DNA of 64,000 nucleotides from an uncultured Clostridia bacterium (GTDB lineage Bacteria; Bacillota; Clostridia; Christensenellales; Borkfalkiaceae), in the NCBI GenBank assembly GCA_944376295.1, contig CALWCE010000007.1, forward strand, positions 37,438 to 101,437. The letters run 5' to 3'. The translations under genes and the position numbers were made by a program. The notes under the pieces are model-generated. The model made no database searches. It was given only the letters and a program-made list of their open reading frames with translations, and was not told where the DNA came from. This document shows, piece by piece, positions 1 to 64,000 of the stretch (position 1 is the first letter of the stretch; every line of letters starts with the position of its first letter).

Positions 1-191
1 CGTATCTCGAATCCGCTCTGTTCCGCGGCAGAGAGGAACTTTTCCTCCGTCATGGGGGAGGCAAGATCCCAGTCGGGGGCGGGGGAGAGAGTGCCTGAAA
101 GGTAGTCGCGCACGCTCCCGCCCACGAGATAGAGGGGTTCGGGGCAGTGTTCGGCGAGCGAAATGAGGCTTTTTGTCAGTTTTTCGCGCAA
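1..191 (-). CDS. cca: CCA tRNA nucleotidyltransferase / poly(A) polymerase head domain, N-terminal fragment
   Basis: The reading frame runs off the left edge of the window, so only about 63 N-terminal residues are visible. They contain the class II nucleotidyltransferase head: a YLVGGSVRDYLSG segment followed by DWDLAS, where the two aspartates are the expected metal-binding DxD pair. The family adds or repairs the CCA end of tRNAs. I place the start at a TTG codon (189-191) because a good ribosome binding site, AGGGAGG, lies 7 nt upstream and no ATG fits. The gene is transcribed away from the lipid kinase gene, from the divergent promoter at 225-253. CCA-adding enzyme and poly(A) polymerase cannot be told apart from this fragment; in Firmicutes the former is expected. 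Confidence 0.85.
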   Translation of the reverse strand, partial: MREKLTKSLISLAEHCPEPLYLVGGSVRDYLSGTLSPAPDWDLASPMTEEKFLSAAEQSGFEI

Positions 192-224
192 GCGGCGTCC
201 TCCCTGTAAAATTTCTCGGAAATG

Positions 225-276
225 ATTATACCATTTTCCGAAAAAAATTGCAATTCTTGCCGCCATCGTGTATAAT
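225..276. promoter_or_regulatory. Divergent promoter pair sharing one palindromic -35 hexamer
   Basis: TTGCAA at 248-253 is its own reverse complement. Rightward it is followed by a 17-bp spacer and TATAAT at 271-276, driving the lipid kinase gene. Leftward it is followed by a 17-bp spacer and TATAAT (ATTATA on the plus strand, 225-230), driving the tRNA nucleotidyltransferase. Both -10 elements are perfect consensus and both spacers are optimal, so the same six bases can serve as -35 for both directions and the two polymerases would exclude each other. Confidence 0.8.
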
Positions 277-331
277 AAACGCGTGAAAGAATTTTCCGCA
301 GGCGGCGGGAAGGATACAAAAGGGGAAAATC

Positions 332-1195
332 ATGCTCGATCTTATCATCAAACCGCAGAACAAAAAGGGGCGGCAGACCTTGAATCGGGTGGAAAAGCGG
401 CTCGTCTCGGAGGGCATCCCTTACGAGGTGCACTTCACCGAGGGCAAGGGGGATGCGCAGCGCATCGCCCGCGAGCTCACGGGAAGGGGCAGGTGCGAGC
501 TCGTCGTTATCGGCGGCGACGGCTCCTTGAACGACGTTTTGACGGGCATGTGCGATCCCTCCCTCTGCCGTCTGGGGCTCATCCCCGCGGGCACGGGCAA
601 CGATTTTTCCGTCAGCGCGGGCATCCCTTCGGGCGAGGCGGCGCTTGAACTCATCTTGAAGGGCGAGCCAAAGCCCACCGATTACATCGACTTTTCGGAC
701 GGGCGGCGCAGCCTCAACATCGCGGGCATGGGCATCGACGTCGATATCCTCCTCCGCTGCGAGCGGATGAAGGGCTTCCACGATAAAAGCAAGTACTTTT
801 TCAGCCTGCTCGCCTCCCTCATGAAGTACGACGGCATGCAGCTGAGCGTCCGTTCGGGGGAAGAAGTCATCGAAAAGAAGGTGCTCATCGCGGCGCTGTG
901 CAACGGGAAGCAGTTTGGCGGGGGCATCCCCATGTGTCCCGCGGCGGACATCGGGGACGGGCTTCTGAACGTGGTCGTCGTCGACTGCCCCAAGCGTTCC
1001 AAGATCCCGGGGGCGCTTTTGAAGCTCATGCACGGCAAGGTGCTCTCGCTGCCCTTCGCGCGCCACTTCACCTGCGAGGAAGTGTCCGTCATCCCCGCAT
1101 CTCCCGCCGTTGCCCAGTACGACGGCGAACTCTATCAGACCGCGGCAATGGAGGCGACGCTCAAAAAGGGCGGCGTCCTCATGTACCGCGCTTGA
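332..1195 (+). CDS. Diacylglycerol/lipid kinase family protein (DagK/YegS type)
   Basis: This 287-residue protein has the soluble lipid kinase fold, which phosphorylates diacylglycerol or related lipids with ATP. The signature GGDGSLND is at residues 61-68 and the second glycine-rich motif, GLIPAGTGNDF, at about 82-92; length is normal for the family. The start ATG follows AGGGGAAA. A SpoIIE-type phosphatase gene lies 7 nt downstream and is probably co-transcribed from the promoter at 248-276. The DgkA gene usually found between ybeY and era in Bacillus is missing from this window, so this kinase could provide diacylglycerol recycling, but that is inference. Substrate cannot be read from sequence; diacylglycerol, sphingoid bases or undecaprenol are alternatives. 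Confidence 0.88.
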   Translation: MLDLIIKPQNKKGRQTLNRVEKRLVSEGIPYEVHFTEGKGDAQRIARELTGRGRCELVVIGGDGSLNDVLTGMCDPSLCRLGLIPAGTGNDFSVSAGIPSGEAALELILKGEPKPTDYIDFSDGRRSLNIAGMGIDVDILLRCERMKGFHDKSKYFFSLLASLMKYDGMQLSVRSGEEVIEKKVLIAALCNGKQFGGGIPMCPAADIGDGLLNVVVVDCPKRSKIPGALLKLMHGKVLSLPFARHFTCEEVSVIPASPAVAQYDGELYQTAAMEATLKKGGVLMYRA

Positions 1196-1202
1196 GAAGG
1201 AC

Positions 1203-2252
1203 ATGAATTTATATAAAGAAATTTTGAACAACATCCCCGCGGCGGTCATCGTCGTGGATGAAAATCTGCGGGTGCGCTATTCCAACCGCGCCTTCCGCAC
1301 CTTCTTTCCCGCCTCTTCGGGGAAGGGGAGCCTGAAGGACGTCATCCGCTGCGGCGAAGCGGCGCCCTGCGGCAGGGGGGAAGCGTGCGCCTTCTGCCCG
1401 CTTCGCAATCTCTTTTTGGACGCCGAAAAGAACGGCGGGCTCGCCTTCCGCAAGCTTATGCTGCGCACGGGGGAGGGGACGACGCACCTTTCTTTCAAAG
1501 TGCAGCCACTCGGGGGGCTGTATCTCGGCGTCGTCGACAACGCCTATGAAGCGGAGATCGCCCGCGAGATGCACTCCGCGCAGGATATCCAGCAGCGCCT
1601 TCTGCCGCCCGGCAAGGGGGGGAGCGTCCCTTATTCCTTCCTCTATCTTCCCTGCCGCGAGATCGGCGGCGACCTTCCCGACGTGTACGAGGCGGAAGGG
1701 GAGACGATGGGGCTTTTGGCAGACGTCTCGGGCAAGGGCATTTCGGCGGGGATGCTCTCCGCCTTCGTCAAGGCGGGGTGGGACAGGTCGGAACCCTCTC
1801 CCGCGCGCGCCATCACGGGGCTCAACGCGAAATTCCAGGAGCTCAACCTCGACGAGCGCTCCTATGTGACGGTCGCCGCCGTGCGCATCGGGCGCAAAGA
1901 GGGGGTCATCACCTACTGCGCGGCAGGGCATAACGCGCCTATTCTCATGAAGCGGAAGGACGGCATCGACGAAGTGGAAATGAACGCGCCGCCCATATCC
2001 ACTTGGATCCCTGAATTTTATTACCGCGACAGCACGATCGGCTACGAAAAGGGGGATATTTTGGTGCTCCTCACAGACGGCGTCACCGAAAGCCGCAACG
2101 AGGCGGGCGAACAGTTCTCTCTGGAGCGCGTCGAGGCGGTGCTCTCCCGCTCGCACGACGCGGCGCACTTCATCGAACAGCTCAAAGGCGCCCTCACCGA
2201 GTTTTGCGGCGCCTTCGACGACGACATCACCGCCATGGCGTTCGATCTTTGA
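1203..2252 (+). CDS. PAS domain plus SpoIIE/PP2C-type serine phosphatase
   Basis: The 349-residue protein has an N-terminal PAS-like sensor (about residues 5-110) and a C-terminal PPM/SpoIIE phosphatase domain (about 120-349) with GGDLPD (155-160), ADVSGKG (173-179) and a terminal DDDITAMAF metal site. Such enzymes usually dephosphorylate anti-anti-sigma factors. The PAS part carries four cysteines spaced CX5CX5CX2C (C50, C56, C62, C65), an arrangement that could hold a metal or Fe-S cluster. I chose ATG at 1203 because GAGAAGG sits just upstream; an upstream in-frame start would overlap the kinase gene. No partner anti-sigma or STAS gene is visible. It is probably co-transcribed with the lipid kinase and ends in the terminator at 2262-2289. 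Confidence 0.85.
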   Translation: MNLYKEILNNIPAAVIVVDENLRVRYSNRAFRTFFPASSGKGSLKDVIRCGEAAPCGRGEACAFCPLRNLFLDAEKNGGLAFRKLMLRTGEGTTHLSFKVQPLGGLYLGVVDNAYEAEIAREMHSAQDIQQRLLPPGKGGSVPYSFLYLPCREIGGDLPDVYEAEGETMGLLADVSGKGISAGMLSAFVKAGWDRSEPSPARAITGLNAKFQELNLDERSYVTVAAVRIGRKEGVITYCAAGHNAPILMKRKDGIDEVEMNAPPISTWIPEFYYRDSTIGYEKGDILVLLTDGVTESRNEAGEQFSLERVEAVLSRSHDAAHFIEQLKGALTEFCGAFDDDITAMAFDL

Positions 2253-2261
2253 AAAAGCAAA

Positions 2262-2289
2262 AGAGCATCCCGCGAGGATGCTCTTTTTT
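2262..2289. terminator. Intrinsic terminator after the SpoIIE-type phosphatase gene
   Basis: A 9-bp stem (AGAGCATCC with GGATGCTCT) and 5-nt loop are followed by a run of six T. The flanking A-rich bases mean it may also stop the converging minus-strand gene. Confidence 0.85.
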
Positions 2290-2304
2290 CGTGAAAATGG
2301 TTTG

Positions 2305-2535
2305 TTATGCTTTTGCGAAGATCATGTGCTTGAAGAGCAGACACCAGATAACGTCCACCCAGCCGATCGCAAGGCCGAAGAAGGTGACGAGGATCGCAAA
2401 GATGAGGGTCAGAATGCTCTTGGTCTTGAGGAAAGCCGACCATCTGACGAGGATCTCGACGACCCAGTTGACGAAGGGAATGAGAAGCAGGATGATCTGC
2501 ACGAGCCTGCTCTGTTTGTTGAACCATGTTGCCAT
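2305..2535 (-). CDS. Small two-helix membrane protein, function unknown
   Basis: The 76-residue protein begins MATWFNKQSRLVQIILLLIP. It has two hydrophobic stretches (about residues 11-30 and 41-65) with basic residues between them, as in small integral membrane proteins of unknown role. The longer frame starting at 2667 is rejected: ATG at 2535 has AAGGAG 8-10 nt upstream, and the promoter (TTGACA, 17 bp, TACAAT) at 2597-2625 would start transcription inside the longer frame. I do not recognise a family. It is monocistronic by position, between two terminators. Confidence 0.7.
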   Translation of the reverse strand: MATWFNKQSRLVQIILLLIPFVNWVVEILVRWSAFLKTKSILTLIFAILVTFFGLAIGWVDVIWCLLFKHMIFAKA

Positions 2536-2596
2536 AATATCCGTCTCCTTGATTTGAGATTTGTCGCACAGTATCCTATGCGGCGTCTTTACCGAT

Positions 2597-2625
2597 ATTG
2601 TACCCGTTTTATGCCCGTTTGTCAA
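2597..2625 (-). promoter_or_regulatory. Sigma-A-type promoter of the small membrane protein gene
   Basis: On the minus strand, TTGACA (2620-2625), a 17-bp spacer and TACAAT (2597-2602) lie about 60 bp upstream of the start codon. Confidence 0.75.
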
Positions 2626-2667
2626 GGGGGAAGGGGAAAAAAGAGGGGGAATTGTCAAGAATTTCAC

Positions 2668-2697
2668 AAAAATGGCGCTGCCGCCGATTCACAGCGC
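2668..2697 (-). terminator. Probable terminator of the phosphoesterase gene
   Basis: On the minus strand GCGCTG pairs with CAGCGC (6 bp) across an 11-nt loop, and a T5 run follows. The stop codon of the phosphoesterase gene lies in this hairpin. Confidence 0.5.
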
Positions 2698-3222
2698 GGC
2701 GCGCATGAACTCTTTCCCCGTCTCCGCGTCCTTCCAGACGAGCGCGCCGTCCTCAAAAACGAGGTAGGAATGGGGAGAATTTTCTTTGGGGATGGACACC
2801 GAGCCGCAGTTGACATAGGTGCAGTCCTCGCGCTCTTCGAAGGCGGGCACATGGAAGTGGCCGTTGAAGAGGACGTCTCCCTTTTTGAGGTGCTTGGGCG
2901 TCTTGTGGCCGTGCGTTAAAAAGAGGCGGCGGCCCGCATAGGGGAGGACGCAGTACTCCGCGCCGATGGGGAATCCGAGCACAAGCTCGTCCACCTCGCT
3001 GTCGCAGTTGCCGCGCACGCAGACGAGGTCGTCTTTCATGGAATTGAGTATTTCAGCCGTTTGCAGGGTGGAATACTCTCGGGGCAGGGCGTTGCGCGCG
3101 CCGTGATACAAAAGATCGCCGAGGAGGATGAGAAGATCCGCCTTCTCCTCTTCAAAGCGCTCTTTTAAAAGGCGGCAGTAGTATGCCGAGCCGTGGATAT
3201 CCGATGCGATCAGGTATTTCAT
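2689..3222 (-). CDS. YfcE-like metallophosphoesterase
   Basis: This 177-residue calcineurin-like phosphodiesterase of the YfcE/MJ0936 type has the full metal-binding set: DIHG (8-11), GD (35-36), GNCD (71-74), HGH (104-106) and GHFH (121-124). Members hydrolyse phosphodiesters in vitro with Mn2+; the physiological substrate is usually unknown. Its start overlaps the stop of the upstream HAD phosphatase gene by 4 nt (ATGA), so the two are translationally coupled and probably form a two-gene phosphatase operon. Confidence 0.9.
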   Translation of the reverse strand: MKYLIASDIHGSAYYCRLLKERFEEEKADLLILLGDLLYHGARNALPREYSTLQTAEILNSMKDDLVCVRGNCDSEVDELVLGFPIGAEYCVLPYAGRRLFLTHGHKTPKHLKKGDVLFNGHFHVPAFEEREDCTYVNCGSVSIPKENSPHSYLVFEDGALVWKDAETGKEFMRAAL

Positions 3223-4025
3223 GAGATAGCCTCCGTCTTTTTGATGATCTCTTTGAGTTTTGTGAGCACCCCGCCTTCGTCATTGGAGGGGATATAATTG
3301 CGGAACATGCGCTTCAAGGGGGGATAGGCGTTTTCGGGCACATAGGGATGCCCGCATTCGAGCAGCATCTCGTAGTCGTTCATGTGGTCGCCGAAGGCAA
3401 GGCATTCGTCCTTCTTGAAGCCGAATTTTTCTTGGATGAAGCGGACGGCGCGGCCCTTATTGGCAGTCGTTGCCGAAATATCGCACCAGTCGAAGCCCGA
3501 GATGATGGTACGCAGCCTCGGGAGCCGCTGCGGCAGCACTTTGATGCAGTGCTCGGCGGCGGCGATCGCATCGTAGACGGCGATCTTGCATACGGGCTCT
3601 TTTCCGATCACGGCGTCCAGGTTTTCCACCTTCTTGCAGTTGGTGTAGGAGAGCATCGCATAGCGGAAGAAGGGCATCTCGTTGTTTTCGATATAGGCAT
3701 AGTCCGCGCCGCAGAGCATGGGGTAAAGGTCGGGGAGCGCCCTTATCTCGTCGAGGGCGTCCTTTAAGCAGTCGTCGGCGATGGGGTCAAGATAGAGCGT
3801 TTCGCCGCGGTACTTGACGAGCGCGCCGTTCTCGCACAAAAAGAGCACTTTGTCCTTGACGGGGGCAAAGAGCTTTTCGAGGTTGGCGTACTGCCGCCCG
3901 CTCGCGGGGGCGAAGAGGATGCCGCGTTCATGCAGTTGTCCGATGAGCCCGAAAATTTCCTCGGGCAGCTGCTTTTTCTCGTCGAGCAGCGTGCCGTCGA
4001 GGTCGGATGCGATAAACCTGATCAT
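3219..4025 (-). CDS. Cof-type HAD superfamily phosphatase
   Basis: The 268-residue protein begins MIRFIASDLDGTLLD, the HAD motif I with the nucleophile D8 and acid D10. A C-terminal motif IV, AFGDHMNDYEML, identifies the Cof/YidA subclass with a C2B cap. Such enzymes dephosphorylate sugar phosphates or nucleotides such as FMN precursors; the specific substrate cannot be deduced. It is the first gene of a coupled pair with the YfcE-like phosphoesterase. I saw no convincing promoter in the 65 bases before it, which also contain the terminator of the MDR gene, so expression may come partly from read-through. Confidence 0.88.
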   Translation of the reverse strand: MIRFIASDLDGTLLDEKKQLPEEIFGLIGQLHERGILFAPASGRQYANLEKLFAPVKDKVLFLCENGALVKYRGETLYLDPIADDCLKDALDEIRALPDLYPMLCGADYAYIENNEMPFFRYAMLSYTNCKKVENLDAVIGKEPVCKIAVYDAIAAAEHCIKVLPQRLPRLRTIISGFDWCDISATTANKGRAVRFIQEKFGFKKDECLAFGDHMNDYEMLLECGHPYVPENAYPPLKRMFRNYIPSNDEGGVLTKLKEIIKKTEAIS

Positions 4026-4056
4026 AGAGCCTTAGTTGATCGCGCAAAATTTGCGC

Positions 4057-4087
4057 AAAAGAGGACCGCCCGCGTAAGAGGCGGCCC
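4057..4087 (-). terminator. Terminator of the MDR reductase gene
   Basis: On the minus strand GGGCCGCC pairs with GGCGGTCC (one G-U pair) and is followed by CTCTTTT. A second palindrome, GCGCAAA-A-TTTGCGC, lies just beyond at 4042-4056. Confidence 0.6.
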
Positions 4088-4090
4088 GGT

Positions 4091-5098
4091 TCAGACAAGG
4101 GAGAGGATGTTGATCTCGTCCACGGGAACGTCGGGACGGGAGAGGAGTTCCTTGAAAAGCGCTTCCGCGCCGTCCGCGCCGCGCACGTTCATGCGATAGA
4201 CGCCGAGGTCGATGGCGCCGTTGGCGACGAGATTGATGGCGGCGGGGATGTGCTCCGTTCCCACCGAGACGCCCGAAAGAGTGAGGCGCTTTTTTAAAAT
4301 GGCGTTGAGGTCGATGGGGAGGGGATGGTCGATCTGCCCGCAGAAGGCGATGCTGCGGCCGGGTTTGCAGACGGAAATGGCGGTCTTGCAGTGCGTCTCC
4401 ATGTTGCCCGTCATGATGCAGACGGCATTGTCGGAGAGCCGTCCGCCCGTGACCGTTCCCACCGTTTCGAGAAGGCGGTCGTCCTCGGGCGCGGTATAAT
4501 AGATGCCGCAGCTCTTTGCAAACTCGATGCGCCTTGCGTCGCTGTCGATGAGGATGGGGGAGATCTGACGATAGATGAGGAGGCGGCAGATAAAGACGCC
4601 CAGCATGCTCCCGCCGATGACCGCGACGTGCTCGCCGCGGTGGATGCCGAGTTTTTCGACGGCGGCGTCCGCGAGGGCGATGTGCTGGATGAGGAGCGCC
4701 TTTTCATCGCTCACCGATTCGGGAAGAAGGCTGAGCTCATCCTCCGTCACATAGATGAAATCGCGCAAAAACCCGTCTGCCGTATAGCCGCGGAGCAGGA
4801 CGTCGTCCTCGGTATAGTCGCGTTTTTCGGTCCCGTCGCAGGGCGCGGGGAAAGCGGTGTGGATGAGGACGCGCGCGCCTTTGGGGAAGTGCGCGCTGCC
4901 TTCGTCGGCAATGAGCCCCACGGCGAAGCGCCCGGGGATGCGGGGATAGCGTATTTTTTTTGCGCCGCTGAAAAGGAGAGCGTCGCTGCGGTTGACGAAG
5001 ATCTTGGTGATGCGGATCCTGCGCCTGCCCTCTTCGGGTACGGGCTCGGTCTCCTCCTTTTGCATGGTGTTTGCAGCTGTCAGTCTCCAAACGTTCAT
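4091..5098 (-). CDS. Medium-chain dehydrogenase/reductase family protein without zinc ligands
   Basis: About 335 residues with the MDR layout: an N-terminal GroES-like domain (1-135) and a Rossmann domain containing VAVIGGSMLGVFICRLL and an acidic cofactor position (ILIDSD), which suggests NAD(H). The usual catalytic zinc residues are absent: the Cys-x-x-Asp site reads NRSD and the GHE motif reads GRF. The four-cysteine structural lobe is also missing. It may therefore be a zinc-independent reductase or a divergent polyol/sugar dehydrogenase; no substrate can be assigned. ATG 5098 is preferred over ATG 5101 because GGGAG then lies 6 nt upstream. The promoter is at 5139-5167. Confidence 0.75.
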   Translation of the reverse strand: MNVWRLTAANTMQKEETEPVPEEGRRRIRITKIFVNRSDALLFSGAKKIRYPRIPGRFAVGLIADEGSAHFPKGARVLIHTAFPAPCDGTEKRDYTEDDVLLRGYTADGFLRDFIYVTEDELSLLPESVSDEKALLIQHIALADAAVEKLGIHRGEHVAVIGGSMLGVFICRLLIYRQISPILIDSDARRIEFAKSCGIYYTAPEDDRLLETVGTVTGGRLSDNAVCIMTGNMETHCKTAISVCKPGRSIAFCGQIDHPLPIDLNAILKKRLTLSGVSVGTEHIPAAINLVANGAIDLGVYRMNVRGADGAEALFKELLSRPDVPVDEINILSLV

Positions 5099-5138
5099 CA
5101 TAGGCTCCCGTCCAACAATTTCTGCCTTATTTTTTCAC

Positions 5139-5167
5139 ATTATACCGCAACCGAACATAATTTGCAA
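5139..5167 (-). promoter_or_regulatory. Promoter of the MDR reductase gene
   Basis: On the minus strand TTGCAA (5162-5167), a 17-bp spacer and TATAAT (5139-5144). The same TTGCAA -35 hexamer is used at 248-253 and 25598-25603. Confidence 0.75.
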
Positions 5168-5244
5168 CTGTTTTGCAAGGGAAATGAGGAAGATGAAAAT
5201 TGCGCGGCGGGGAGCAGGATTTTGCGTTTCGGCGATAAAATCAG

Positions 5245-5273
5245 TTGACGTAGAGCGGCAAAGCGTATATAAT
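5245..5273 (+). promoter_or_regulatory. Promoter of rpmE
   Basis: TTGACG (5245-5250), a 17-bp spacer and TATAAT (5268-5273), giving a 5' leader of about 70 nt before the start codon. Confidence 0.8.
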
Positions 5274-5348
5274 AGGCAGGTAAATAACCGAAAGTGCGGC
5301 GCAAAAACAGACGTCCGCATAGCGGCGAGAAAGGAGAGTGATTAGATC

Positions 5349-5552
5349 ATGAAGAGCGGCATTCATCCCAAATATCATGAAGTGACCGTGGTCTGCGCCT
5401 GCGGCGAGACGTTCAAGACGGGTTCGACGAAGGACGGCGATGTGATGAAGGTGGATATCTGCAGCAAGTGCCACCCCTTCTTCACGGGCAGACAGAAGCT
5501 CGTGGACACCGGCGGCCGTGTCGATAAGTTCAAGAAAAGATACGGCATCTGA
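5349..5552 (+). CDS. rpmE: 50S ribosomal protein L31 (zinc-binding form)
   Basis: This 67-residue protein is a typical bacterial L31, located at the large-subunit central protuberance. It keeps the zinc ribbon: C16 and C18 in VVCACGE, C38 and C41 in ICSKCHPFF. It is thus the C-plus form, which in other bacteria is exchanged for a zinc-free paralogue under zinc limitation. The ORF has its own promoter and terminator. The DUF1385-PrmC gene that follows is a common neighbour in Clostridia, where prmC and prfA follow rpmE. Confidence 0.97.
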
Positions 5553-5567
5553 TCGGTCGATCGCCCG

Positions 5568-5592
5568 CAGCCTCTTCAAAAGAGGCTGTTTT
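5568..5592 (+). terminator. Terminator after rpmE
   Basis: A perfect 9-bp stem (CAGCCTCTT with AAGAGGCTG), 3-nt loop and T4. It lies just before the DUF1385-PrmC gene, for which I see no separate promoter, so partial read-through is likely. Confidence 0.8.
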
Positions 5593-5635
5593 GCTAAACG
5601 GGAAGTTCCTGCGGCGGCGGGCTTGCGGTGAGGCT

Positions 5636-7468
5636 ATGCAGAAAAAGACCAATTATACCTACATCGGCGGACAGGCAGTCATCCAGGGCGTCATGATGCG
5701 CGGCAAGCGCGGCATGGCGACGGTCGTCCGCAACGACAAAGGCGAGCTGTGCATGGAGGCGAAGCGCATCACTCCTCCCGAAGAGAGGAAGAAGTGGACG
5801 CGCGTCGTCTTTCTGCGCGGCGTCGTCAATTTTTTCGTGTCCTTTGTCGACGGGATGCAGGCGCTCCTGCGCAGTTCCGAAGCCGCCATCACCGATGATG
5901 AGGAAGCTCCGCCCAAGATCAACAAATGGGTGGCGGAAAAGTGGAAAGTGAGCGCGTCGAGCATCGTCACGTTCTTCTCCATGCTCATCGGCGTATGCAT
6001 CGCCCTCGGTCTCTTTTTGTTCCTCCCCATGTATTTCACGGAGCTCATCGCCTCCGTCTCGAACGGCGCCGTCGCCGACGTTAGGGGGCTTGCGGGGCTT
6101 TACTATAACCTCATCGAGGGCGGGTTCCGTTTTGTCATCTTCGTCGCGTACATCCTCTTTACGCTGCTATTTAAGTCGCTGAGGGAGACGTACCGCTATC
6201 ACGGGGCGGAACATAAGACCATCAACTGTTACGAAACGGGCATGCCCCTCACGGTGGAGAACGTCAAAAAGTGTTCGCGCATGCACGACCGCTGCGGCAC
6301 GACGTTCATCTTCTTCGTGCTCATCGTCTCCATCCTGCTCTTTGCGCTCGTGAGCTGGGCGATCGGCGGGCTCAATACGGGCTCTTCCGCGCTCGACTTC
6401 TTTTTGAGCTTTCTCATCAAGCTCGCGCTCCTGCCCGTCATCGCGGGCGTTTCCTACGAGATCCTGAAGCTGCTCGCAAAGACGCAGTCGCCCCTCGTCC
6501 TTCCGCTGAAGGCGCCCGGCTATCTTTTGCAGAAACTGACGACCAAAGAACCCGACGACGGCATGATCGAGTGCGCCGTCCTGGCGTTCGAAAAGGTGCT
6601 TGATATGGACGCCGATCCCGATTCCCCCGAAAAGATCTTCATCACCGAAACCAAACTCTCCCGCCTCAAAGAGATGATGACGGACGCCTTCGAAAAGCAC
6701 GGCATCGACTCTTCGGACGCCGAGTGGATCCTGAGCCTCACGCTGAACATCCCGCGGAGCGGGCTTTCCGAGGAGCGCATCGTCACGCGCGCCGAGTGCG
6801 AGAAGATCGTCGCCCTCTTTGAAGAGCGTTTGACGGGCAGGCCGCTCTGGTATATCATCGGCAACACCGAATTTTACGGCTATCCCATCGAAGTCGACGA
6901 GCGCGTGCTCATCCCCCGTCCCGAAACGGAGATCTTGGTGCAGCAGGCCATCGCCGCCGTGCAGGAGGGCAATACGGTGCTCGATCTTTGCACGGGCAGC
7001 GGCGCCATCGCCGTCGCTATCGCCTGCGAAGCCGCCAAAGACAAGAACATCTCCGTCGTCGCCGCCGACATTTCGGAGGGCGCCCTCGAAGTCGCGCGCA
7101 ACAACGTGCGCCGCAACAAAGCCAACGTCGTGGTCGTCAAGAGCGACCTGTTCGAAAATATCCAGGGAAAATTCAACATCATCACCGCCAACCCGCCCTA
7201 TGTGCGGAGCGGGGAGATCGCCTATCTTCAGCACGAAGTGCGCGACTTCGAACCCCGCCTTGCGCTCGACGGCGGCACGGACGGTCTCGATTTTTACCGC
7301 CGCATCGCAGCGGACGTGCGCGAACACATCGCCCGCGGCGGCATGCTCATTTTAGAGTGCGGCGAAGATCAGGCGCAGGACGTTTTGAAGATCTTCTCCG
7401 ACTGCGACTATGCGATGGTCGTCAAAGACCTCGCGGGCAAGGAACGCATCGTCAAGATCGTATATTGA
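5636..7468 (+). CDS. prmC: DUF1385 (YqhQ-like) membrane domain fused to PrmC release-factor glutamine methyltransferase
   Basis: A 610-residue fusion. Residues about 8-300 are a DUF1385/YqhQ domain with the conserved GGQAVIQGVMMRG start, several transmembrane helices and the YHGAEHKTINCYE motif. Residues about 325-610 are a complete PrmC: helical N-terminal domain, SAM motif DLCTGSGAIAVAIA (450-463) and catalytic NPPY (519-522). PrmC methylates the glutamine of the GGQ motif in release factors; prfA, encoding its substrate, follows 25 bases later. The ORF can be extended to TTG 5591 but that lies in the terminator T-run; ATG 5636 is chosen. The fusion would tether the methyltransferase to the membrane. 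DUF1385 function is unknown. Confidence 0.9.
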   Translation: MQKKTNYTYIGGQAVIQGVMMRGKRGMATVVRNDKGELCMEAKRITPPEERKKWTRVVFLRGVVNFFVSFVDGMQALLRSSEAAITDDEEAPPKINKWVAEKWKVSASSIVTFFSMLIGVCIALGLFLFLPMYFTELIASVSNGAVADVRGLAGLYYNLIEGGFRFVIFVAYILFTLLFKSLRETYRYHGAEHKTINCYETGMPLTVENVKKCSRMHDRCGTTFIFFVLIVSILLFALVSWAIGGLNTGSSALDFFLSFLIKLALLPVIAGVSYEILKLLAKTQSPLVLPLKAPGYLLQKLTTKEPDDGMIECAVLAFEKVLDMDADPDSPEKIFITETKLSRLKEMMTDAFEKHGIDSSDAEWILSLTLNIPRSGLSEERIVTRAECEKIVALFEERLTGRPLWYIIGNTEFYGYPIEVDERVLIPRPETEILVQQAIAAVQEGNTVLDLCTGSGAIAVAIACEAAKDKNISVVAADISEGALEVARNNVRRNKANVVVVKSDLFENIQGKFNIITANPPYVRSGEIAYLQHEVRDFEPRLALDGGTDGLDFYRRIAADVREHIARGGMLILECGEDQAQDVLKIFSDCDYAMVVKDLAGKERIVKIVY

Positions 7469-7496
7469 GCGCTTCTTTTGAGCGCGTCGGAGCATG

Positions 7497-8558
7497 ATGA
7501 GCAAAGTCAAAGACATCGCGGCGCGGTACGAGACGCTGGGGGAACTCCTCTCCTCCCCCGAGACCGCCGCCGATCCCGCCCGCTGGGCGGCATATTCCAA
7601 GGAGCGGGCCTCTCTCGAAGAGATCGCGCTCCAATATTACGCATGCGAGCGCACGAAAGAGGAGATGGACGCCGCTTTTTTGGAAGCGGAAACAGAGACG
7701 GGCGAGATGAAGGAGCTGCTGCTCGATGAGGGATACGCCCTCAAAGAGAAGCTTGTCTCCCTCGAAAACGAGCTCAAGGTCCTGCTCCTTCCCAAGGACG
7801 AGAAGGACGACGGGGGCTGCACCCTCGAGATCCGCGCGGGCGCGGGCGGCGAGGAAGCGGCGCTCTTTGCCTATGAGCTCTACCGCATGTATCAGGGGTA
7901 CTGCGAGAAGCACCGCTTCCGCTTCGAACCCGTCGACCTCAGCGAAACGGAGCTCGGCGGCATGAAGGAAGCCATCGTCAACATCAGCGGCAGGGGCGCC
8001 TACGGGCGCTTGAAATACGAGAGCGGCGTGCACCGCGTGCAGCGCGTGCCCGAAACGGAATCGCAGGGGCGCATCCATACCTCGACGGTCACCGTCGCCG
8101 TCCTTCCCGAGGCGGAGGAGGTGGACGTTGCGATCGACGAGAAGGACATCCGCGTCGACCTGTACCGGTCCTCGGGCGCGGGCGGGCAGAAGGTCAACAA
8201 GACGGAGACCGCCATCCGCATCACGCACTTCCCGACGGGCATCGTCGTCACCTGCCAGGATGAGCGCAGCCAGCTCAAGAACCGCGAAAAGGCGTTCCGC
8301 GTGCTGCGCGCACGCCTCTACGACTATTACAACGGCAAGCGTGAAGGCGAGGAGGCGGCAAACCGCAGGAGCCTCGTCGGCACGGGGGACAGGAGCGAAC
8401 GCATCCGCACCTACAACTTCCCGCAAAGCCGCATCACCGATCACAGGATCGGGCTCAGCCTGCATTCGATGGAAAACTTCCTCGCGGGCGACCTCGACGA
8501 GATGCTCGACGCTTTGGCGCGGGCGGACCGGGAGGCGCGCCTTGCGGCAGGCGAATGA
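7497..8558 (+). CDS. prfA: Peptide chain release factor 1
   Basis: A class I release factor of about 353 residues that reads UAA and UAG. The GGQ peptidyl-hydrolysis motif is at 229-231 inside RSSGAGGQKVNKT. The stop-codon recognition tripeptide, usually PxT, is PET at 185-187 in RVPETESQGRIHTS. Two adjacent ATG codons exist (7494 and 7497); the second is 4 nt from CGGAG and is preferred. It probably shares a transcript with the DUF1385-PrmC gene, so enzyme and substrate are co-expressed. Confidence 0.96.
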   Translation: MSKVKDIAARYETLGELLSSPETAADPARWAAYSKERASLEEIALQYYACERTKEEMDAAFLEAETETGEMKELLLDEGYALKEKLVSLENELKVLLLPKDEKDDGGCTLEIRAGAGGEEAALFAYELYRMYQGYCEKHRFRFEPVDLSETELGGMKEAIVNISGRGAYGRLKYESGVHRVQRVPETESQGRIHTSTVTVAVLPEAEEVDVAIDEKDIRVDLYRSSGAGGQKVNKTETAIRITHFPTGIVVTCQDERSQLKNREKAFRVLRARLYDYYNGKREGEEAANRRSLVGTGDRSERIRTYNFPQSRITDHRIGLSLHSMENFLAGDLDEMLDALARADREARLAAGE

Positions 8559-8593
8559 GAAAGCCAAACATTTTTCCCAAAGAGGTATTTGAT

Positions 8594-9790
8594 ATGGAAA
8601 GACTTGCAAAGCGCATCCGCACCATCTCGCCCTCGCTGACGCTCGCGATCAGCGCGAAGGCAAAGGCGATGAAGGCGGCGGGCGAAGACGTCGTCAACTT
8701 CGGCGTGGGGGAGCCCGACTTCAACACGCCCGAGCACATCATCAAGGCTGCAGAAGACGCCCTCGAGCGCGGCTGCACCAAGTACACGCCCGCAGCGGGC
8801 CTTCCCGAACTGCGCCGCGCGATCTGCGATAAATTCGCGCGCGACAACGGCCTCGAATACGAGCCTTCGCAGATCATCGTCTCCAACGGCGCCAAGCATT
8901 CCATCTTCAACGTATGCTTCGCGCTCCTCGACCCGGGCGACGAGGTCATCATCCCCGCGCCTTACTGGCTCACCTATCCCGAAGTCGTCAAGGTGTGCGG
9001 CGGCGTGCCCGTCATCGTCGAAGCGAGCAAGAAGAACCACTTCAAGATCACGCCCGAGGAGCTGAAAAGCGCCATCACGCCCAGGACCAAGCTCTTCATC
9101 TTCAATTCGCCCTGCAATCCCACGGGCGCCGTCTATACGGAAGCGGAAGTGCGCGCACTTGCCGCCGTCTGCGAAGAGGCGGGCATCTTCGTCCTTTCCG
9201 ACGAAATTTATGAAAAGCTCGTCTACGGGGAAGAGAAGCCCTTCTCGATGGCTGCCGTCTCCCCTAAGATGAAGGAGCAGACCATCACGGTCAACGGCGT
9301 TTCCAAGACGTACGCGATGACGGGCTGGCGCATCGGCTATCTCGCCGCGCCCCTCGACATCGCCAAGGCGATCTCTTCTTTCCAGAGCCACGCGACGAGC
9401 AACCCCAACTCCATCGCCCAGTACGCGACGATCAAGGCGCTCAATTCGCCCGAGGCTTCCGTCGAGGAGATGGTCGCCCGCTTTGCGCGCCGCCGTCTCG
9501 CTCTCATCGAGCGCGTTTCCGAGATGAAGGACGTCTACTGCATCATCCCCGAAGGGGCGTTCTATGCGATGCTCGTCGTGAGCTCCGCCTACGGCAAGAG
9601 CTTCGGCGCGCACAAGATCGTGGATTCCGTCTCCTTCTCCGACGTGCTGCTCGACGCCGCGAAAGTGGCGGTCGTTCCCGGCAAGGCGTTCGGCGCGGAC
9701 GACTGCGTGCGCCTTTCCTATTCGCTCTCCATGAAGGATATGTTGGAGGGCCTGGAGCGCATCGACGCCTTTGTGCAGAGCCTTCGGTGA
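8594..9790 (+). CDS. Pyridoxal-phosphate-dependent aspartate/aromatic aminotransferase, class I/II
   Basis: A 398-residue fold-type I aminotransferase of the AspB subgroup. It opens with MERLAKRIRTISPSLTLAI, typical for thermostable-type aspartate aminotransferases, and has NFGVGEPDFNTP, the NSPCNPTG segment, SDEIYEKL and the PLP lysine in NGVSKTYAMTGWRIGYL. It likely interconverts aspartate and oxaloacetate, though substrate range in this subgroup is broad. An upstream ATG at 8555 overlaps the prfA stop, but ATG 8594 has AGAGGT 8 nt upstream and matches family length. It follows prfA in the same direction without a visible terminator. Confidence 0.9.
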   Translation: MERLAKRIRTISPSLTLAISAKAKAMKAAGEDVVNFGVGEPDFNTPEHIIKAAEDALERGCTKYTPAAGLPELRRAICDKFARDNGLEYEPSQIIVSNGAKHSIFNVCFALLDPGDEVIIPAPYWLTYPEVVKVCGGVPVIVEASKKNHFKITPEELKSAITPRTKLFIFNSPCNPTGAVYTEAEVRALAAVCEEAGIFVLSDEIYEKLVYGEEKPFSMAAVSPKMKEQTITVNGVSKTYAMTGWRIGYLAAPLDIAKAISSFQSHATSNPNSIAQYATIKALNSPEASVEEMVARFARRRLALIERVSEMKDVYCIIPEGAFYAMLVVSSAYGKSFGAHKIVDSVSFSDVLLDAAKVAVVPGKAFGADDCVRLSYSLSMKDMLEGLERIDAFVQSLR

Positions 9791-9829
9791 GAAAAGTAAA
9801 AAATTTGCCGCTTTTTTTCGGGAAACCCC

Positions 9830-9858
9830 TTGAAAAATGCGTCAAAACTTGATAGAAT
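9830..9858 (+). promoter_or_regulatory. Promoter of the P-loop protein gene
   Basis: TTGAAA (9830-9835), a 17-bp spacer and TAGAAT (9853-9858), about 40 nt before the start codon. Confidence 0.65.
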
Positions 9859-9900
9859 AGAAGCATAATAAACGCGCCGCGAGGCGCATAGGAGGATAAC

Positions 9901-10308
9901 ATGATCAAAATCATTTGCGGCCCCAAGGGAAGCGGAAAGACAAAGCGCATCATCGACGCGGCGAACGGCGCGGTCGATACAGCCAAGGGCCACTTGATTT
10001 TCATTACCGACACCAAGCGGTATATGTACGACCTCAGGCGTGAGGTGCGCTTCATCGACGTTTCCGATTACTCCGTCGCGGGGGAAGACGCGCTGTGCGG
10101 CTTCATCAAGGGCGTCATCGCAGGCAGCTACGATAACGAATTCGTCTATGTCGACGGCGTGGCGCGCATCGCGGGCAAGGCCATCAAGGATATGGCGCAG
10201 CTCTTCTATATGCTCGAGAAAGTCGCTCAGATGCGCTCTCTCACCATCTACATCACCTGCAGCTGCGCGGAAGAGGAACTTCCCGAATTCGCGAAGAAGT
10301 ACCTGTAA
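9901..10308 (+). CDS. Small P-loop NTPase-like protein of unknown function
   Basis: The 135-residue protein has a Walker A motif at its N terminus (GPKGSGKT, residues 7-14). A possible Walker B-like strand, EFVYVDGVARI, sits near residues 80-90. It is too short for a full ATPase of a known class. Proteins like this in Clostridia are often labelled generic ATPases. AGGAGGATAAC precedes the ATG. It may share a transcript with thrC 120 bases downstream, although a weak hairpin (10365-10380) lies between them. No function can be assigned. Confidence 0.75.
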   Translation: MIKIICGPKGSGKTKRIIDAANGAVDTAKGHLIFITDTKRYMYDLRREVRFIDVSDYSVAGEDALCGFIKGVIAGSYDNEFVYVDGVARIAGKAIKDMAQLFYMLEKVAQMRSLTIYITCSCAEEELPEFAKKYL

Positions 10309-10428
10309 GGCAGGACACGGGGCATCCGCCCCGGACATTTCCAAAGAACACTTTCCCGTTACGTCCCTTGTTCATAAGGGGCGTTTTCGGGCGTTTCAGA
10401 GGGCGCACTGCCCTTGAAGGAGGCGACA

Positions 10429-11928
10429 ATGTATTTTATCAGTACGCGGGGCAACGAGCGCGTCACGGGCGCCGAGGCCGTCGTGCAGGGGCTCGCGAAG
10501 GACGGCGGGCTGTTCGTTCCCGAAAAATTCCCCTCCGTTTCGGCGGAGGAGATGGAGCGCATGCTCGCGATGGACTATCCCGAGCGCGCCGCCCTCGTCC
10601 TTTCCAAGTACTTCGACGAATACGATAAGGACGAGCTGCTGTCCGCGCTCAAAGCGGCATACGCCCAGTTCGACGACGGCGACGCCGCTCCCCTCGTCAA
10701 GGTGGAGAACGGCATGTTCATGCTCGAACTCTATCACGGCCCCACCTGCGCCTTCAAGGATATGGCGCTCACCGTGCTCCCTTATCTGTTGAGGAAGGGG
10801 TGCGATCTTCTGGGCATCAAGGAGACCGTCCTCATCCTCGTCGCGACGAGCGGCGATACGGGCAAGGCGGCGCTCGAAGGCTTCCGCGACAGGGAGGGCG
10901 TCAAGATCATGGTCGTCTATCCCGACGACGGCGTCTCCAAGATGCAGAAGCTGCAGATGTGCACGCAGGACGGCGAGAACGTCAACGTCGTGGCGGTCAA
11001 GGGCAACTTCGACGACTGCCAGACGACGGTCAAGCGCATCTTCCACTCCGAAGAGTGTAAAGAAGAGCTTGCCAAGAGAAATATCCGCCTCTCGTCCGCC
11101 AATTCCATCAACTTCGGGCGGCTGGCGCCCCAGATCGCTTACTATTTCTCCGCTTATCTCGATCTCGTCTCCTCCGAGCAGATCAAGATGGGGGACAAGG
11201 TAGATTTCACCGTTCCCACGGGCAACTTCGGCAACATCCTCGCGGCGTACTATGCCAAGCAGATGGGGCTTCCCGTCGGCAGGCTCGTGTGCGCTTCCAA
11301 CCGCAACAACGTCCTCACCGACTTCCTCCTGCGCGGCGTCTACGACGTCAGCAAGCGCCCCTTCTTCAAGACGATGTCCCCCTCGATGGATATCCTCATC
11401 TCGTCCAATCTTGAGCGTCTTCTTTTCGAGCTCTCGGGAAGGGACGCCGCTCTCACGGCGGAGCGCATGGAGTCCCTCGTGAAGACGGGCAAATATTCCG
11501 TGCGCGCGGAGGAGCTCAAGTCTATCCGCGAGCAGTTCTATGCGGGCTATGCTTCGGAGGACGACACGGTGGACTGCGTCTACGAATTCTTCACCGAATA
11601 CGGCTATCCCATGGATCCGCATACGGGCGTCGCGATGTTCGTCGCCGAGCGCTATCACGAATCGCTCGAAAAGGAGACGCCGCCCGTAACTCCCGCGCCG
11701 ATGGTCGTCGTGTCGACGGCGAGCCCCTATAAGTTCCCGCAGGCGGTTTACTACGCGCTCACGGGCAACGACGTCAAAGACAGCTTCAAGGGCATCAAGC
11801 GCATCAATCTTCTGACGGCGATGAAGGTCCCCGAAAGCCTCAAGGAGATCCGCTACAAGCCCATCCGCTTCAAGACGTCCGTCTCTGCCGATAAGATCTT
11901 CGAGGAAGTTTTAAAGTTCGTCGGCTGA
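10429..11928 (+). CDS. thrC: Threonine synthase
   Basis: A 499-residue PLP enzyme of the long threonine synthase type, which converts O-phosphohomoserine to threonine and phosphate. The PLP lysine lies in GPTCAFKDMAL. VATSGDTGKAAL, the phosphate-cup segment PTGNFGNILAAYYAKQMG and the N-terminal STRGNE also match. The start is ATG 10429 with AAGGAGG 5 nt upstream; an earlier TTG at 10414 lies inside the ribosome binding site region. No other threonine-pathway genes are adjacent, and I see no T-box in the 120-base gap before it. Confidence 0.95.
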   Translation: MYFISTRGNERVTGAEAVVQGLAKDGGLFVPEKFPSVSAEEMERMLAMDYPERAALVLSKYFDEYDKDELLSALKAAYAQFDDGDAAPLVKVENGMFMLELYHGPTCAFKDMALTVLPYLLRKGCDLLGIKETVLILVATSGDTGKAALEGFRDREGVKIMVVYPDDGVSKMQKLQMCTQDGENVNVVAVKGNFDDCQTTVKRIFHSEECKEELAKRNIRLSSANSINFGRLAPQIAYYFSAYLDLVSSEQIKMGDKVDFTVPTGNFGNILAAYYAKQMGLPVGRLVCASNRNNVLTDFLLRGVYDVSKRPFFKTMSPSMDILISSNLERLLFELSGRDAALTAERMESLVKTGKYSVRAEELKSIREQFYAGYASEDDTVDCVYEFFTEYGYPMDPHTGVAMFVAERYHESLEKETPPVTPAPMVVVSTASPYKFPQAVYYALTGNDVKDSFKGIKRINLLTAMKVPESLKEIRYKPIRFKTSVSADKIFEEVLKFVG

Positions 11929-11944
11929 GGAAAGGGGCGAAAGG

Positions 11945-11988
11945 TGTCAGAATGACAGAAATCTTGCCCGAAAAGGGGAAAATTTCCC
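11945..11988 (+). promoter_or_regulatory. Two dyad-symmetric sequences upstream of the gap promoter (candidate operator)
   Basis: TGTCA-GAA-TGACA at 11945-11957 and GGGAAA-A-TTTCCC at 11976-11988 are perfect inverted repeats. The second ends 7 bp before the -35 element. They could bind a glycolytic regulator; this is position-based inference only. Confidence 0.3.
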
Positions 11989-11995
11989 AAAAGTC

Positions 11996-12024
11996 TTGAC
12001 TACTTTTCGCGAATGTGCTACAAT
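11996..12024 (+). promoter_or_regulatory. Promoter of gap
   Basis: TTGACT (11996-12001), a 17-bp spacer and TACAAT (12019-12024), with a leader of about 53 nt. Confidence 0.8.
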
Positions 12025-12083
12025 GATACGGTAAATACGGCTTCCGCAGGCGCGGCGGCCGAAAAAAGAGGAGATTAGGTATT

Positions 12084-13103
12084 ATGGCAAATGTAAGAGT
12101 TGCAATCAATGGCTTCGGCAGGATCGGTCGCCTTGCGTTCCGTCAGATGTTCGGCGCAGACGGCTATGAGATCGTCGCGATCAACGACCTGACCAGCCCA
12201 AAGATGCTCGCGCATCTTCTCAAGTATGACTCCGCACAGGGCAGATACGAGCACGCAGACACCGTGTCCGCCGATGACGAAGCCGGCACCATCACCGTCT
12301 GCGGCAAGACCATCAAGATCTATGCCGAAAAAGACGCAAAGAACCTTCCTTGGGGCGAGATCGGCGTAGACGTCGTCCTCGAATGCACGGGCTTCTACAC
12401 CTCCAAGGCAAAGAGCCAGGCTCACATCGACGCAGGCGCAAAGAAGGTCGTCATCTCCGCTCCCGCGGGCAACGATCTTCCCACCGTCGTGTTCAGCGTC
12501 AACGAGAAGTCGCTCAAGAAGTCGGATACCATCATCTCCGCAGCTTCCTGCACGACCAACTGCCTCGCTCCCATGGCAGATACCCTCAACAAGCTCGCTA
12601 AGATCAAGAAGGGCTACATGACGACCATCCACGCTTACACGGGCGACCAGATGGTGCTCGACGGTCCTCACCGCAAGGGCGATCTTCGCCGTGCGCGTGC
12701 CGCTGCCGTCAACATCGTTCCCAACTCCACGGGCGCTGCAAAGGCGATCGGTCTTGTCATCCCCGAACTCAACGGCGTGCTTGACGGCTGCGCTCAGCGC
12801 GTTCCCGTTCCCACCGGCTCTCTGACGCAGCTCGTCGCGATCTGCGAAGGCGAGATCGATAAGGACGCCGTCAACAAGGCGATGAAGGACGCTTCCTCCG
12901 CTTCCTTCGGTTACACCGAAGAAGAGATCGTCTCCTCCGATATCGTCGGCATCACCTACGGTTCGCTGTTCGACGCTACGCAGACCAAGTGCATGCCCAT
13001 GGGCGACGGCACGACGCTCGTCAAGGTCGTCTCCTGGTACGACAACGAGAACTCCTACACCAGCCAGATGGTGCGCACGATCAAGTACTTCGCAGAGCTT
13101 TGA
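12084..13103 (+). CDS. gap: Glyceraldehyde-3-phosphate dehydrogenase, type I
   Basis: The 339-residue NAD-dependent enzyme converts glyceraldehyde 3-phosphate to 1,3-bisphosphoglycerate in glycolysis. It has the Rossmann start [13 protein letters not shown] and the active-site segment [12 protein letters not shown] with catalytic C156; the length is standard. It stands alone with its own promoter and terminator and is not next to pgk or tpi. Codon choice looks more biased to frequent codons than its neighbours, as expected for a highly expressed gene. Confidence 0.97.
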
Positions 13104-13123
13104 TCGGAATTTGAACAAAATAG

Positions 13124-13151
13124 AGCGCTCTCCCTCGGGAGGGCGCTTTTT
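13124..13151 (+). terminator. Terminator of gap
   Basis: A 10-bp stem with one G-U pair (AGCGCTCTCC with GGAGGGCGCT), tetraloop and T5. Confidence 0.85.
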
Positions 13152-13183
13152 GCTTGCAAAATATACGAGATCCAACGAGGGTA

Positions 13184-13212
13184 TTGTCAAGCGCTGCTGC
13201 GCGTGATATAAT
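13184..13212 (+). promoter_or_regulatory. Promoter of the leucine-rich repeat lipoprotein gene
   Basis: TTGTCA (13184-13189), a 17-bp spacer and TATAAT (13207-13212). Confidence 0.75.
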
Positions 13213-13247
13213 ATAGAAAAGCGGCACTTGAGCCGCGGGAGGGGAAT

Positions 13248-15038
13248 ATGAAGAAGAAAATCATCGCCGTCATTGCGGCATGCGCCATCCTCTGCATGGC
13301 GGGGGCGTTTGCCTCATGCAGTCATGAACACAAGTTCGGCGAATGGGTCACGGTGACGGAGGCGACCTGTACCGAAGGCGGCGTGCGGGAACGCACCTGC
13401 AGGTGCGGCGAGCGGGAAGCGGAGGCCGTCGACGCCCTCGGCCATGACTACCGGAACGGCGTCTGCACGCGCTGCGGCGAGGAACAGCCGCCGACAGAGA
13501 ACGAATTTTTTGCTTTTTTGCCGCAGGGGAACGGCTGCTATTCCATCGAAGCGGCTCCCGGGAAACTGCTGCCCGAGACCGTCGTCCTGCCCTCGGAATA
13601 TGAGGGAGGTGCGGTCACGGAGATCCTTCCCTCGGGGTTTTGGAGAGGGAATATGAGGACTGTCTTCATCCCGGACAGCTATACCAATATTGCCAACGAA
13701 GCCTTTTCGGGCTGCGATGCGCTCGAGGAAGTGACGGCGGAAGGGCAGCTCGATCAACTCGGCGATAACGCCTTTTACGGCTGTTCCTCGCTGGAGCGCG
13801 CGCTCTTTGAGGACGGCGTAAAAAGAGTGGGCAACAGTGTGTTCGGAGATTGTACCGCGCTCACCGAAGTGCGGCTGGGGGAAGGGACGGAGATCTTATC
13901 GGGAGAGCTTTGCGTCCGCTGCCCCTCTTTGAAGGAGATCGTGCTCCCCGACAGCGTGACGCAGATCTGGAAAAGCCTTGCGCGGGAATGCGAAAGCCTG
14001 GAGCGGATCTCGATCGGCAGCGGGCTCAAGTCGATCTCCGCTATCGGCGGAATGGCGATGGCTCCCGATTGCCCCGCGCTCTCCAAGATCGAAGTCGATC
14101 CCGAAAACCCCTTCTTCTCGGGGGAAGGGAACTGCCTTGTGCGGAAGGAAGACGGGCTGCTCCTCGCGGGCGGCAAAGACAGCGTGATCCCCGCCGACGG
14201 CAGCGTGCGGGAGATCGGATACGGCGCCTTTTCGGGAACAGCCATCGCGCGCGCCGAGATCCCCGCGGGCGTCGTCCGCATCGGAGACAATGCGTTCATG
14301 AACTGTACCGCGCTTGCCAAGGTCAGCTTCCCTGCAGGGCTTTCCGAGATCGGCGGGTACGCCTTTGCAGGCTGTGGAAAACTTGCCGAGATCGCTCTTC
14401 CCGAGGGGCTTTCCGAGATCGGCGACTATGCCTTTTGGAGTACAGCGATCGGGACGCTTCGCCTTCCCGAGTCTCTCTCAAAGATCGGGCTCGCCGTTTT
14501 TTCGGACTGCACGAACCTCAAGACCGCCTATGTGCCCGGCGTGAAGAACGTGGGCGGCGGGATGTTCCAAGATTGTACCGCGCTGGAAGAGGTGACGATA
14601 GGGGAGGGCGCCGTCGACCTCGGGGCGTCCCTGTTCTCGGGCTGCACCGCGCTGCGCTCGGTCACGCTCCCCGAAAGCGCCGTCTCGGTAGGCGACGAGT
14701 GCTTTTCGGGCTGCACGTCGTTGGCGGAGATCGAGTGGGGATCGCCGCTCATCGTGATCGGCGGGCGTGCCTTCCGGGACTGCGTCCTTTTGCGGGAAGT
14801 CTGTCTCGGCGCGTCCGCATATTACGTCGGTCCCGGGGCATTCCTCGGCTGCGAGTCGCTCGAAGCGGTGTATTTTGCCGGGACGGAGGGCTGGACGGCG
14901 GACAGAGAGCCCATCGATCCCGCGCTTCTTGCCGACCCTCAGGCGGCAGCTCAACTTCTGAAAGAGAATGAGAGCCAAATATGGGAAAATCCCGAAAAAA
15001 GAGACGAATGGTTCGGGAGCGCCGGTCAAGGAGCATGA
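13248..15038 (+). CDS. BspA-like leucine-rich repeat surface lipoprotein
   Basis: A 596-residue secreted protein. Residues 1-24 are a lipoprotein signal peptide ending in FASC24. Residues about 26-80 hold a cysteine-rich repeat (HEHKFGEW, then CTEGG, TCRCGE, GHDY, CTRCGEE) of the kind repeated many times in the GH43 lipoprotein at 33.8 kb. From about 110 to 560 it consists of BspA/LRR_5 repeats with the pattern IGDNAFxxCxxLxxVxLP. The tail EGWTADREPIDPALLADP is nearly identical to that of the protein at 16439. Such proteins usually mediate adhesion or binding on the cell surface. GGGAGGGG precedes the ATG. Confidence 0.88.
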   Translation: MKKKIIAVIAACAILCMAGAFASCSHEHKFGEWVTVTEATCTEGGVRERTCRCGEREAEAVDALGHDYRNGVCTRCGEEQPPTENEFFAFLPQGNGCYSIEAAPGKLLPETVVLPSEYEGGAVTEILPSGFWRGNMRTVFIPDSYTNIANEAFSGCDALEEVTAEGQLDQLGDNAFYGCSSLERALFEDGVKRVGNSVFGDCTALTEVRLGEGTEILSGELCVRCPSLKEIVLPDSVTQIWKSLARECESLERISIGSGLKSISAIGGMAMAPDCPALSKIEVDPENPFFSGEGNCLVRKEDGLLLAGGKDSVIPADGSVREIGYGAFSGTAIARAEIPAGVVRIGDNAFMNCTALAKVSFPAGLSEIGGYAFAGCGKLAEIALPEGLSEIGDYAFWSTAIGTLRLPESLSKIGLAVFSDCTNLKTAYVPGVKNVGGGMFQDCTALEEVTIGEGAVDLGASLFSGCTALRSVTLPESAVSVGDECFSGCTSLAEIEWGSPLIVIGGRAFRDCVLLREVCLGASAYYVGPGAFLGCESLEAVYFAGTEGWTADREPIDPALLADPQAAAQLLKENESQIWENPEKRDEWFGSAGQGA

Positions 15039-15093
15039 AACAGCGATCCGAGCCCGTTTGATATTTCTTTGTAATTTTTTTAAAAAAACCCTA

Positions 15094-15121
15094 TTGACAG
15101 GGGGGGTAAGTCTGTTATAAT
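15094..15121 (+). promoter_or_regulatory. Promoter of the small lipoprotein cluster
   Basis: TTGACA (15094-15099), a 16-bp spacer and TATAAT (15116-15121), in an AT-rich gap. It probably drives the three genes at 15196, 15774 and 16439. Confidence 0.75.
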
Positions 15122-15195
15122 ATCAATGGATATAATTAAATGGGGAAAGCAGATCGATCAGATCTTGCAATAATCAAGAGATAGGGAGGTTAAAA

Positions 15196-15762
15196 ATGAG
15201 AAAAATATTTGCAGCGATCTGTGCAGCGGTCATGCTCCTGTGCGGCGCGCTCTTTGCGGGCTGTGCTTCCTCCGAATTGGAAGAATATGATGTCTCCGAT
15301 ATGGTCGTCTTCGGGCCGATGTGGGAAGAGCCAAATCAAAACCTAAAGAACATCATGTTCAATATTCCTTTTGCGACGGCATTGATCGAGGTCACGGCGG
15401 AGCGGGGTAGATTTCAAACGAGTAAAATCACGCCAAAAAGTTCGTTTTTCTTTAAAAAGATTGTATTATATACGATGTTGACTGAATTAGACGCCGAGCA
15501 CACCCCTAATATTTATGTATATTACCTCAATGGGTTGAACCTGTCCGAAGCCGAGGCGATGGCTTTTGAAGATTTTATCGATGTCATAGTCTTGGATAGC
15601 GAAAACATGGTGATCGGTTATGCCGTCATCAAAGTGGAGGCGTCCGAAGAAGGCGGTCTTAAAGGGACGCTGCTGAGATCGGTGCGGTTCGGCAGTTGGT
15701 GCGCGGCAGACAGAGACCATGTGGAACAGCAGATCGAAACGATCAAGCGGGAAAACCGATAA
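15196..15762 (+). CDS. Small lipoprotein of unknown function, paralogue A
   Basis: This 188-residue protein has a lipoprotein signal peptide with a textbook lipobox, LFAGC23. The mature part resembles the next gene product: both have a FDD/EDF-type acidic middle, a VIKVE strand and end in KRENR or IRENR, so they are paralogues. I recognise no domain. The coding sequence is clearly AT-richer than the surrounding genes. Its signal-peptide DNA (15211-15257) is identical over 47 nt to that of the unrelated lipoprotein at 16439. GGGAGG precedes the ATG. Confidence 0.75.
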   Translation: MRKIFAAICAAVMLLCGALFAGCASSELEEYDVSDMVVFGPMWEEPNQNLKNIMFNIPFATALIEVTAERGRFQTSKITPKSSFFFKKIVLYTMLTELDAEHTPNIYVYYLNGLNLSEAEAMAFEDFIDVIVLDSENMVIGYAVIKVEASEEGGLKGTLLRSVRFGSWCAADRDHVEQQIETIKRENR

Positions 15763-15773
15763 GGAGGACGACA

Positions 15774-16427
15774 ATGAAAAAAATCATGACAATGGCATGC
15801 GCGGCTTTGATGCTTTTCGCGTGCGGTATGGCTTCGGGCTGTAAAGATGAACTCAAGGCGGAAGAGTATGTCGAAACAAATTATCCCGCTCCCGTGGCGG
15901 AGAATGCCCCGGAGGGAGTATCTTTCCGCTTCCTTCTGTATCCCGATGAGAGGTATGTCATGTATGATGTAACTTGTGAGAACGGAAGACTGAAAACGTA
16001 TTGGGACGATAAATTTGCCGAGGCACTCACGAACTACTCTCACCCCACCGATCCTGCCCCCGATCGCCTGTTCGATCACCACGCCTCGATCTACCAAACC
16101 CCCGACGTTGAGCTGGACGGGGCAGATACCGATAAGATGGAAGACTGGCCGTATGTCGATTATATCTACGCTCCCGGAGAGGACGGGGAGCTCGTTGATT
16201 TTGTGACGGTGATCTGTTCGGTGCCCGCTAAAGCGACAGGGGGGTTCCAGTTTTCTCAGGAGGGGATCATCTGTTTTATCGTTATCAAAGTGGAACCTAA
16301 GGATATGGAGCTGACTGCAACAGTCGTGAAGTCGGTCTCCTACAAGGCCGAACGCGTGTCTTATGTGGGACAGCCATATTCCCGCGTCAAAAAGGAGATC
16401 GCGAAGACCATACGCGAAAACAGATAA
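15774..16427 (+). CDS. Small lipoprotein of unknown function, paralogue B
   Basis: A 217-residue protein with a lipoprotein signal peptide (lipobox MASGC23). The ORF could be extended upstream to 15696, but ATG 15774 has AAGGAGG 6 nt before it and begins the signal peptide. The C-terminal third aligns with the preceding gene product (VIKVE, a basic helix, final IRENR). Acidic residues are frequent in the middle (EDWPYVDYIYAPGEDGE). No domain is recognised. It is second in a three-gene lipoprotein operon; its stop overlaps a possible upstream start of the next gene. Confidence 0.75.
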   Translation: MKKIMTMACAALMLFACGMASGCKDELKAEEYVETNYPAPVAENAPEGVSFRFLLYPDERYVMYDVTCENGRLKTYWDDKFAEALTNYSHPTDPAPDRLFDHHASIYQTPDVELDGADTDKMEDWPYVDYIYAPGEDGELVDFVTVICSVPAKATGGFQFSQEGIICFIVIKVEPKDMELTATVVKSVSYKAERVSYVGQPYSRVKKEIAKTIRENR

Positions 16428-16438
16428 TGAGGTCTGCG

Positions 16439-17611
16439 ATGAAAAAACGATCGGCAGCGATCTGTGCAGCGGTCATGCTCCTGTGCGGCGCGCTCTTTGC
16501 AGGCTGCAAGAGCGGGAGGGGCGACGTTCTCTTCCGCTCGGATACCGTCAGACAGATCGCCCTCGGGGACAGCCCTGAAAAAGTCGAAGCGGTGCTCGGC
16601 GAACCCGATTGGAAGGACAGCTATTTGCAGGACGGGATGTTTCTCATCGAGAGATATGAGTACTATGACTCCGCCTACGCGGCGCTCCGTGACGAATATT
16701 TTGGCGCTGCGGACGAGGCGGAGCGCCGTTCGGAGAGCGAAGGGCGGGGTGAGGGTCTTCAAGATCGCCTTGAAAATACGCCCTATCGCTTTATCTGCGT
16801 GGAATTTTCAGGCGGGTCGGTGCGTTCCGTACTCCTCGATCAAAACAGAGGCGGCGGGGTCACCGTACCCAAGGATCCCGTTTCATGGGAGCTTTTAGAG
16901 CGGGAGGCGGACGCCTATACCGAGACGAGCCTTATTTATACCGCTTCCTATGCGGACGGCAGCTATTATCTCGGCCGCGGCAGCGTGATGGCGGAGGGCG
17001 CGGGGGAAGTGCGGGCTTACTGGACGGATAAATTCGGCAACCGCCTCGAAGACACGGTCACGGCAACGGCACGCGGATATACGATCTCGGCGGACGGCAC
17101 GGAGTTCACGTTGCTTGACGCAAATTACGGCTTCGACGTCGGCGACTATCGCAGCACGCTCAAAAAGGTGACGCTCGCGGACGGGACATGGCTGGACGGA
17201 AGCGTATTCGAAGGCTTCCCCGTCTTGGAGGAGCTCGTCTGCGGGGAGGGCGTTCATTTCGATTCCTATTGCTTTGAGGGATGCCCTCTGCGCCGCGTGA
17301 CTGCCACCGCTTATCACTTCATCACTCTGCCGAAAGCGGACTTGGAGGAAGTGACGGTCACGGAGGGGGATCTCACGGGCGGGCTGTTCCTCAACCTCAA
17401 GGGTCTGAAAAAGGTGACGCTCGAAGAGGTTTCATCCATCGGCCTTGGGGCGTTCCGCGGCTGCGAGGCTCTGGAAAGCGTGCATTTCGCCGAGACGGAG
17501 GGCTGGACGGCGGACGGCGAGCCGATCGACCCCGCAGTTCTTGCCGACCCCGCTGCGGCCGCCAAGGCTTTGACGGAGACATATGCCGAGTGCGTTTGGG
17601 AACGTAAATAA
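16439..17611 (+). CDS. Lipoprotein with SmpA/BamE-like N-terminal segment and degenerate leucine-rich repeats
   Basis: A 390-residue lipoprotein (lipobox LFAGC23). Residues about 35-65 (RQIALGDSPEKVEAVLGEPD) resemble the SmpA/OmlA-type motif that also occurs in Gram-positive secreted proteins. The C-terminal half has BspA-like repeats (LEELVCGEGVHFDSYCFEGC, IGLGAFRGCEALESVHF) and the tail EGWTADGEPIDPAVLADP shared with the 13248 protein. ATG 16439 with TGAGG upstream is preferred to ATG 16427, which has no ribosome binding site. It appears to be a mosaic: signal peptide like 15196, C terminus like 13248. Role unknown, probably surface binding. Confidence 0.78.
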   Translation: MKKRSAAICAAVMLLCGALFAGCKSGRGDVLFRSDTVRQIALGDSPEKVEAVLGEPDWKDSYLQDGMFLIERYEYYDSAYAALRDEYFGAADEAERRSESEGRGEGLQDRLENTPYRFICVEFSGGSVRSVLLDQNRGGGVTVPKDPVSWELLEREADAYTETSLIYTASYADGSYYLGRGSVMAEGAGEVRAYWTDKFGNRLEDTVTATARGYTISADGTEFTLLDANYGFDVGDYRSTLKKVTLADGTWLDGSVFEGFPVLEELVCGEGVHFDSYCFEGCPLRRVTATAYHFITLPKADLEEVTVTEGDLTGGLFLNLKGLKKVTLEEVSSIGLGAFRGCEALESVHFAETEGWTADGEPIDPAVLADPAAAAKALTETYAECVWERK

Positions 17612-17615
17612 AGAG

Positions 17616-17639
17616 AGCGGGCGAAAAAGCCCGCTTTTT
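17616..17639 (+). terminator. Terminator of the lipoprotein operon
   Basis: A 7-bp stem (AGCGGGC with GCCCGCT), a GAAAAA loop and T5. Confidence 0.8.
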
Positions 17640-17690
17640 CTTTTGCACGGAGAAAGAGGGGGCGGAGCGGCTTCAAACGGGCAGAAAGCG

Positions 17691-17698
17691 CATATAAT
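17691..17698 (+). promoter_or_regulatory. Putative -10 element directly before yqfC (sigma-E-like or sigma-A)
   Basis: CATATAAT at 17691-17698 matches the sigma-E -10 pattern CATACAAT closely and contains TATAAT. No good sigma-A -35 lies 16-18 bp upstream. In Bacillus yqfC is sigma-E dependent. The start codon is only 7 nt beyond this element, so the transcript would be leaderless or nearly so. Confidence 0.4.
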
Positions 17699-17705
17699 AT
17701 GCCGT

Positions 17706-17954
17706 ATGAGGCTGTTTTCCGAACTGTTTGCGGGGCTTTTGAGCGCTTCGGGCGGGAGCGTGAGATATACGGTCGAGGAAGGCGCGGGCGTGTTTGAAAA
17801 CGTGAAGCGCATCGCCGCCTTCTCGGAAGAGCGCATCGTGCTCCGCGGGCGCCGCGGCGCGGTGGAAGTTGAGGGAGCGGGGCTCTCGCTCGGCAGGTAC
17901 GATTCGGGCGACGTCGTCGTGTTGGGGACGATCGCGCGCGTCACGCGCATTTGA
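17706..17954 (+). CDS. yqfC: YqfC/YabP family sporulation protein
   Basis: The 82-residue protein begins MRLFSELFAGLLSASGGSV and has the YabP/YqfC fold pattern, with strands ending in GDVVVLGTI. In Bacillus yqfC is a mother-cell sporulation gene of unclear biochemical role. The identification is strengthened by the following genes, which repeat the Bacillus order yqfC-yqfD-phoH-yqfF-ybeY-era-yqzL-recO. ATG 17706 is chosen because the upstream extension overlaps the lipoprotein operon terminator. No ribosome binding site is visible; a -10-like element lies 7 nt before the start codon. Confidence 0.85.
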   Translation: MRLFSELFAGLLSASGGSVRYTVEEGAGVFENVKRIAAFSEERIVLRGRRGAVEVEGAGLSLGRYDSGDVVVLGTIARVTRI

Positions 17955-17957
17955 GCG

Positions 17958-18812
17958 ATGCGGGTGCGGCTGCTCATCCGGGGGATCGCCCCCGAACGTG
18001 TTTTCGATAAGCTGGCGCGGGCGCATATCCCCGTGCTGGCGGCGCGCCGCGTGCAAAAAAATGCCGTCAGCTTCGCCGTCGCCGCGAAAGACTGCAAAAA
18101 AGTTTTTGCAATTTTGCGGGGTTCGTGTTATAATGTAGAAAAAGTGCACCCCGTGGGGCTGAAACGCTTTGCGGAACGGTGCCGCCGCTTGCCCGGGCTT
18201 TTGGCGGGCGGTGCGCTCGCCCTCGCCGCCGTGCTTTTTCTGGAGACGCGCGTCCTCAAGGTGGAGATCGGGGGCAGCGGGGCATATTACGAAAGCGAGG
18301 TGCGCGCCATCCTCAGAGAGGGCGGTATCGCGCCTCTTTCGCCCGCGCCCGAACAGACGGCGCTGCTCACTTCGCGCATCCTCTCCCTTCCGCGGGTGAG
18401 CTTTGCCTCCCTTCGCTTCGAAGGCGGCGTGCTCACGGTGCGCGTCGAAGTGAGCGACGAGGAGGAGATCTTCTTCCCCGTGCCCCTCAAAAGCCCCAAA
18501 GCGGGTGTTCTTGAAGAGCTCGTCGTGCTGCGCGGCACGCCCTGCGCCCAAGCGGGGCAGCGGGTGGAGGCGGGGCAGACGCTCATCTCCGAGCGCGTCG
18601 CATACGGCGGGCGGGAAGAAAAAGTGCTCGTCGTGGGCTATGCGGTGCTCCTCTGCCCCGTCGAGGGGGTGTTTCGGGGGAGCGAAGAGGCAGCCTTCGA
18701 AGCCGCCCGTCTCGCATTCGGGGGAGATGCGGAACTTTTTTCCGAAAAGACGGAGGAAGGCTGGCGCATCTACGGAACAGCGCGGATGGAAATTTCAAGT
18801 CATATGCAGTGA
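17958..18812 (+). CDS. yqfD: Sporulation protein YqfD
   Basis: A 284-residue homologue of YqfD, shorter than the Bacillus protein (about 400 residues). The N-terminal half carries the conserved RVRLLIRGIAPERVF and CYNVEKVHPVGL regions. A single transmembrane helix (about 77-97) separates it from an extracytoplasmic part with VRVEVSDEEEIF. Its role is unknown but it is tied to sporulation. It starts 3 nt after yqfC and its stop (18810-18812) overlaps the GTG that could start phoH. Confidence 0.85.
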   Translation: MRVRLLIRGIAPERVFDKLARAHIPVLAARRVQKNAVSFAVAAKDCKKVFAILRGSCYNVEKVHPVGLKRFAERCRRLPGLLAGGALALAAVLFLETRVLKVEIGGSGAYYESEVRAILREGGIAPLSPAPEQTALLTSRILSLPRVSFASLRFEGGVLTVRVEVSDEEEIFFPVPLKSPKAGVLEELVVLRGTPCAQAGQRVEAGQTLISERVAYGGREEKVLVVGYAVLLCPVEGVFRGSEEAAFEAARLAFGGDAELFSEKTEEGWRIYGTARMEISSHMQ

Positions 18813-18838
18813 CCGGCATCTGCCGGCAGGAGGAAAGG

Positions 18839-19819
18839 ATTACGGCAACCAGATATACCATCGAAACGGGCGGGTTGGACAGGCTCCAGAAGGTCCTCGG
18901 GATCTTCGATGAAAACCTCGTCACCATCGCGCGGGAGCTCGAGCTCTTCACCAAGGTGGAGGGGACGAACATCGTGCTCGAAGGGGAGGCGGAGAACGCC
19001 GCCCTCGGCAAAGAGGTCGTCGAGAGCCTGCTTGCGATCGTCGAGGCGGGGGACAACATCGATAAGAGCAGCCTTCTGTATTGCATCGAACTTGCGCGCG
19101 AAGGACACGCTTCGGACATCGGTTCGCTGATGCACGGCGTCGTCGCCGTTTCGGCGCGCGGCAAGCCCGTCAAGTGCAAGACGGTGGGGCAGAAGGAGTA
19201 CGTTTCCGCCATCAAGGGCAATACCGTCACCTTCGGCGTGGGGCCTGCGGGTACGGGCAAGACGTACCTTGCTGTCTGTCTTGCCGTCGCCGCCTACAAG
19301 GGCAAACAGGTAGAAAAGATCATCCTGACCCGTCCCGCCGTGGAAGCGGGCGAAAAGCTTGGTTTCCTCCCGGGCGATCTGCAGACCAAAGTCGATCCCT
19401 ATCTCCGCCCCCTTTACGACGCTCTTCAAGAGATGTTCGGGCTCGAGACATACGCAAAACTCATGGAAAAGGGCGTCATCGAAGTCGCGCCCCTTGCCTA
19501 TATGCGCGGAAGGACGCTCTCGAACGCTTTTGTCATTTTGGACGAAGCGCAGAACGCCACCCGCGAACAGATGAAAATGTTTTTAACGCGCCTCGGCGAC
19601 GGGAGCAAGATGGTCGTCACGGGCGATCTGACGCAGACCGACCTCCCCGAAGGCAAGACGAGCGGCTTAAAGCAGGCAGTGACCATTCTGAAGGGAGTGG
19701 AGGACATTGCGATCGTCACCCTCACCGAGAAGGACGTTGTGCGCCATCCTCTCGTCATGCGCATCGTCCGTGCCTATGAAAAGGCGGAGACCATAAGAAG
19801 CAAAGGAGAAAAACGATGA
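18839..19819 (+). CDS. phoH: PhoH family ATPase
   Basis: About 326 residues. The N-terminal domain is followed by a PhoH P-loop ATPase core with Walker A in GVGPAGTGKTYLAV, LTRPAVEAGEKLGFLPGD, and Walker B AFVILDEAQNATREQMKMFLTRLG. PhoH proteins are ATP-dependent RNA-binding or helicase-like enzymes. The open frame reaches back to a GTG at 18809 overlapping the yqfD stop. However, a perfect AGGAGG (18828-18833) sits 5 nt before an ATT codon at 18839, and starting there gives the usual family N-terminal length. There is no ATG in the region, so the start is either GTG 18809 or the rare ATT 18839. Confidence 0.9.
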   Translation: MTATRYTIETGGLDRLQKVLGIFDENLVTIARELELFTKVEGTNIVLEGEAENAALGKEVVESLLAIVEAGDNIDKSSLLYCIELAREGHASDIGSLMHGVVAVSARGKPVKCKTVGQKEYVSAIKGNTVTFGVGPAGTGKTYLAVCLAVAAYKGKQVEKIILTRPAVEAGEKLGFLPGDLQTKVDPYLRPLYDALQEMFGLETYAKLMEKGVIEVAPLAYMRGRTLSNAFVILDEAQNATREQMKMFLTRLGDGSKMVVTGDLTQTDLPEGKTSGLKQAVTILKGVEDIAIVTLTEKDVVRHPLVMRIVRAYEKAETIRSKGEKR

Positions 19820-21315
19820 AAGACCGTGCAGCGAAGGTCATCGGCAAAAAGGACCTTGCCGTGAGCCTCATCATGCTCGTCATATGCTATCTGATCGCCC
19901 TCGCCTGCATGGTGATGATGATCGTCGTCAACGCCCCGGGCGACTGGAAGGAGTATTTCTACACGCGTTCGCTCCGCTTCCTTTCGGCGTGCATCTGCGT
20001 GCTGCTCCTGTTTGCCATCCTCTTTTACTATTATTATTTCGAGGACAAGGCTTTCCTCGCCAAGGCGCGGAACGTCTTCCTCATCTATCTCGTGCTCATC
20101 ATCGCGGTGCTCGTCTGTTACTTCTTCGGGCGCTTCGTCTCCATTTACCTTCGTCCCGTGGCGATGCTCGCCCTCATCGGGCTCTTCCTCTTCGGGCGCA
20201 GGCAGGCGATCATCCTCAATTTCGTCTTCTCGCTCCTGATGTTCGTCATAGACACCTTCACGAACAACTTCGACTCTTCGCCCAACTCCGTCTACATTTC
20301 GCTCATGCTCACCTTCGCATGCGGCACGTTCGCGGTGTTCGTCGCCGCCAACGTCAAGACGAGATGGGAGATGCTGCTAACGGGCGTCTTCCTCGGTATC
20401 CCCGGGCTTGCCATCGTGCTGCTCCTCGAACTTTCCGAGATCGACTTTGCGCACTTCGACTGGATCCCTTACGTCGCTTCGGCGGGGTACGGCATTTTGG
20501 GGTGCGTGCTTTCGGCGATGCTCGCCCTCTGCATCCTGCCCGTCTTTGAGATGGCGTTCAACCGCCTCACCGTCTTCCGCCTGCGCGAGCTCACGAGCGC
20601 CAACGCACCCCTTCTGCAGCGGCTGCGCACCGAAGCGCCCGGCACCTTCAACCATTCGCTCATCGTCGCGCAGCTTGCGGAAACATGCGCCATCGCCATT
20701 TCCGAAAACGCCGAGCTCGCCCGTGCGGCGGCGTACTATCACGACGTGGGCAAGCTCAAGCAGCCCGAATGCTTCACCGAGAACCAGACGGGCTACAACG
20801 TGCATGACGAGCTGACGCCCGAACTTTCCGCCGATATCATCCGCTCACACGCGCAGGACGGGTACGAGCTGCTCATCGCCAACCACCTGCCCAAAGAGAT
20901 CGCCGACGTCGCGCGCGAACATCACGGCACGCTTCCCATCAAGTATTTCTACGATAAAGCCAACCGGCTTTCGGGCGGGGACGCCAACATCCGCAATTAT
21001 TCCTATCTCGGGCCCAAGCCTACGACCAAAGTCGCCGCGATCATCATGATCGCCGACGCGTCCGAGGCGGCGGCGCGCGCCGTCAAGGACCGTTCTCCCG
21101 AGACGGTGGAGCGCATTGTCCGTTCCATCATCGAGGAGAGGATGGATCTCGATCAGTTCTCCGACTGCAACATCACGATGCGGGAGCTGACCATCATCAA
21201 GCAGACGCTCGTCGATTCGCTCACGGGCGTGCATCATCACCGCGTCAAATACCCCGCCATCCGCTTCAACCGCGCGCGGCAGGCCGTGAAAGAGGAGGGA
21301 AAGAGGGATGAATAA
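19816..21315 (+). CDS. HD-domain membrane phosphodiesterase of the PgpH/YqfF family, lacking the extracellular domain
   Basis: A 499-residue protein. The first 250 residues form about 7-8 transmembrane helices. The cytoplasmic HD domain (about 275-430) has the motifs APGTFNHSL, YYHDVGKLKQPECF, HAQDGYEL, EHHGT and the late aspartate in MIADASEAAAR. This matches PgpH, which hydrolyses cyclic di-AMP. The Bacillus protein (about 710 residues) has an N-terminal 7TMR-HDED extracellular domain after the first helix; here the helices follow one another closely, so that domain is missing. Its ATG overlaps the phoH stop by 4 nt. Cyclic di-AMP control is inferred from the family. Confidence 0.88.
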   Translation: MKDRAAKVIGKKDLAVSLIMLVICYLIALACMVMMIVVNAPGDWKEYFYTRSLRFLSACICVLLLFAILFYYYYFEDKAFLAKARNVFLIYLVLIIAVLVCYFFGRFVSIYLRPVAMLALIGLFLFGRRQAIILNFVFSLLMFVIDTFTNNFDSSPNSVYISLMLTFACGTFAVFVAANVKTRWEMLLTGVFLGIPGLAIVLLLELSEIDFAHFDWIPYVASAGYGILGCVLSAMLALCILPVFEMAFNRLTVFRLRELTSANAPLLQRLRTEAPGTFNHSLIVAQLAETCAIAISENAELARAAAYYHDVGKLKQPECFTENQTGYNVHDELTPELSADIIRSHAQDGYELLIANHLPKEIADVAREHHGTLPIKYFYDKANRLSGGDANIRNYSYLGPKPTTKVAAIIMIADASEAAARAVKDRSPETVERIVRSIIEERMDLDQFSDCNITMRELTIIKQTLVDSLTGVHHHRVKYPAIRFNRARQAVKEEGKRDE

Positions 21316-21781
21316 GTTTTATCTCGATACGGACGTGCTCGAAGAGAGCGAACGGATCCGCCTCGAGGGAGCGCTCGAAGGCATCGCCGCGGGCGATACC
21401 GATTTTGTTTTAGAACTTGTCCTCGTCGACGAGGAGGAAATCAGGCGCCTCAACCGCGAAGTGCGCGGCGTCGACCGCGTGACCGATGTTTTGAGCTTCC
21501 CCTCGCTCGACGGCATCAAAGGGGAATTTCTTTCTGCCGACAATTATGCCGACGAGCTCGACGAGGAGGACAGGCTGTATTTGGGCAGCATCGCCATCTG
21601 CGAAAAGCGCGCCAAAGAGCAGGCGGAAGAGTACGGGCATCCGTATGCGCGCGAGCTCAATTATCTCACCGTACACGGCGTGCTGCACTGCCTCGGATAC
21701 GATCACGAGACGGAAGAAGAAAAGCGCGAGATGCGCGAAAAAGAAGAAGCGATCATGCAAAGGATGGGACTTTCAAGATGA
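21308..21781 (+). CDS. ybeY: Endoribonuclease YbeY (rRNA maturation factor)
   Basis: A 157-residue metal-dependent RNase involved in 16S rRNA 3' maturation and ribosome quality control. It has the zinc triad HGVLHCLGYDH and the N-terminal RVTDVLSFP motif. It overlaps the preceding phosphodiesterase gene by 8 nt and the following era by 4 nt, indicating tight translational coupling. Confidence 0.95.
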   Translation: MNKFYLDTDVLEESERIRLEGALEGIAAGDTDFVLELVLVDEEEIRRLNREVRGVDRVTDVLSFPSLDGIKGEFLSADNYADELDEEDRLYLGSIAICEKRAKEQAEEYGHPYARELNYLTVHGVLHCLGYDHETEEEKREMREKEEAIMQRMGLSR

Positions 21782-22671
21782 GGAGCGGAACGGTAGCCGT
21801 CATCGGCAAGGCAAATGCGGGAAAGAGCACGCTTATAAACGTGCTCGTCGGGGAAAAGGTCGCCATCGTCTCCCCCAAGCCGCAGACCACGCGCGACCGC
21901 ATCCTCGGCATCCTCAACCGCGAGGACCGTCAGATCGTCTTTGTGGATACCCCCGGCATCTACCGCCAGCGCAACGCCCTCACGGGCATCATGATGCGCA
22001 CGACGGAGAACACTTCCCGCGATGTGGACGTCATCCTCTATGTGCACGACGGCCACGCGGGCGTGGAGGAGAGCGACATCGCTCTCATGAAGAAGTACGC
22101 CGCTCTCGGCATCCCCATGCTCGTCGCCTACACGAAGACGGACATCATGCAAAAGGACCATATCCCCGAAGACGTGAAAAAGATCGTCGAAGGGGGCGTC
22201 GAAAAGGACATCTTCCCCGTCTCCGCCCGCAAGGGGAGCAACCTTAAAAAGCTTGAGGACGCCATTGCGGCGCTCCTGCCCGAGGGAGAGCCCCTTTTCC
22301 CCGAAGACGTCGTCTCCGACCGGAGCGAAAAGTTCATGATCGCCGAGATCATGCGCGAAAAGATCTTGCTGAAATTCGATCAGGAGATCCCGCACGGCGT
22401 CGCCATCGTCATCAACACCTTCGAAAAACAGGAAAACGGCGTCTTTGATATCAACCTCGATATCGTCTGCGAAAAGCCCAACCACAAAGCCATCCTCATC
22501 GGAAAGCAGGGGCATGCCCTGAAGGAAGTCGCTTCCTTCGCGCGGCAGGATATGGAAAAGTTTCTGGGCGCGAAGGTCTTCCTCACCACCTATGTCAAGG
22601 TGCGCGAAAACTGGCGCGACCGCGAGGGCATGCTGCGCGAGCTCGGCTACGAGAAGGAGCGCGAAGACTGA
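21778..22671 (+). CDS. era: GTPase Era
   Basis: A 297-residue ribosome-assembly GTPase with a G domain (1-170) and C-terminal KH domain that binds the 16S rRNA 3' end. G1 reads GKANAGKST (more usually GRPNVGKS), G3 DTPG, G4 TKTD. KH features include VIINTFEKQ, GKQGHALKEVA and TYVKVRENWRD. The start overlaps the ybeY stop. In Bacillus dgkA and cdd lie between ybeY and era; both are absent here. Confidence 0.96.
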   Translation: MRSGTVAVIGKANAGKSTLINVLVGEKVAIVSPKPQTTRDRILGILNREDRQIVFVDTPGIYRQRNALTGIMMRTTENTSRDVDVILYVHDGHAGVEESDIALMKKYAALGIPMLVAYTKTDIMQKDHIPEDVKKIVEGGVEKDIFPVSARKGSNLKKLEDAIAALLPEGEPLFPEDVVSDRSEKFMIAEIMREKILLKFDQEIPHGVAIVINTFEKQENGVFDINLDIVCEKPNHKAILIGKQGHALKEVASFARQDMEKFLGAKVFLTTYVKVRENWRDREGMLRELGYEKERED

Positions 22672-22734
22672 GCTTTCCGCTCCTGTCCTTCATAAAACGC
22701 CCGCTTCCTTCCCATACTGAAAGGGGAGGGGCAT

Positions 22735-22845
22735 ATGAAGGAAAACGACGCGGGGGAGCTTGCCTGGGAGCTCTTTCAAAAGACGGGAAACGTCACCTAT
22801 TACATGCTGTATAAACAGCTCAAAGGCAAAAAGAGAGGAAGATGA
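22735..22845 (+). CDS. yqzL: YqzL family small protein
   Basis: A 36-residue ORF between era and recO, with AAGGGGAGGGG upstream of ATG and a stop 3 nt before recO. The core AWELFQKTGNVTYYMLYKQL matches the YqzL pattern (W-x-x-F-x-x-TG-x-x-x-x-YLLYK). YqzL occupies the same position in Bacillus. Function unknown. Confidence 0.8.
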   Translation: MKENDAGELAWELFQKTGNVTYYMLYKQLKGKKRGR

Positions 22846-22848
22846 CCT

Positions 22849-23592
22849 ATGGAATTCAAGGCGGATGCGCTCGTGCTGCGTACGGCGGACTGGGGGGAGT
22901 ACGATAAGATCGTCACTCTCTTCACCGCGGACCGCGGCAAACTGAGCGCGGCGCTCAAAGGAGTCAAGAGGGCGGGCGCAAAGCTGAAATTTGCTGCCCA
23001 GCCCTTTTGTTTTGCGGAGTTCGTGTTTGCGGAAAGATCGGGCAGGAACACTGTCATCTCGGCTTATCTGCACGACGGGTTCTATCCTCTCCGCGAGGAC
23101 ATCGCCTGTTACTACGCCGCCGTCGTCCTGTGCGAGGCGTGCGATCAGCTGCTCTTCGAGGGCATCGAAAGCCCCGCGCTCTTTTTGGCGGCGGTGCGCG
23201 CGCTCGAATCGCTCTCTTCGTGCGCCGAGGGCGCAGGCGGGGAGGCGCGGCCCGAAGACGGCAAGAGCGGAAGCTCTTACGTGCTCTTAAAATTTTTGTT
23301 GGCGGCGCTCAAAGAGGCGGGTTATCCCGTCTCGGCGGGCGACTGCCCGCACTGCGGCGAACGGCTTTCGGGGCGGATGCGCTTCGACATGGAGAGCGGC
23401 GCCTTCGGCTGCGAAGCGTGCGGCGGTGGCGTTCCCGCGAGCGGGAGCACCTATCTTGCGGTCCGCGCGGCGCTCGGGCAGGGCGGGGAAGCGACGGCGG
23501 ACGGCGTCAAACGCGCCCTGCGCCTCGTTTCCGCCTATTTCGCTTTTCAGGCGTCCGATCTTCCTTCCCTTGAAGAATATCTCAGGCTTTGA
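22849..23592 (+). CDS. recO: DNA repair protein RecO
   Basis: A 247-residue RecO: N-terminal OB fold (MEFKADALVLRTADWGEYDKI through VKRAGAKLKF), a helical domain, and a four-cysteine zinc site formed by CPHC (about 170) and CEAC. RecO works with RecR and RecF to load RecA on gapped DNA. It closes the yqfC-recO operon; ATG is 3 nt after yqzL, and AGAGAGGAAGATGACC serves as the upstream region. No hairpin terminator is obvious after it. Confidence 0.95.
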   Translation: MEFKADALVLRTADWGEYDKIVTLFTADRGKLSAALKGVKRAGAKLKFAAQPFCFAEFVFAERSGRNTVISAYLHDGFYPLREDIACYYAAVVLCEACDQLLFEGIESPALFLAAVRALESLSSCAEGAGGEARPEDGKSGSSYVLLKFLLAALKEAGYPVSAGDCPHCGERLSGRMRFDMESGAFGCEACGGGVPASGSTYLAVRAALGQGGEATADGVKRALRLVSAYFAFQASDLPSLEEYLRL

Positions 23593-23640
23593 ACATTGTT
23601 TTAAGACAGGCTGTAAGATAAAATTGGCGGCGGATTTTGA

Positions 23641-23669
23641 TTGACATCGTGTCAGAATGGTTATATAAT
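23641..23669 (+). promoter_or_regulatory. Perfect consensus promoter of the DUF3737 gene, giving a leaderless mRNA
   Basis: TTGACA (23641-23646), a 17-bp spacer and TATAAT (23664-23669). The expected transcription start is near 23676 and the ATG is at 23677, so there is no room for a ribosome binding site. Confidence 0.85.
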
Positions 23670-23676
23670 TACCGCT

Positions 23677-24537
23677 ATGAAACATACGCAAGAATTGACA
23701 CGGTACGAAAACGAGCGCTTCGGGCAGGAACGCGCGCTCTATATGACGCGGAGCGCGCTCATCAGAAATTGCCGCTTCGAAGGGGAGGAGGACGGCGAAT
23801 CTGCCCTCAAAGAGAGCAAATATCTGACGGCGGAGTACTGCTTCTTCGACCTTCGCTATCCATTCTGGCACGTCGAGGGGCTGCACCTTCGCGACAGCGA
23901 AATGACCAAGAACTGCCGCGCCGCGCTCTGGTACGACCGGGATATCACGATCGAGCGCTGCAAGCTGCACGGCATCAAGGCGGTGCGGGAGTGTAAAAAC
24001 GTCTCGTTGCGCGACTGTGATATCGATTCCCCCGAGTTCGGCTGGCACAGCAGGCATATCACGCTTTCGGGCGGGAAGATGACGTCGGAATACGCATTTT
24101 TGGGTTCAAACGGCGTGCATCTGAACGGAGTCGAATTCCACGGCAAATATTCCTTCCAATACGCAAAGGGCGTGCGCCTCAAAAACTGCGTCCTCAACAC
24201 CAAGGATGCCTTCTGGCACACCAAGGGGGCGCGTGCGGAGGACTGCGTCATCAACGGGGAGTATCTCGGCTGGTATTCGGAAGGCCTCACCCTCGTGCGC
24301 TGCCACATCAAGGGCACCCAGCCGCTTTGCTACTGCAAAAACCTCACCCTCATCGACTGCACGATGGAAGGCTGCGATCTTGCCTTTGAATACAGCGAAG
24401 TGCACGCGACGGTGAAGAGCACCGTCGATTCCGTCAAGAACCCCCGCTCGGGCCGCATCACGGCGCAGGGCTTCGGGGAGGTCATCGAAGGAAACAGCGT
24501 CTATCCCGTGCGCTGCAAGCTCGTCACGAAAAAATAA
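23677..24537 (+). CDS. DUF3737 family protein (right-handed beta-helix-like repeats)
   Basis: A 286-residue protein with about a dozen short repeats of the form (V/I)xLxxCx(I/V)xGxxxxWHxxG, for example GEYLGWYSEGLTLVRCHIKG. It matches the DUF3737 family, which is predicted to form a beta-helix. Function is unknown; such folds often bind or process carbohydrates, but nothing here proves it. The longer frame beginning at 23641 is impossible as a start because that TTG is the -35 box. No signal peptide, so it is cytoplasmic. It ends before the bidirectional terminator at 24567. Confidence 0.85.
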   Translation: MKHTQELTRYENERFGQERALYMTRSALIRNCRFEGEEDGESALKESKYLTAEYCFFDLRYPFWHVEGLHLRDSEMTKNCRAALWYDRDITIERCKLHGIKAVRECKNVSLRDCDIDSPEFGWHSRHITLSGGKMTSEYAFLGSNGVHLNGVEFHGKYSFQYAKGVRLKNCVLNTKDAFWHTKGARAEDCVINGEYLGWYSEGLTLVRCHIKGTQPLCYCKNLTLIDCTMEGCDLAFEYSEVHATVKSTVDSVKNPRSGRITAQGFGEVIEGNSVYPVRCKLVTKK

Positions 24538-24566
24538 GTGCGAAAAGATACATATGTATATCGAAA

Positions 24567-24594
24567 AGCCCTCGCCGATCGGCGAGGGCTTTTT
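24567..24594. terminator. Bidirectional terminator between the DUF3737 gene and fba
   Basis: A perfect 10-bp stem (AGCCCTCGCC with GGCGAGGGCT) and GATC loop, with T4 on the plus side and AAAA before the stem, giving T4 on the minus strand. Confidence 0.9.
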
Positions 24595-24609
24595 GAGTTG
24601 ATAAGTGAT

Positions 24610-25545
24610 TTACGCCTTGTTTGCGGAGCCGAGCACATCGGTGATCTTGTGCTTGACGAGCTCCTTCATGTTGGCGCGTGCATCGCCGAGGTACTGGCGG
24701 GGGTCGAAGTGCGAAGGGTTCTCCGCAAGGTGCTTTCTGACGGCTGCCGTGAAGGCGACGCGGAGGTCGGAATCGATGTTGATCTTGCAGACGGCGAGTT
24801 TTGCTGCCTTTCTCAGTTCAGATTCGGGGATGCCGATGGCGTTGGGCATGGAACCGCCGAATTCGTTGACGATGGCGACCTGGTCCTGCGGGACGGAGGA
24901 AGCGCCGTGCAGCACGATGGGGAAGCCGGGAAGACGGCGGCCGACCTCTTCGAGGATGTCGATGCGCAGCTTGGGATCCTGACCGGGCTTGAACTTATAG
25001 GCGCCGTGCGAGGTGCCGATGGCGATGGCGAGCGAGTCGATGCCCGTGCGTGCGGTGAACTCTTCCACTTCGTCGGGAGAAGTGAACATAGCATCATGTG
25101 CGGCGACGTTGACGTCGTCTTCGATGCCCGCGAGCTTGCCGAGCTCCGCTTCGACGACCACGCCGTGATCGTGTGCGTATTCGACCACCTTCTTGGTGAT
25201 GGCGATGTTCTCTTCCCAGGGCTTGGAGGAAGCGTCGATCATGACGGAGGTGAAGCCGCCGTCGATGGAAGCTTTGCAGATCTCGAAATCTGCGCCGTGG
25301 TCGAGGTGCATGGCGATGGGGATGTTCGTCGTCTCCACCGCGGCTTCGACGAGGTGGCGAAGATACACGGGGTTGGCGTACTTTCTCGCGCCTGCAGAAA
25401 CTTGCAGGATGACGGGCGAATTGAGCTCGTTCGCGGCTTCGACGATGGCCTGGATCATCTCCATATCGTTCACGTTGAACGCGCCGACCGCATAGCCGCC
25501 GGCATACGCCTTTTTGAACATTTCCGTGGTTGTTACTAAGGGCAT
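24610..25545 (-). CDS. fba: Class II fructose-1,6-bisphosphate aldolase
   Basis: A 311-residue zinc-dependent aldolase. Metal and substrate motifs are HLDHGADFE, AELGKLAG, GTSHGAYKF and VLHGASSVP. It cleaves fructose 1,6-bisphosphate in glycolysis. Tagatose-bisphosphate aldolase is an alternative in this family, but length and context suit fba. GGAGGAG precedes the start and the promoter is at 25575-25603. Confidence 0.95.
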   Translation of the reverse strand: MPLVTTTEMFKKAYAGGYAVGAFNVNDMEMIQAIVEAANELNSPVILQVSAGARKYANPVYLRHLVEAAVETTNIPIAMHLDHGADFEICKASIDGGFTSVMIDASSKPWEENIAITKKVVEYAHDHGVVVEAELGKLAGIEDDVNVAAHDAMFTSPDEVEEFTARTGIDSLAIAIGTSHGAYKFKPGQDPKLRIDILEEVGRRLPGFPIVLHGASSVPQDQVAIVNEFGGSMPNAIGIPESELRKAAKLAVCKINIDSDLRVAFTAAVRKHLAENPSHFDPRQYLGDARANMKELVKHKITDVLGSANKA

Positions 25546-25574
25546 AAAAAACTCCTCCGATTAGGTTTTCTTCT

Positions 25575-25603
25575 ATTATAGTGCATTTTGCCCGATTTTG
25601 CAA
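25575..25603 (-). promoter_or_regulatory. Promoter of fba
   Basis: On the minus strand TTGCAA (25598-25603), a 17-bp spacer and TATAAT (25575-25580). Confidence 0.8.
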
Positions 25604-25770
25604 GAGGTTTGCAAAAATCGTCGGGAAAAAATTGACTTTCCGCCCGCTATGCGGGAAGTGTGCGCAAAAGCGGGCGTATTTTGCCGTATTTTTGCGCCCG
25701 AACGGAAAAATCGGCGCAAAATCGCCGTCGTGCGGCGTATCAAGATGCGTGTTTTTTCGGCAGTACCACC

Positions 25771-25799
25771 TTCAAACCGCAAATTGCGCATGGTAGAAT
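25771..25799 (+). promoter_or_regulatory. Possible promoter of the 1028-residue lipoprotein gene
   Basis: TTCAAA (25771-25776), a 17-bp spacer and TAGAAT (25794-25799). The -35 is weak. The 230-base gap upstream also contains GCGCAAAA/TTTTTGCGC and CGGCG/CGCCG inverted repeats of unknown meaning. Confidence 0.5.
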
Positions 25800-25833
25800 A
25801 CAGGCTACCGCTTTTTGTGGAAGGAGGTGAACT

Positions 25834-28800
25834 ATGCGAGTTTTGCGAAAGATGTTCGAAGCGGTCACCGCTTCGCTGTTTGCGACGGCGCTGCTGCTGT
25901 TTGTGACGCTCTTTGCGGCGGCTGCCTGTACGGACCGCGTGACCGTGCGGTTCGAAACGTTCGGCGGCACGCCTATCGACGCGGTGACGGCGGGGGCGGG
26001 CGAGGCGATCGAACCGCCCGAAGCGCCCGAAAAGGAAGGCTGGGTGTTCCTCGGCTGGTATCTGGACCGCGCCTGCGAGGGGGAGGAAGTGGAACTCCCC
26101 GTCGTCATGCCCGCATCGAGCGTCACATACTATGCGAAGTTTGTGCAGTATCCCGCCGTCGTGCTGGATGCGGACGGCGGAACGGCGCCCGGGAAGGTGT
26201 ATGCGGAGGAGGGCACGCCGCTTTTGGAAGCGCTCGAGGGCGTCACGGCGGAGAAGGAGGGGCTGGTGTTCGGCGCATGGCTGCTCGGCGGCAGGGAACT
26301 GACGGAAAACGATGTGATGCCGGAGGACGGCGTCACCGTGAAAGCGCGTTACAAGGCGGAGTACTCGGTGGAAGTGCGCAAAGAAAACGCCCGCGGGGAC
26401 GGCTACGATGTTTCGTCTGAACGCGCCCTCGGCTGGGAGGGGAGCACCGTGCAGCCCGAAGCGCCCGAACTTTTGCACTTCACGCTCGAAGAAGCGCTCT
26501 CTTCCTCGGGACCGCTCACGCTCGGGGCGGGGGAGAATACCTATATCTTTACATATTCGCGGGAGCCGCTCTCCCTCCGCTTCGAAGCGAACGCCCCCGC
26601 AGGCAGTACGGCGGGCGGCGCGATGCAGGAGCTCACTTCCCGCTATCTGGGCATCCAGGCGCTCCCCGGCTGCACGTTCGAGGCAAAGGGCTATACCTTC
26701 CTCGGCTGGGCGGAGCATCCCTCCGCATCGGAATTTTACGAAGAGGGCGAAGAATATGCCCTCGGCGAAGAGGACGCGACGCTGTATGCCGTCTGGGCGA
26801 AGGCGTATGAGGATGCCTGCCGCGAGGGGGGAACGCTCCTCGTCGCGCACAATGCGGAAGAGGACGGCAGCTATCTTGCGCTCGTGAGGGAGCCTTCCCG
26901 CATCGAAGGCAGCTACGATGCCGCAAAGAACGCCCTCACCTTAGGCGGGCAGAACGGCCGCCTCGAACACGGGCATTATCTGTTCGACGATTCGGGCGCC
27001 TATACGGGTTACGATCTTGCCGCCAATTCCGTAAATACCGCCTTGGGCGTGCTCACGCTCGACTTCTCGGCGGGAAGGGCGGTCTACTCCCACGGCGGCA
27101 GGGAAGAGCAGGGGAGCTATCTCTACCTTTTCGACGAAGAGGCGGGGGAATATGCCGGGCATTACGAATTTTACGCGGGGACGACGCGTTTTGCTTTCGG
27201 GCTCGACCGCGAGAAGGGCGTCTTCCTGCCCGAAGGGGAGGAAGGCGGGGAATACCGCCTCTACGACTGCGCCGAGGACGCCTTCACGGGGGAGACGCTG
27301 ACGCTGGACGGCTTCGGGAAGGCGGAGCTTTCGGGCGAGACCGTGCGCTACCGCGGCGCGGGCGGCGAGAACGAATGGCTCGTCTCGCTCCGAGACGGGG
27401 GCGAACGGAAAGTCCTCCTCGGCATCCGGGAGCTGAGCGTGGGCGGCATCGTGTTTGAAAGCGAGCCCGTCTGCCTCGTCTTCCGCCCCGAATTTGCGGG
27501 CACGTTCTCCTCGGCGTTCGGCACGCTCTCGCTCGACGGCTACGGCACTTCCGCCGTCTACACATATTCGGGCGGCAGCGTGCAAGGGCGCTTTGCGGCG
27601 GCGGGCAGCCTCGTCACCCTGTTTGCGGGGGAGACCTTCCGCTTTGTGCTCGACGGCAGCTCCTTCTCGCTCGCGGGCGAGGGCGCGGGCTACTTTGAGG
27701 GCGAAAAGGGCTCCCTCTTTTTAGACGGCGCGGGCAGCGCGCAGCTCACCTCAAACGGGCGCACCGTCACGGGCGTCTGCACCCGCCTTTCTTCGGGCGA
27801 CTATACCTTCGAAGGGGAGGAAGTCTTCCGCTTCCGCACCGAGGGGGATACTTACACCGTCTTCGACGAGCGCATTTACGGCGTCTTCGAAACGCTGGGC
27901 GGCGGGCTCTCTTTGGACGGCTACGGCGGCGGCACCTACCTTTCGGTGACGGAAGGCAGCTTCGAAGTGGAAGCCGTCCGCTTCGGCGACGTGTTCGAGT
28001 TGTATTCCGAAGCGTTCCCGACGCTCTCCAAGTCGCGGTTCTTTGTGCTCGGCGGCGCGGGCGGCGTGACGGAGACCGAGGCGGCGGAGGCGGGCAGATA
28101 TGCGCTCGTCGGCACGGAGGAGGCGGCATTTCTCCGTCTCGACGGCAGCGGCGGGGCGTCTCTTCTCGACGAAACGGGCGCCATCCTCGCTGCGGGCAGC
28201 TATACCTGCGACGCTTTGACGTTCCGCGGCACGTTTGCGCTGGGGCTCGAGGAAGATTTCCCGCTCGATTATTTCCGCTTCCGCCTGCGCGCGGGGGAAA
28301 CGGGCGCGGAGTGCGTGCTCTTTGCAAGCGCCGCTCAGGGCAGCTTTTTGGGGGACGGCGTCTCGCTCGTTCTCGACGGCTACGGCGGCGGCACGCTGAC
28401 CTATGGCGCCGAGAGCGTCTACGGCGACGTCGAAGGAGAGGGGGATACGCTCCGCCTCACGTCGGGGGATAAGATGTATCTCCTCACCCTCTCGGGCGGG
28501 AGCCTGCTCTCCGCGGAGGCGTTCACGCGCTACGAGGGCGCGGAGGGCGTGCTCTTTGCGGGCGCAGATTCGGCAATTCCGGAAGACGGCGCGCTCCTTC
28601 CCTTCACGGCGGCGGGGAACGGCGAATACCTGCTCGGATCGGGGGCTTCCGCAAAGCGGGTGCTCCTAGAAGGGGACAGGTGGTATGTCTTCCGCGAAGG
28701 GCTGCAAGGCACTGTCCAGACGGCGGACGGCACCTTGACGCTCGACGGCTTCGGCAGGGGGAGCTATGCGACCCCTGCGGGAGTTCTTTCCTGCGAAGTC

Positions 28801-28920
28801 GTCTATGCGAGCGGGCGGTACTTAGAGCTCGAAGCGGGCGGAGAGCGCCTCTTCGTCGCACTCGACGGCAGGGGAGGCTTTGCGGTCGGGGCGGTCGAAA
28901 GCAGCTTCCGCACGCTGTAA
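25834..28920 (+). CDS. Large surface lipoprotein with InlB-type repeats and LDGYG repeats
   Basis: A 1028-residue lipoprotein: signal peptide with lipobox AAAC32, then InlB/Listeria-Bacteroides-type repeats (VRFETFGGTPIDAV with GWVFLGWYLD, and a second full copy with FEAKGYTFLGWAEHPS near residue 285). From about 360 to the end are at least seven repeats, each with a hydrophobic-LDG(Y/F)G-x-(G/A) core such as LSLDGYGGGTYLSV and LTLDGFGRGSY. The repeats look like beta-hairpin or beta-sandwich units. No catalytic motif is seen; adhesion or glycan binding is plausible. The ribosome binding site AAGGAGGTGA is a perfect anti-SD match. It is unusually rich in Gly, Glu and Ala. Confidence 0.85.
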   Translation: MRVLRKMFEAVTASLFATALLLFVTLFAAAACTDRVTVRFETFGGTPIDAVTAGAGEAIEPPEAPEKEGWVFLGWYLDRACEGEEVELPVVMPASSVTYYAKFVQYPAVVLDADGGTAPGKVYAEEGTPLLEALEGVTAEKEGLVFGAWLLGGRELTENDVMPEDGVTVKARYKAEYSVEVRKENARGDGYDVSSERALGWEGSTVQPEAPELLHFTLEEALSSSGPLTLGAGENTYIFTYSREPLSLRFEANAPAGSTAGGAMQELTSRYLGIQALPGCTFEAKGYTFLGWAEHPSASEFYEEGEEYALGEEDATLYAVWAKAYEDACREGGTLLVAHNAEEDGSYLALVREPSRIEGSYDAAKNALTLGGQNGRLEHGHYLFDDSGAYTGYDLAANSVNTALGVLTLDFSAGRAVYSHGGREEQGSYLYLFDEEAGEYAGHYEFYAGTTRFAFGLDREKGVFLPEGEEGGEYRLYDCAEDAFTGETLTLDGFGKAELSGETVRYRGAGGENEWLVSLRDGGERKVLLGIRELSVGGIVFESEPVCLVFRPEFAGTFSSAFGTLSLDGYGTSAVYTYSGGSVQGRFAAAGSLVTLFAGETFRFVLDGSSFSLAGEGAGYFEGEKGSLFLDGAGSAQLTSNGRTVTGVCTRLSSGDYTFEGEEVFRFRTEGDTYTVFDERIYGVFETLGGGLSLDGYGGGTYLSVTEGSFEVEAVRFGDVFELYSEAFPTLSKSRFFVLGGAGGVTETEAAEAGRYALVGTEEAAFLRLDGSGGASLLDETGAILAAGSYTCDALTFRGTFALGLEEDFPLDYFRFRLRAGETGAECVLFASAAQGSFLGDGVSLVLDGYGGGTLTYGAESVYGDVEGEGDTLRLTSGDKMYLLTLSGGSLLSAEAFTRYEGAEGVLFAGADSAIPEDGALLPFTAAGNGEYLLGSGASAKRVLLEGDRWYVFREGLQGTVQTADGTLTLDGFGRGSYATPAGVLSCEVVYASGRYLELEAGGERLFVALDGRGGFAVGAVESSFRTL

Positions 28921-28934
28921 AGTACGGGCGCGGG

Positions 28935-28964
28935 GCGGGCGTTCTCCTTCGGGAGGGCGCCCGC
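28935..28964 (+). terminator. Stem-loop after the repeat lipoprotein gene
   Basis: A 13-bp stem with two G-U pairs closed by a TTCG tetraloop. The T-tract is weak (TTCCGCCTGTTTT), so termination may be partial. Confidence 0.6.
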
Positions 28965-29044
28965 TTCCGCCTGTTTTCTGCAAAGATAAGTACATTTTGT
29001 GAAGGAAGGGCGGGGAAATTTCATCAAAGCATGACATTACCCCG

Positions 29045-29073
29045 TTGATTTTTCGCGCCGAACGTGGTATAAT
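29045..29073 (+). promoter_or_regulatory. Promoter of trpS
   Basis: TTGATT (29045-29050), a 17-bp spacer and TATAAT (29068-29073). The leader is about 37 nt, too short for a T-box. Confidence 0.75.
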
Positions 29074-29116
29074 CGATATGGTAAACACGTTATATCTTTG
29101 TCAATTTGGAGAGAAT

Positions 29117-30130
29117 ATGCAAGAAACTGCCATGCAGGAGAAAAAGGTCGTCTACTCGGCGGTGCAGCCGAGCGGGAATCTGACCATCGGCAACTATGTG
29201 GGTTCCATCCGCAACTGGATCGATATGCAGGACGACTACACCTGCTATTTTGCGATCGCCAACATGCACGCCATCACGGTGAAGCAGGATCCCGCGCTTC
29301 TTCGCCGCCACACGCTGGAGCTTGCGGCGCTCTACATCGCCTGCGGGCTGGACCCCGAAAAGTGCGCGCTCTATGTGCAGTCGATGGTCCCCCAACACGC
29401 AGAGCTTTGCTGGACGCTCAACACCGTCACCTATGTGGGCGAGATGCAACGCATGACGCAGTTCAAGGATAAGAGCGCCAAGCATGCAGATAACATCAAC
29501 ATGGGGCTCATGGACTATCCCGTGCTCATGGCGGCGGATATCCTTTTGTATCTTGCCGACTATGTGCCCGTCGGCGCCGATCAGACGCAGCACGTCGAGA
29601 TCGCGCGCGACATCGCCATCCGCTTCAACAACCGCTACGGCGAGACCTTCCGCGTGCCGCAGGCGCTCATCGTCAAGCAGGGCGCAAAGATCATGTCTTT
29701 GCAGGAGCCCACGAAAAAGATGAGCAAGTCGGACGAAAATATCAACGCGAGCGTCTATCTTTCGGACGACAAGGATACCGTCATCCGCAAGTTCAAGCGC
29801 GCCGTCACCGACAGCGACAACCGCATCGTCGCCTCCGAAGAAAAGCCGGGGGTCACCAACCTTCTCACCGTCTACTGCGCCTTCCGCGGCTGCACGCTCG
29901 AAGAGGCGCAGAAGGAGTTCGAAGGGAAGGGCTACGGCGACTTCAAGCTCGCCGTGGGCGAGACGGTGGCGGACGCCATCGCGCCCGTGCAGGCGGAACA
30001 AAAGCGCCTGCTCGCCGATAAAGCCTATCTGAACGGCGTTCTGAAGGAGGGCGCGGAGCGCGCGTTCAGGACCGCCCGCCGCACCTTGAACAAAGTCTAC
30101 CGCAAAGTCGGCTTCTATCAGGGAGAATAA
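29117..30130 (+). CDS. trpS: Tryptophanyl-tRNA synthetase
   Basis: A 337-residue class Ic synthetase that charges tRNA-Trp. The HIGH-like motif lies in PSGNLTIGNYVG and KMSKS in KKMSKSDEN. GADQTQHVE and the dimer interface are also typical. The start is ATG 29117 with GGAGAG upstream; the longer frame from 29045 begins in the promoter. It ends 1 nt before the DUF5685 gene, so the two are likely co-transcribed. Confidence 0.96.
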   Translation: MQETAMQEKKVVYSAVQPSGNLTIGNYVGSIRNWIDMQDDYTCYFAIANMHAITVKQDPALLRRHTLELAALYIACGLDPEKCALYVQSMVPQHAELCWTLNTVTYVGEMQRMTQFKDKSAKHADNINMGLMDYPVLMAADILLYLADYVPVGADQTQHVEIARDIAIRFNNRYGETFRVPQALIVKQGAKIMSLQEPTKKMSKSDENINASVYLSDDKDTVIRKFKRAVTDSDNRIVASEEKPGVTNLLTVYCAFRGCTLEEAQKEFEGKGYGDFKLAVGETVADAIAPVQAEQKRLLADKAYLNGVLKEGAERAFRTARRTLNKVYRKVGFYQGE

Positions 30131-30131
30131 C

Positions 30132-31001
30132 ATGTTCGGATACGTCCGCTACGATCTGCCCAACCTGTATATCAAGGACTTCGAGCTTTACAGGGCGATG
30201 TACTGCGGCCTGTGCAAGGGGATCGCCCATTCGTGCGGGCAGATGGCGCGCATCGGGCTCACCTACGACATGACGTTCTTTTCGGTGCTCCTTCACAACA
30301 TTGCGGGCATCGACGTGAAGATCGAAAAACAGAACTGTTTCGAACACACCATCAAAAAGCAGCCCATCGCCGTTACGGACGAATTGACGGACGAGCTGGG
30401 CGCGCTCAACACCGTGCTCCTTTACTATAAGCTCACCGACGACATCGAGGACGGCGACAGGGGCCGCGGCAAGCGGCTGTGGTTCAAGCGCGGCTTCAAG
30501 CGGGCGAAGAAGGGGTACCCCGGGCTCGTCTCCCTTGTCAGAGAGTATATGAAGGCGCAGCAGGCGGCGGAAAAGGGGAAGTGCGATTCGCTCGACCGCG
30601 CCGCCGATCCCACGGCAGAGCTCATGCAGCGCCTTTCCCGCCATTTTTTAAAGGACAAGGCGACCGCTCATACCGACGGGCTCTTCTATGCCCTCGGCAA
30701 GTGGGTGTATCTCATCGATGCGCTCGACGACTACGATAAAGACAAGAAGAAGCGCCGCTACAATCCCTTTGCGCTCGCTTACGGGGCGGAGAGCAAGGAA
30801 ACGCTTCTGAAAGAGCACGGCGAAGACATCGCATTCCTCTTCGACACCCTCTTTTACGGGCTCAGGGAAGACCTTGCGAACATCAAGTTTTATTTCAACC
30901 GCGATCTTATCGACAACGTGCTCCTGCGCGGCATCCCCATCGAAACGGGGCGGGTGATGCGCGGCGAAAAGCCCGTCAAGATGCAGGTCGACCTCAAATA
31001 A
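30132..31001 (+). CDS. DUF5685 family protein
   Basis: A 289-residue cytoplasmic protein opening MFGYVRYDLPNLYIKDFELY with YRAMYCGLCKGI, the cysteine pair typical of DUF5685. A later segment, GKWVYLIDALDDYDKDKK, is rich in aspartate and could bind metal. Function is unknown. It lies directly after trpS and before a gene for a J-domain-like protein, an association I regard as common in Clostridia. No signal peptide or transmembrane helix. Confidence 0.8.
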   Translation: MFGYVRYDLPNLYIKDFELYRAMYCGLCKGIAHSCGQMARIGLTYDMTFFSVLLHNIAGIDVKIEKQNCFEHTIKKQPIAVTDELTDELGALNTVLLYYKLTDDIEDGDRGRGKRLWFKRGFKRAKKGYPGLVSLVREYMKAQQAAEKGKCDSLDRAADPTAELMQRLSRHFLKDKATAHTDGLFYALGKWVYLIDALDDYDKDKKKRRYNPFALAYGAESKETLLKEHGEDIAFLFDTLFYGLREDLANIKFYFNRDLIDNVLLRGIPIETGRVMRGEKPVKMQVDLK

Positions 31002-31023
31002 AATCTATCATCAAGGAACGGAT

Positions 31024-31632
31024 ATGAATCACGAATACTACGAATTGCTCGGCGTGAGCGAGGACGCTTCCGACGAAGAGATCAAGGAGAGCTACCGCGC
31101 CCTCAAAAAGAAGTATAACGAGGAGCGCTGGCTGGACGGCGAAGCGGGCAACAACGCCGCGCGCATGCTGCAAAGGCTGGACGTCGCGTATGAGGAGATC
31201 ATGCGCGAACGCCGCGAAAAGGCGCGCAACACCGAAGGCAAGAGCGGGTACGAAGAGGTCGCCGAACTCATCAAGAAGGGCGATCTTTCCGCCGCGCAGG
31301 CCGCGCTCGACAATTTCAACGAGCGGGGCGCCGAATGGCACTATCTCCAGTCCGTCGTCTTCTATAAGAAGAATTGGATGAACGAGAGCAAGAAACAGCT
31401 CGAGATCGCCATCCAGATGGACGGGGCGAACGCCAAGTACCGCGACGCGTACGAAAAACTCAAAGCGCGCACCGAATACAAGCAGCAGACGGGCGGCGCC
31501 GTGCATACCGACCCCGATCCCGCGCCTGCGGAAGATCAGATGGGCGGGAATTGGTGCGCCAACTGCGCGAGCTGCTGCTACACCTATCTCTGCGTCAACT
31601 GCCTGTTCAACCTCTGCTGCGGCTGCCGTTGA
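31024..31632 (+). CDS. J-domain-like protein without HPD motif, cysteine-rich C terminus
   Basis: A 202-residue protein. Residues 4-60 match a DnaJ domain (YYELLGVSEDASDEEIKESY), but the HPD tripeptide needed to stimulate Hsp70 is replaced: after KKKY comes NEE. A middle helical part (75-150) resembles TPR-like repeats. The last 30 residues contain ten cysteines (CANCASCC, CVNC, CCGC), suggesting metal binding or lipid-proximal anchoring. It probably is not a classical Hsp70 co-chaperone. ATG lies 22 nt after the DUF5685 gene with AAGGAACGG upstream. Confidence 0.75.
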   Translation: MNHEYYELLGVSEDASDEEIKESYRALKKKYNEERWLDGEAGNNAARMLQRLDVAYEEIMRERREKARNTEGKSGYEEVAELIKKGDLSAAQAALDNFNERGAEWHYLQSVVFYKKNWMNESKKQLEIAIQMDGANAKYRDAYEKLKARTEYKQQTGGAVHTDPDPAPAEDQMGGNWCANCASCCYTYLCVNCLFNLCCGCR

Positions 31633-31641
31633 GGTGAGAAA

Positions 31642-32172
31642 TTGAAAAAACCGCACAAAGCGTTTGAGATCGCCCTCTCCGCCATCGCCTGCGCGGCGGC
31701 GGCAGGGTTTCTGATGCTCGGCTCGGTGAGCCCCTTCCTGCTCGCGACAGGGTATCTCGTGGCGGCGTTTGCGATGATGGTGCCCCTTTCCAAAGACTTC
31801 TGGTGGGGGAGCGCTCTCTGTTTCCTCGCGGCGGGGCTTTTGGCGCTCCCGCTGAGTTTGTGGAAGGTCGTGCCGTATTTCGTCTTCTTCGGGCTGCATC
31901 CCATCGTCAACCGCCTGCAGATGCGCTTTGTGAAGAAAAAGCCGCTCATCGTGCTGTGTGAGATCGTCAAAGCCGTCTGGTTCGATCTTGCGATGTGGCT
32001 CTCGTGGATCGTCCTCACACGCATGGCGGGCATGGAGTTCCCCGGATACATCGAAACTTACTTTTTCTACATCCTGTTCCTCGGGGGAACGCTGTTCTTT
32101 TTCGTCTACGATGCGCTCATCTTCGCCTGCCAAAAGTCGGTGGACGTCATCGTGTACCGTATCCGGAAATAG
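31642..32172 (+). CDS. Integral membrane protein, function unknown
   Basis: A 176-residue protein with about five predicted transmembrane helices and a basic C terminus. I chose the TTG start at 31642 because GAGGTGAG lies 3 nt upstream and no ATG lies before the first helix. The segment FFGLHPIVNRLQMRF between helices 3 and 4 is the most family-like part, but I cannot name the family. It follows the J-like protein gene by 9 nt and probably belongs to the trpS transcript. Confidence 0.65.
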   Translation: MKKPHKAFEIALSAIACAAAAGFLMLGSVSPFLLATGYLVAAFAMMVPLSKDFWWGSALCFLAAGLLALPLSLWKVVPYFVFFGLHPIVNRLQMRFVKKKPLIVLCEIVKAVWFDLAMWLSWIVLTRMAGMEFPGYIETYFFYILFLGGTLFFFVYDALIFACQKSVDVIVYRIRK

Positions 32173-32222
32173 TCCGAACGCGTGTTGCGTTTTCTTGAAA
32201 TATGACAAAAGGGGGTAAGAGC

Positions 32223-33617
32223 ATGCTGCAAAAAAACGACATCCTGACCGTCACCTGCGAATCGATCGGGACGAACGGAGAGGGGATCGCCCGTCACGAC
32301 GGCACGACGCTCTTTGTCCCCTATTTCCTTACGGGGGAGCGGGCGCGCGTCAAGGTGCTCAAAGTCAAAGGGAGCGCGGCGTATGCCAAAGTGGAAGAAC
32401 TTCTGACGCCCGCGGAGGACAGGGTGCGCCCTGCCTGCCCCGTCTTTGCGCGCTGCGGAGGCTGCCAGCTCCAGCACATGGCATACCGCATGCAGCTCCG
32501 CTTCAAGGCGGCGCTCGTCCGCGATACGCTGAAAAAGCTGGGTGGCGTCACGGCGGACGTCTCCGCCTGCGAACGGAGCGAGGCGGAGTACGGCTACCGC
32601 AACAAACTGCAGCTGCCCATCGGCACGGTGAACGGCAAAAACGTCGTCGGCTTCTATGCCGAGCGCTCTCACCGCATCGTCGATACCGACGTCTGCCCCA
32701 TCCATCCCGATTGGGCGGCGCCCCTCATCGCGGCGGTCAAAAAATTCATGGAAAAGTGCGGGCTCGACGGCTACGACGAAGTCGCGCATACGGGGCAGCT
32801 CCGCCATATCGTGGTGCGGCAGCTGGGCAAGAAGTTTCTCGTCACCCTCGTCACCGCCGTGCGCGAGCTCAAAGGCATCGACTACTTTTTGTTCCTTTTG
32901 GACGATATCTTCCCCGCTTACAGTTTTTATCTCAACTTCAACGATAAGGATACCAACGTCGTCTTCGGCGAAACCTTCGAACTTCTGAAGGGCCCCGGCG
33001 TTTACGAGCGCACGGAGGGCGGCATCACCTACGAAGCGGGCGCCAACACCTTTTTGCAGGTCAACGAGGGCGTGCGGGGCAAGCTGTATTCGCGCGCGGT
33101 CGCCTTCGCGGGGGAAAACGAGACGGTCATCGACTGCTACGCGGGCGGCGGGCTCATGACGGCGATGTTCGCAAAGAAGTGCAAACAGGCGTACGGAATC
33201 GAGGTCGTCGAAGAGGCGCATAGGATGGCGGACCGCTTGAAAGAGCGCAACGGGCTTGAAAACATGCACAACCTCCTCGGGAAGGTGGAGGATGTGCTGC
33301 CTTCCCTCCTCGAACGGGAACAGGACGCCCTCGTCGTGCTCGACCCGCCGCGTGCGGGCGTGGAGCGGAGCGTTTTAAAAGCGCTCCTTGCAAGCGGCGC
33401 GAAAAGGCTCGTCATGATCTCCTGCAATCCCGCCACGCTGGCGCGCGATCTCGGCATCCTCACGGGCTCTTTGGCGGAGTTGGAAAACGGCGAGCTCCTG
33501 CGCACGCAGGGCGAAGCGAAGGGGCCGTTCGAGATCGTCTCCGTCCAGCCCTTCGACATGTTCCCCCAGACCAAGTGGGTGGAGACGTTGGTGTTTCTCA
33601 CGCGTAAAGATCGTTAG
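32223..33617 (+). CDS. rlmD: 23S rRNA (uracil-C5)-methyltransferase, RlmD/RumA type
   Basis: A 464-residue TrmA/RumA-family enzyme. It has an N-terminal TRAM domain (about 1-57), a 4Fe-4S cysteine cluster region (CPVFARCGGCQLQHM), a SAM-binding domain (VIDCYAGGGLMTAMFAKK), VLDPPRAGVE and the catalytic cysteine in MISCNPATLARDLG. It methylates a 23S rRNA uridine; paralogues in Firmicutes (RlmCD) modify one or two sites, so the exact position is not certain. ATG 32223 with AAGGGGGT upstream is preferred over ATG 32202, which has no ribosome binding site. Confidence 0.92.
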   Translation: MLQKNDILTVTCESIGTNGEGIARHDGTTLFVPYFLTGERARVKVLKVKGSAAYAKVEELLTPAEDRVRPACPVFARCGGCQLQHMAYRMQLRFKAALVRDTLKKLGGVTADVSACERSEAEYGYRNKLQLPIGTVNGKNVVGFYAERSHRIVDTDVCPIHPDWAAPLIAAVKKFMEKCGLDGYDEVAHTGQLRHIVVRQLGKKFLVTLVTAVRELKGIDYFLFLLDDIFPAYSFYLNFNDKDTNVVFGETFELLKGPGVYERTEGGITYEAGANTFLQVNEGVRGKLYSRAVAFAGENETVIDCYAGGGLMTAMFAKKCKQAYGIEVVEEAHRMADRLKERNGLENMHNLLGKVEDVLPSLLEREQDALVVLDPPRAGVERSVLKALLASGAKRLVMISCNPATLARDLGILTGSLAELENGELLRTQGEAKGPFEIVSVQPFDMFPQTKWVETLVFLTRKDR

Positions 33618-33630
33618 TCCGTCTTTGCAG

Positions 33631-33661
33631 ACGCTCCCCTGTATCTGCGGGGAGCGTTTTT
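33631..33661 (+). terminator. Terminator of the rRNA methyltransferase gene
   Basis: A perfect 9-bp stem (ACGCTCCCC with GGGGAGCGT), 9-nt loop and T5. Confidence 0.85.
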
Positions 33662-33718
33662 GTATGGTTTGACGAAAAAAGGAGGGGAATTTTATAACGC
33701 TATCCAATATGATGTGTC

Positions 33719-33747
33719 TTGACAGTTTGTTCATTTTGTGGTAAGAT
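33719..33747 (+). promoter_or_regulatory. Promoter of the GH43 lipoprotein gene
   Basis: TTGACA (33719-33724), a 17-bp spacer and TAAGAT (33742-33747). Confidence 0.75.
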
Positions 33748-33798
33748 TTAACACGATAAGGGGCAGGAATGCCCAGACAAAAAATAGGGGGAAATGAT

Positions 33799-36700
33799 AT
33801 GATGAAAGGTGCAAAGTGGCGTGCACTTTTTTGCTTTATCGCCGCGATAGCGGCGGGCTGTTTTGCGGCAGCCTGTGCGGAAGAGCATGTGCATGAGTAC
33901 GAAGCCGTCGTAACGCCTCCCACATGTACGGAGCAGGGATATACGACCTACACCTGCCCGGAAGACGGGGAGAGCTATGTCGACGACTATGTCGAACCGC
34001 TCGGGCATACACCTGCTGCGGCGGTCAGAGAGAATGAAGCTGCCGCGACCTGTACCGAGGCGGGCTCCTATGAGGAGGTCGTCTATTGTTCCGTCTGCGA
34101 GGAGGAGATCTCGCGCAAGCGCGTGCAGACGGAGGCGTTCGGTCACGAGTGGGATGAAGGTACGCTGACGACGGCGCCCACCTGCACGCAGGAAGGAGTG
34201 CGCACCTTCCGCTGCACCCGCTGCAGCGAAGTGAAGACGGAGACGGCGGCGGCAACGGGGCATATCCCCGGACCCGAAGCGACCTGTACGCAGGCGCAGG
34301 TCTGTTTGCAGTGCGATGCGGTGCTTGCCGAAGCGCTCGGTCACGACTGGGACGAAGGAACGACCGAGCATGAGGCGACCTGCCTTCAGGAAGGCTCGGT
34401 GCTCTATGCCTGCAGCCGCTGCGACGAAGTCAGACGGGAGAGCACGCCCAAGGGCGCGCATACGCCCGAGACTGTCCCGGGGAAGGCTGCGACCTGCACC
34501 GACGATGGGCTTACGGAGGGCAGCAAGTGTTCCGTCTGCGGCACGGTATTAAAAGAGCAGGAGGAGATCCCCGCCAAAGGGCACACACCTTCAGAGGCGA
34601 AAAAAGAAAACGAAAAGGCTGCGACGTGTACGACGGAGGGCTCGTATGACGAGGTCGTCTATTGTTCTGTCTGCGGGGAGGAGATCTCGCGCAAGCAAGT
34701 GACAGTAGAAAAGGCCGAGCATACGCCTGGAACGGCGGTGAAGGAGAACGAAAAGGCCGCGACGTGTACGACGGAGGGCTCGTATGAGGAAGTCGTCTAC
34801 TGCACGGTCTGCGATGAGGAGCTCAGCCGCGAGCAAGCGACGGTAGAAAAGCTCCCTCATACGCCCGAGGTGGTTCCCGGGAAGGCGGCGACCTGCACGG
34901 AGACGGGCCTCACGGACGGTGAAAGGTGCTCCGTCTGCGGCGCAGTCCTGAAAGCGCAGAAGGAAATTCCCGCGCTCGATCACAGCTTTACAAATTACAT
35001 TTCAAACAACGATGCGACCTGTACGCAGGACGGCACGGAGACGGCAAAGTGCGACCGCTGCGAAGAAACGAATACGAGAACGGTGGAAGGTTCCGCCAAA
35101 GGGCATGATTATACGAATGTGACGCCCGTTTGGACTTGGACGCTCTATACAGAGGCTACGGCAGTTTTCACTTGCACGCGCGAAGGCTGCGGGCATGAGG
35201 AGAAGATCTCTGCCGAGATCTCGGACAAAGTGACGACCGACGCGACCTGCACTACGGAAGGCGTACGCACTTATACTGCGCAAGTCACCCTCAGCGGGCA
35301 GAATTATACCGACACCAGAACGGAGACGATCCCCGCGCTTGCGCACGACTTTGTAAACAACGTCTGCACCGTCTGCGGCGGCATCGATATGTCGAAGCCC
35401 GAAAAGGGGTCGGGCAGCACGGTCGCCGTGCACGATCCTTCCGTCATCATCGCCTATGCCGACAGTTACGGCATCGTCTATCCCGAGGGCGGCGACGGGA
35501 GGCAGAAGGTCTATTTTGTTTTCGGCACGCAGTTGGCGGCGGCATACTCTTTTGATATGGAGAGCTGGGTAGCTTTCACGCCCACCTTCTATGAGGAAGG
35601 CACGACGACGGTCTCTAACGATTATTATAAGGTCTTCCAGACGGTCGCTGACTGGTCGGGCTATAAAACAAGCGAAACCGTCCTCGGCAATACCTGGGCG
35701 CCCGATATCATCTATAACCCCGAACTTGAAGAGTGGTGCGTCTATTACTCTCTGAGCGGCGACGGCAACGAGCACAAGCAGTCCTCTGTCTATCTGATGA
35801 CGTCTTCGAGCATCACGGGTCCCTATGTATATGCGGGTTCGGTGGTCTACTCGGGCATGACCAACAATACAAGCGGCGCGGGCAACGCCGATTATGAAAA
35901 AGTGACGGGAGTGAGCACCATTCCCGACCGCTATCTGACGAAAGGTGCGTGGAGCAACAACTACGGCGTCCACTGCATCGACCCCGCCGTCATGTACGAC
36001 GAAGCGGGCGAACTCTGGCTGTTCTACGGCTCGTGGTCGGGCGGCATCGCACTTTTAAAGCTCGATAACCAAACCGGTCTGAGAGATCTTAACTATAACT
36101 ACGGCTATGAGGGGAATGACGCCGTATGGGAGGGGACTTCCCTTGTCTACGACCCCTATATGGGCATCCATATCGCGGGCGGCTGGTGGGTCAGCGGCGA
36201 AGGCCCTTATGTCGAGTATATCGACGGATACTACTACCTCTTCATGTCGTACGGCGGTTACGCTCCGGACGGCGGCTACAATATGCGCGTGTTCCGCTCA
36301 AAGGACATCAGGGGCAGATATACCGACCCCGACGGCACATGGGCGGTGTTCGGCAGCGGCGGCAATAACTTCGGCGCGGATGTTTCCCACGGACTCAGCT
36401 TCATGCAGAACTACAAGTGGAGCTGGTGGACGGGTCCTGCCTCGCTCTCGCAGGGGCATAACTCCGCCGTGGTGGATTCGGACGGCAACGCCTATCTCGT
36501 CTATCATATCAAGTACGACGACGGCACCATTCAGCACAACGTGGAAGTGCATCGCCTCGTCAAGGCGGCGGCAGGGGAGGACAGCTGGTATCTCGTCGCG
36601 CCCTTCCAGAAGAGCGAGCACGACCGCATCCTTACCGGGGCGACCGCGGGGCTCGTTGCGGGCAACTGGAACGTTCTCATCCATAAGCCCATTGCAAACT

Positions 36701-39495
36701 ATGGGGCAATGGCGTACAACACCGATGTTGCCGTGACGCTCAACGCAGACGGCACCGTTTCGGGCGCTTACAAGGGCACTTGGTCGGTCGACGGGCAGTA
36801 TATCACCATCACGCTCGATGGCGAGGGCACCTTCAGCGGCGTTCTGATGGAACAGCAGATCGAGGGCATCGACGGCGAGCAGACCACCTACACCTTCACG
36901 GCGATGAACGGGGACGGCCTCTGCGTTTGGGGCGCGCGCTTCACGGACGAGCTGGCGGCGCAGCTGATGGCAGATCGCATCACCTTCCCCGATACCATTC
37001 TCGGCGATCTCGATTTCGAGACGCAAGGGCTGTGGGGAACGACGATCGCTTACTCGTCTTCGAATACCGACGTCCTTGCCAACGACGGTAAATTCACGGC
37101 TCCCGCAACGGATACCGAGCTTACCTTAACGGTCACGGTGAGCATCGGTTCGGCAAGCATTTTCCAAACGAAGACCTTCACCATCAAGGGGCTTTCCGAA
37201 GCGAGCATTTTGGGTATGCTCCCCGAAGCGATCAGGGACGACGGCTATCTTGTGAAGGCGGAGCCCGGCGCGGGCGGCAGCATTGCGCCGATCGGCGAGC
37301 TCAGCAATTACACGGGCGTCTCCTTTACCTTCCGCGTGAAGGATGTGGCGACCGACTGGGATGTCATGTTCCGCACGGCGAACGGCACGCAGGTCTATCT
37401 TTCCGTGCTCAACTACAACAACGCGAACACCTTCGAGGCTTCGGCGACGCTCACCGAGGAAGCCAAAGCCATTCTGCAAGAGCACGGGCTGGCAACGGAC
37501 GGCTCGCAGAGCTGGCAGCTCTTCCTCGGCAGTCTGTGCGAAGGCGGCGAGTGTGTTGCAACGATCTCCTACAATGTCGACGGCTCGATCGCCTTCTACC
37601 GCAACGGCGTGCTCATGCTCACATATGCGGCGGATACGCCGATCGGAACAGGCACGGTACGCGGCCTTGTCGATTCTATGATCGCGCAGGTGAGGACGCA
37701 GGGTCTCAGCGTCGTCTACCCCGTCTCCAACGTCATCATCGGCTACGCCGCAGATTATGACGAGAACAAGGTGCCGGAGGAAAGACCGGTGATCGAGACA
37801 CTCGGCACGGACAACGGAGACGGTACCTATGAGTTGGCATTCGGGGTTTGGCGACAGACACAAAATGTGCAGGGCGACTTTAAGGTCGTGTATGATATCA
37901 ATGTCAAAGCTCCCTCGGCGTCTACCGCTTGGTTTAACTGGGTGTTAAAGATCGGTAATGATTGGGCTTTGCGCGCAGACCATTACAGCGGAAATCTCAA
38001 TAGCGCTTTTGCGCAAATCACGGAAGTGCAATATAGTGCCGAGAGGAGTCCAAATTATGTGAACGCTTATTTGGATGCCGATGTCATCCTCACCATTCAG
38101 CGTACGGGTTTGAGCGTTGTGGTGACGATAGACGCAACGTCACTTTCGACGGGTGAAGAGTTCACCTACACGGCAACATATGCTTCCTTCGGCGCGCAGG
38201 ATACGACGGTCTCCCTCGGCGGCGAGAACTGCCTTATCAACGTCTACAAAGTGACGGCGGAGAGCGGCGAAGGCCCTGTGGAGCCCCCTCACGAGCATTC
38301 GTTCGGTGAATATGCGGACGACGTTGCGACTTGCTCGTGCGGTGCGACCAAAGTGAAGTATGTTGTCGGCAGCACGACGGCAGAGGTCATCTTTGAGAGC
38401 AGAGAGAACGCCGAAGTGGTCACGAATACCGATACGAGCGGCGAATGGTGGGATTCTGGCCCTATGGGGCAGAAACAAATCAGCGGCGACTTTGCTATAC
38501 AGTACTCTTGGACAAATACCCGAGATGTAAATTGGTATCAGGATGTCGTTCTTGAATTAACGGATGGGACGAATTATCTTACAAAGAATTTCTTTATTGA
38601 GGCACTTGTCAATACGGACAACGTTCCTCAGTTGTGGACGGCATCCGATACGGCAAAACGTTCTACAACAACGACCCACAATGGCGAGACTGCAACGTTG
38701 CCGGCTCAGAATACAGGTTCCTCGTTCGAGGGCGACTATACAGCATCCATCGTTCGGATCGACAGTACGCTTATCATCATGCAGACGTTGGTTCTGACGA
38801 ATGGCGACGTGTGGCAGGTCGAGGATGTGTTTACCGGGTTCTCTACGGTTGATCTTACCGTACAACTCACCGGCAACCCTTATTGGGTAGATGATCTCCG
38901 CGTCACAGTCGGTGAGATGAAAAAGAACGGCACGACAGCAATGGACGAAAAGCTCGGTGCGGAGGACAACTCCACGGGTTATACGGGAGAGGCGCCGCTG
39001 TGGACGAGCACCATCAAACAGGGGCAGAAGATCACCGTGACGGGCACCGCAACTTCCAGCGGGGAGAATGCTTGGAATGCTCCCCTTGCCTATCTGTGGA
39101 CGGGAGAAACCGCTTCTATCAACTTCCGTTTGGATAATTATGTCAACGGAGCAGATGCCACTCCCGATCAAGCTAATGGAACTGCGAATGTTTCATCTTT
39201 CGGGTTACAAATCGTAAAGAATTATCTTGGGTTTCTTCCCGAAACGTTAAACGCTGCAGATTTGGCGCCTGTTTTGAAAGAATGGTTGGGGAAGGGCGAG
39301 TATGACTGTACGATCGTTTGGGATTATACATCTTCCGAACAGATCATTGTCGGCTTTGAAGTTGTCCGCGGAGAGGAGAGTTTCCGTCAGCAGTACACGA
39401 TCACGCCGCAGAGCGGTAACTTGCTCGATACTTATTCCATCGGTCTCGGCGTTGATTTCGCTTACTATCATGTCACGGGCATGACCGTGGAATAA
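33799..39495 (+). CDS. Giant GH43 lipoprotein, probable arabinan endo-1,5-alpha-L-arabinosidase
   Basis: A 1898-residue lipoprotein (lipobox AAAC26). Residues 30-530 hold about twelve cysteine-rich repeats (ATCTTEGSYEEVVYCTVC pattern, each followed by GH). Residues about 535-970 are a GH43 five-blade propeller: base in HDPSVI (545), IDPAVMYD (about 726), general acid in EGPYVEYIDGYYYLFMSYGG (about 800) and SQGHNSAVVDSDGNAYLVYH (about 887). An Abn2-like beta-barrel follows (972-1060), then an atrophied Ig-like domain (1057-1132) and three beta-sandwich-like modules, with a lone cysteine repeat near 1497. It probably degrades pectic arabinan at the cell surface. The last third is AT-richer than the rest. 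ATG 33799 follows AGGGGGAA. Confidence 0.85.
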   Translation: MMKGAKWRALFCFIAAIAAGCFAAACAEEHVHEYEAVVTPPTCTEQGYTTYTCPEDGESYVDDYVEPLGHTPAAAVRENEAAATCTEAGSYEEVVYCSVCEEEISRKRVQTEAFGHEWDEGTLTTAPTCTQEGVRTFRCTRCSEVKTETAAATGHIPGPEATCTQAQVCLQCDAVLAEALGHDWDEGTTEHEATCLQEGSVLYACSRCDEVRRESTPKGAHTPETVPGKAATCTDDGLTEGSKCSVCGTVLKEQEEIPAKGHTPSEAKKENEKAATCTTEGSYDEVVYCSVCGEEISRKQVTVEKAEHTPGTAVKENEKAATCTTEGSYEEVVYCTVCDEELSREQATVEKLPHTPEVVPGKAATCTETGLTDGERCSVCGAVLKAQKEIPALDHSFTNYISNNDATCTQDGTETAKCDRCEETNTRTVEGSAKGHDYTNVTPVWTWTLYTEATAVFTCTREGCGHEEKISAEISDKVTTDATCTTEGVRTYTAQVTLSGQNYTDTRTETIPALAHDFVNNVCTVCGGIDMSKPEKGSGSTVAVHDPSVIIAYADSYGIVYPEGGDGRQKVYFVFGTQLAAAYSFDMESWVAFTPTFYEEGTTTVSNDYYKVFQTVADWSGYKTSETVLGNTWAPDIIYNPELEEWCVYYSLSGDGNEHKQSSVYLMTSSSITGPYVYAGSVVYSGMTNNTSGAGNADYEKVTGVSTIPDRYLTKGAWSNNYGVHCIDPAVMYDEAGELWLFYGSWSGGIALLKLDNQTGLRDLNYNYGYEGNDAVWEGTSLVYDPYMGIHIAGGWWVSGEGPYVEYIDGYYYLFMSYGGYAPDGGYNMRVFRSKDIRGRYTDPDGTWAVFGSGGNNFGADVSHGLSFMQNYKWSWWTGPASLSQGHNSAVVDSDGNAYLVYHIKYDDGTIQHNVEVHRLVKAAAGEDSWYLVAPFQKSEHDRILTGATAGLVAGNWNVLIHKPIANYGAMAYNTDVAVTLNADGTVSGAYKGTWSVDGQYITITLDGEGTFSGVLMEQQIEGIDGEQTTYTFTAMNGDGLCVWGARFTDELAAQLMADRITFPDTILGDLDFETQGLWGTTIAYSSSNTDVLANDGKFTAPATDTELTLTVTVSIGSASIFQTKTFTIKGLSEASILGMLPEAIRDDGYLVKAEPGAGGSIAPIGELSNYTGVSFTFRVKDVATDWDVMFRTANGTQVYLSVLNYNNANTFEASATLTEEAKAILQEHGLATDGSQSWQLFLGSLCEGGECVATISYNVDGSIAFYRNGVLMLTYAADTPIGTGTVRGLVDSMIAQVRTQGLSVVYPVSNVIIGYAADYDENKVPEERPVIETLGTDNGDGTYELAFGVWRQTQNVQGDFKVVYDINVKAPSASTAWFNWVLKIGNDWALRADHYSGNLNSAFAQITEVQYSAERSPNYVNAYLDADVILTIQRTGLSVVVTIDATSLSTGEEFTYTATYASFGAQDTTVSLGGENCLINVYKVTAESGEGPVEPPHEHSFGEYADDVATCSCGATKVKYVVGSTTAEVIFESRENAEVVTNTDTSGEWWDSGPMGQKQISGDFAIQYSWTNTRDVNWYQDVVLELTDGTNYLTKNFFIEALVNTDNVPQLWTASDTAKRSTTTTHNGETATLPAQNTGSSFEGDYTASIVRIDSTLIIMQTLVLTNGDVWQVEDVFTGFSTVDLTVQLTGNPYWVDDLRVTVGEMKKNGTTAMDEKLGAEDNSTGYTGEAPLWTSTIKQGQKITVTGTATSSGENAWNAPLAYLWTGETASINFRLDNYVNGADATPDQANGTANVSSFGLQIVKNYLGFLPETLNAADLAPVLKEWLGKGEYDCTIVWDYTSSEQIIVGFEVVRGEESFRQQYTITPQSGNLLDTYSIGLGVDFAYYHVTGMTVE

Positions 39496-39510
39496 CTTCC
39501 CGCACCATGA

Positions 39511-39535
39511 AAAGGCTCCTTCGGGAGCCTTTTCT
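39511..39535 (+). terminator. Terminator of the GH43 gene
   Basis: A 9-bp stem (AAAGGCTCC with GGAGCCTTT) closed by TTCG; outer bases CATGA and TCATG extend the pairing. Confidence 0.8.
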
Positions 39536-39583
39536 CATGGGCGGACGGGCATTTTTCCGCGAAGGGCAATTCCCGTCAATTTG

Positions 39584-39613
39584 TTGACATATGTCATAAA
39601 GCCGTGATATAAT
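39584..39613 (+). promoter_or_regulatory. Promoter of the V-type ATPase operon
   Basis: TTGACA (39584-39589), an 18-bp spacer and TATAAT (39608-39613). Confidence 0.8.
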
Positions 39614-39676
39614 AGACAAGATAAGAAAAAATGTCCTTTGGGCGAAGCCATGCCCGAGGGCGCGGCGGAGAAGCTT

Positions 39677-39991
39677 ATGGAAGAGATCATCAAAGATATC
39701 GCGGCGGCGGAAGAAGAGGCCGCGCGCATCAAAGCCGAAGCGCAAAAAAGAGCGCAGGAGCTCGTCGCCGACGCCGAACGCGAGGCGCGCGCCCTTTCCG
39801 AACGGACGGAAGAGGAACTGAAGGTCTATCGCGACGAACAGGCAAAGCGCGCGGGGGCGGAGGCGTCCGCCGAATATGATGCCGCCGTTGCCGCCGCCCG
39901 CAGGGAGGCGGAAGCGGAGACGAGCAGGCTGCTCGAAAACACCGACGCCGCCGTCGGCAGGATCGCGGGGAGGATCTTAAGTGATCGCTAA
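39677..39991 (+). CDS. V-type ATPase subunit G/H (peripheral stalk)
   Basis: A 104-residue protein, almost entirely an Ala/Glu/Arg-rich helix (EEEAARIKAEAQKRAQELVADAE), as expected for the EG peripheral-stalk coiled coil. It is first in the V-ATPase operon and overlaps subunit I by 11 nt. ATG 39677 is chosen for the upstream GGAGAAG; TTG 39638 and ATG 39650 are alternatives. It probably pairs with subunit E encoded at 42572. Confidence 0.8.
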   Translation: MEEIIKDIAAAEEEAARIKAEAQKRAQELVADAEREARALSERTEEELKVYRDEQAKRAGAEASAEYDAAVAAARREAEAETSRLLENTDAAVGRIAGRILSDR

Positions 39992-41987
39992 GATGAAAAA
40001 ACTCAACCTCGTCGGCATGGCGTACGAAAAGGACGCCGTGCTCAACGCCCTGCAGCGTACGGGCGCCGTCGAGGTCAAACTGCACCGCGAGGAGGAGCAT
40101 TCCGCCCCTCTCCCGCCCGCAGACGGCACCCTTTCCGCCTATCACGCCTCTCTGGAGGACGCGTTGGAACGCCTCACGCAGGCGGTCAACGCATACGGGA
40201 AGGAGCATAAGGGGACGGCGCGCCCCGAAAAGGACGGCTTCGAGGTGAGCTACGAGGAGTTCATGGCGGCGGCAAACGACCGCGCGCGCATGGACGGGCT
40301 CATCGCGCGCGTCAACGCCCTCACCGATCAAAAGGCGGAAAAGCGCGCCCTTCTTCAGAAGACGGAGCGCACCCTGCGTGCGGCAGCCGTCTATCGGACG
40401 GTCGAAGAGCCGCTTAGCTCCTACCGCGGCACGGCGCACACGCGCGTCTTCTTCGGTACGCTGCCCTTCAACGCATGGGAGAATCTCCGCGAAATCCTTC
40501 CCGCCCTTGCGGAGGGGAAGGAGCTTGCAAGAGAGGACGACGAGGTGCTTGTCCTTCTCGTCTTCCACAAGTCGTGTTCGGAGGAAGGGGAGGCGCTGCT
40601 TTCGGGCACCGGGTTTGCCCCCTGCCCCTTTGAGGGCGAGGAGACGGGAAGCGCGCTCTATGCCCGCCTGAAAGGGGAGTGCGAGGAGCTTGCAAAGGAG
40701 CTCGATGCTCTCGAACAAGAGACGGCAGAGCTCGGCGGCGAGGCGCGCGCCCTCAAAATTTACTGCGACTACATCGGTTACGAGGCGGAAAAGGCGGCTC
40801 TTGACGAAAAGCTGCGCGGCACCGAGCGCACCTTCCTTTTGGAAGCGTTCGTGCCCGAGGATGCGGAAGAGCTCGTGCGGCGCGAACTTTCCTCGGCGGG
40901 GACGGTGTATCTCGAATTTTCCGAACCTGCGGAAGACGAGGAAGTGCCCACCCTCTGCAAAAACAATGCGGTGATCTCCGACTTCGAATCGCTCACCAAC
41001 ACTTACTCCGTGCCCAACGCGCGCGAAATGGATCCCAACACCGTGATGGCGGTCTTTTACAGCGTGTTCATGGGCTTCATCATGGCGGATATCGGCTACG
41101 GGCTCCTCATGATGCTGGGCGGCGGCTGGCTCAAATACAAGAACAGGGGCAGAAAGGGCGGTCTCGGCGCGCTTGCGGGCGTGTTTGCGATCGGCGGCAT
41201 CTTTGCCGTCATCTGGGGGTTCCTTTTCAACTCGCTCTTCGGCATCACGCTGCCCATCCCGACTCTGCTCCCCAACGCGCAGAGCGATATGTGGACGTTC
41301 GCGGGAATCGGCATCCCCGCCGTGCTCGTCATTGCGATGCTCCTCGGCATCGTGCAGCTGCTTGCGGGCTATGTCTGCAAGGCGGTGCAGTGCTGGAGGA
41401 GGGGAGAAGTTTTGGACGGCATCCTCGACGGTGTCGTCTGGGCGGTCTTCTCCCTCGGCGCGGGGCTCGCCATCGCGGGTCTTGTCGAGGAATGGAACAT
41501 CCCGATCCTCGTCACGGTGGGCGGCATCACGGCGGGCGTCACGCTCGTCATCGCCATGGTCGCGGCGGGACGTCACGAAAAATTCTTCGGCAAGCTTTCA
41601 AAGGGCTTCGGCACGCTGTACGGCATCATCAACTATATGTCGGATATCCTGAGCTATGCGCGCCTCTACGGGCTCATGCTCTCGGGCGCGGTCATCGCGC
41701 AGATCGTCTCGCAGTACGCGGTCGGCTTCATCACGGGCGGCGGCGTGCTCGCAGTGCTCGGCGTCCTTTTGATGCTCGTCGGACATGTCTTCAATTTGGC
41801 GATCGGTCTCCTCGGCGCGTATATCCACGACGCGAGATTGCAGTATGTGGAGTTCTACGGCAGGTTCTACGAGGGCGAAGGCGAACTCTTCGTGCCGCTC
41901 GGCAGCAAGCACGAGCACGTCTTCGTGAAGCCCTATGCGGCGGAGAAGCGCGAAAGCAAGAGCGGCGCGGCGTACGCGCGGGCGTAA
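39981..41987 (+). CDS. ntpI: V-type ATPase subunit I (a-type)
   Basis: A 668-residue membrane subunit that carries the ion half-channels next to the c-ring. The N-terminal cytoplasmic half (1-330) is helical; the C-terminal half has about seven to eight transmembrane helices and the conserved segments FYSVFMGFIMADIGYGLLM, GFLFNSLFGI and the arginine helix region ILSYARLYGLMLSGAVIAQI. The start is GTG 39981, with GGGAGG 7 nt upstream, giving the usual IAKMKKLNLVG beginning. Confidence 0.93.
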   Translation: MIAKMKKLNLVGMAYEKDAVLNALQRTGAVEVKLHREEEHSAPLPPADGTLSAYHASLEDALERLTQAVNAYGKEHKGTARPEKDGFEVSYEEFMAAANDRARMDGLIARVNALTDQKAEKRALLQKTERTLRAAAVYRTVEEPLSSYRGTAHTRVFFGTLPFNAWENLREILPALAEGKELAREDDEVLVLLVFHKSCSEEGEALLSGTGFAPCPFEGEETGSALYARLKGECEELAKELDALEQETAELGGEARALKIYCDYIGYEAEKAALDEKLRGTERTFLLEAFVPEDAEELVRRELSSAGTVYLEFSEPAEDEEVPTLCKNNAVISDFESLTNTYSVPNAREMDPNTVMAVFYSVFMGFIMADIGYGLLMMLGGGWLKYKNRGRKGGLGALAGVFAIGGIFAVIWGFLFNSLFGITLPIPTLLPNAQSDMWTFAGIGIPAVLVIAMLLGIVQLLAGYVCKAVQCWRRGEVLDGILDGVVWAVFSLGAGLAIAGLVEEWNIPILVTVGGITAGVTLVIAMVAAGRHEKFFGKLSKGFGTLYGIINYMSDILSYARLYGLMLSGAVIAQIVSQYAVGFITGGGVLAVLGVLLMLVGHVFNLAIGLLGAYIHDARLQYVEFYGRFYEGEGELFVPLGSKHEHVFVKPYAAEKRESKSGAAYARA

Positions 41988-42058
41988 AAGCAAAACAACG
42001 GCAAAAAGGCGGATTCGCCTGAAAAAACATAAACGGGAAACAATTTGGAGGTTTTTCT

Positions 42059-42553
42059 ATGGATCCTAATACTGTGGCGGAAACGGTGGCGGCAACGCCC
42101 TACGGCTATGCGATCGCCATGATCGGCGTTGCAATGTGCGTCTTCCTGTGCGGCATCGGCTCGTGCATCGGCCTTTTTAAGTCGAGCGCGGCGGCTGCGG
42201 GCGTTCTGAGCGAGAACCCCAAGCTCTTCGGTAAGGTGCTCGTCCTCGTGCTCCTTCCCGCGACGCAGGGTATCTACGGTTTCATCATCGGCATCATCGC
42301 ATCGGGCGCCCTCGGCGACACCGCGATGGGTACCGTCGAAGGCTGGGCGCTCCTCGGCGCCGTGCTGCCCATGGCGATCGCAGGCCTCGTTTCGGGCATC
42401 TATCAGGGCAAGGCGTCCGCCAACTGTATCTACGCGGTCGGCAAGCAGGAGCCCCTTTCGGGCAAGCTCATCATCTATCCCGCGATGATCGAGTTCTACG
42501 CCATCCTCGGCCTCATCATCTCCATCATCCTCGTCGCTCCCTTCATTGCGTAA
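42059..42553 (+). CDS. ntpK: V-type ATPase subunit K (c-ring proteolipid), Na+-type
   Basis: A 164-residue proteolipid with four transmembrane helices (a fused hairpin pair). The residues that bind Na+ in the Enterococcus hirae NtpK ring are all present by alignment: L66, T69 and Q70 in LLPATQGIYGF, Q116 in SGIYQGK and the carboxylate E145 in AMIEFYAILG. This points to a sodium-coupled enzyme. GGAGG lies 8 nt before the ATG. Confidence 0.94.
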   Translation: MDPNTVAETVAATPYGYAIAMIGVAMCVFLCGIGSCIGLFKSSAAAAGVLSENPKLFGKVLVLVLLPATQGIYGFIIGIIASGALGDTAMGTVEGWALLGAVLPMAIAGLVSGIYQGKASANCIYAVGKQEPLSGKLIIYPAMIEFYAILGLIISIILVAPFIA

Positions 42554-42571
42554 GTCGTTCGGGGGTTCGGT

Positions 42572-43150
42572 ATGGGGAAACAGGACATCATCGACCGCAT
42601 TTTGAGCGACGCCGAAGCGGAAGCTTCCGCAATGCTCGAAGAGGCGGCATCCCGCGCGGAGCGCATCCGCAAGAACGCGGAGGACGCCGCGGCAAGAGAG
42701 CGGGAAAAGGCGCAGAAAGAGTGCGAGAAAAAGCGGCTCGCCCTGCTCGAAGGCAGGCGCGCGGCGGCGCGGCTGGACGCGCAGAAGATCGCCCTCTCCG
42801 GAAAGCGCCGCGTCATCGACGTCGTGTACGGCCGCGCGGAGGACAGACTCTCCAAGCTCGAAGAGGGCGCTTCGCTCGCGCTCGTTTCCTCCCTTCTCGA
42901 ACGCTATGCGGAGAAGGGGGATGAAGTCGTGCTTGCGGAGGGCTATCCCTTTCTTGCGGGCGTCAGAAAGCTCCCCGTCGTGCGAGAAAAGGCGCTGGCC
43001 GTTTCGGAAGAGGGCGCCAAAATTTCGGGCGGGGTCATCCTGCGCAACAGCGCGTGCGACCGCGACCTCTCCCTTTCCTCCCTCTTGGCGGCGGACAAAG
43101 AGGCGCACCAGGCAGAGCTTGCGGGGATGCTCTTCCCCGGCAAAAAGTGA
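42572..43150 (+). CDS. ntpE: V-type ATPase subunit E (peripheral stalk)
   Basis: A 192-residue stalk protein: an N-terminal Ala/Glu/Arg-rich helix (EAEASAMLEEAASRAERIRK) to about residue 70, then a globular head ending SGGVILRNSACDRDLSLSSLL. It ties the A3B3 head to subunit I together with subunit G/H. Located 18 nt after subunit K. Confidence 0.88.
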   Translation: MGKQDIIDRILSDAEAEASAMLEEAASRAERIRKNAEDAAAREREKAQKECEKKRLALLEGRRAAARLDAQKIALSGKRRVIDVVYGRAEDRLSKLEEGASLALVSSLLERYAEKGDEVVLAEGYPFLAGVRKLPVVREKALAVSEEGAKISGGVILRNSACDRDLSLSSLLAADKEAHQAELAGMLFPGKK

Positions 43151-43151
43151 T

Positions 43152-44120
43152 ATGATGGACAGCGGTTTCACAAACGGCGTCATCGCCGTCAAAGAGAAGC
43201 GCCTCTTCGGGGAGCGCCTCGCCCGCTTCGCGGAAATGAGCGCGGAGGACGTCTTCCGCGCCCTTACGGAGGCGGGCTACGGCTTTAACGCCGCCTCTTC
43301 GGTGTACGAGTTCGAGGCGATGATCTCGGCGGAAGAGCGCGATCTCGACCAATTCATCCGCGCTTACGCGCCCTCCGAGGCAGAGCTCGAATACTTCCTC
43401 GCCCCGCGCGATTTCCACAACGGCAAGGCGCTTCTGAAGGCGCACGCGTTGGGGAAGGACGCGAAGGGGCTGCTCGCGCCCGACGGGCTCGTGCCTGCGG
43501 AGCGCATCGCTTCCTGCATCGAGACGGGCGACTTTTCGCCCCTTTCGGGGGAGCTTAAAAAGGCGCTCGAAGAGGGCAAAGCGCTCCTCGACGAGAATAA
43601 GGAGGGGGCGGGCGTTCAGCTCGGCGTCCTCTTCGAACGCGCGCTCTTTGCGCATCTTGCAGCTTCCTGCACGAAAAACCGCTCCTTGAAGAAGCTCATC
43701 GCCCTCAAAGCGGATACGGAGAACATTTTATCCTATCTCCGCGCCGCGGACAGAGAGGGGGCGGAGGCGGTGTTCGTGACGGGCGGCACGCTCAGAAAGG
43801 AAAAGCTCGCGGGCTTGTTTTCTTCCGACCCCGAAAAGGGGGAGCGCACGCTGAACGGCACGCCGTACGAAGCGCTTGCAAAGCTGTGCTTTGCCGCAAA
43901 ACGTGCGGGCAAGCCCTTCTCGGAGGCGGAGAAGGCGGCGGACGATCTCGAAACGGACTTCTACCGCCATGCGCGTTACAGCAAAGAGGGGCGCGATCCC
44001 TTCCTGCTCTACGTCATCCGCCGCCGTGCGGAGAACGCCGACGTGCGCATCCTTCTGGTGTGCCTTTTGGCGGGGATGCCTGCGGCGGACATCAAATCCC
44101 GCCTGCGCGGTATTTTATAA
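43152..44120 (+). CDS. ntpC: V-type ATPase subunit C (central rotor/membrane adaptor)
   Basis: A 322-residue funnel-shaped adaptor that docks the central shaft on the c-ring. Family features are RLFGERLARFAEM near the N terminus, the repeated ILSYLRA helices and the C-terminal YVIRRRAENADVRILLVCLLAGM. The frame is open far upstream, but ATG 43152 directly after the subunit E stop gives the family length. No strong ribosome binding site is seen, so it probably depends on coupling. A 166-base gap follows before subunit F. Confidence 0.87.
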   Translation: MMDSGFTNGVIAVKEKRLFGERLARFAEMSAEDVFRALTEAGYGFNAASSVYEFEAMISAEERDLDQFIRAYAPSEAELEYFLAPRDFHNGKALLKAHALGKDAKGLLAPDGLVPAERIASCIETGDFSPLSGELKKALEEGKALLDENKEGAGVQLGVLFERALFAHLAASCTKNRSLKKLIALKADTENILSYLRAADREGAEAVFVTGGTLRKEKLAGLFSSDPEKGERTLNGTPYEALAKLCFAAKRAGKPFSEAEKAADDLETDFYRHARYSKEGRDPFLLYVIRRRAENADVRILLVCLLAGMPAADIKSRLRGIL

Positions 44121-44286
44121 CGCTGAAACGAACGCGAAAAGCATATACGTCGCAATACTTTGTCGGGCTGCGGCAACTTTCGGCTGTTGACTCGTCTTGC
44201 TCGTATCTGCTTTCCGTACGGTAAACAAAGGCGGCTGAAAAACGGCTGAAAAGGCGGCGCGAAGCCGCATTCGATCGGGAGGTCAT
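44121..44286. other. 166-base non-coding interruption inside the V-ATPase operon
   Basis: Other junctions in this operon overlap or are less than about 70 nt. This gap carries no recognisable gene, no clear promoter and no hairpin-plus-T terminator. It has a short hairpin GCGGC-GCGA-GCCGC near 44253-44269 and a duplicated CGGCTGAAAA. GGGAGG at its end serves as ribosome binding site of subunit F. It could be an inserted repeat remnant. Confidence 0.4.
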
Positions 44287-44637
44287 ATGACCGGTAAAAT
44301 GGCGATCGTCGGCGACGGCGACAGCATCATGGTATTCCGGGCGGCGGGCGTTTCGGCGTTCGCTGCCGAAAACGAGAAGAAGGCGCGCGACATCCTTCGC
44401 AAGATCGCGAAGGACTACGAGGTGATCTTTCTCACCGAGGAGCTGGCGCGCCCGCTCGCTGATTTTTTGAAGCGGTTCGACGAGACGCCCTATCCCGTCG
44501 TGCTCCCCATCCCTTCGGGGAAGGGCGGCGCGGGCTTGGGCGAGGAGCTCGTAAGGGGCGCAGCGGAGCGCGCGCTCGGCATCGACATCTTTTTGGGCGT
44601 CGCACCGCGGGGATCATCTGAGGAGACTCATCAATGA
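44287..44637 (+). CDS. ntpG: V-type ATPase subunit F
   Basis: A 116-residue central-stalk subunit with the typical start [19 protein letters not shown] and the [10 protein letters not shown] strand-helix. It contacts subunit D in the rotor. Its stop overlaps the ATG of subunit A (ATGA). In E. hirae nomenclature the F-type rotor subunit is NtpG. Confidence 0.88.
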
Positions 44638-46406
44638 GCAGTATAGGTAAAACGGTAAAGGTTTCGGGCCCCCTCATCATCGCAGAGGGCATGGCGGACG
44701 CCAAGATGTACGACGTCGTCCGCGTATCCAAACTCGGCCTCATCGGCGAGATCATCGAAATGCGCGGCGACAGGGCGTCCGTGCAGGTGTATGAGGAGAC
44801 GAGCGGCTTAGGCCCCGGGGAAGAAGTCGTCTCGACGGGCGAACCGCTCTCGGCGGAGCTCGGGCCGGGGCTTCTGACGGGCATTTTCGACGGCATCCAG
44901 CGCCCCTTAACAACGCTCTTTTTCAAGAGCGGCAACCGCATTTCGCGCGGCGTCTCCGTCAACAGCCTCGACAGAGAGCGCAAATGGCACTTCGTCCCTG
45001 CCGTCAAGGCGGGTGACGTCGTCGAAGAGGGCGATATCCTCGGCACCGTGCAGGAGACGGAGATCGTCTCGCACCGCATCCTCGTGCCCAACGGCATGCG
45101 CGGCAAAGTGACTTCCGTCGAAGAGGGCGACTTCACCGTCACCGATACGGTGTGCGTCCTCCGCAACGAGACGGGGGAGGAGAAGGTGTGCATGCTCCGC
45201 AAGTGGCCCGTCCGCAAAGGGAGGCCGTACCGCGAGAAGCTTTCTCCCACGCAGCCCATGATCACGGGTCAGCGCGTCATCGACACCCTCTTTCCCATCG
45301 CCCGCGGCGGCGTGGCGGCGGTCCCCGGGCCCTTCGGCAGCGGCAAGACGGTCGTCCAGCACCAGCTCGCGAAGTGGGCGGAGGCGGATATCATCGTCTA
45401 CGTCGGCTGCGGCGAACGCGGCAACGAGATGACAGACGTCCTCAACGAATTCCCCGAACTCAAAGACCCTAAGACGGGCGAACCGCTGATGAAGCGCACC
45501 GTGCTCATCGCCAACACCTCCGATATGCCCGTGGCGGCGCGCGAGGCGTCCATCTATACGGGCATTACCATTGCAGAATATTTCCGCGACATGGGCTACA
45601 ACGTCGCGATCATGGCAGATTCCACCTCCCGCTGGGCGGAAGCTTTGCGCGAGATGAGCGGCCGCCTCGAAGAGATGCCGGGCGACGAAGGCTATCCCGC
45701 CTATCTTGCGAGCCGCCTTGCGGAATTTTACGAGCGCGCGGGCATCGTCAAAACGTTGGGCCGCGACGGACGCTCGGGCTCGGTCACGGCGATCGGCGCC
45801 GTCTCGCCTCCCGGCGGCGATCTGAGCGAACCCGTCTCGCAGGCGACGCTTCGCATCGTCAAGGTGTTTTGGGGGCTCTCCGCGTCCCTTGCCTACAAGC
45901 GCCACTTCCCCGCCATCGACTGGCTCGTGAGCTATTCGCTCTATGCCGACAAGATGAAGGAGTGGTACGACGAAGAGGTGGGAAGAGATTTCCTCAAATA
46001 CCGCCAGTTCGTGATGACGACGCTGCAGGAAGAAGCCGCCCTCGACGAGATCGTGCGCCTCGTGGGCATGGATGCGCTCTCCGCGCGCGACCGACTCACG
46101 ATGGAGACCGCCAAGATGATCCGCGAGGACTATCTCCATCAGAACGCCTTCCACGAGGTGGATACCTTCACCTCCATGAAAAAGCAGCTCCTGATGCTGC
46201 GCCTCATCTACGAATACAACCGCTTGGCGGGCGAGGCAGTCGACGCATATGCCGACTTTTCCGACATCCTCGCCTGCCCCTGCCGCGAGAAGATCGGCAG
46301 AGCCAAGTACATTCCCGAAGAGGAGCTTGCTTCCTTCGACGGCATTTTCAGCGAGATGAACGCCGAACTCAAGGCGGTCGCGCAGGGAGGGGAAGAGGAT
46401 GTTTAA
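44634..46406 (+). CDS. ntpA: V-type ATPase catalytic subunit A
   Basis: A 590-residue catalytic subunit. It has the Walker A motif GPFGSGKT at about 232-239, the A-specific bulge domain between residues 115 and 190, [12 protein letters not shown], and the Walker B/arginine region [17 protein letters not shown]. It hydrolyses (or makes) ATP in the A3B3 hexamer. The direction of the enzyme in vivo cannot be read from sequence; in gut anaerobes both Na+ export and ATP synthesis are possible. Confidence 0.97.
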
Positions 46407-47781
46407 GGAATACAAGACCATCCGCGAAGTCGTCGGGCCTCTGATGCTCGTCGACGGCGTCGAAGGGGTCACCTACAACGAACTTGTGGAGATCGTGGGA
46501 AAGGACGGCTCTCTCCGCCGCGGCAAGGTGCTCGAGATCGACAGGAGCCGCGCCGTCGTGCAGCTCTTTGAAAATTCGCAGGGCTTGCAGATGTCCGAGA
46601 GCCGCGCGCGCTTTTTGGGGCACGCGCAGGAGCTCGCCGTCTCGCGCGATATGCTCGGGCGCGTCTTCGACGGCATGGGCAACCCCCGCGACGGGGGAGA
46701 ACCCGTGCTCCCCGAAAAGATGATGGACATCAACGGCGAGCCCATCAACCCCGCCGCCCGCGACTACCCCAACGAGTTCATCCAGACGGGCATCTCCGCG
46801 ATCGACGGGCTCAACACCCTCGTGCGCGGGCAGAAGCTGCCCGTGTTCAGCATGAGCGGCCTGCCCCACGCGGAGCTCGCCGCGCAGATCGCCCGCCAGG
46901 CAAAAGTGCGCTCGGGCGAGAGCGAGTTCGCCGTCGTCTTCGCCGCCATCGGCATCACCTTTGAAGAGTCGCAGTACTTTGCGGAAGAATTCCGCCGCAC
47001 GGGCGCCATCGAACGCACGGTGCTCTTTACCAACCTTGCAAACGACCCCGCCGTCGAGCGTATCGCAACGCCTCGCCTCGCTCTCACCTGCGCGGAGTAT
47101 CTTGCCTTCGACTGCGGGATGCACGTCCTCGTCATCATGACGGATATGACCAACTATGCGGAAGCCCTCCGCGAAGTGTCGGCGGCGCGGCGCGAAGTCC
47201 CCGGACGCAGAGGGTATCCCGGCTATCTTTACACCGACCTCGCCTCCCTTTACGAGCGCGCGGGCCGCATCCGCGGGTGCAAGGGTTCCATCACGCAGAT
47301 CCCCATCCTCACCATGCCCGAGGACGACAAGACGCACCCCATCCCCGACCTTACGGGCTATATCACCGAGGGGCAGATCATCCTCTCGCGCGATCTTTAC
47401 AAGAAGGGCATCAACCCGCCCATCGACGTGCTGCCGTCGCTTTCCCGCCTCAAGGACAAGGGCATCGGCGCGGGCAAGACGCGCGAAGACCACGCGGATA
47501 CGCTGAACCAGCTCTTTGCGGCGTATGCGCGCGGCAAGGAGAGCAAGGAACTTTCCGCCATCCTCGGCGAAGCCGCCCTCACCGAGACGGACAAACTGTA
47601 TGCAAAGTTTGCAGAGGCGTTCGAGAAGGAGTATCTGGGGCAGGGCTTCGAGACCGACCGTTCCATCGAAGAGACGCTCGATCTTGGCTGGAAGCTCCTT
47701 CGCATCCTGCCCGAGGGCGAGCTCAAGCGCATCCGCACGCAGTACATCGAAAAGTACCTGCACGGCAAGGCGGAGGAGTGA
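46399..47781 (+). CDS. ntpB: V-type ATPase subunit B
   Basis: A 460-residue non-catalytic subunit that completes the A3B3 head. It begins [20 protein letters not shown], contains [18 protein letters not shown] in place of a Walker A motif, and [30 protein letters not shown]. It overlaps subunit A by 8 nt with GGGAGGGGAAG upstream. Confidence 0.97.
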
Positions 47782-47782
47782 G

Positions 47783-48403
47783 ATGGCAAGGCTCAACGTC
47801 AACCCCACGCGCATGGAGCTCAAAAAGCTCAAAGCGCGTCTTGCGACCGCCGTGCGCGGGCATAAGCTCTTAAAGGATAAGTCGGACGAGATGATCCGTC
47901 GCTTCACCGTGATGGCGCGCGAGAACCTTGCCCTCCGCCGTGAGGTGGAAGGGGAGCTTGCCCGCATCTTGGGGCAGTTCCAGGTGGCGCGCTCGGTGAC
48001 GCCCGCCTACCGCGCCGAAACGGCGTTCGCGCTGCCCGCCTCCTCGGTGCGCGCGGAGTGCTCCGTTACGAGCGTGATGGGTCTCGACGTCCCCAAGATC
48101 GCCCTCTCCCAAAGCGGCGGCGCGGGGCTTCCCTATGCCTTCTTCGAGATCACGAGCGAGGCGGACTATTCGGTGAGCATGATCACGGCGCTCTTTCCCA
48201 AACTTCTGCGGCTCGCGGAAGTGGAAAAGTCGGTGCGCATGCTCGCAGACGAGATCGAACGCAACAAGCGGCGCGTCAACGCGCTCGAATACGTCATGAT
48301 CCCGCAGCTCGAGGAGACCATCGCCTACATCCGCGAAAAGCTGAGCGAGAACGAGCGCGCCGCCCTCGTGCGCATCATGAAAGTCAAGGGCAAACAGCAA
48401 TAA
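47783..48403 (+). CDS. ntpD: V-type ATPase subunit D (central shaft)
   Basis: A 206-residue coiled-coil shaft: begins MARLNVNPTRMELKKLKARL with GHKLLKDKSDEM, and ends with the long helix containing RRVNALEYVMIPQLEETIAYI. It rotates inside A3B3. The ATG is 2 nt after the subunit B stop with GGAGGAG overlapping it. It is the last gene of the operon, followed by a strong terminator. Confidence 0.95.
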   Translation: MARLNVNPTRMELKKLKARLATAVRGHKLLKDKSDEMIRRFTVMARENLALRREVEGELARILGQFQVARSVTPAYRAETAFALPASSVRAECSVTSVMGLDVPKIALSQSGGAGLPYAFFEITSEADYSVSMITALFPKLLRLAEVEKSVRMLADEIERNKRRVNALEYVMIPQLEETIAYIREKLSENERAALVRIMKVKGKQQ

Positions 48404-48410
48404 AATATTC

Positions 48411-48441
48411 CCCGTCCGCTATCCCCGCGGGCGGGATTTTT
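48411..48441 (+). terminator. Terminator of the V-ATPase operon
   Basis: A 9-bp stem with one G-U pair (CCCGTCCGC with GCGGGCGGG), 7-nt loop and T5. Confidence 0.8.
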
Positions 48442-48460
48442 ACTTTTGCGTGCTGCCTGC

Positions 48461-48489
48461 TTGATTTTTCGGGCAAAATGGTATATAAT
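48461..48489 (+). promoter_or_regulatory. Promoter of the FprA gene
   Basis: TTGATT (48461-48466), a 17-bp spacer and TATAAT (48484-48489). Confidence 0.8.
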
Positions 48490-48535
48490 AAGCGAAAAAG
48501 AATGTTTTGCGGCGCCCTGCGCCGCGGAGGATACC

Positions 48536-49732
48536 ATGCACAATACCGTTGCTGTCTTGGAAGATCTTTTCTACGTCGGCGCGAGCGATCGGCGGCTCTC
48601 CCTCTTCGAGAACGTCTATCCCGTCCCGCGCGGCGCTTCCTACAATTCCTATCTCCTTCTCGACGAGAAGACGGCGCTCTTCGATACCGTCGATCACGCC
48701 GTCTCCGAACAGTTCCTCGAAAACGTGGAGCACGTTTTGGGCGGCAGGAAGCTCGACTATATCGTCGTCCATCACATGGAGCCCGACCATTCTTCGACGC
48801 TTTCCGAAGTGCTCCTGCGCCACCCCGAAGCTACCGTTGTCTGCAATCAGAAGATCGACGGGATGCTCAAAAATTACGGCTGCTGCGCGGGCGAAAGGCT
48901 GCTTGTGAAGGAGGGCGATGAACTCTCGACGGGCAGGCACACCTTCAAATTCGTCTTTGCGCCCATGGTGCATTGGCCGGAAGTCATGATGAGCTTCGAC
49001 TTAAAAACGGGCGCGCTCTTCTCGGCGGACGCCTTCGGCACGTTCGGGGCGCTCGGCGGCAGCATCTGGGCGGACGAGGTGGACTTCGAGCACGACTTTT
49101 TGGACGACGCGAGAAGATACTACATCAACATCGTCGGGAAATACGGCGTGCAGGTGCAGAGCGTCCTCAAAAAGGCGGCAGGGCTCGACATCAAATATCT
49201 CCTTCCCCTGCACGGGCCGCTGTGGCGGGAAAGCATCGGCTGGTTCGTGGAAAAGTACCTCACCTGGAGCAGCTATACGCCCGAAGAGAAGGGCGTGCTC
49301 GTCGTCTACGGCAGCATCTACGGCCACACGCAGAACGCGGCGGAGATCGTCGCCTCCCGTATAGCGCAGAAGGGCGTGAAAGTCAAGGTGTATGACGCTT
49401 CGATGACGGATACTTCCGTCCTCGTTTCCGAGGCGTTCCGCTATTCGCACATCGTCTTCGCTTCGGCGACCTATAATAACGGCATCTTTGTGAAGATGGA
49501 GGAGTTCTTGTCCGATTTGAAGGCGCACGCCTTCCAGAGCCGCGCCTATGCCGTCGTCGAGAACGGCTCGTGGGCGCCGCAGGCGGGCGCGCTGATCGAG
49601 GCGGAACTTTCCTCCTTCAAGAACATGAAAAAGCTGGGCGAAAAGGTGACCGTTCTCTCCTCCGTCAAGGAAGAGACGCGGGAAAAGCTTCTTGCGCTTG
49701 CCGATCTCATTGCCGAGGACGTGAAGGCATGA
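48536..49732 (+). CDS. FprA-type flavodiiron protein (A-type flavoprotein)
   Basis: A 398-residue protein with an N-terminal metallo-beta-lactamase-like diiron domain (1-250) and a C-terminal flavodoxin domain (VVYGSIYGHTQNAAEIV, FMN-binding loop). The diiron motif HHMEPDHSST is intact (H-x-E-x-D-H), as is a later LHGPLWR. These enzymes reduce O2 to water, or NO to N2O, with electrons from rubredoxin, whose gene follows at 49954. ATG 48536 with GCGGAGG upstream is chosen over the longer frame from 48446, which starts before the promoter. Confidence 0.93.
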   Translation: MHNTVAVLEDLFYVGASDRRLSLFENVYPVPRGASYNSYLLLDEKTALFDTVDHAVSEQFLENVEHVLGGRKLDYIVVHHMEPDHSSTLSEVLLRHPEATVVCNQKIDGMLKNYGCCAGERLLVKEGDELSTGRHTFKFVFAPMVHWPEVMMSFDLKTGALFSADAFGTFGALGGSIWADEVDFEHDFLDDARRYYINIVGKYGVQVQSVLKKAAGLDIKYLLPLHGPLWRESIGWFVEKYLTWSSYTPEEKGVLVVYGSIYGHTQNAAEIVASRIAQKGVKVKVYDASMTDTSVLVSEAFRYSHIVFASATYNNGIFVKMEEFLSDLKAHAFQSRAYAVVENGSWAPQAGALIEAELSSFKNMKKLGEKVTVLSSVKEETREKLLALADLIAEDVKA

Positions 49733-49902
49733 AGTCGGTCTATCTGATGGTCCTGGGGCTCGTCCTCATGTTCGCGGGCGTGGGCTGCATCGCTTTTTCG
49801 CTGGGCGGCGGCTGGAACACGCTCACCACGGTGGGCACGGTGCTGACGGCGGTGGGGTTCATCGTCACGGCGGTCGGTTTTTTCTGGAAGAAGAAGGACT
49901 GA
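49729..49902 (+). CDS. Small two-helix membrane protein
   Basis: A 57-residue ORF overlapping the FprA stop by 4 nt (ATGA). Two hydrophobic helices (about 4-22 and 30-51) are separated by GGGWNTL, and a KKKD tail follows. The ATGA overlap and its place between FprA and rubredoxin suggest a real co-translated gene. I do not recognise a family. Confidence 0.6.
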   Translation: MKSVYLMVLGLVLMFAGVGCIAFSLGGGWNTLTTVGTVLTAVGFIVTAVGFFWKKKD

Positions 49903-49953
49903 AACAGGAAATGCCCCGCAGTTTGCGGGAGAAAATTATAAGGAGTTACGATC

Positions 49954-50109
49954 ATGAAGTATGTTTGCACGGTCTGCGGCTATGTCTACGACGAGGAAAC
50001 GGGCGATCCCGATAACGGCATCGCGCCCGGCACCCTGTGGAAGGATGTCCCCGACGACTTCACCTGCCCGCTCTGCGGCGTAGGCAAAGAAGATTTTTCC
50101 GCCGAATAA
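49954..50109 (+). CDS. Rubredoxin
   Basis: A 51-residue rubredoxin: CTVCGY (C5, C8) and CPLCGV (C38, C41) hold the single iron, with the usual [17 protein letters not shown] and [11 protein letters not shown]. It is the likely electron donor to the FprA enzyme encoded upstream. AAGGAG precedes the ATG. Confidence 0.96.
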
Positions 50110-50123
50110 GGCAGGAAACGCGC

Positions 50124-50159
50124 GGGCGGGCTCCCTTTTGCGGGGGGCTCGCCCTTTTT
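50124..50159 (+). terminator. Terminator after rubredoxin
   Basis: A 12-bp stem with G-U pairs (GGGCGGGCTCCC with GGGGGCTCGCCC), 7-nt loop and T5. Confidence 0.8.
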
Positions 50160-50224
50160 GAAAAGACGGGAAAGCGGAAGGGAGGGCTTTCCTCTTCTTC
50201 CATGAAAACACATGCGCATTTTGT

Positions 50225-50253
50225 TTGAAAAGCGATAAAGCGTGTGATATATT
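50225..50253 (+). promoter_or_regulatory. Promoter of lon
   Basis: TTGAAA (50225-50230), a 17-bp spacer and TATATT (50248-50253). No CIRCE or CtsR-type repeat was recognised near it. Confidence 0.65.
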
Positions 50254-50346
50254 GATAAGGCCGTATTCTCATCGTGCGGCCCTCGGCGCGCCTTTTGTCT
50301 CTTTGGGGGGCAGCGGGCGGCGCTTCATAAGAAAAAGGAGGACGAT

Positions 50347-52668
50347 ATGGCAGAAAATAAAGTAAGAACGCTCATCCTCTCCGTCGTTCCGATGCGCACG
50401 CAGGTCGTATTCCCCGATCTCTCCGTCGCCTTCGACGCGGGCCGCGGCATCTCGCTTGCCGCCGTCGAGCGTGCCAACCTCAACGATAAACTCATCTTTT
50501 TGACCAAACAGAAGGACGCGCAGGAGGAAGTCCCGGGCGAAGAGGGGCTCTTTGCCGTCGGCACGGTGGCGCGCGTCCGCCAGGTGACCCGCCTTCCCGG
50601 CGACCGCATCCGCGTGTTTGCCAATACGCTCTATCGCGCCCGCGCGCGCGATTTTCGCATCGAGGGCGGCTATATCTACGCCGTCACGGATGAGCTCACC
50701 ACCATCCACGGCGATCCCACGCTGGAAGAGGCGTACTTCCGCACCGCGAAGGAGCTCGTCAAAGACGTCATCCAGGCGGACGGCAAGATCTCGCAGGAAG
50801 TGGACGGACGGCTCGCGACCATCGGCGACATCGACGAATACATCAACGTGTGCGCCTACAACATGCGCATCCGCGAGGAGATCAAGCAGCAGCTTTTGGA
50901 AGAGACCCGCCTTGTCGAGCGGCTCAAGCTCTTCGAACGCTGCCTCAACGACGAGCTGGAAATTTCCCGCCTCGAACGCAAGATCGCGCAGGACGTGAGA
51001 AAGAACATCGATCAGTCGCAGAAGGAATATTATCTTCGCGAACAGCTCAAAGCCATCCACGCGGAGCTCGGCGACGACGTCGAAGAGAATGCCCGCCTGC
51101 GCGAAAAGCTGCTTGCAAAGCACCTTCCCAAGGAGGTGGAGGAAAAGGCGATGACCGAGCTTGCCCGCATGGACAAGATGCCCGCTTCCTCGCCCGAATA
51201 CACCGTGCTGCGCAACTATGCGGACTGGCTCATCGACCTTCCGTGGACGGAGGAGACGCAGGACACCGGATCGCTCGCGGACGTCGAAAAAGTTCTCGAC
51301 GACGACCATTACGGGCTGGAAAAGATCAAGGAACGCGTCGTCGAATATCTCGCCGTCTTGAAACTGACGGGGGAATTGAAGGCGCCCATTTTGTGCCTCG
51401 TTGGTCCGCCCGGCGTGGGCAAGACGAGCATCGCAAAGTCGGTCGCGCGGGCGCTCGGCAGAAAGTTCGTGCGCATGAGCCTCGGCGGCCTCAAAGACGA
51501 GGCGGAGATCCGCGGCCACAGGCGCACCTACATCGGCGCCATGCCCGGCCGCATCCTCTATGAGATGAAGAACGCGGGCTCTGTCAACCCCGTGTTCCTT
51601 CTCGACGAGGTGGACAAGATCTCGATGGACCTGCGCGGCGACCCCGCGAGCGCGCTCCTCGAAGTTTTAGACCCCGAGCAGAACTCCACCTTCCGCGACA
51701 GATATCTTGAAGTTCCTTATGATCTGAGCAAAGTCATGTTCATCGCGACGGCGAACACGCTCGACACCATCCCCGGGCCCCTTCGCGACCGCATGGAGAT
51801 CATCGAACTTTCGGGCTACACCCCGCAGGAGAAGGAGGAGATCGCAAAGCGTTATCTCGTGCCCAAAAAGCGCAAGGAGAACGGACTCACCGAGGAAAAC
51901 CTGCGCATCACGGACGGGGCGATCGGCGAGATGATCGACGGCTACACGATGGAAGCGGGCGTGCGTTCTCTGGAGCGCACCATCGGCACCGTGTGCAGGA
52001 AAGCCGCCGTGCGCATCGCCAAGGACGAGGAGAGAAAGGGCATCACCGTCACGCGGCAGAACCTTGAAAAATTCCTCGGCGCCAAGCGCTTTCTGCGCGA
52101 GGACGAGATGCGTGAGAAGGACGAAGTAGGCGCCGCCACCGGGCTTGCCTGGACGGCGGTGGGGGGCGCGACGCTCACCATCGAGGTCTCGGCGATGCAG
52201 GGCAAGGGCGATATCCTGCTCACGGGCAAGCTGGGCGACGTCATGAAGGAGTCCGCCCGCGCCGCCATCAGCTATATCCGCGCCCATGCCGACCGCTACG
52301 GCATCGACGAGGAGGAATTCGAAAAGAAGGATATCCACATCCACATCCCCGAGGGCGCGACCCCCAAGGACGGTCCGAGCGCGGGCATCACGATGGCGAC
52401 CGCCATCCTTTCCGCCTTCACCAATCACCCCGTGCGCCGCGACGTCGCCATGACGGGAGAGATCACCCTGCGCGGCAAGGTGCTGCCCATCGGCGGGCTC
52501 AAGGAAAAGGCGCTCGCCGCCAACCGCATCGGCATCAGGAACGTCATCATCCCCGAAGAGAACAAGAAGGACGTTGAGGAGATCCCCGAAACCGTCCGCA
52601 AGAACATCAACTTCATCTGCGTGAACGACGTGGAAGAGGTGTTCCGCAACGCCGTCCGCGGGCTGTGA
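50347..52668 (+). CDS. lon: ATP-dependent Lon protease (LonA)
   Basis: A 773-residue AAA+ protease that degrades misfolded and regulatory proteins. It has an N-terminal substrate domain (about 8-205), a coiled region, Walker [10 protein letters not shown] (about 355-363), Walker [10 protein letters not shown], and a protease domain with catalytic S678 in PKDGPSAGI and K719 in [20 protein letters not shown] precedes the ATG. The lon-engB order is conserved in Bacillus. Confidence 0.97.
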
Positions 52669-52708
52669 ACGTCCCGCCCGCCTAAGTCCATACCGTAAGG
52701 AGGTCCTC

Positions 52709-53284
52709 ATGGAGATCAAAGAAGCGAAATTTTTGAAGTCTGCCGCCGAAGTGCGCGGATTTCTGCGGCCCGAGCGCCCCATGATCGCAGTCTGCGGGCG
52801 GAGCAACGCGGGCAAGAGCTCGCTCATCAACCTGCTCGCGAACCGCAAGAACCTTGCCAAGACGAGTTCCGCCCCCGGCAGGACGCGCCTTGTCAACTAC
52901 TTCGATTTCGGCGAATTCTGGCTCGCCGATCTCCCCGGCTACGGCTATGCCGCCGTCTCGCGCGACGAGAAGGCGCGCTGGGGCAGGACGCTTGACGCCT
53001 TCTTTGCAAAGAAGGAGGACATCCGCCACGTGTTCCTCCTCATCGACATCCGCCGCGACCCTTCGGGGGACGATCTGCAGCTCGTCGATTTCCTCAACTA
53101 TCACATCATCCCGTTTTCCGTCATTGCAACGAAGAGCGATAAGCTCTCCCGCATGAAGACCAAGGAAAGAAGGCGGGCGATCGCCTCTCAGTTCGGGCTC
53201 GGCGAAGACAACGTCGCCGTCGTCTCGTCGGTGACGGGGGAGGGGAAGGCTGAGCTCCTCTCCCGCATCGAGGTGCTGCTTTGA
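52709..53284 (+). CDS. engB: Ribosome biogenesis GTP-binding protein EngB/YsxC
   Basis: A 191-residue TrmE-Era-EngA-like GTPase needed for 50S assembly. G1 is GRSNAGKSS, the G2 threonine is in SSAPGRTRLVNYF, G3 DLPGYGYA, G4 TKSD. AAGGAGG lies before the ATG. It is 40 nt after lon and probably co-transcribed. Confidence 0.96.
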   Translation: MEIKEAKFLKSAAEVRGFLRPERPMIAVCGRSNAGKSSLINLLANRKNLAKTSSAPGRTRLVNYFDFGEFWLADLPGYGYAAVSRDEKARWGRTLDAFFAKKEDIRHVFLLIDIRRDPSGDDLQLVDFLNYHIIPFSVIATKSDKLSRMKTKERRRAIASQFGLGEDNVAVVSSVTGEGKAELLSRIEVLL

Positions 53285-53336
53285 ATGTTGAACGTTTCCA
53301 TGATACAGAGGGAAAAGGAGTGCATATTCGCAGTTT

Positions 53337-53380
53337 TGTGAAAAACCTGACGAAAATGTGACAAAAATCTGACATTCTAT
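53337..53380 (+). promoter_or_regulatory. Four 11-bp phased repeats (candidate activator binding array)
   Basis: Units start at 53337, 53348, 53359 and 53370: TGTGAAAAACC, TGACGAAAATG, TGACAAAAATC and TGACATTCTAT. The exact 11-bp period matches one helical turn, as in binding sites of OmpR/PhoP-type response regulators. The array ends 3 bp before a -35-like TTGGAC. The regulator is unknown. Confidence 0.5.
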
Positions 53381-53382
53381 CG

Positions 53383-53412
53383 TTGGACATGCGGAACGGA
53401 ACGTGATATTCT
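53383..53412 (+). promoter_or_regulatory. Possible promoter of the leader RNA
   Basis: TTGGAC (53383-53388), an 18-bp spacer and TATTCT (53407-53412). It is weak as a constitutive promoter, which would suit an activated promoter behind the phased repeats. Confidence 0.4.
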
Positions 53413-53415
53413 TGA

Positions 53416-53524
53416 AGCCGACCGAAGCGATGGGGTACCATGCGCGTCGGCTCCGGGTATCACGGAGGAGTTTTGGAAAATGCGGGAGACCCGCGGCGTA
53501 CACGCCGCGGGTCTCCGGGTTTTT
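53416..53524 (+). ncRNA. Candidate structured leader/attenuator RNA
   Basis: AGCCGAC (53416-53422) pairs with GTCGGCT (53446-53452) around an inner ATGG/CCAT hairpin. CTCCG (53451-53455), overlapping that helix by two bases, can instead pair with CGGAG (53463-53467), hiding a ribosome binding site GGAGGAG (53464-53470). An ATG follows at 53480, then a 14-bp terminator stem. Overlapping alternative helices, a hidden ribosome binding site and a terminator are the layout of a riboswitch or attenuator. I do not recognise the class. This and the flanking control sites account for the gap 53285-53607. Confidence 0.4.
53485..53524 (+). terminator. Strong terminator in the leader region
   Basis: A perfect 14-bp stem (53485-53498 with 53503-53516), TACA loop, then GGG and T5. 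It starts 3 nt after an ATG with its own ribosome binding site. Confidence 0.8.
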
Positions 53525-53572
53525 ATGCCCGGAGCAGAGAGGGAGGCAAGCGGCATTTTCGGCGGGAAGGAG

Positions 53573-53601
53573 TTGACATCCGCCGCAGAATGTGATATCA
53601 T
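53573..53601 (+). promoter_or_regulatory. Promoter of the HTH regulator gene, giving a leaderless mRNA
   Basis: TTGACA (53573-53578), a 17-bp spacer and TATCAT (53596-53601). Six bases separate the -10 from the ATG at 53608, which would therefore be the first transcribed base. Confidence 0.75.
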
Positions 53602-53607
53602 TTTCTT

Positions 53608-54153
53608 ATGGACGCTTCGGAAAAACTCGTGAGCCTGAGAACGGCTCTCAATCTCTCTCAGGAAGAACTGGCAGACAGGATCGGTGTCGCGCGGCAGACG
53701 GTGGTCAGCTGGGAACAGGGCGCCCGCCCTTCCGCATTCAACCGCCGCCGCATCTGTGAGGAATTTGCGCTTCCCCTCAATTATTTCGATGAAGATATAC
53801 CCGTGCCGTCAGAAGCCGAGGACGGTACTGCCCCGTTCGTGTCGGGGCATCGCCGCCGCGCGGCAGAACTGCTCCGCGTGCTCGGGACCGTGATGCGGTG
53901 GGGGAACGTCGTATGCGTGGGGCTGCTCCTTTTCTGCGCCGTCGTCGGGATCTTAGCAACGCTTTCCTATATCATCGTCGGGGCGCGCGTCCCGCATGTG
54001 GTCGCCGTCGTCAACTATCGGGCGTGCGTGACGGCAGGGTTTCTCGTCGGCGGTATCATCGCGCTCTTTTATTGCATCTGCCTGTTTTTGCGCCTCTGCC
54101 TGCGGGAAGTGCTCCGCCGCAATGCGCAGACGGCAAAGTCTCAAAAAGAATAA
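53608..54153 (+). CDS. XRE-family HTH regulator with two transmembrane helices
   Basis: A 181-residue protein. Residues 7-60 are an HTH_3 domain (LRTALNLSQEELADRIGVAR, then QTVVSWEQGARPS). After a linker come two transmembrane helices (about 98-125 and 137-165) and a basic tail. Membrane-tethered XRE proteins occur in Firmicutes as regulators of nearby genes or of cell-envelope responses. The target is unknown; the phased repeats and leader RNA just upstream are candidates. The start codon appears to be the transcript 5' end. Confidence 0.8.
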   Translation: MDASEKLVSLRTALNLSQEELADRIGVARQTVVSWEQGARPSAFNRRRICEEFALPLNYFDEDIPVPSEAEDGTAPFVSGHRRRAAELLRVLGTVMRWGNVVCVGLLLFCAVVGILATLSYIIVGARVPHVVAVVNYRACVTAGFLVGGIIALFYCICLFLRLCLREVLRRNAQTAKSQKE

Positions 54154-54162
54154 CCGGACCGG

Positions 54163-54194
54163 AACGGAGAAAGGCAAAATTTTCTCCGTTTTTT
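54163..54194 (+). terminator. Terminator of the HTH regulator gene
   Basis: A perfect 10-bp stem (AACGGAGAAA with TTTCTCCGTT), 8-nt loop and T4. Confidence 0.85.
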
Positions 54195-54206
54195 CCTGTA
54201 AATAAG

Positions 54207-54235
54207 TTGCCTCGCAAAAAAAAATATGGTAAAAT
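54207..54235 (+). promoter_or_regulatory. Promoter of rpsB-tsf
   Basis: TTGCCT (54207-54212), a 17-bp A-rich spacer and TAAAAT (54230-54235). Confidence 0.65.
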
Positions 54236-54263
54236 AACGCAGTTAGAAATCCACACCCCGAAA

Positions 54264-54328
54264 GAGCGCCGCGCTCCGTGCCCGCAAATCTATCTCAGGC
54301 GGGCAGCAGGCGGGAACCCGTTCGCGGG
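54264..54328 (+). promoter_or_regulatory. Three consecutive hairpins in the rpsB 5' leader
   Basis: GAGCG/CGCTC (54264-54276), TGCCCGC/GCGGGCA (54279-54305) and CCCG-TTCG-CGGG (54317-54328). They fill the roughly 107-nt leader and end before the AACGGAGG ribosome binding site. This could be an S2-binding autoregulatory leader; the assignment is by position only. Confidence 0.4.
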
Positions 54329-54348
54329 GGAGGTTCAACGGAGGAATT

Positions 54349-55116
54349 ATGGCAGTCATCACCATGAAGCAGCTGCTCGAAGCGGGCGTCCACTTCGGGC
54401 ACCAGACGAGAAAGTGGAACCCCAAGATGAAGAAGTACATCTTTGCGGCACGCCACGACATCCACATCATCGACCTTGAAAAGACGGCGAAGCTCATCGA
54501 AGAAGCTTATACGTTCGTCGTTGAGTCGGTGAAAGCCGGCAAGAGCGTTCTTTTCGTCGGCACCAAGAAGCAGGCGCAGGACGCCATCAAGGAAGAGGCG
54601 GAGCGCTGCGGTCAGTACTACGTCAACTCCCGTTGGCTGGGCGGCTGCCTCACCAACTTCAAGACCATCCGCGCCCGCATCGACTATCTTGAAAAGCTCG
54701 AGAAGATGGAAGAGAGCGGCGAGTTCGACCTTCTTCCCAAGAAGGAAGTGCTCGGCCTTAAAAAGGAGATGGCAAAGCTTCAGGAAAACCTCGGCGGCAT
54801 CAAGAACATGCGCACCCTTCCCGGCATCATGTTCATCGTCGATCCTCATAACGAGGACATTGCCGTTGCCGAAGCGCGCAAGCTCCACATCCCGATCGTC
54901 GCGATCACCGATACCAACTGCGATCCCGATCTCATCGACCACGTCATCCCCGGCAACGACGATGCGATCCGCGCGATCAAGCTCATCTCGTCCGTCATCG
55001 CCAACGCCGTCATCGAGGCAAACCAGGGCGAAACGTTCGATGCAGCTCCCGCTCAGGAGGAAGCAGCTCCCGCAGAGGAAGCGGCTCCCGCAGCTGAGGC
55101 TCCCGTTCAGGAATAA
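54349..55116 (+). CDS. rpsB: 30S ribosomal protein S2
   Basis: A 255-residue S2: [48 protein letters not shown] and the late [24 protein letters not shown] are diagnostic. The last 27 residues are an acidic Ala/Pro/Glu-rich tail. It starts the conserved rpsB-tsf block. Confidence 0.98.
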
Positions 55117-55137
55117 CTTTTTTGGAGGAAGACAAGA

Positions 55138-56052
55138 ATGGCAGAATTTACCGCAAAGGACGTCATGACGCTCCGTGAACAGACGGGCGCGGGCATGATG
55201 GATTGCAAGAAGGCCCTTGTAGACGCAGAGGGCGATATGAACAAGGCAGCGGACCTTCTCCGCGAGCGCGGCATCGCAAAGGCTGCAAAGCGCGCTTCCA
55301 AGATCGCCGCAGAGGGCGTCGTCTATGCCTACATCGAAGGCAACACGGGCGTGCTCGTCGAAGTCAACTGCGAGTCCGACTTCGTTGCCAAGGGCGACAG
55401 ATTCCGCGCCCTTGTCGAGACGGTCGCAAAGCAGATCGCAGCGACGAAGCCTCAAGACGTCGAAACGCTCCTTGCTTCCACCCTTCCTTCGGGCGAGACG
55501 GTCGAAGCGTTCGTCACCGATCAGACCGCCGTCATCGGCGAGAAGATCTCCGTCCGCCGCTTCACGGTGTATGAGAGCGCGGGCCACATCGAAACGTATA
55601 TCCACATGGGCGGCACGATGGGCGTCATGCTCAACTTCGCCTGCGAAGAGAACGACGTCACGAAGGAGCTTGCGCACAACATCGCGCTCCACGTCGCGTT
55701 CTCCAAGCCCCAGTACATGACGAAGGACGAAGTCTCCGAGGAAACGCTTGCCAAGGAGAAGGAGATCCTCATGAAGGAAGTCATGAACGAGGGCAAGCCC
55801 GCGAACATTGCAGAAAAGATCGTGCTCGGCAAGATCAAGAAGTTCTACGAAGAGAACTGCCTGCTCGACCAGAAGTTCATCAAGGACGACAAGGTCACGA
55901 TCGCTCAGCTCATCGCAGAAGAAGCCAAGAAGGCAGGCTGCTCCGTGGAGCTCAAGGCATTCTGCTTCTACGTCATGGGTCAGGGCCTCGAAAAGAAGAG
56001 CGAGGATCTGCAGGAAGAAGTCGCCAAGCAGGTCGAGGCGATGAAGAAGTAA
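55138..56052 (+). CDS. tsf: Elongation factor Ts
   Basis: A 304-residue nucleotide exchange factor for EF-Tu. It has the N-terminal UBA-like domain, LREQTGAGMMDCKKAL, the core VNCESDFVAKGDRF, and two dimerisation subdomains, as in the long E. coli-like form. GGAGGAAGACAAG precedes the ATG. A 567-base gap follows. Confidence 0.98.
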   Translation: MAEFTAKDVMTLREQTGAGMMDCKKALVDAEGDMNKAADLLRERGIAKAAKRASKIAAEGVVYAYIEGNTGVLVEVNCESDFVAKGDRFRALVETVAKQIAATKPQDVETLLASTLPSGETVEAFVTDQTAVIGEKISVRRFTVYESAGHIETYIHMGGTMGVMLNFACEENDVTKELAHNIALHVAFSKPQYMTKDEVSEETLAKEKEILMKEVMNEGKPANIAEKIVLGKIKKFYEENCLLDQKFIKDDKVTIAQLIAEEAKKAGCSVELKAFCFYVMGQGLEKKSEDLQEEVAKQVEAMKK

Positions 56053-56053
56053 G

Positions 56054-56340
56054 GAGATTCACGAATTTCTTTCGCTGCGCGAAACAAATTCCGTGAGGGG
56101 TGAGGTTTGGGCATCTAAATTGCTTTTTCGCCCGCGAACGCGTCGGAGCAAGGCAAACTTTGCCAGCCCCTCCTTAGGTCGGGGCAGGGCTTTGATGCCT
56201 GCTCCTCCTTTTCCCACAAATCTTTTGCTTCGCAAAATCTTTGCGGGAACCCTATATCATTCTAAGAACAATAAGCGCCATGTATGGCGCAAATTGAGTC
56301 CCGCAGCGGAGGGGAACCCTCCTTGCGGGATTTATTTTTA
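56054..56340 (+). ncRNA. Tandem structured RNA element, copy 1 (with internal extension)
   Basis: Four hairpins in order. H1 is a conserved 44-nt hairpin (56054-56097, TTTCGC-TGC-GCGAAA core). After a 120-nt structured extension comes H2 (TTTTGC-TTC-GCAAAA inside TCCC/GGGA, about 56212-56248). H3 is GCGCCA-TGTA-TGGCGC (56285-56290 for its 3' arm). Then the invariant GCAAATTGAGT leads to H4 (TCCCGCA...TGCGGGA, 56299-56330, inner GGAGGG-GAA-CCCTCC) and a T-rich run. The same order occurs in copy 2 with different but still paired stems. Confidence 0.5.
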
Positions 56341-56494
56341 GAGATTCACGAATTTCTTTCGCTGCGCGAAACAAGTTCCGTGAGAAAATTTCGCGAAAAT
56401 CTTTTTGCTCCGCAAAAATCTTTCCGCGAGATGAAGCAAAAGTATTTGCAAATTGAGTGAGCCGGCGCAAGGGGACCTTGCTTGGCTCATTTTA
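56341..56494 (+). ncRNA. Tandem structured RNA element, copy 2 (compact)
   Basis: H1 (56341-56384) matches copy 1 at 43 of 44 bases; the one change turns an A-U into a G-U pair. H2 is TTTTTGC-TCC-GCAAAAA inside TCGCG/CGCGA. H3 is GCAAA-AGTA-TTTGC. GCAAATTGAGT follows, then H4 (TGAGCC...GGCTCA, 56458-56489, inner GCAAGG-GGA-CCTTGC) and TTTTATTA. H4 in each copy resembles an intrinsic terminator. This and copy 1 account for most of the gap between tsf and the next gene. Confidence 0.5.
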
Positions 56495-56536
56495 TTACTC
56501 TTCGCTTTCAATATCCTAAAAATTTCAAGGCGGGTA

Positions 56537-56565
56537 TTGATTTTTGCGGCGGGGCGTGCTATAAT
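56537..56565 (+). promoter_or_regulatory. Promoter of the cytidylate-kinase-like gene
   Basis: TTGATT (56537-56542), a 17-bp spacer and TATAAT (56560-56565). Confidence 0.8.
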
Positions 56566-56619
56566 GGATGCACAAAGGGCGGCGAGAGCTCGCGCCCGTA
56601 TGATAAGGAGGGCAGTACC

Positions 56620-57201
56620 ATGAAGCACAGGATCATCACCGTCAGCCGTGAATTCGGCAGCGGCGGACGCACGATCGCCAAGGAAGTGGCGGAAAAGCTC
56701 CGCATCCCCTGTTACGATCAGGAACTCATCGAAAAAGTGGCGGAAGAGAGCGGCTTTGCGAAGGAATATATCGCCGAACACGGCGAACATACGGGCAACT
56801 GGCTCACCAATGCCTTTGCCGCGGCGGCGTCTTACTACGGGCCCATCGGCAGGGACTTCGTGTGGATGGCGCAGCGCAAGGTCATTTTAGAGCTCGCCGA
56901 AAAGCATCCCTGCGTCATCGTCGGGCGGTGCGCGGACTTCATCCTGCGTGACAGGGCAGACCTTCTCAAAGTGTTCATCCATGCCGATCCCGCCTTCCGT
57001 GCCGACCGCATCGTGCGCGTCTACGGCGAGCGGGAAGATTCGCCCGAAAAGCGCATCCGCGACAAGGATAAGCGCCGCATGGCATACTACCGTTACTATA
57101 CCGACATCGACTGGGGCGTCGCCAAAAATTACGACATCTGCCTCGACAGCGGCACGATCGGCATCGACCGCTGCGCTGACATCATCTTCTCGCTCTTCTG
57201 A
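56620..57201 (+). CDS. Cytidylate kinase-like family protein
   Basis: A 193-residue P-loop kinase of the AAA_26/cytidylate-kinase-like group. It begins ITVSREFGSGGRTIAKEVAEKL, where the P-loop has the shortened GSGGR form typical of this group, and has VIVGRCADFIL and an RIRDKDKRRMAYYRYYT lid-like segment. The natural substrate is uncertain; it is not the canonical Cmk. It interrupts the tsf-pyrH neighbourhood. AAGGAGGG lies before ATG 56620; the longer frame begins before the promoter. Confidence 0.85.
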   Translation: MKHRIITVSREFGSGGRTIAKEVAEKLRIPCYDQELIEKVAEESGFAKEYIAEHGEHTGNWLTNAFAAAASYYGPIGRDFVWMAQRKVILELAEKHPCVIVGRCADFILRDRADLLKVFIHADPAFRADRIVRVYGEREDSPEKRIRDKDKRRMAYYRYYTDIDWGVAKNYDICLDSGTIGIDRCADIIFSLF

Positions 57202-57244
57202 GCCGCAGCAAAAAACCTTCCGCTTGGGGCGGAAAGGGAGCGGC

Positions 57245-57277
57245 GGGCGCGCGAATTTTCCCGCGCGTCCGTCTTTT
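57245..57277 (+). terminator. Terminator after the cytidylate-kinase-like gene
   Basis: A 9-bp stem with one G-U pair (GGGCGCGCG with CGCGCGTCC), 8-nt loop and TCTTTT. Confidence 0.7.
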
Positions 57278-57341
57278 GCGGCGTTTTCGCCGTACTTTCA
57301 TGAAAACCCCGCGCAATTTGCGTGCTTTTTCGGCGCGGGTA

Positions 57342-57350
57342 TGATATACT
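57342..57350 (+). promoter_or_regulatory. Extended -10 promoter of pyrH
   Basis: TGATATACT (TG at 57342-57343, TATACT 57345-57350). No good -35 lies at the normal distance, which fits the extended -10 class. Confidence 0.5.
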
Positions 57351-57389
57351 ATTAAAAATCGGAGCGCCGTGCGGCGCAAAGGGGATACT

Positions 57390-58100
57390 ATGCAGCCGAA
57401 ATACAAACGGATCCTGTTGAAGCTCTCGGGCGAAGCGCTTGCGGGCGATCAGAAGTTCGGCCTCAACGAAGAGGTCATCTCGCGCGTCGTCGATCAGCTC
57501 GTCAAAGTGCACGATATGGGCGTGGAGATCGCGCTCGTCATCGGCGGGGGCAACTTCTGGCGGGGCAGGCAGGGCACCAATATGGACCGCGCCACCGCCG
57601 ACCAGATGGGCATGCTCGCGACCGTCATCAACTCGCTCGCCATGATGGACGCCATCGAACAGAGGGGCGTTCCCACGCGCGTGCAGACGGCGCTCAACAT
57701 GATCTCCGTCGCAGAGCCCTACGTCCTTCGCAAGGCGCTGCATCACTTCGAAAAGGGGCGCATCGTCATCATGGCGTGCGGCACGGGCAACCCGTATTGC
57801 TCGACGGACACCGCCGCCGCGCAGCGCGCCTGCGAGATAAGAGCGGACGTTTTGCTCATGGCAAAGAATGTGGACGGCATCTACGACAGCGACCCCGCGC
57901 TCAACCCGGACGCCAAGAAATACGACAGGCTCACCTTCGGCGATATCGTGAACAAAGGCCTCAAAGCGATGGACGCGACGGCTGCGACCATGTGCATGGA
58001 AAACGACATCCCCGTGCTCGCCTTTGCGCTCGGCGAGGAAGATTCCATCCTCCGCGCCGTCTGCGGCGAAAGCCTGGGCACGCTCATCAGCAACGAATAA
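57390..58100 (+). CDS. pyrH: UMP kinase
   Basis: A 236-residue hexameric uridylate kinase converting UMP to UDP, of the amino-acid-kinase fold. Motifs: RILLKLSGEALAGD, VIGGGNFWRGRQG, ATVINSLAMMDAIE and GTGNPYCSTDTAAAQRACEI. ATG 57390 with AAAGGGGA upstream is used rather than the upstream start at 57369. First gene of the pyrH-frr-uppS-cdsA-dxr-rseP run. Confidence 0.97.
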   Translation: MQPKYKRILLKLSGEALAGDQKFGLNEEVISRVVDQLVKVHDMGVEIALVIGGGNFWRGRQGTNMDRATADQMGMLATVINSLAMMDAIEQRGVPTRVQTALNMISVAEPYVLRKALHHFEKGRIVIMACGTGNPYCSTDTAAAQRACEIRADVLLMAKNVDGIYDSDPALNPDAKKYDRLTFGDIVNKGLKAMDATAATMCMENDIPVLAFALGEEDSILRAVCGESLGTLISNE

Positions 58101-58118
58101 CCTTTTAAGGAGACGATC

Positions 58119-58688
58119 ATGGAAAACGAAAAATTGGAAGAGATCTTTTTGGTGCTCGAGGATAAGCTCGACAAAGTCGTGAACGTCCTCAAAGACGAGT
58201 ACGGCACCATCCGCGCGGGCCGCGCCAACCCCCACATCTTGGACAGGCTTCAGGTGGAGGCATACGGCGGCATGAGCCCCCTCAATCAGCTGGGCAACAT
58301 CTCCGTCGCGGACGCGAGATGTCTTGTCATCAGCCCCTGGGATAAGTCGCTTTTAAAGTCCATCGAGAAGGCGATCCTCGCCTCCAACATCGGGCTCAAT
58401 CCCACCAACGACGGCAACGTCATCCGCCTTGTCTTCCCCGAACTCACCGAGGAGAGAAGAAAGGACCTTGTAAAGCAGGTGCGCCGTATGGGCGAGGACG
58501 CGAAGGTCGCCGCCCGCAACGTGCGCCGCGAAGCGATGGAAGGTATCAAGAAGATGAAGAACGGCAAGGAGATCTCCGAAGACGAGGCATCCAACGCCGA
58601 ACTGGACGTCGAAAAGAACATCGCAAAGTGCATGGAAGAGCTCGATAAGGCAGTCTCTGCCAAGGAAAAAGAGCTCATGACCATCTGA
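58119..58688 (+). CDS. frr: Ribosome recycling factor
   Basis: A 189-residue factor that splits post-termination ribosomes with EF-G. It has the signature TIRAGRANPHILDRLQVEAYG, ISPWDKSLLKSIEKAI and the C-terminal LVKQVRRMGEDAKVAARNVR helix. AAGGAGACG precedes the ATG; the stop overlaps the uppS start by one base. Confidence 0.98.
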   Translation: MENEKLEEIFLVLEDKLDKVVNVLKDEYGTIRAGRANPHILDRLQVEAYGGMSPLNQLGNISVADARCLVISPWDKSLLKSIEKAILASNIGLNPTNDGNVIRLVFPELTEERRKDLVKQVRRMGEDAKVAARNVRREAMEGIKKMKNGKEISEDEASNAELDVEKNIAKCMEELDKAVSAKEKELMTI

Positions 58689-59383
58689 TGGGGGAGATCC
58701 CCCGCCACGTCGCCGTCATCATGGACGGCAACGGGCGCTGGGCGCAGAAGCGCCTCCTTCCCCGCAGCGCGGGTCATGCCGCGGGTATGAAGCGCATGAT
58801 CGCGCTCTCCGAATACCTCTTCCGCCGCGGGGTGGAAGTGGTGACGCTTTACGCGCTCTCGCAGGAAAATTTGTCGCGTTCCGAAGAGGAGCTTTCCGCC
58901 CTCTTTGCGCTTTTCCGCCAATATTTCGCGGGCAACGTCGACCGCCTTCAAGAGAGCGGCATCCGCCTCGGCGTCATCGGGGACGTGACCCTGCTCCCCG
59001 AAGACATCCGAACGCTCATCGAGAGCGGGAAGGAGAGAACGAAGGAGGGGAGGCGCGGCACGCTGGTGCTTGCGATCGCCTACGGCGCGCGGCAGGATAT
59101 CGTGCGCGCCGCGAACAGCGCCCTGAAAGCGGGCAAGGAGCTCACGGAAGAAAGCTTTTCCGCGCTCCTTTCGACGGGGGCGTATCCGCCGCCCGATCTT
59201 CTCGTCCGCACGGGCGGAGAAAAGCGCCTTTCCAACTTTCTGCTGTTTGAATCGGCTTACGCCGAACTGTATTTTTCCGATAAGATGTTCCCCGCCTTTA
59301 CCGATGAAGACATGGCGCGCGCGCTCGAAGATTACGCCTCGCGCGACCGCCGCTTCGGCAGGGTCAGGGCGGAGAAGGACTGA
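58688..59383 (+). CDS. uppS: Undecaprenyl diphosphate synthase (isoprenyl transferase)
   Basis: A 231-residue cis-prenyltransferase making the C55 lipid carrier for peptidoglycan. Motifs: VIMDGNGRWAQKR with the catalytic aspartate, YALSQENLSRSEEE, and DLLVRTGGEKRLSNFLLFES. ATG overlaps the frr stop (TGATG), so translation is coupled. Confidence 0.96.
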   Translation: MGEIPRHVAVIMDGNGRWAQKRLLPRSAGHAAGMKRMIALSEYLFRRGVEVVTLYALSQENLSRSEEELSALFALFRQYFAGNVDRLQESGIRLGVIGDVTLLPEDIRTLIESGKERTKEGRRGTLVLAIAYGARQDIVRAANSALKAGKELTEESFSALLSTGAYPPPDLLVRTGGEKRLSNFLLFESAYAELYFSDKMFPAFTDEDMARALEDYASRDRRFGRVRAEKD

Positions 59384-59390
59384 GTTTGCC

Positions 59391-60290
59391 ATGAAAAGAC
59401 TCCTCACGGGCATCGTCTATATCCTCATCCTCCTGGGCGCGTTCCTGCTCAGGAGGTATGTGCATCTTCTCTTTTTCGACGCGCTCGTGCTGCTCTTTTC
59501 CGTGCTCGGCACTTGGGAGATGCTGCGCGCCTTCGGGGACCGCATCGACAGGGCGCAGAAGACGCTCGTGCTTATTTTTTCTTCGGGCATCATCGTCTGC
59601 TATGCGGCGGCGGATACCGTCTACCGCTGTTTGCAGGAGACGCGCCCCGAGATCGTCAACTATTCCCCGCTCATCACCTTCGTCGTCTTTATGGCGGGGC
59701 TCGCGCTCCTCTTTGGGCTGCTCGTCTTCCGCCACGAGAAGACTTCGCTCGAGTCTTTGGGCTGTTCGCTCATCTGCTATCTCTATCCCTCCGTCTTTCT
59801 GCTCGTGCTCACGGGCTGCAACCATATGCCCGACTATTCGGAGATCGGCATTCTGTTCGTCTTTGTCATCTGCCCGTTTGCAGACAGTCTGGCGTACGTC
59901 TTCGGGCGGCTGTTCGGGCGTTGGCTTCCCAAAAAGCTCGCGCCGACGGTGAGCCCCAACAAGACGCTCATCGGGGGCTTCGGCGGGCTCGTCGGCGGGG
60001 CGCTCGGCGCGGTGTGCATCTTCTTCGTCTATTACGGCTTGTTGGAGCCGTGCGATCTCAACACGGAGTGGCTCAACCTCGTCTTCTTCATCGCGCTCGG
60101 CGTGCTCACGGCGGCGTTCACGGAGTTCGGCGACCTTGTGGAGAGCGCCGTCAAGCGCAAGCTCGAGATCAAGGATATGGGAAGGCTGCTCCCGGGGCAC
60201 GGCGGCATCCTCGACCGCATCGATTCCACCCTCTACGCGGGGCTCATCGTCTGCTTCGTGCTCACGATGCGCATCCTCGCCGTGGGCTGA
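59391..60290 (+). CDS. cdsA: Phosphatidate cytidylyltransferase
   Basis: A 299-residue membrane enzyme with about eight helices that makes CDP-diacylglycerol. The C-terminal signature SPNKTLIGGFGGLVGG and KRKLEIKDMGRLLPGHGGILDRIDS is complete. The frame is open upstream, but ATG 59391 begins the first helix; GGAGAAGG lies 12 nt before it. Confidence 0.95.
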   Translation: MKRLLTGIVYILILLGAFLLRRYVHLLFFDALVLLFSVLGTWEMLRAFGDRIDRAQKTLVLIFSSGIIVCYAAADTVYRCLQETRPEIVNYSPLITFVVFMAGLALLFGLLVFRHEKTSLESLGCSLICYLYPSVFLLVLTGCNHMPDYSEIGILFVFVICPFADSLAYVFGRLFGRWLPKKLAPTVSPNKTLIGGFGGLVGGALGAVCIFFVYYGLLEPCDLNTEWLNLVFFIALGVLTAAFTEFGDLVESAVKRKLEIKDMGRLLPGHGGILDRIDSTLYAGLIVCFVLTMRILAVG

Positions 60291-60364
60291 GAATAGAGAA
60301 GGTGCGGACGGCATAGAATAGGGGAGGACGGGCGCTCTCCCTGAAAATCGGTATGGAGGCGGCC

Positions 60365-61486
60365 ATGAAGATCGCATTGATCGGCTGCAGCGGCAGCATC
60401 GGCAGGCAAGTTGCCGAAGTCGTGCGGGAGCACCCCGCACATTTTTGTTTTTCCGCGCTCATCGGCGGGCGGGACAAAGCGGCGCTCTCGGCGCTTTGCA
60501 ATGAGTTCCGCCCCGCCTTTGCGGGGCTTGCGGAGGGGGGAGAGGTCTCTCTTCCCGAAGGCACCCGCCTTCTGCGCGGAGAAGAAATTTTGGAGCACGC
60601 CTTCGACGGCGCGGACGTCGCCCTCATCGCGGCGGGCGGCTTTGCGGGGCTTTCCTACACCCTGCGGGCGGCACGGCTCGGCTTAAAGATCGCCCTTGCC
60701 AACAAGGAATCGCTCGTCTGCGGCGGCGAGCTCGTCCTAAACGCCGTCAATAAGAGCGGGAGCAGCCTCGTTCCCGTGGACAGCGAGCATTCGGCGCTCT
60801 TTCAGGCGCTCTCCTTCCGCCGCGACACGCCCTTTTCTAAGCTCATCTTGACGGCGAGCGGCGGACCCTTCTTCAAGCTCGGGGAAGAGGAATTGAAGAG
60901 AGTGAAGGCGCAGGACGCGCTCCGTCACCCGACATGGAAGATGGGACCCAAGATCACCATCGACAGCGCGACGCTCCTCAACAAGGGGTACGAAGTCATC
61001 GAGGCAAAGTGGCTGTACGGCGCGCCCTTCGAACGCATCGAGGCGGTCGTGCATCCCGAGAGCATCGTGCACTCCCTCGTCTCTTTCCGGGACGGCGCGA
61101 TGATGGCGCAGCTCGGGTATCCCGATATGAAGCTGCCCATCCAGCTCGCGCTCACCTATCCCGAGCGGCTGCCCTGCGTGAGGGAGCTCGATCTCGCCTC
61201 CCTCGGCGCGCTGCATTTCTATTCGCTTCCGAAGGAGAAATTCCCCTGCTATTCGCTCGCGCTTGCGGCGGGGAAGGCGGGCGGCATCGCGCCCACCGTG
61301 CTCAACGCGGCGGCGGAAGTCGCCGTCCATGCCTTCTTGCAGGATGCGATCGCATTCCCGCGCATCGCCGAAATCATCGAGGCGGCGCTCTCGGCGTTTG
61401 CGCGCGAGGACGTCACGTCCTTCGAACAACTCGCTTCTGTCGACGCCCGTGCAAGGAGCTTTGCCCGTAACGTTATCTATGACTGA
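60365..61486 (+). CDS. dxr: 1-deoxy-D-xylulose 5-phosphate reductoisomerase
   Basis: A 373-residue NADPH-dependent enzyme, second step of the MEP isoprenoid pathway that supplies UppS. It has LIGCSGSIGRQVAEV, ALANKESLVCGGELV, the metal site PVDSEHSALFQ, and ASGGPFF, PTWKMGPKITIDSATLLNKG and HPESIVHSLV. ATG 60365 has GGAGG 6 nt upstream and is preferred over ATG 60353, which contains that site. Confidence 0.97.
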   Translation: MKIALIGCSGSIGRQVAEVVREHPAHFCFSALIGGRDKAALSALCNEFRPAFAGLAEGGEVSLPEGTRLLRGEEILEHAFDGADVALIAAGGFAGLSYTLRAARLGLKIALANKESLVCGGELVLNAVNKSGSSLVPVDSEHSALFQALSFRRDTPFSKLILTASGGPFFKLGEEELKRVKAQDALRHPTWKMGPKITIDSATLLNKGYEVIEAKWLYGAPFERIEAVVHPESIVHSLVSFRDGAMMAQLGYPDMKLPIQLALTYPERLPCVRELDLASLGALHFYSLPKEKFPCYSLALAAGKAGGIAPTVLNAAAEVAVHAFLQDAIAFPRIAEIIEAALSAFAREDVTSFEQLASVDARARSFARNVIYD

Positions 61487-62744
61487 ACTTCTCGCTTTCA
61501 ATTGGGGCACGGTGGGTTCCGTGCTCCTCGCCATCCTCATTTTGCTTGCGATGATCACGGTGCACGAATTCGGGCACTACATCGTCGGCAAGCTTTTGAA
61601 TTTCCGCATCAACGAATTTTCCGTCGGCTTCGGCCCCGCGCTCTTCAAACATAAAAACAAGAAGACGGGGGAGCTCTTCTCCGTGCGCCTCATCCCGCTG
61701 GGCGGTTACTGCGCCTTCGACGGCGAGGACGGCATCGCGGCGGAGGAGGGAAATGCCGCAGCGCCCGAAGAGGCGTTCGAGGAGTTCCGTGCGCCGCAAA
61801 CGGCTGCTTTCGAAGAGGAGATGAAAGGCGGGCTTTCCGAGGCGGAGCGGCTCATCCAAGCCTCCTCGACGACGCTGCAGCCCAAGGGGGAGCCCTTCAC
61901 CAAACGACCGCCGTGGGCGCGCATCCTCGTGCTCGTCGCGGGGGCGTTCATGAACTACATTTTTGCGGTCGTCCTCATCCTCATCGAGTTCTTCGCCTGC
62001 GGACAGACGCTCATCGCCGTCTACGAAGTCGCTCCCGCCGAAGGGGAGTACGCCGCCTATTCGCTCGCCGATCAGGACATCATTTTAGAGGCGGACGGCA
62101 GGGACGTGTATCTCACGACCGACCTTCTTGCGGCGCTCCACGGCAAGAAACAGGGCTATCTCGTGCCCTTCACCGTCTCCCGCGTCGTCGAGTGGGAGGA
62201 GGGCGCCGCAAAGCGGCGGGAGAAGACGCAAGTCACCGTCATGCTGCGCGCGGACGTTCGGGATGCGTCGAGCGCCGATACTGACCTTCTATGGCGCGCG
62301 CTCGGCGCGGCGCAGGACGAAGAGGGCAGCTTTTTGATGGCGAACGCCGCCGCCAGGTTCGGATTTTTCGAAACCGTCGGCCGTTCCTTCGTCTATTCCT
62401 TCAAGATCGCAGGCTCCATCTTCCGCGTCCTCGGCGAACTGTTGACGGGCAGGCTGGGGCTCGACGCCTTCGGCGGTCCGGTGACGACCATCTCCATGAC
62501 GGCGCAGCTCGCTTCGATGGGGCTCAGATATTTTTTGGAGATCGCGGGCTATATCGGCGTCAACCTCGCCGTCTTCAACCTCTTGCCCATCCCCGCGCTC
62601 GACGGGAGCAAGGTGGTGTTCACCGCCATCGAATGGGTGCGCGGCAAGCCCATCTCCCGCAAGGTCGAGGCGGTCATCCACACCGTGGGCTTTTTGCTGA
62701 TCTTAGGCTTTGCCCTGCTCGTGGATATTCTGCAATTTGTATAA
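61479..62744 (+). CDS. rseP: RseP/RasP-type site-2 intramembrane zinc metalloprotease
   Basis: A 421-residue S2P protease. Zinc site HEFGH is in helix 1 (AMITVHEFGHYIVGKLLNF), followed by NEFSVGFGPALFKH and IPLGGY. A PDZ-like domain covers about 185-290. The C-terminal motif NLLPIPALDGSKVVF holds the third zinc ligand. An acidic insertion (AAEEGNAAAPEEAFEEF) lies between the first helix and the PDZ domain. The start overlaps the dxr stop by 8 nt. Substrates are probably anti-sigma factors or signal-peptide remnants. Confidence 0.94.
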   Translation: MTELLAFNWGTVGSVLLAILILLAMITVHEFGHYIVGKLLNFRINEFSVGFGPALFKHKNKKTGELFSVRLIPLGGYCAFDGEDGIAAEEGNAAAPEEAFEEFRAPQTAAFEEEMKGGLSEAERLIQASSTTLQPKGEPFTKRPPWARILVLVAGAFMNYIFAVVLILIEFFACGQTLIAVYEVAPAEGEYAAYSLADQDIILEADGRDVYLTTDLLAALHGKKQGYLVPFTVSRVVEWEEGAAKRREKTQVTVMLRADVRDASSADTDLLWRALGAAQDEEGSFLMANAAARFGFFETVGRSFVYSFKIAGSIFRVLGELLTGRLGLDAFGGPVTTISMTAQLASMGLRYFLEIAGYIGVNLAVFNLLPIPALDGSKVVFTAIEWVRGKPISRKVEAVIHTVGFLLILGFALLVDILQFV

Positions 62745-62750
62745 AATGAG

Positions 62751-62779
62751 GCGCGCCCGCGAAAGATCCGCGGGCGCGC
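62751..62779 (-). terminator. Stem-loop between rseP and the convergent ThiT gene
   Basis: A perfect 11-bp stem (GCGCGCCCGCG with CGCGGGCGCGC) with a 7-nt loop. Only the minus-strand side is followed by T-rich sequence (CTCATTTTAT), so it more likely ends the ThiT transcript. Confidence 0.6.
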
Positions 62780-62803
62780 TGCTGCAATATCGGGAGTGTT
62801 GTG

Positions 62804-63955
62804 TTATGCCTGAGGGGGAACTGCCTGTTCCTCCGCCGCGGGCTGAGCAGCAGGCTTTGCGTTGTTGAAGCGCTTCACCTGCCTGACGAACGCTCTGGAA
62901 CTGAACAGGATGGCTGCCGCCACGATGGCGATGGCGATATCGGGCAGCACATAGCCCGCCTGGTAGGTGAGGCTGTAAAGCCACACGGGCTGACCTTCGG
63001 GCGCCCACATGCCGAAGGCGAACATGCCCGAAAGGAAGTGCATCACGAAGCGCGAAAGCCCCGCGACGGCGCCGCCGAGCGCGATCTGCACCTGGGGAAC
63101 TTTATCGAGCGCTTTGACCTTTGCAAAGCAGCCCGCAAGCCCGATGCACATGAAGGCGAGGGGATAGTCGAGGAGGAACTGCGCGGGGTGCAGGATGTAG
63201 GGATCCTGGAACGCCTGCAGAATGCCGTAGATGAACCCTGCGAACACGCCCTTCCTGGTGCCGAACATATAGGAGTAGATCATGAGGGGCACGAGGGAAG
63301 CGATGGTGATGGAGCCGCCCTGGGGCATCTTGACGATGCGAAGATAGGAGAGGGCAAAGCTCATGGCGATGCAGACGGCGGCATACGAGATGGCTTTGGT
63401 ATCGAAGCCCTTCTTATCGCCCTTCCCCGTGAGGAAGGCCGCGGCGAGCACGGCGACGATGGCGACGGCTGCCGAAATGTAGAGGGCGACGGACTCGACT
63501 TCGTCGTTGGTGGTGCCGTTCATATCGGCGGCTTCGCCTGACTCATAGTAGATGCCCATGCAGACGAGGGAAGCGACGAGCGCCCCCGCGATGAGCACGC
63601 CCGAGATCGCATACGTCACGGCGCAGCGCTTGATAAAGAGCAGCACCGCGCTCACGGCGATCGCTCCGATGAGGGAGACGAGGGGCGCAAACAGGGTGAG
63701 GGTGATGCCGTCTTCAAGGAAGGTGAAGGTGAGCAGCGTGATGCCCACGGCGCACGCATAGACGACGAAGAAGATGAGGCTCGCTTTGAGGAAGGGCGTC
63801 CTTTTTTCGCCGCGGATGAGGAGCACGCAGGCGAGGAAGGCAAGCGCCAAGGCGATGGTCGCCCAGAAGCAGACGCCGCGCGCGATGTTCATGGGCGAAT
63901 CGAAGAGGATGGGGTACCACTCTGCTTCATCCGCCAAAAGGGAGTTGAGTAACAT
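62804..63955 (-). CDS. thiT: ThiT/YuaJ-type energy-coupled thiamine transporter with extra N-terminal membrane domain
   Basis: A 383-residue membrane protein. The C-terminal half (about 190-365) matches ThiT/YuaJ: KMPQGGSITIASLVPLMIYS, HPAQFLLDYPLAFMCIGLAG, and MWAPEGQPVWLYSLTYQAGY near the end. ThiT is the thiamine-binding S component of an ECF transporter and is normally about 190 residues. Here about 185 N-terminal residues add five or so further transmembrane helices of unknown role, and there is an Ala/Pro-rich tail. GGAGG lies 6 nt before the ATG. A TPP riboswitch would be expected upstream but only 45 bases remain in the window. No ECF ATPase genes are nearby. Confidence 0.85.
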   Translation of the reverse strand: MLLNSLLADEAEWYPILFDSPMNIARGVCFWATIALALAFLACVLLIRGEKRTPFLKASLIFFVVYACAVGITLLTFTFLEDGITLTLFAPLVSLIGAIAVSAVLLFIKRCAVTYAISGVLIAGALVASLVCMGIYYESGEAADMNGTTNDEVESVALYISAAVAIVAVLAAAFLTGKGDKKGFDTKAISYAAVCIAMSFALSYLRIVKMPQGGSITIASLVPLMIYSYMFGTRKGVFAGFIYGILQAFQDPYILHPAQFLLDYPLAFMCIGLAGCFAKVKALDKVPQVQIALGGAVAGLSRFVMHFLSGMFAFGMWAPEGQPVWLYSLTYQAGYVLPDIAIAIVAAAILFSSRAFVRQVKRFNNAKPAAQPAAEEQAVPPQA

Positions 63956-64000
63956 AAAAAACCTCCATAATTTTTTTGAGTTACCCGCCTCGGCGGACTG

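Follow-up and report, generated by a model that had tools for sequence, protein, structure and literature searches.

A structured, family-specific interspersed repeat docked behind stop codons in Clostridia

The region behind tsf in the window, by which we mean the whole stretch of 64,000 nucleotides analysed here, carries a tandem array of a real, structured and family-specific interspersed repeat that is docked behind stop codons. The units probably belong to a family of short (~105-175 nt), modular, non-coding and non-autonomous mobile repeats of REP/BIME-like or BOX-like character, whose identity lies in a chain of hairpins and in the motifs that accompany it, and the window's tandem pair is simply one array among many, no special regulatory RNA. 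An earlier note, made from the sequence of the window, had offered three readings of the pair, namely a tandem regulatory RNA, a pair of terminator-ended small RNAs and a structured mobile repeat. It is the last of these that is supported, the element being dispersed, restricted to one family, modular and present or absent at orthologous sites.

We examined the region between the tsf stop codon and the gene at 56620 by reading, repeat search and folding as well as by comparison with Rfam. The first three of these establish that two adjacent copies (56054-56496) are present in the proposed order (Table 1). As described before, H1 is identical between the copies at 43 of 44 positions, the single change converting an A-U into a G-U pair within the stem; the arms of H3 are rewritten from GCGCCA/TGGCGC in copy 1 to GCAAA/TTTGC in copy 2, and both stems of H4 are rewritten as well, with a conserved GCAAATTGAGT before H4 and a T-rich end after it in both copies. 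The comparison of the second hairpins fails: what had been taken for H2 of copy 1 (56208-56252) forms, together with 56139-56207, part of a different dispersed repeat inserted in the linker, and the first element itself supplies H2 of copy 2, a second 5' hairpin that is optional. The two are hairpins of similar style without positional correspondence. Copy 2 (56341-56490) folds with a z-score of -4.33 and the H3-H4 part of copy 1 with -6.81, none of 200 dinucleotide shuffles being equally good in either case, while H1 plus linker of copy 1 gives a weak signal (z -1.87; 5 of 200 shuffles equally good). A sigma-70-like promoter (10/12 matches, TG before the -10) is seen at 56537-56565, directly downstream of the array and ahead of the gene at 56620.

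Table 1. Anatomy of the array behind tsf (positions in the window)
Feature	Position	Strand	Remark
tsf stop codon	56050..56052	+	first hairpin begins 5 nt downstream
Copy 1 (long form), 5' hairpin H1, TTC...GAG	56058..56097	+	
Copy 1, linker, first part	56098..56138	+	
Second dispersed repeat ('class B') inside the copy 1 linker	56139..56254		contains the former 'H2' of copy 1; 98% identical copy at C1:230273-230389 (BLASTN); occurs elsewhere without the first element
Copy 1, linker end with conserved motif ACAATAAG	56255..56275	+	
Copy 1, hairpin H3	56275..56290	+	
Copy 1, conserved AAATTGAGT	56291..56299	+	
Copy 1, two-part hairpin H4	56300..56330	+	
Copy 1, T-rich end	56331..56340	+	
Copy 2 (short form), 5' hairpin H1	56345..56384	+	
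Copy 2, optional second 5' hairpin, TTCGCG...CGCGAG	56390..56430	+	
Copy 2, short linker	56431..56435	+	
Copy 2, hairpin H3	56436..56449	+	
Copy 2, conserved AAATTGAG	56450..56457	+	
Copy 2, two-part hairpin H4	56458..56489	+	
Copy 2, T-rich end	56490..56496	+	

Reading of the matching loci in the window's own genome reveals a modular composition, with long and short forms, an optional second 5' hairpin and, in some units, a double H3. The general unit opens with a 5' hairpin of the form TTC...GAG, of which there are several types, followed in many copies by a second one and then by a linker that is either long or very short; its 3' part consists of ACAATAAG (in the long forms), H3, CAAATTG(A/G)G, the two-part H4 and a T-rich end. 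Pieces of the class B repeat that is nested in copy 1 are found without the first element at six loci (L131, L132, L147, L151, L153 and L159). The class B repeat also occurs, with its own hairpin, in L130, and L165, L167 and L174 contain the same composite of the two.

The statement that the pair matches no known class holds for Rfam, which gave no match at gathering scores in the whole window; across three related loci four matches at E 0.3-0.85 were obtained, all far below the gathering scores. A regulatory RNA or riboswitch was rejected as an explanation, given the lack of an Rfam match and of a gene set common to the arrays. We recognised no paper describing the repeat family in the open literature, which is weak evidence of absence as the subscription literature lies mostly outside that search, and a single 201-base query found no match in phage and plasmid collections.

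In the genome to which the window belongs (G000; 2.03 Mb in 30 contigs), BLASTN with the region returned 86 matches at E<=10 and 73 at E<=0.01, counts that include the region itself and the nested repeat. A covariance model of the unit (R1) gave 40 matches in this genome and 45 in the sister species G001, and it found matches in 54 of the 61 genomes of the genus; the other seven (G010, G021, G044, G046, G054, G058 and G067), some of them nearly complete, had none. With one copy as BLASTN query, matches were seen in 9 of 41 genomes, 25 of the 41 being members of the genus. Model R2 matched 17 of 297 genomes of the order, all within the window's family (nine from the window's genus, seven from g18 and one from g21, with none from any other family), and 4 of 391 genomes across the class, again all within that family; weak matches may have escaped these two scans, since only 13 or 10 candidates were scored per genome and the filters were strict. 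The sequence behind tsf in one member of the genus (G022) is the same as in the public record CALVTZ010000051.1 (uncultured Clostridia bacterium). Many copies thus exist, as they would for the inert, decayed repeat that the earlier note had set against its own interpretation, but pairing is kept across them and they are not simply decayed.

To describe the pairing we aligned 42 long-form units from G000 and G001 (43 were selected and L171_6077 was left out by hand; units with a double H3 and short forms were excluded by the selection). In the paired columns of H3 and H4, 95.1% of the cells hold standard pairs and 12 of the 16 pairs change on both sides, with a covariation score of 0.610, where slid partners reach no more than 0.219. 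This score, the share of paired cells and the count of cells changed on both sides exceed a shuffled control, whereas the counts of pair types and of doubly changing pairs do not; the cells are moreover not independent events, because many units share few stem types. A second set came from 57 loci of other genus members, in which R1 gave 98 matches, 88 of them distinct. Here 93.5% of the cells are paired and both sides change in 14 of the 16 pairs; the score of 0.693 compares with at most 0.240, in an alignment that was fitted to the model and hence leans towards structure. The covariance-model search that had been suggested for the pair finds pairing kept in homologues and shows the pair to be part of a dispersed family and not unique. 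Mean identity is 0.67 in paired and 0.80 in unpaired core columns, and it rises to 0.98-1.00 for AAG before H3 and CAAAT after it. The short flanking motifs ACAATAAG and CAAATTG barely change while the stems covary, and residues of the H4 internal loop are conserved between rewritten stems (C 0.94, T 0.95; single-strand motifs up to 1.00). Across the family, dozens of paralogous folded copies per genome have their stems rewritten and keep the fold, the two motifs and the place at the stop codon.

Of the 44 arrays of G000, G001 and the window, 32 have their first hairpin 0-9 nt behind the stop of an open frame of at least 60 codons; two further arrays start at 52 and 56 nt and ten lack any such stop, a few of the starts having been called about 3 nt late. 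By eye, the arrays of L152, L162 and L139 also start within a few nucleotides of a stop. With a cruder caller, 21 of 48 arrays in other genus members have the first hairpin 0-9 nt behind a stop, compared with 5.8% of 16,067 random positions, and the former figure is probably low as the hairpin finder mis-chained several arrays. Docking so close to stop codons exceeds what passive tolerance of insertions would obviously give and points to a rule of insertion or of selection, of which we found no description in the open literature we searched. In 36 of 44 cases the array and the nearest gene upstream of it share a strand, and a convergent gene end falls within 20 nt of the array's 3' end in two of 44; both counts are approximate, because the home-made gene caller is imperfect and placed false antisense genes at tsf (in the window and in L160). 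Genes ahead of arrays that passed NCBIfam cut-offs encode a TrpB-like enzyme, YchF, FtsY, GyrB, uracil phosphoribosyltransferase, a RelA/SpoT protein, the acetolactate synthase small subunit, an RNase E/G protein, S18, a YifB-type ATPase and acetate kinase, and the 19 upstream genes scanned, three of them without any family, share no common theme.

Presence and absence at orthologous sites, by which mobile elements can be recognised, was observed at three sites. Two of them hold arrays in G000, G001 and G072 and only ~20-35 nt in G051 and G043; at one of the two, the GC-rich terminator that follows the stop codon in G051 and G043 lies beyond the array in G000, which places the array between the stop codon and the native terminator. 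The third site is occupied in G000 and G001 and empty in G051 and G043. No terminal inverted repeat is evident by eye, and the empty sites are too diverged for target duplications to be read.

At tsf, units begin 1-5 nt after the stop in five close genomes (G000, G001, G072, G051 and G043), their hairpins differing from one another, and none of the 15 other genus members that could be read in the right direction has a unit at the stop, 13 of them having an ordinary-looking terminator by eye (10 of the 29 loci were left out of this comparison, and G001 was read from L160). Behind ackA four genomes carry units with different hairpins, G000 having ~140 nt of other sequence between stop and unit. 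The type of the first hairpin differs, as judged by eye, at 13 of 15 orthologous sites of G000 and G001 (16 pairs minus L138/L167, which has no first hairpin in G001). In the pair L139/L166 the downstream unit is identical and the first hairpin alone has been exchanged, although its left flank is the gene itself. Two further loci are of note here: at L158:2228-2329 a broken H4 combines the left arm of one stem type with the right arm of another and adjoins a second unit, as if tandem units had recombined, and at L135:5880-6180 a unit stands between two near-identical ~50-nt copies of a neighbouring stretch, as if unit and stretch had been duplicated together.

The shared units at tsf (five genomes) and ackA (four) also fit retention for function and in this respect speak against a mobile repeat, as do the docking beyond passive tolerance and the failure to find a helper enzyme among those searched. 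The unit might then be a cis-acting RNA element of 3' untranslated regions that serves a host function such as the protection of mRNA 3' ends or the tuning of translation termination, was spread by duplication and has its folds kept by selection on the transcript. Such an element would accord with the orientation of the arrays relative to the upstream gene (subject to the imperfect caller), with the docking at stop codons, with the strong covariation and with the retention of position at tsf and ackA despite different stems, and ribosome stalling in E. coli at REPs no more than 15 nt from a stop codon is reported in the available text of PMC12306157. We nevertheless consider it unlikely, as the arrays have no common gene set, seven of the 61 genus genomes are without a match, and both the base pairs and the strand comparison tell against selection on RNA. 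G-U pairs make up 18 of the 1,264 standard pairs in H3 and H4, the outermost H4 pair excluded (1.4%), as opposed to 11 of 118 (9.3%) in the acceptor and T stems of ten tRNAs from the same loci, a small sample that served as yardstick. The raw difference between sense and antisense folding looked significant (Wilcoxon p 5.5e-4; 114 distinct cores, L185 left out), but dinucleotide shuffles show a sense-strand advantage at least as large, and in other genus members that of the units falls below it (L185 again left out). As the shuffles gave the same or a larger difference, we dropped the strand difference as evidence for RNA. Since G-U pairs are rare and the strand bias stays within that of shuffles, the data do not demonstrate selection on RNA: the earlier note was right about the covariation, which is very strong, and went too far in attributing it to RNA structure.

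Recognition of DNA hairpins or template switching during replication could produce the same pattern of covariation, and the accessible part of PMC8794818 proposes that template switching can create and maintain such stems. Carried to its end, this would mean that template switching rewrites both arms of a quasi-palindrome at the same time and that the hairpins so formed are reassorted when copies recombine, the fold itself being under little selection. The nearly pure Watson-Crick stems with few G-U intermediates, and the fact that stems differ as blocks between copies, are in keeping with such a mutational origin. As a full account we judge it improbable, because it leaves dispersal and docking unexplained and because the internal loop of H4 and the single-strand motifs are conserved between rewritten stems, so that something must recognise the whole; the conserved loop residues and flanking motifs suggest that recognition or selection acts too. 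We favour a repeat that is recognised as a folded nucleic acid, be it RNA or DNA. The family is a place to examine which of three sources yields such covariation, namely recognition of DNA hairpins, template switching in replication or a function of the RNA, and it is a warning that covariation alone is no proof of a functional RNA.

That H4 and its T-rich end form a dispersed transcription terminator, stopping transcription behind the gene, is a doubtful proposition, and the related reading, in which the pair would be two small RNAs with terminator ends, is weak. H4 is rich in GC and has T-rich sequence behind it, a run of eight T at the tsf locus of G051, and the close clade is without the ordinary terminator that inspection by eye shows at tsf in 13 of the 15 other members of the genus, but the consensus T stretch is short and offset from the stem, a native terminator lies beyond the array at the first of the empty sites, and three arrays (L134, its orthologue in L173, and L156, the first two being orthologous) begin right after the T run of a terminator and not after a stop. 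A terminator scan of the + strand reports neither H4 of the window, which counts little as it models unbroken stems only. At the tsf locus of G014 (L249) a similar hairpin is likewise found behind the terminator.

As for how a mobile repeat of this kind might propagate, an enzyme acting in trans would recognise the folded strand and insert new units at that edge of the 3' untranslated region which adjoins the stop codon. The older hairpin would then be lost when the linkers of tandem units recombine, and from such pruning the partial remnants and the exchange of first hairpins between sister species would follow. Effects on the host, such as protection of mRNA 3' ends, translation termination or read-through, would be secondary. 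More tentatively, the units may be mobile elements of a new class, targeted specifically to stop codons by a fold-reading mechanism that is coupled to transcripts or to translation termination, with every arriving unit settling between the stop and its predecessor. Were this true, the stop-proximal hairpin would be swapped like a cassette, gene and remaining array being left in place, and what is inherited would be a fold and two short motifs, not a sequence.

No helper enzyme was found among Y1 transposases (four genomes) and reverse transcriptases (16 genomes). A Y1 transposase (PF01797) occurs in G000 as three near-identical copies of one element and was not detected in the three other genomes searched, G001 (~92% complete and rich in units), G004 and G022; its presence does not follow copy number in these four genomes, and it was rejected. 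Reverse transcriptase was rejected as well, being present in 5 of 16 genomes, two of them without units, and missing from several that are rich in units. The copies of the Y1 element (L176, L177, L178) share a stretch of ~746 bp in two cases and ~486 bp in the third, at more than 99% identity.

Among known systems, the BOX elements of Streptococcus pneumoniae are close in architecture. As described in the available text of PMC3049150, they too consist of short interspersed modules (boxA-boxB-boxC) in varying combination that would be highly folded if transcribed, they cluster with other repeat families as the units do here, and they are over-represented between convergent genes, which is read there as tolerance downstream of coding sequences and amounts to a shared 3' bias. 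The same text reports terminal inverted repeats and target duplications for BOX, neither of which is evident here, and does not describe covarying stem types or docking at stop codons, both of which are features of our family. The host of BOX belongs to a different branch of the phylum, and the likeness is one of architecture as described there. Also in S. pneumoniae, the terminator-like repeat SPRITE is interspersed and folded, lies in 3' regions and has a U-rich end, but according to the same partial text it is a single 18-bp duplex with a U-rich tract, unlike the chain of hairpins with conserved single-strand motifs described here.

REP/BIME repeats with their RAYT transposases, to the extent covered by the available text of PMC3733652 and PMC12306157, are likewise dispersed extragenic palindromes that form mosaics, lie partly near stop codons and have stems that vary with family and lineage. 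In the broad sense, REP/BIME-like repeats are palindromes present in many dispersed and mainly extragenic copies, and this is what we find. The narrower hallmarks are lacking: the REP/RAYT tag GTAG/CGTC stands near a hairpin foot, on either strand, in one of 40 first hairpins, the REP-associated Y1 (HUH) transposase was not detected in the unit-rich G001, and the units, unlike REP, string together several hairpins joined by conserved linkers. Of the 4,072 REPs predicted in E. coli, the accessible part of PMC12306157 places 446 no more than 15 nt from a stop codon, compared with 32 of 44 arrays within 9 nt here.

Other palindromic families, mutually nested, share the same intergenic regions, with the forms CTCCCTCAGTC...GGGAGCTGTC, CCTCCCC...GGGGAGGTGGC and GCGAGAAAGCG... 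(L133:9280-9880, L134:2100-2550, L217 and L220). One such palindromic repeat appears to lie within the loop of a first hairpin in L191 and in L276, and at L135:2767-3219 a 151-nt composite that includes the right half of H4 and another hairpin is present in three tandem copies.
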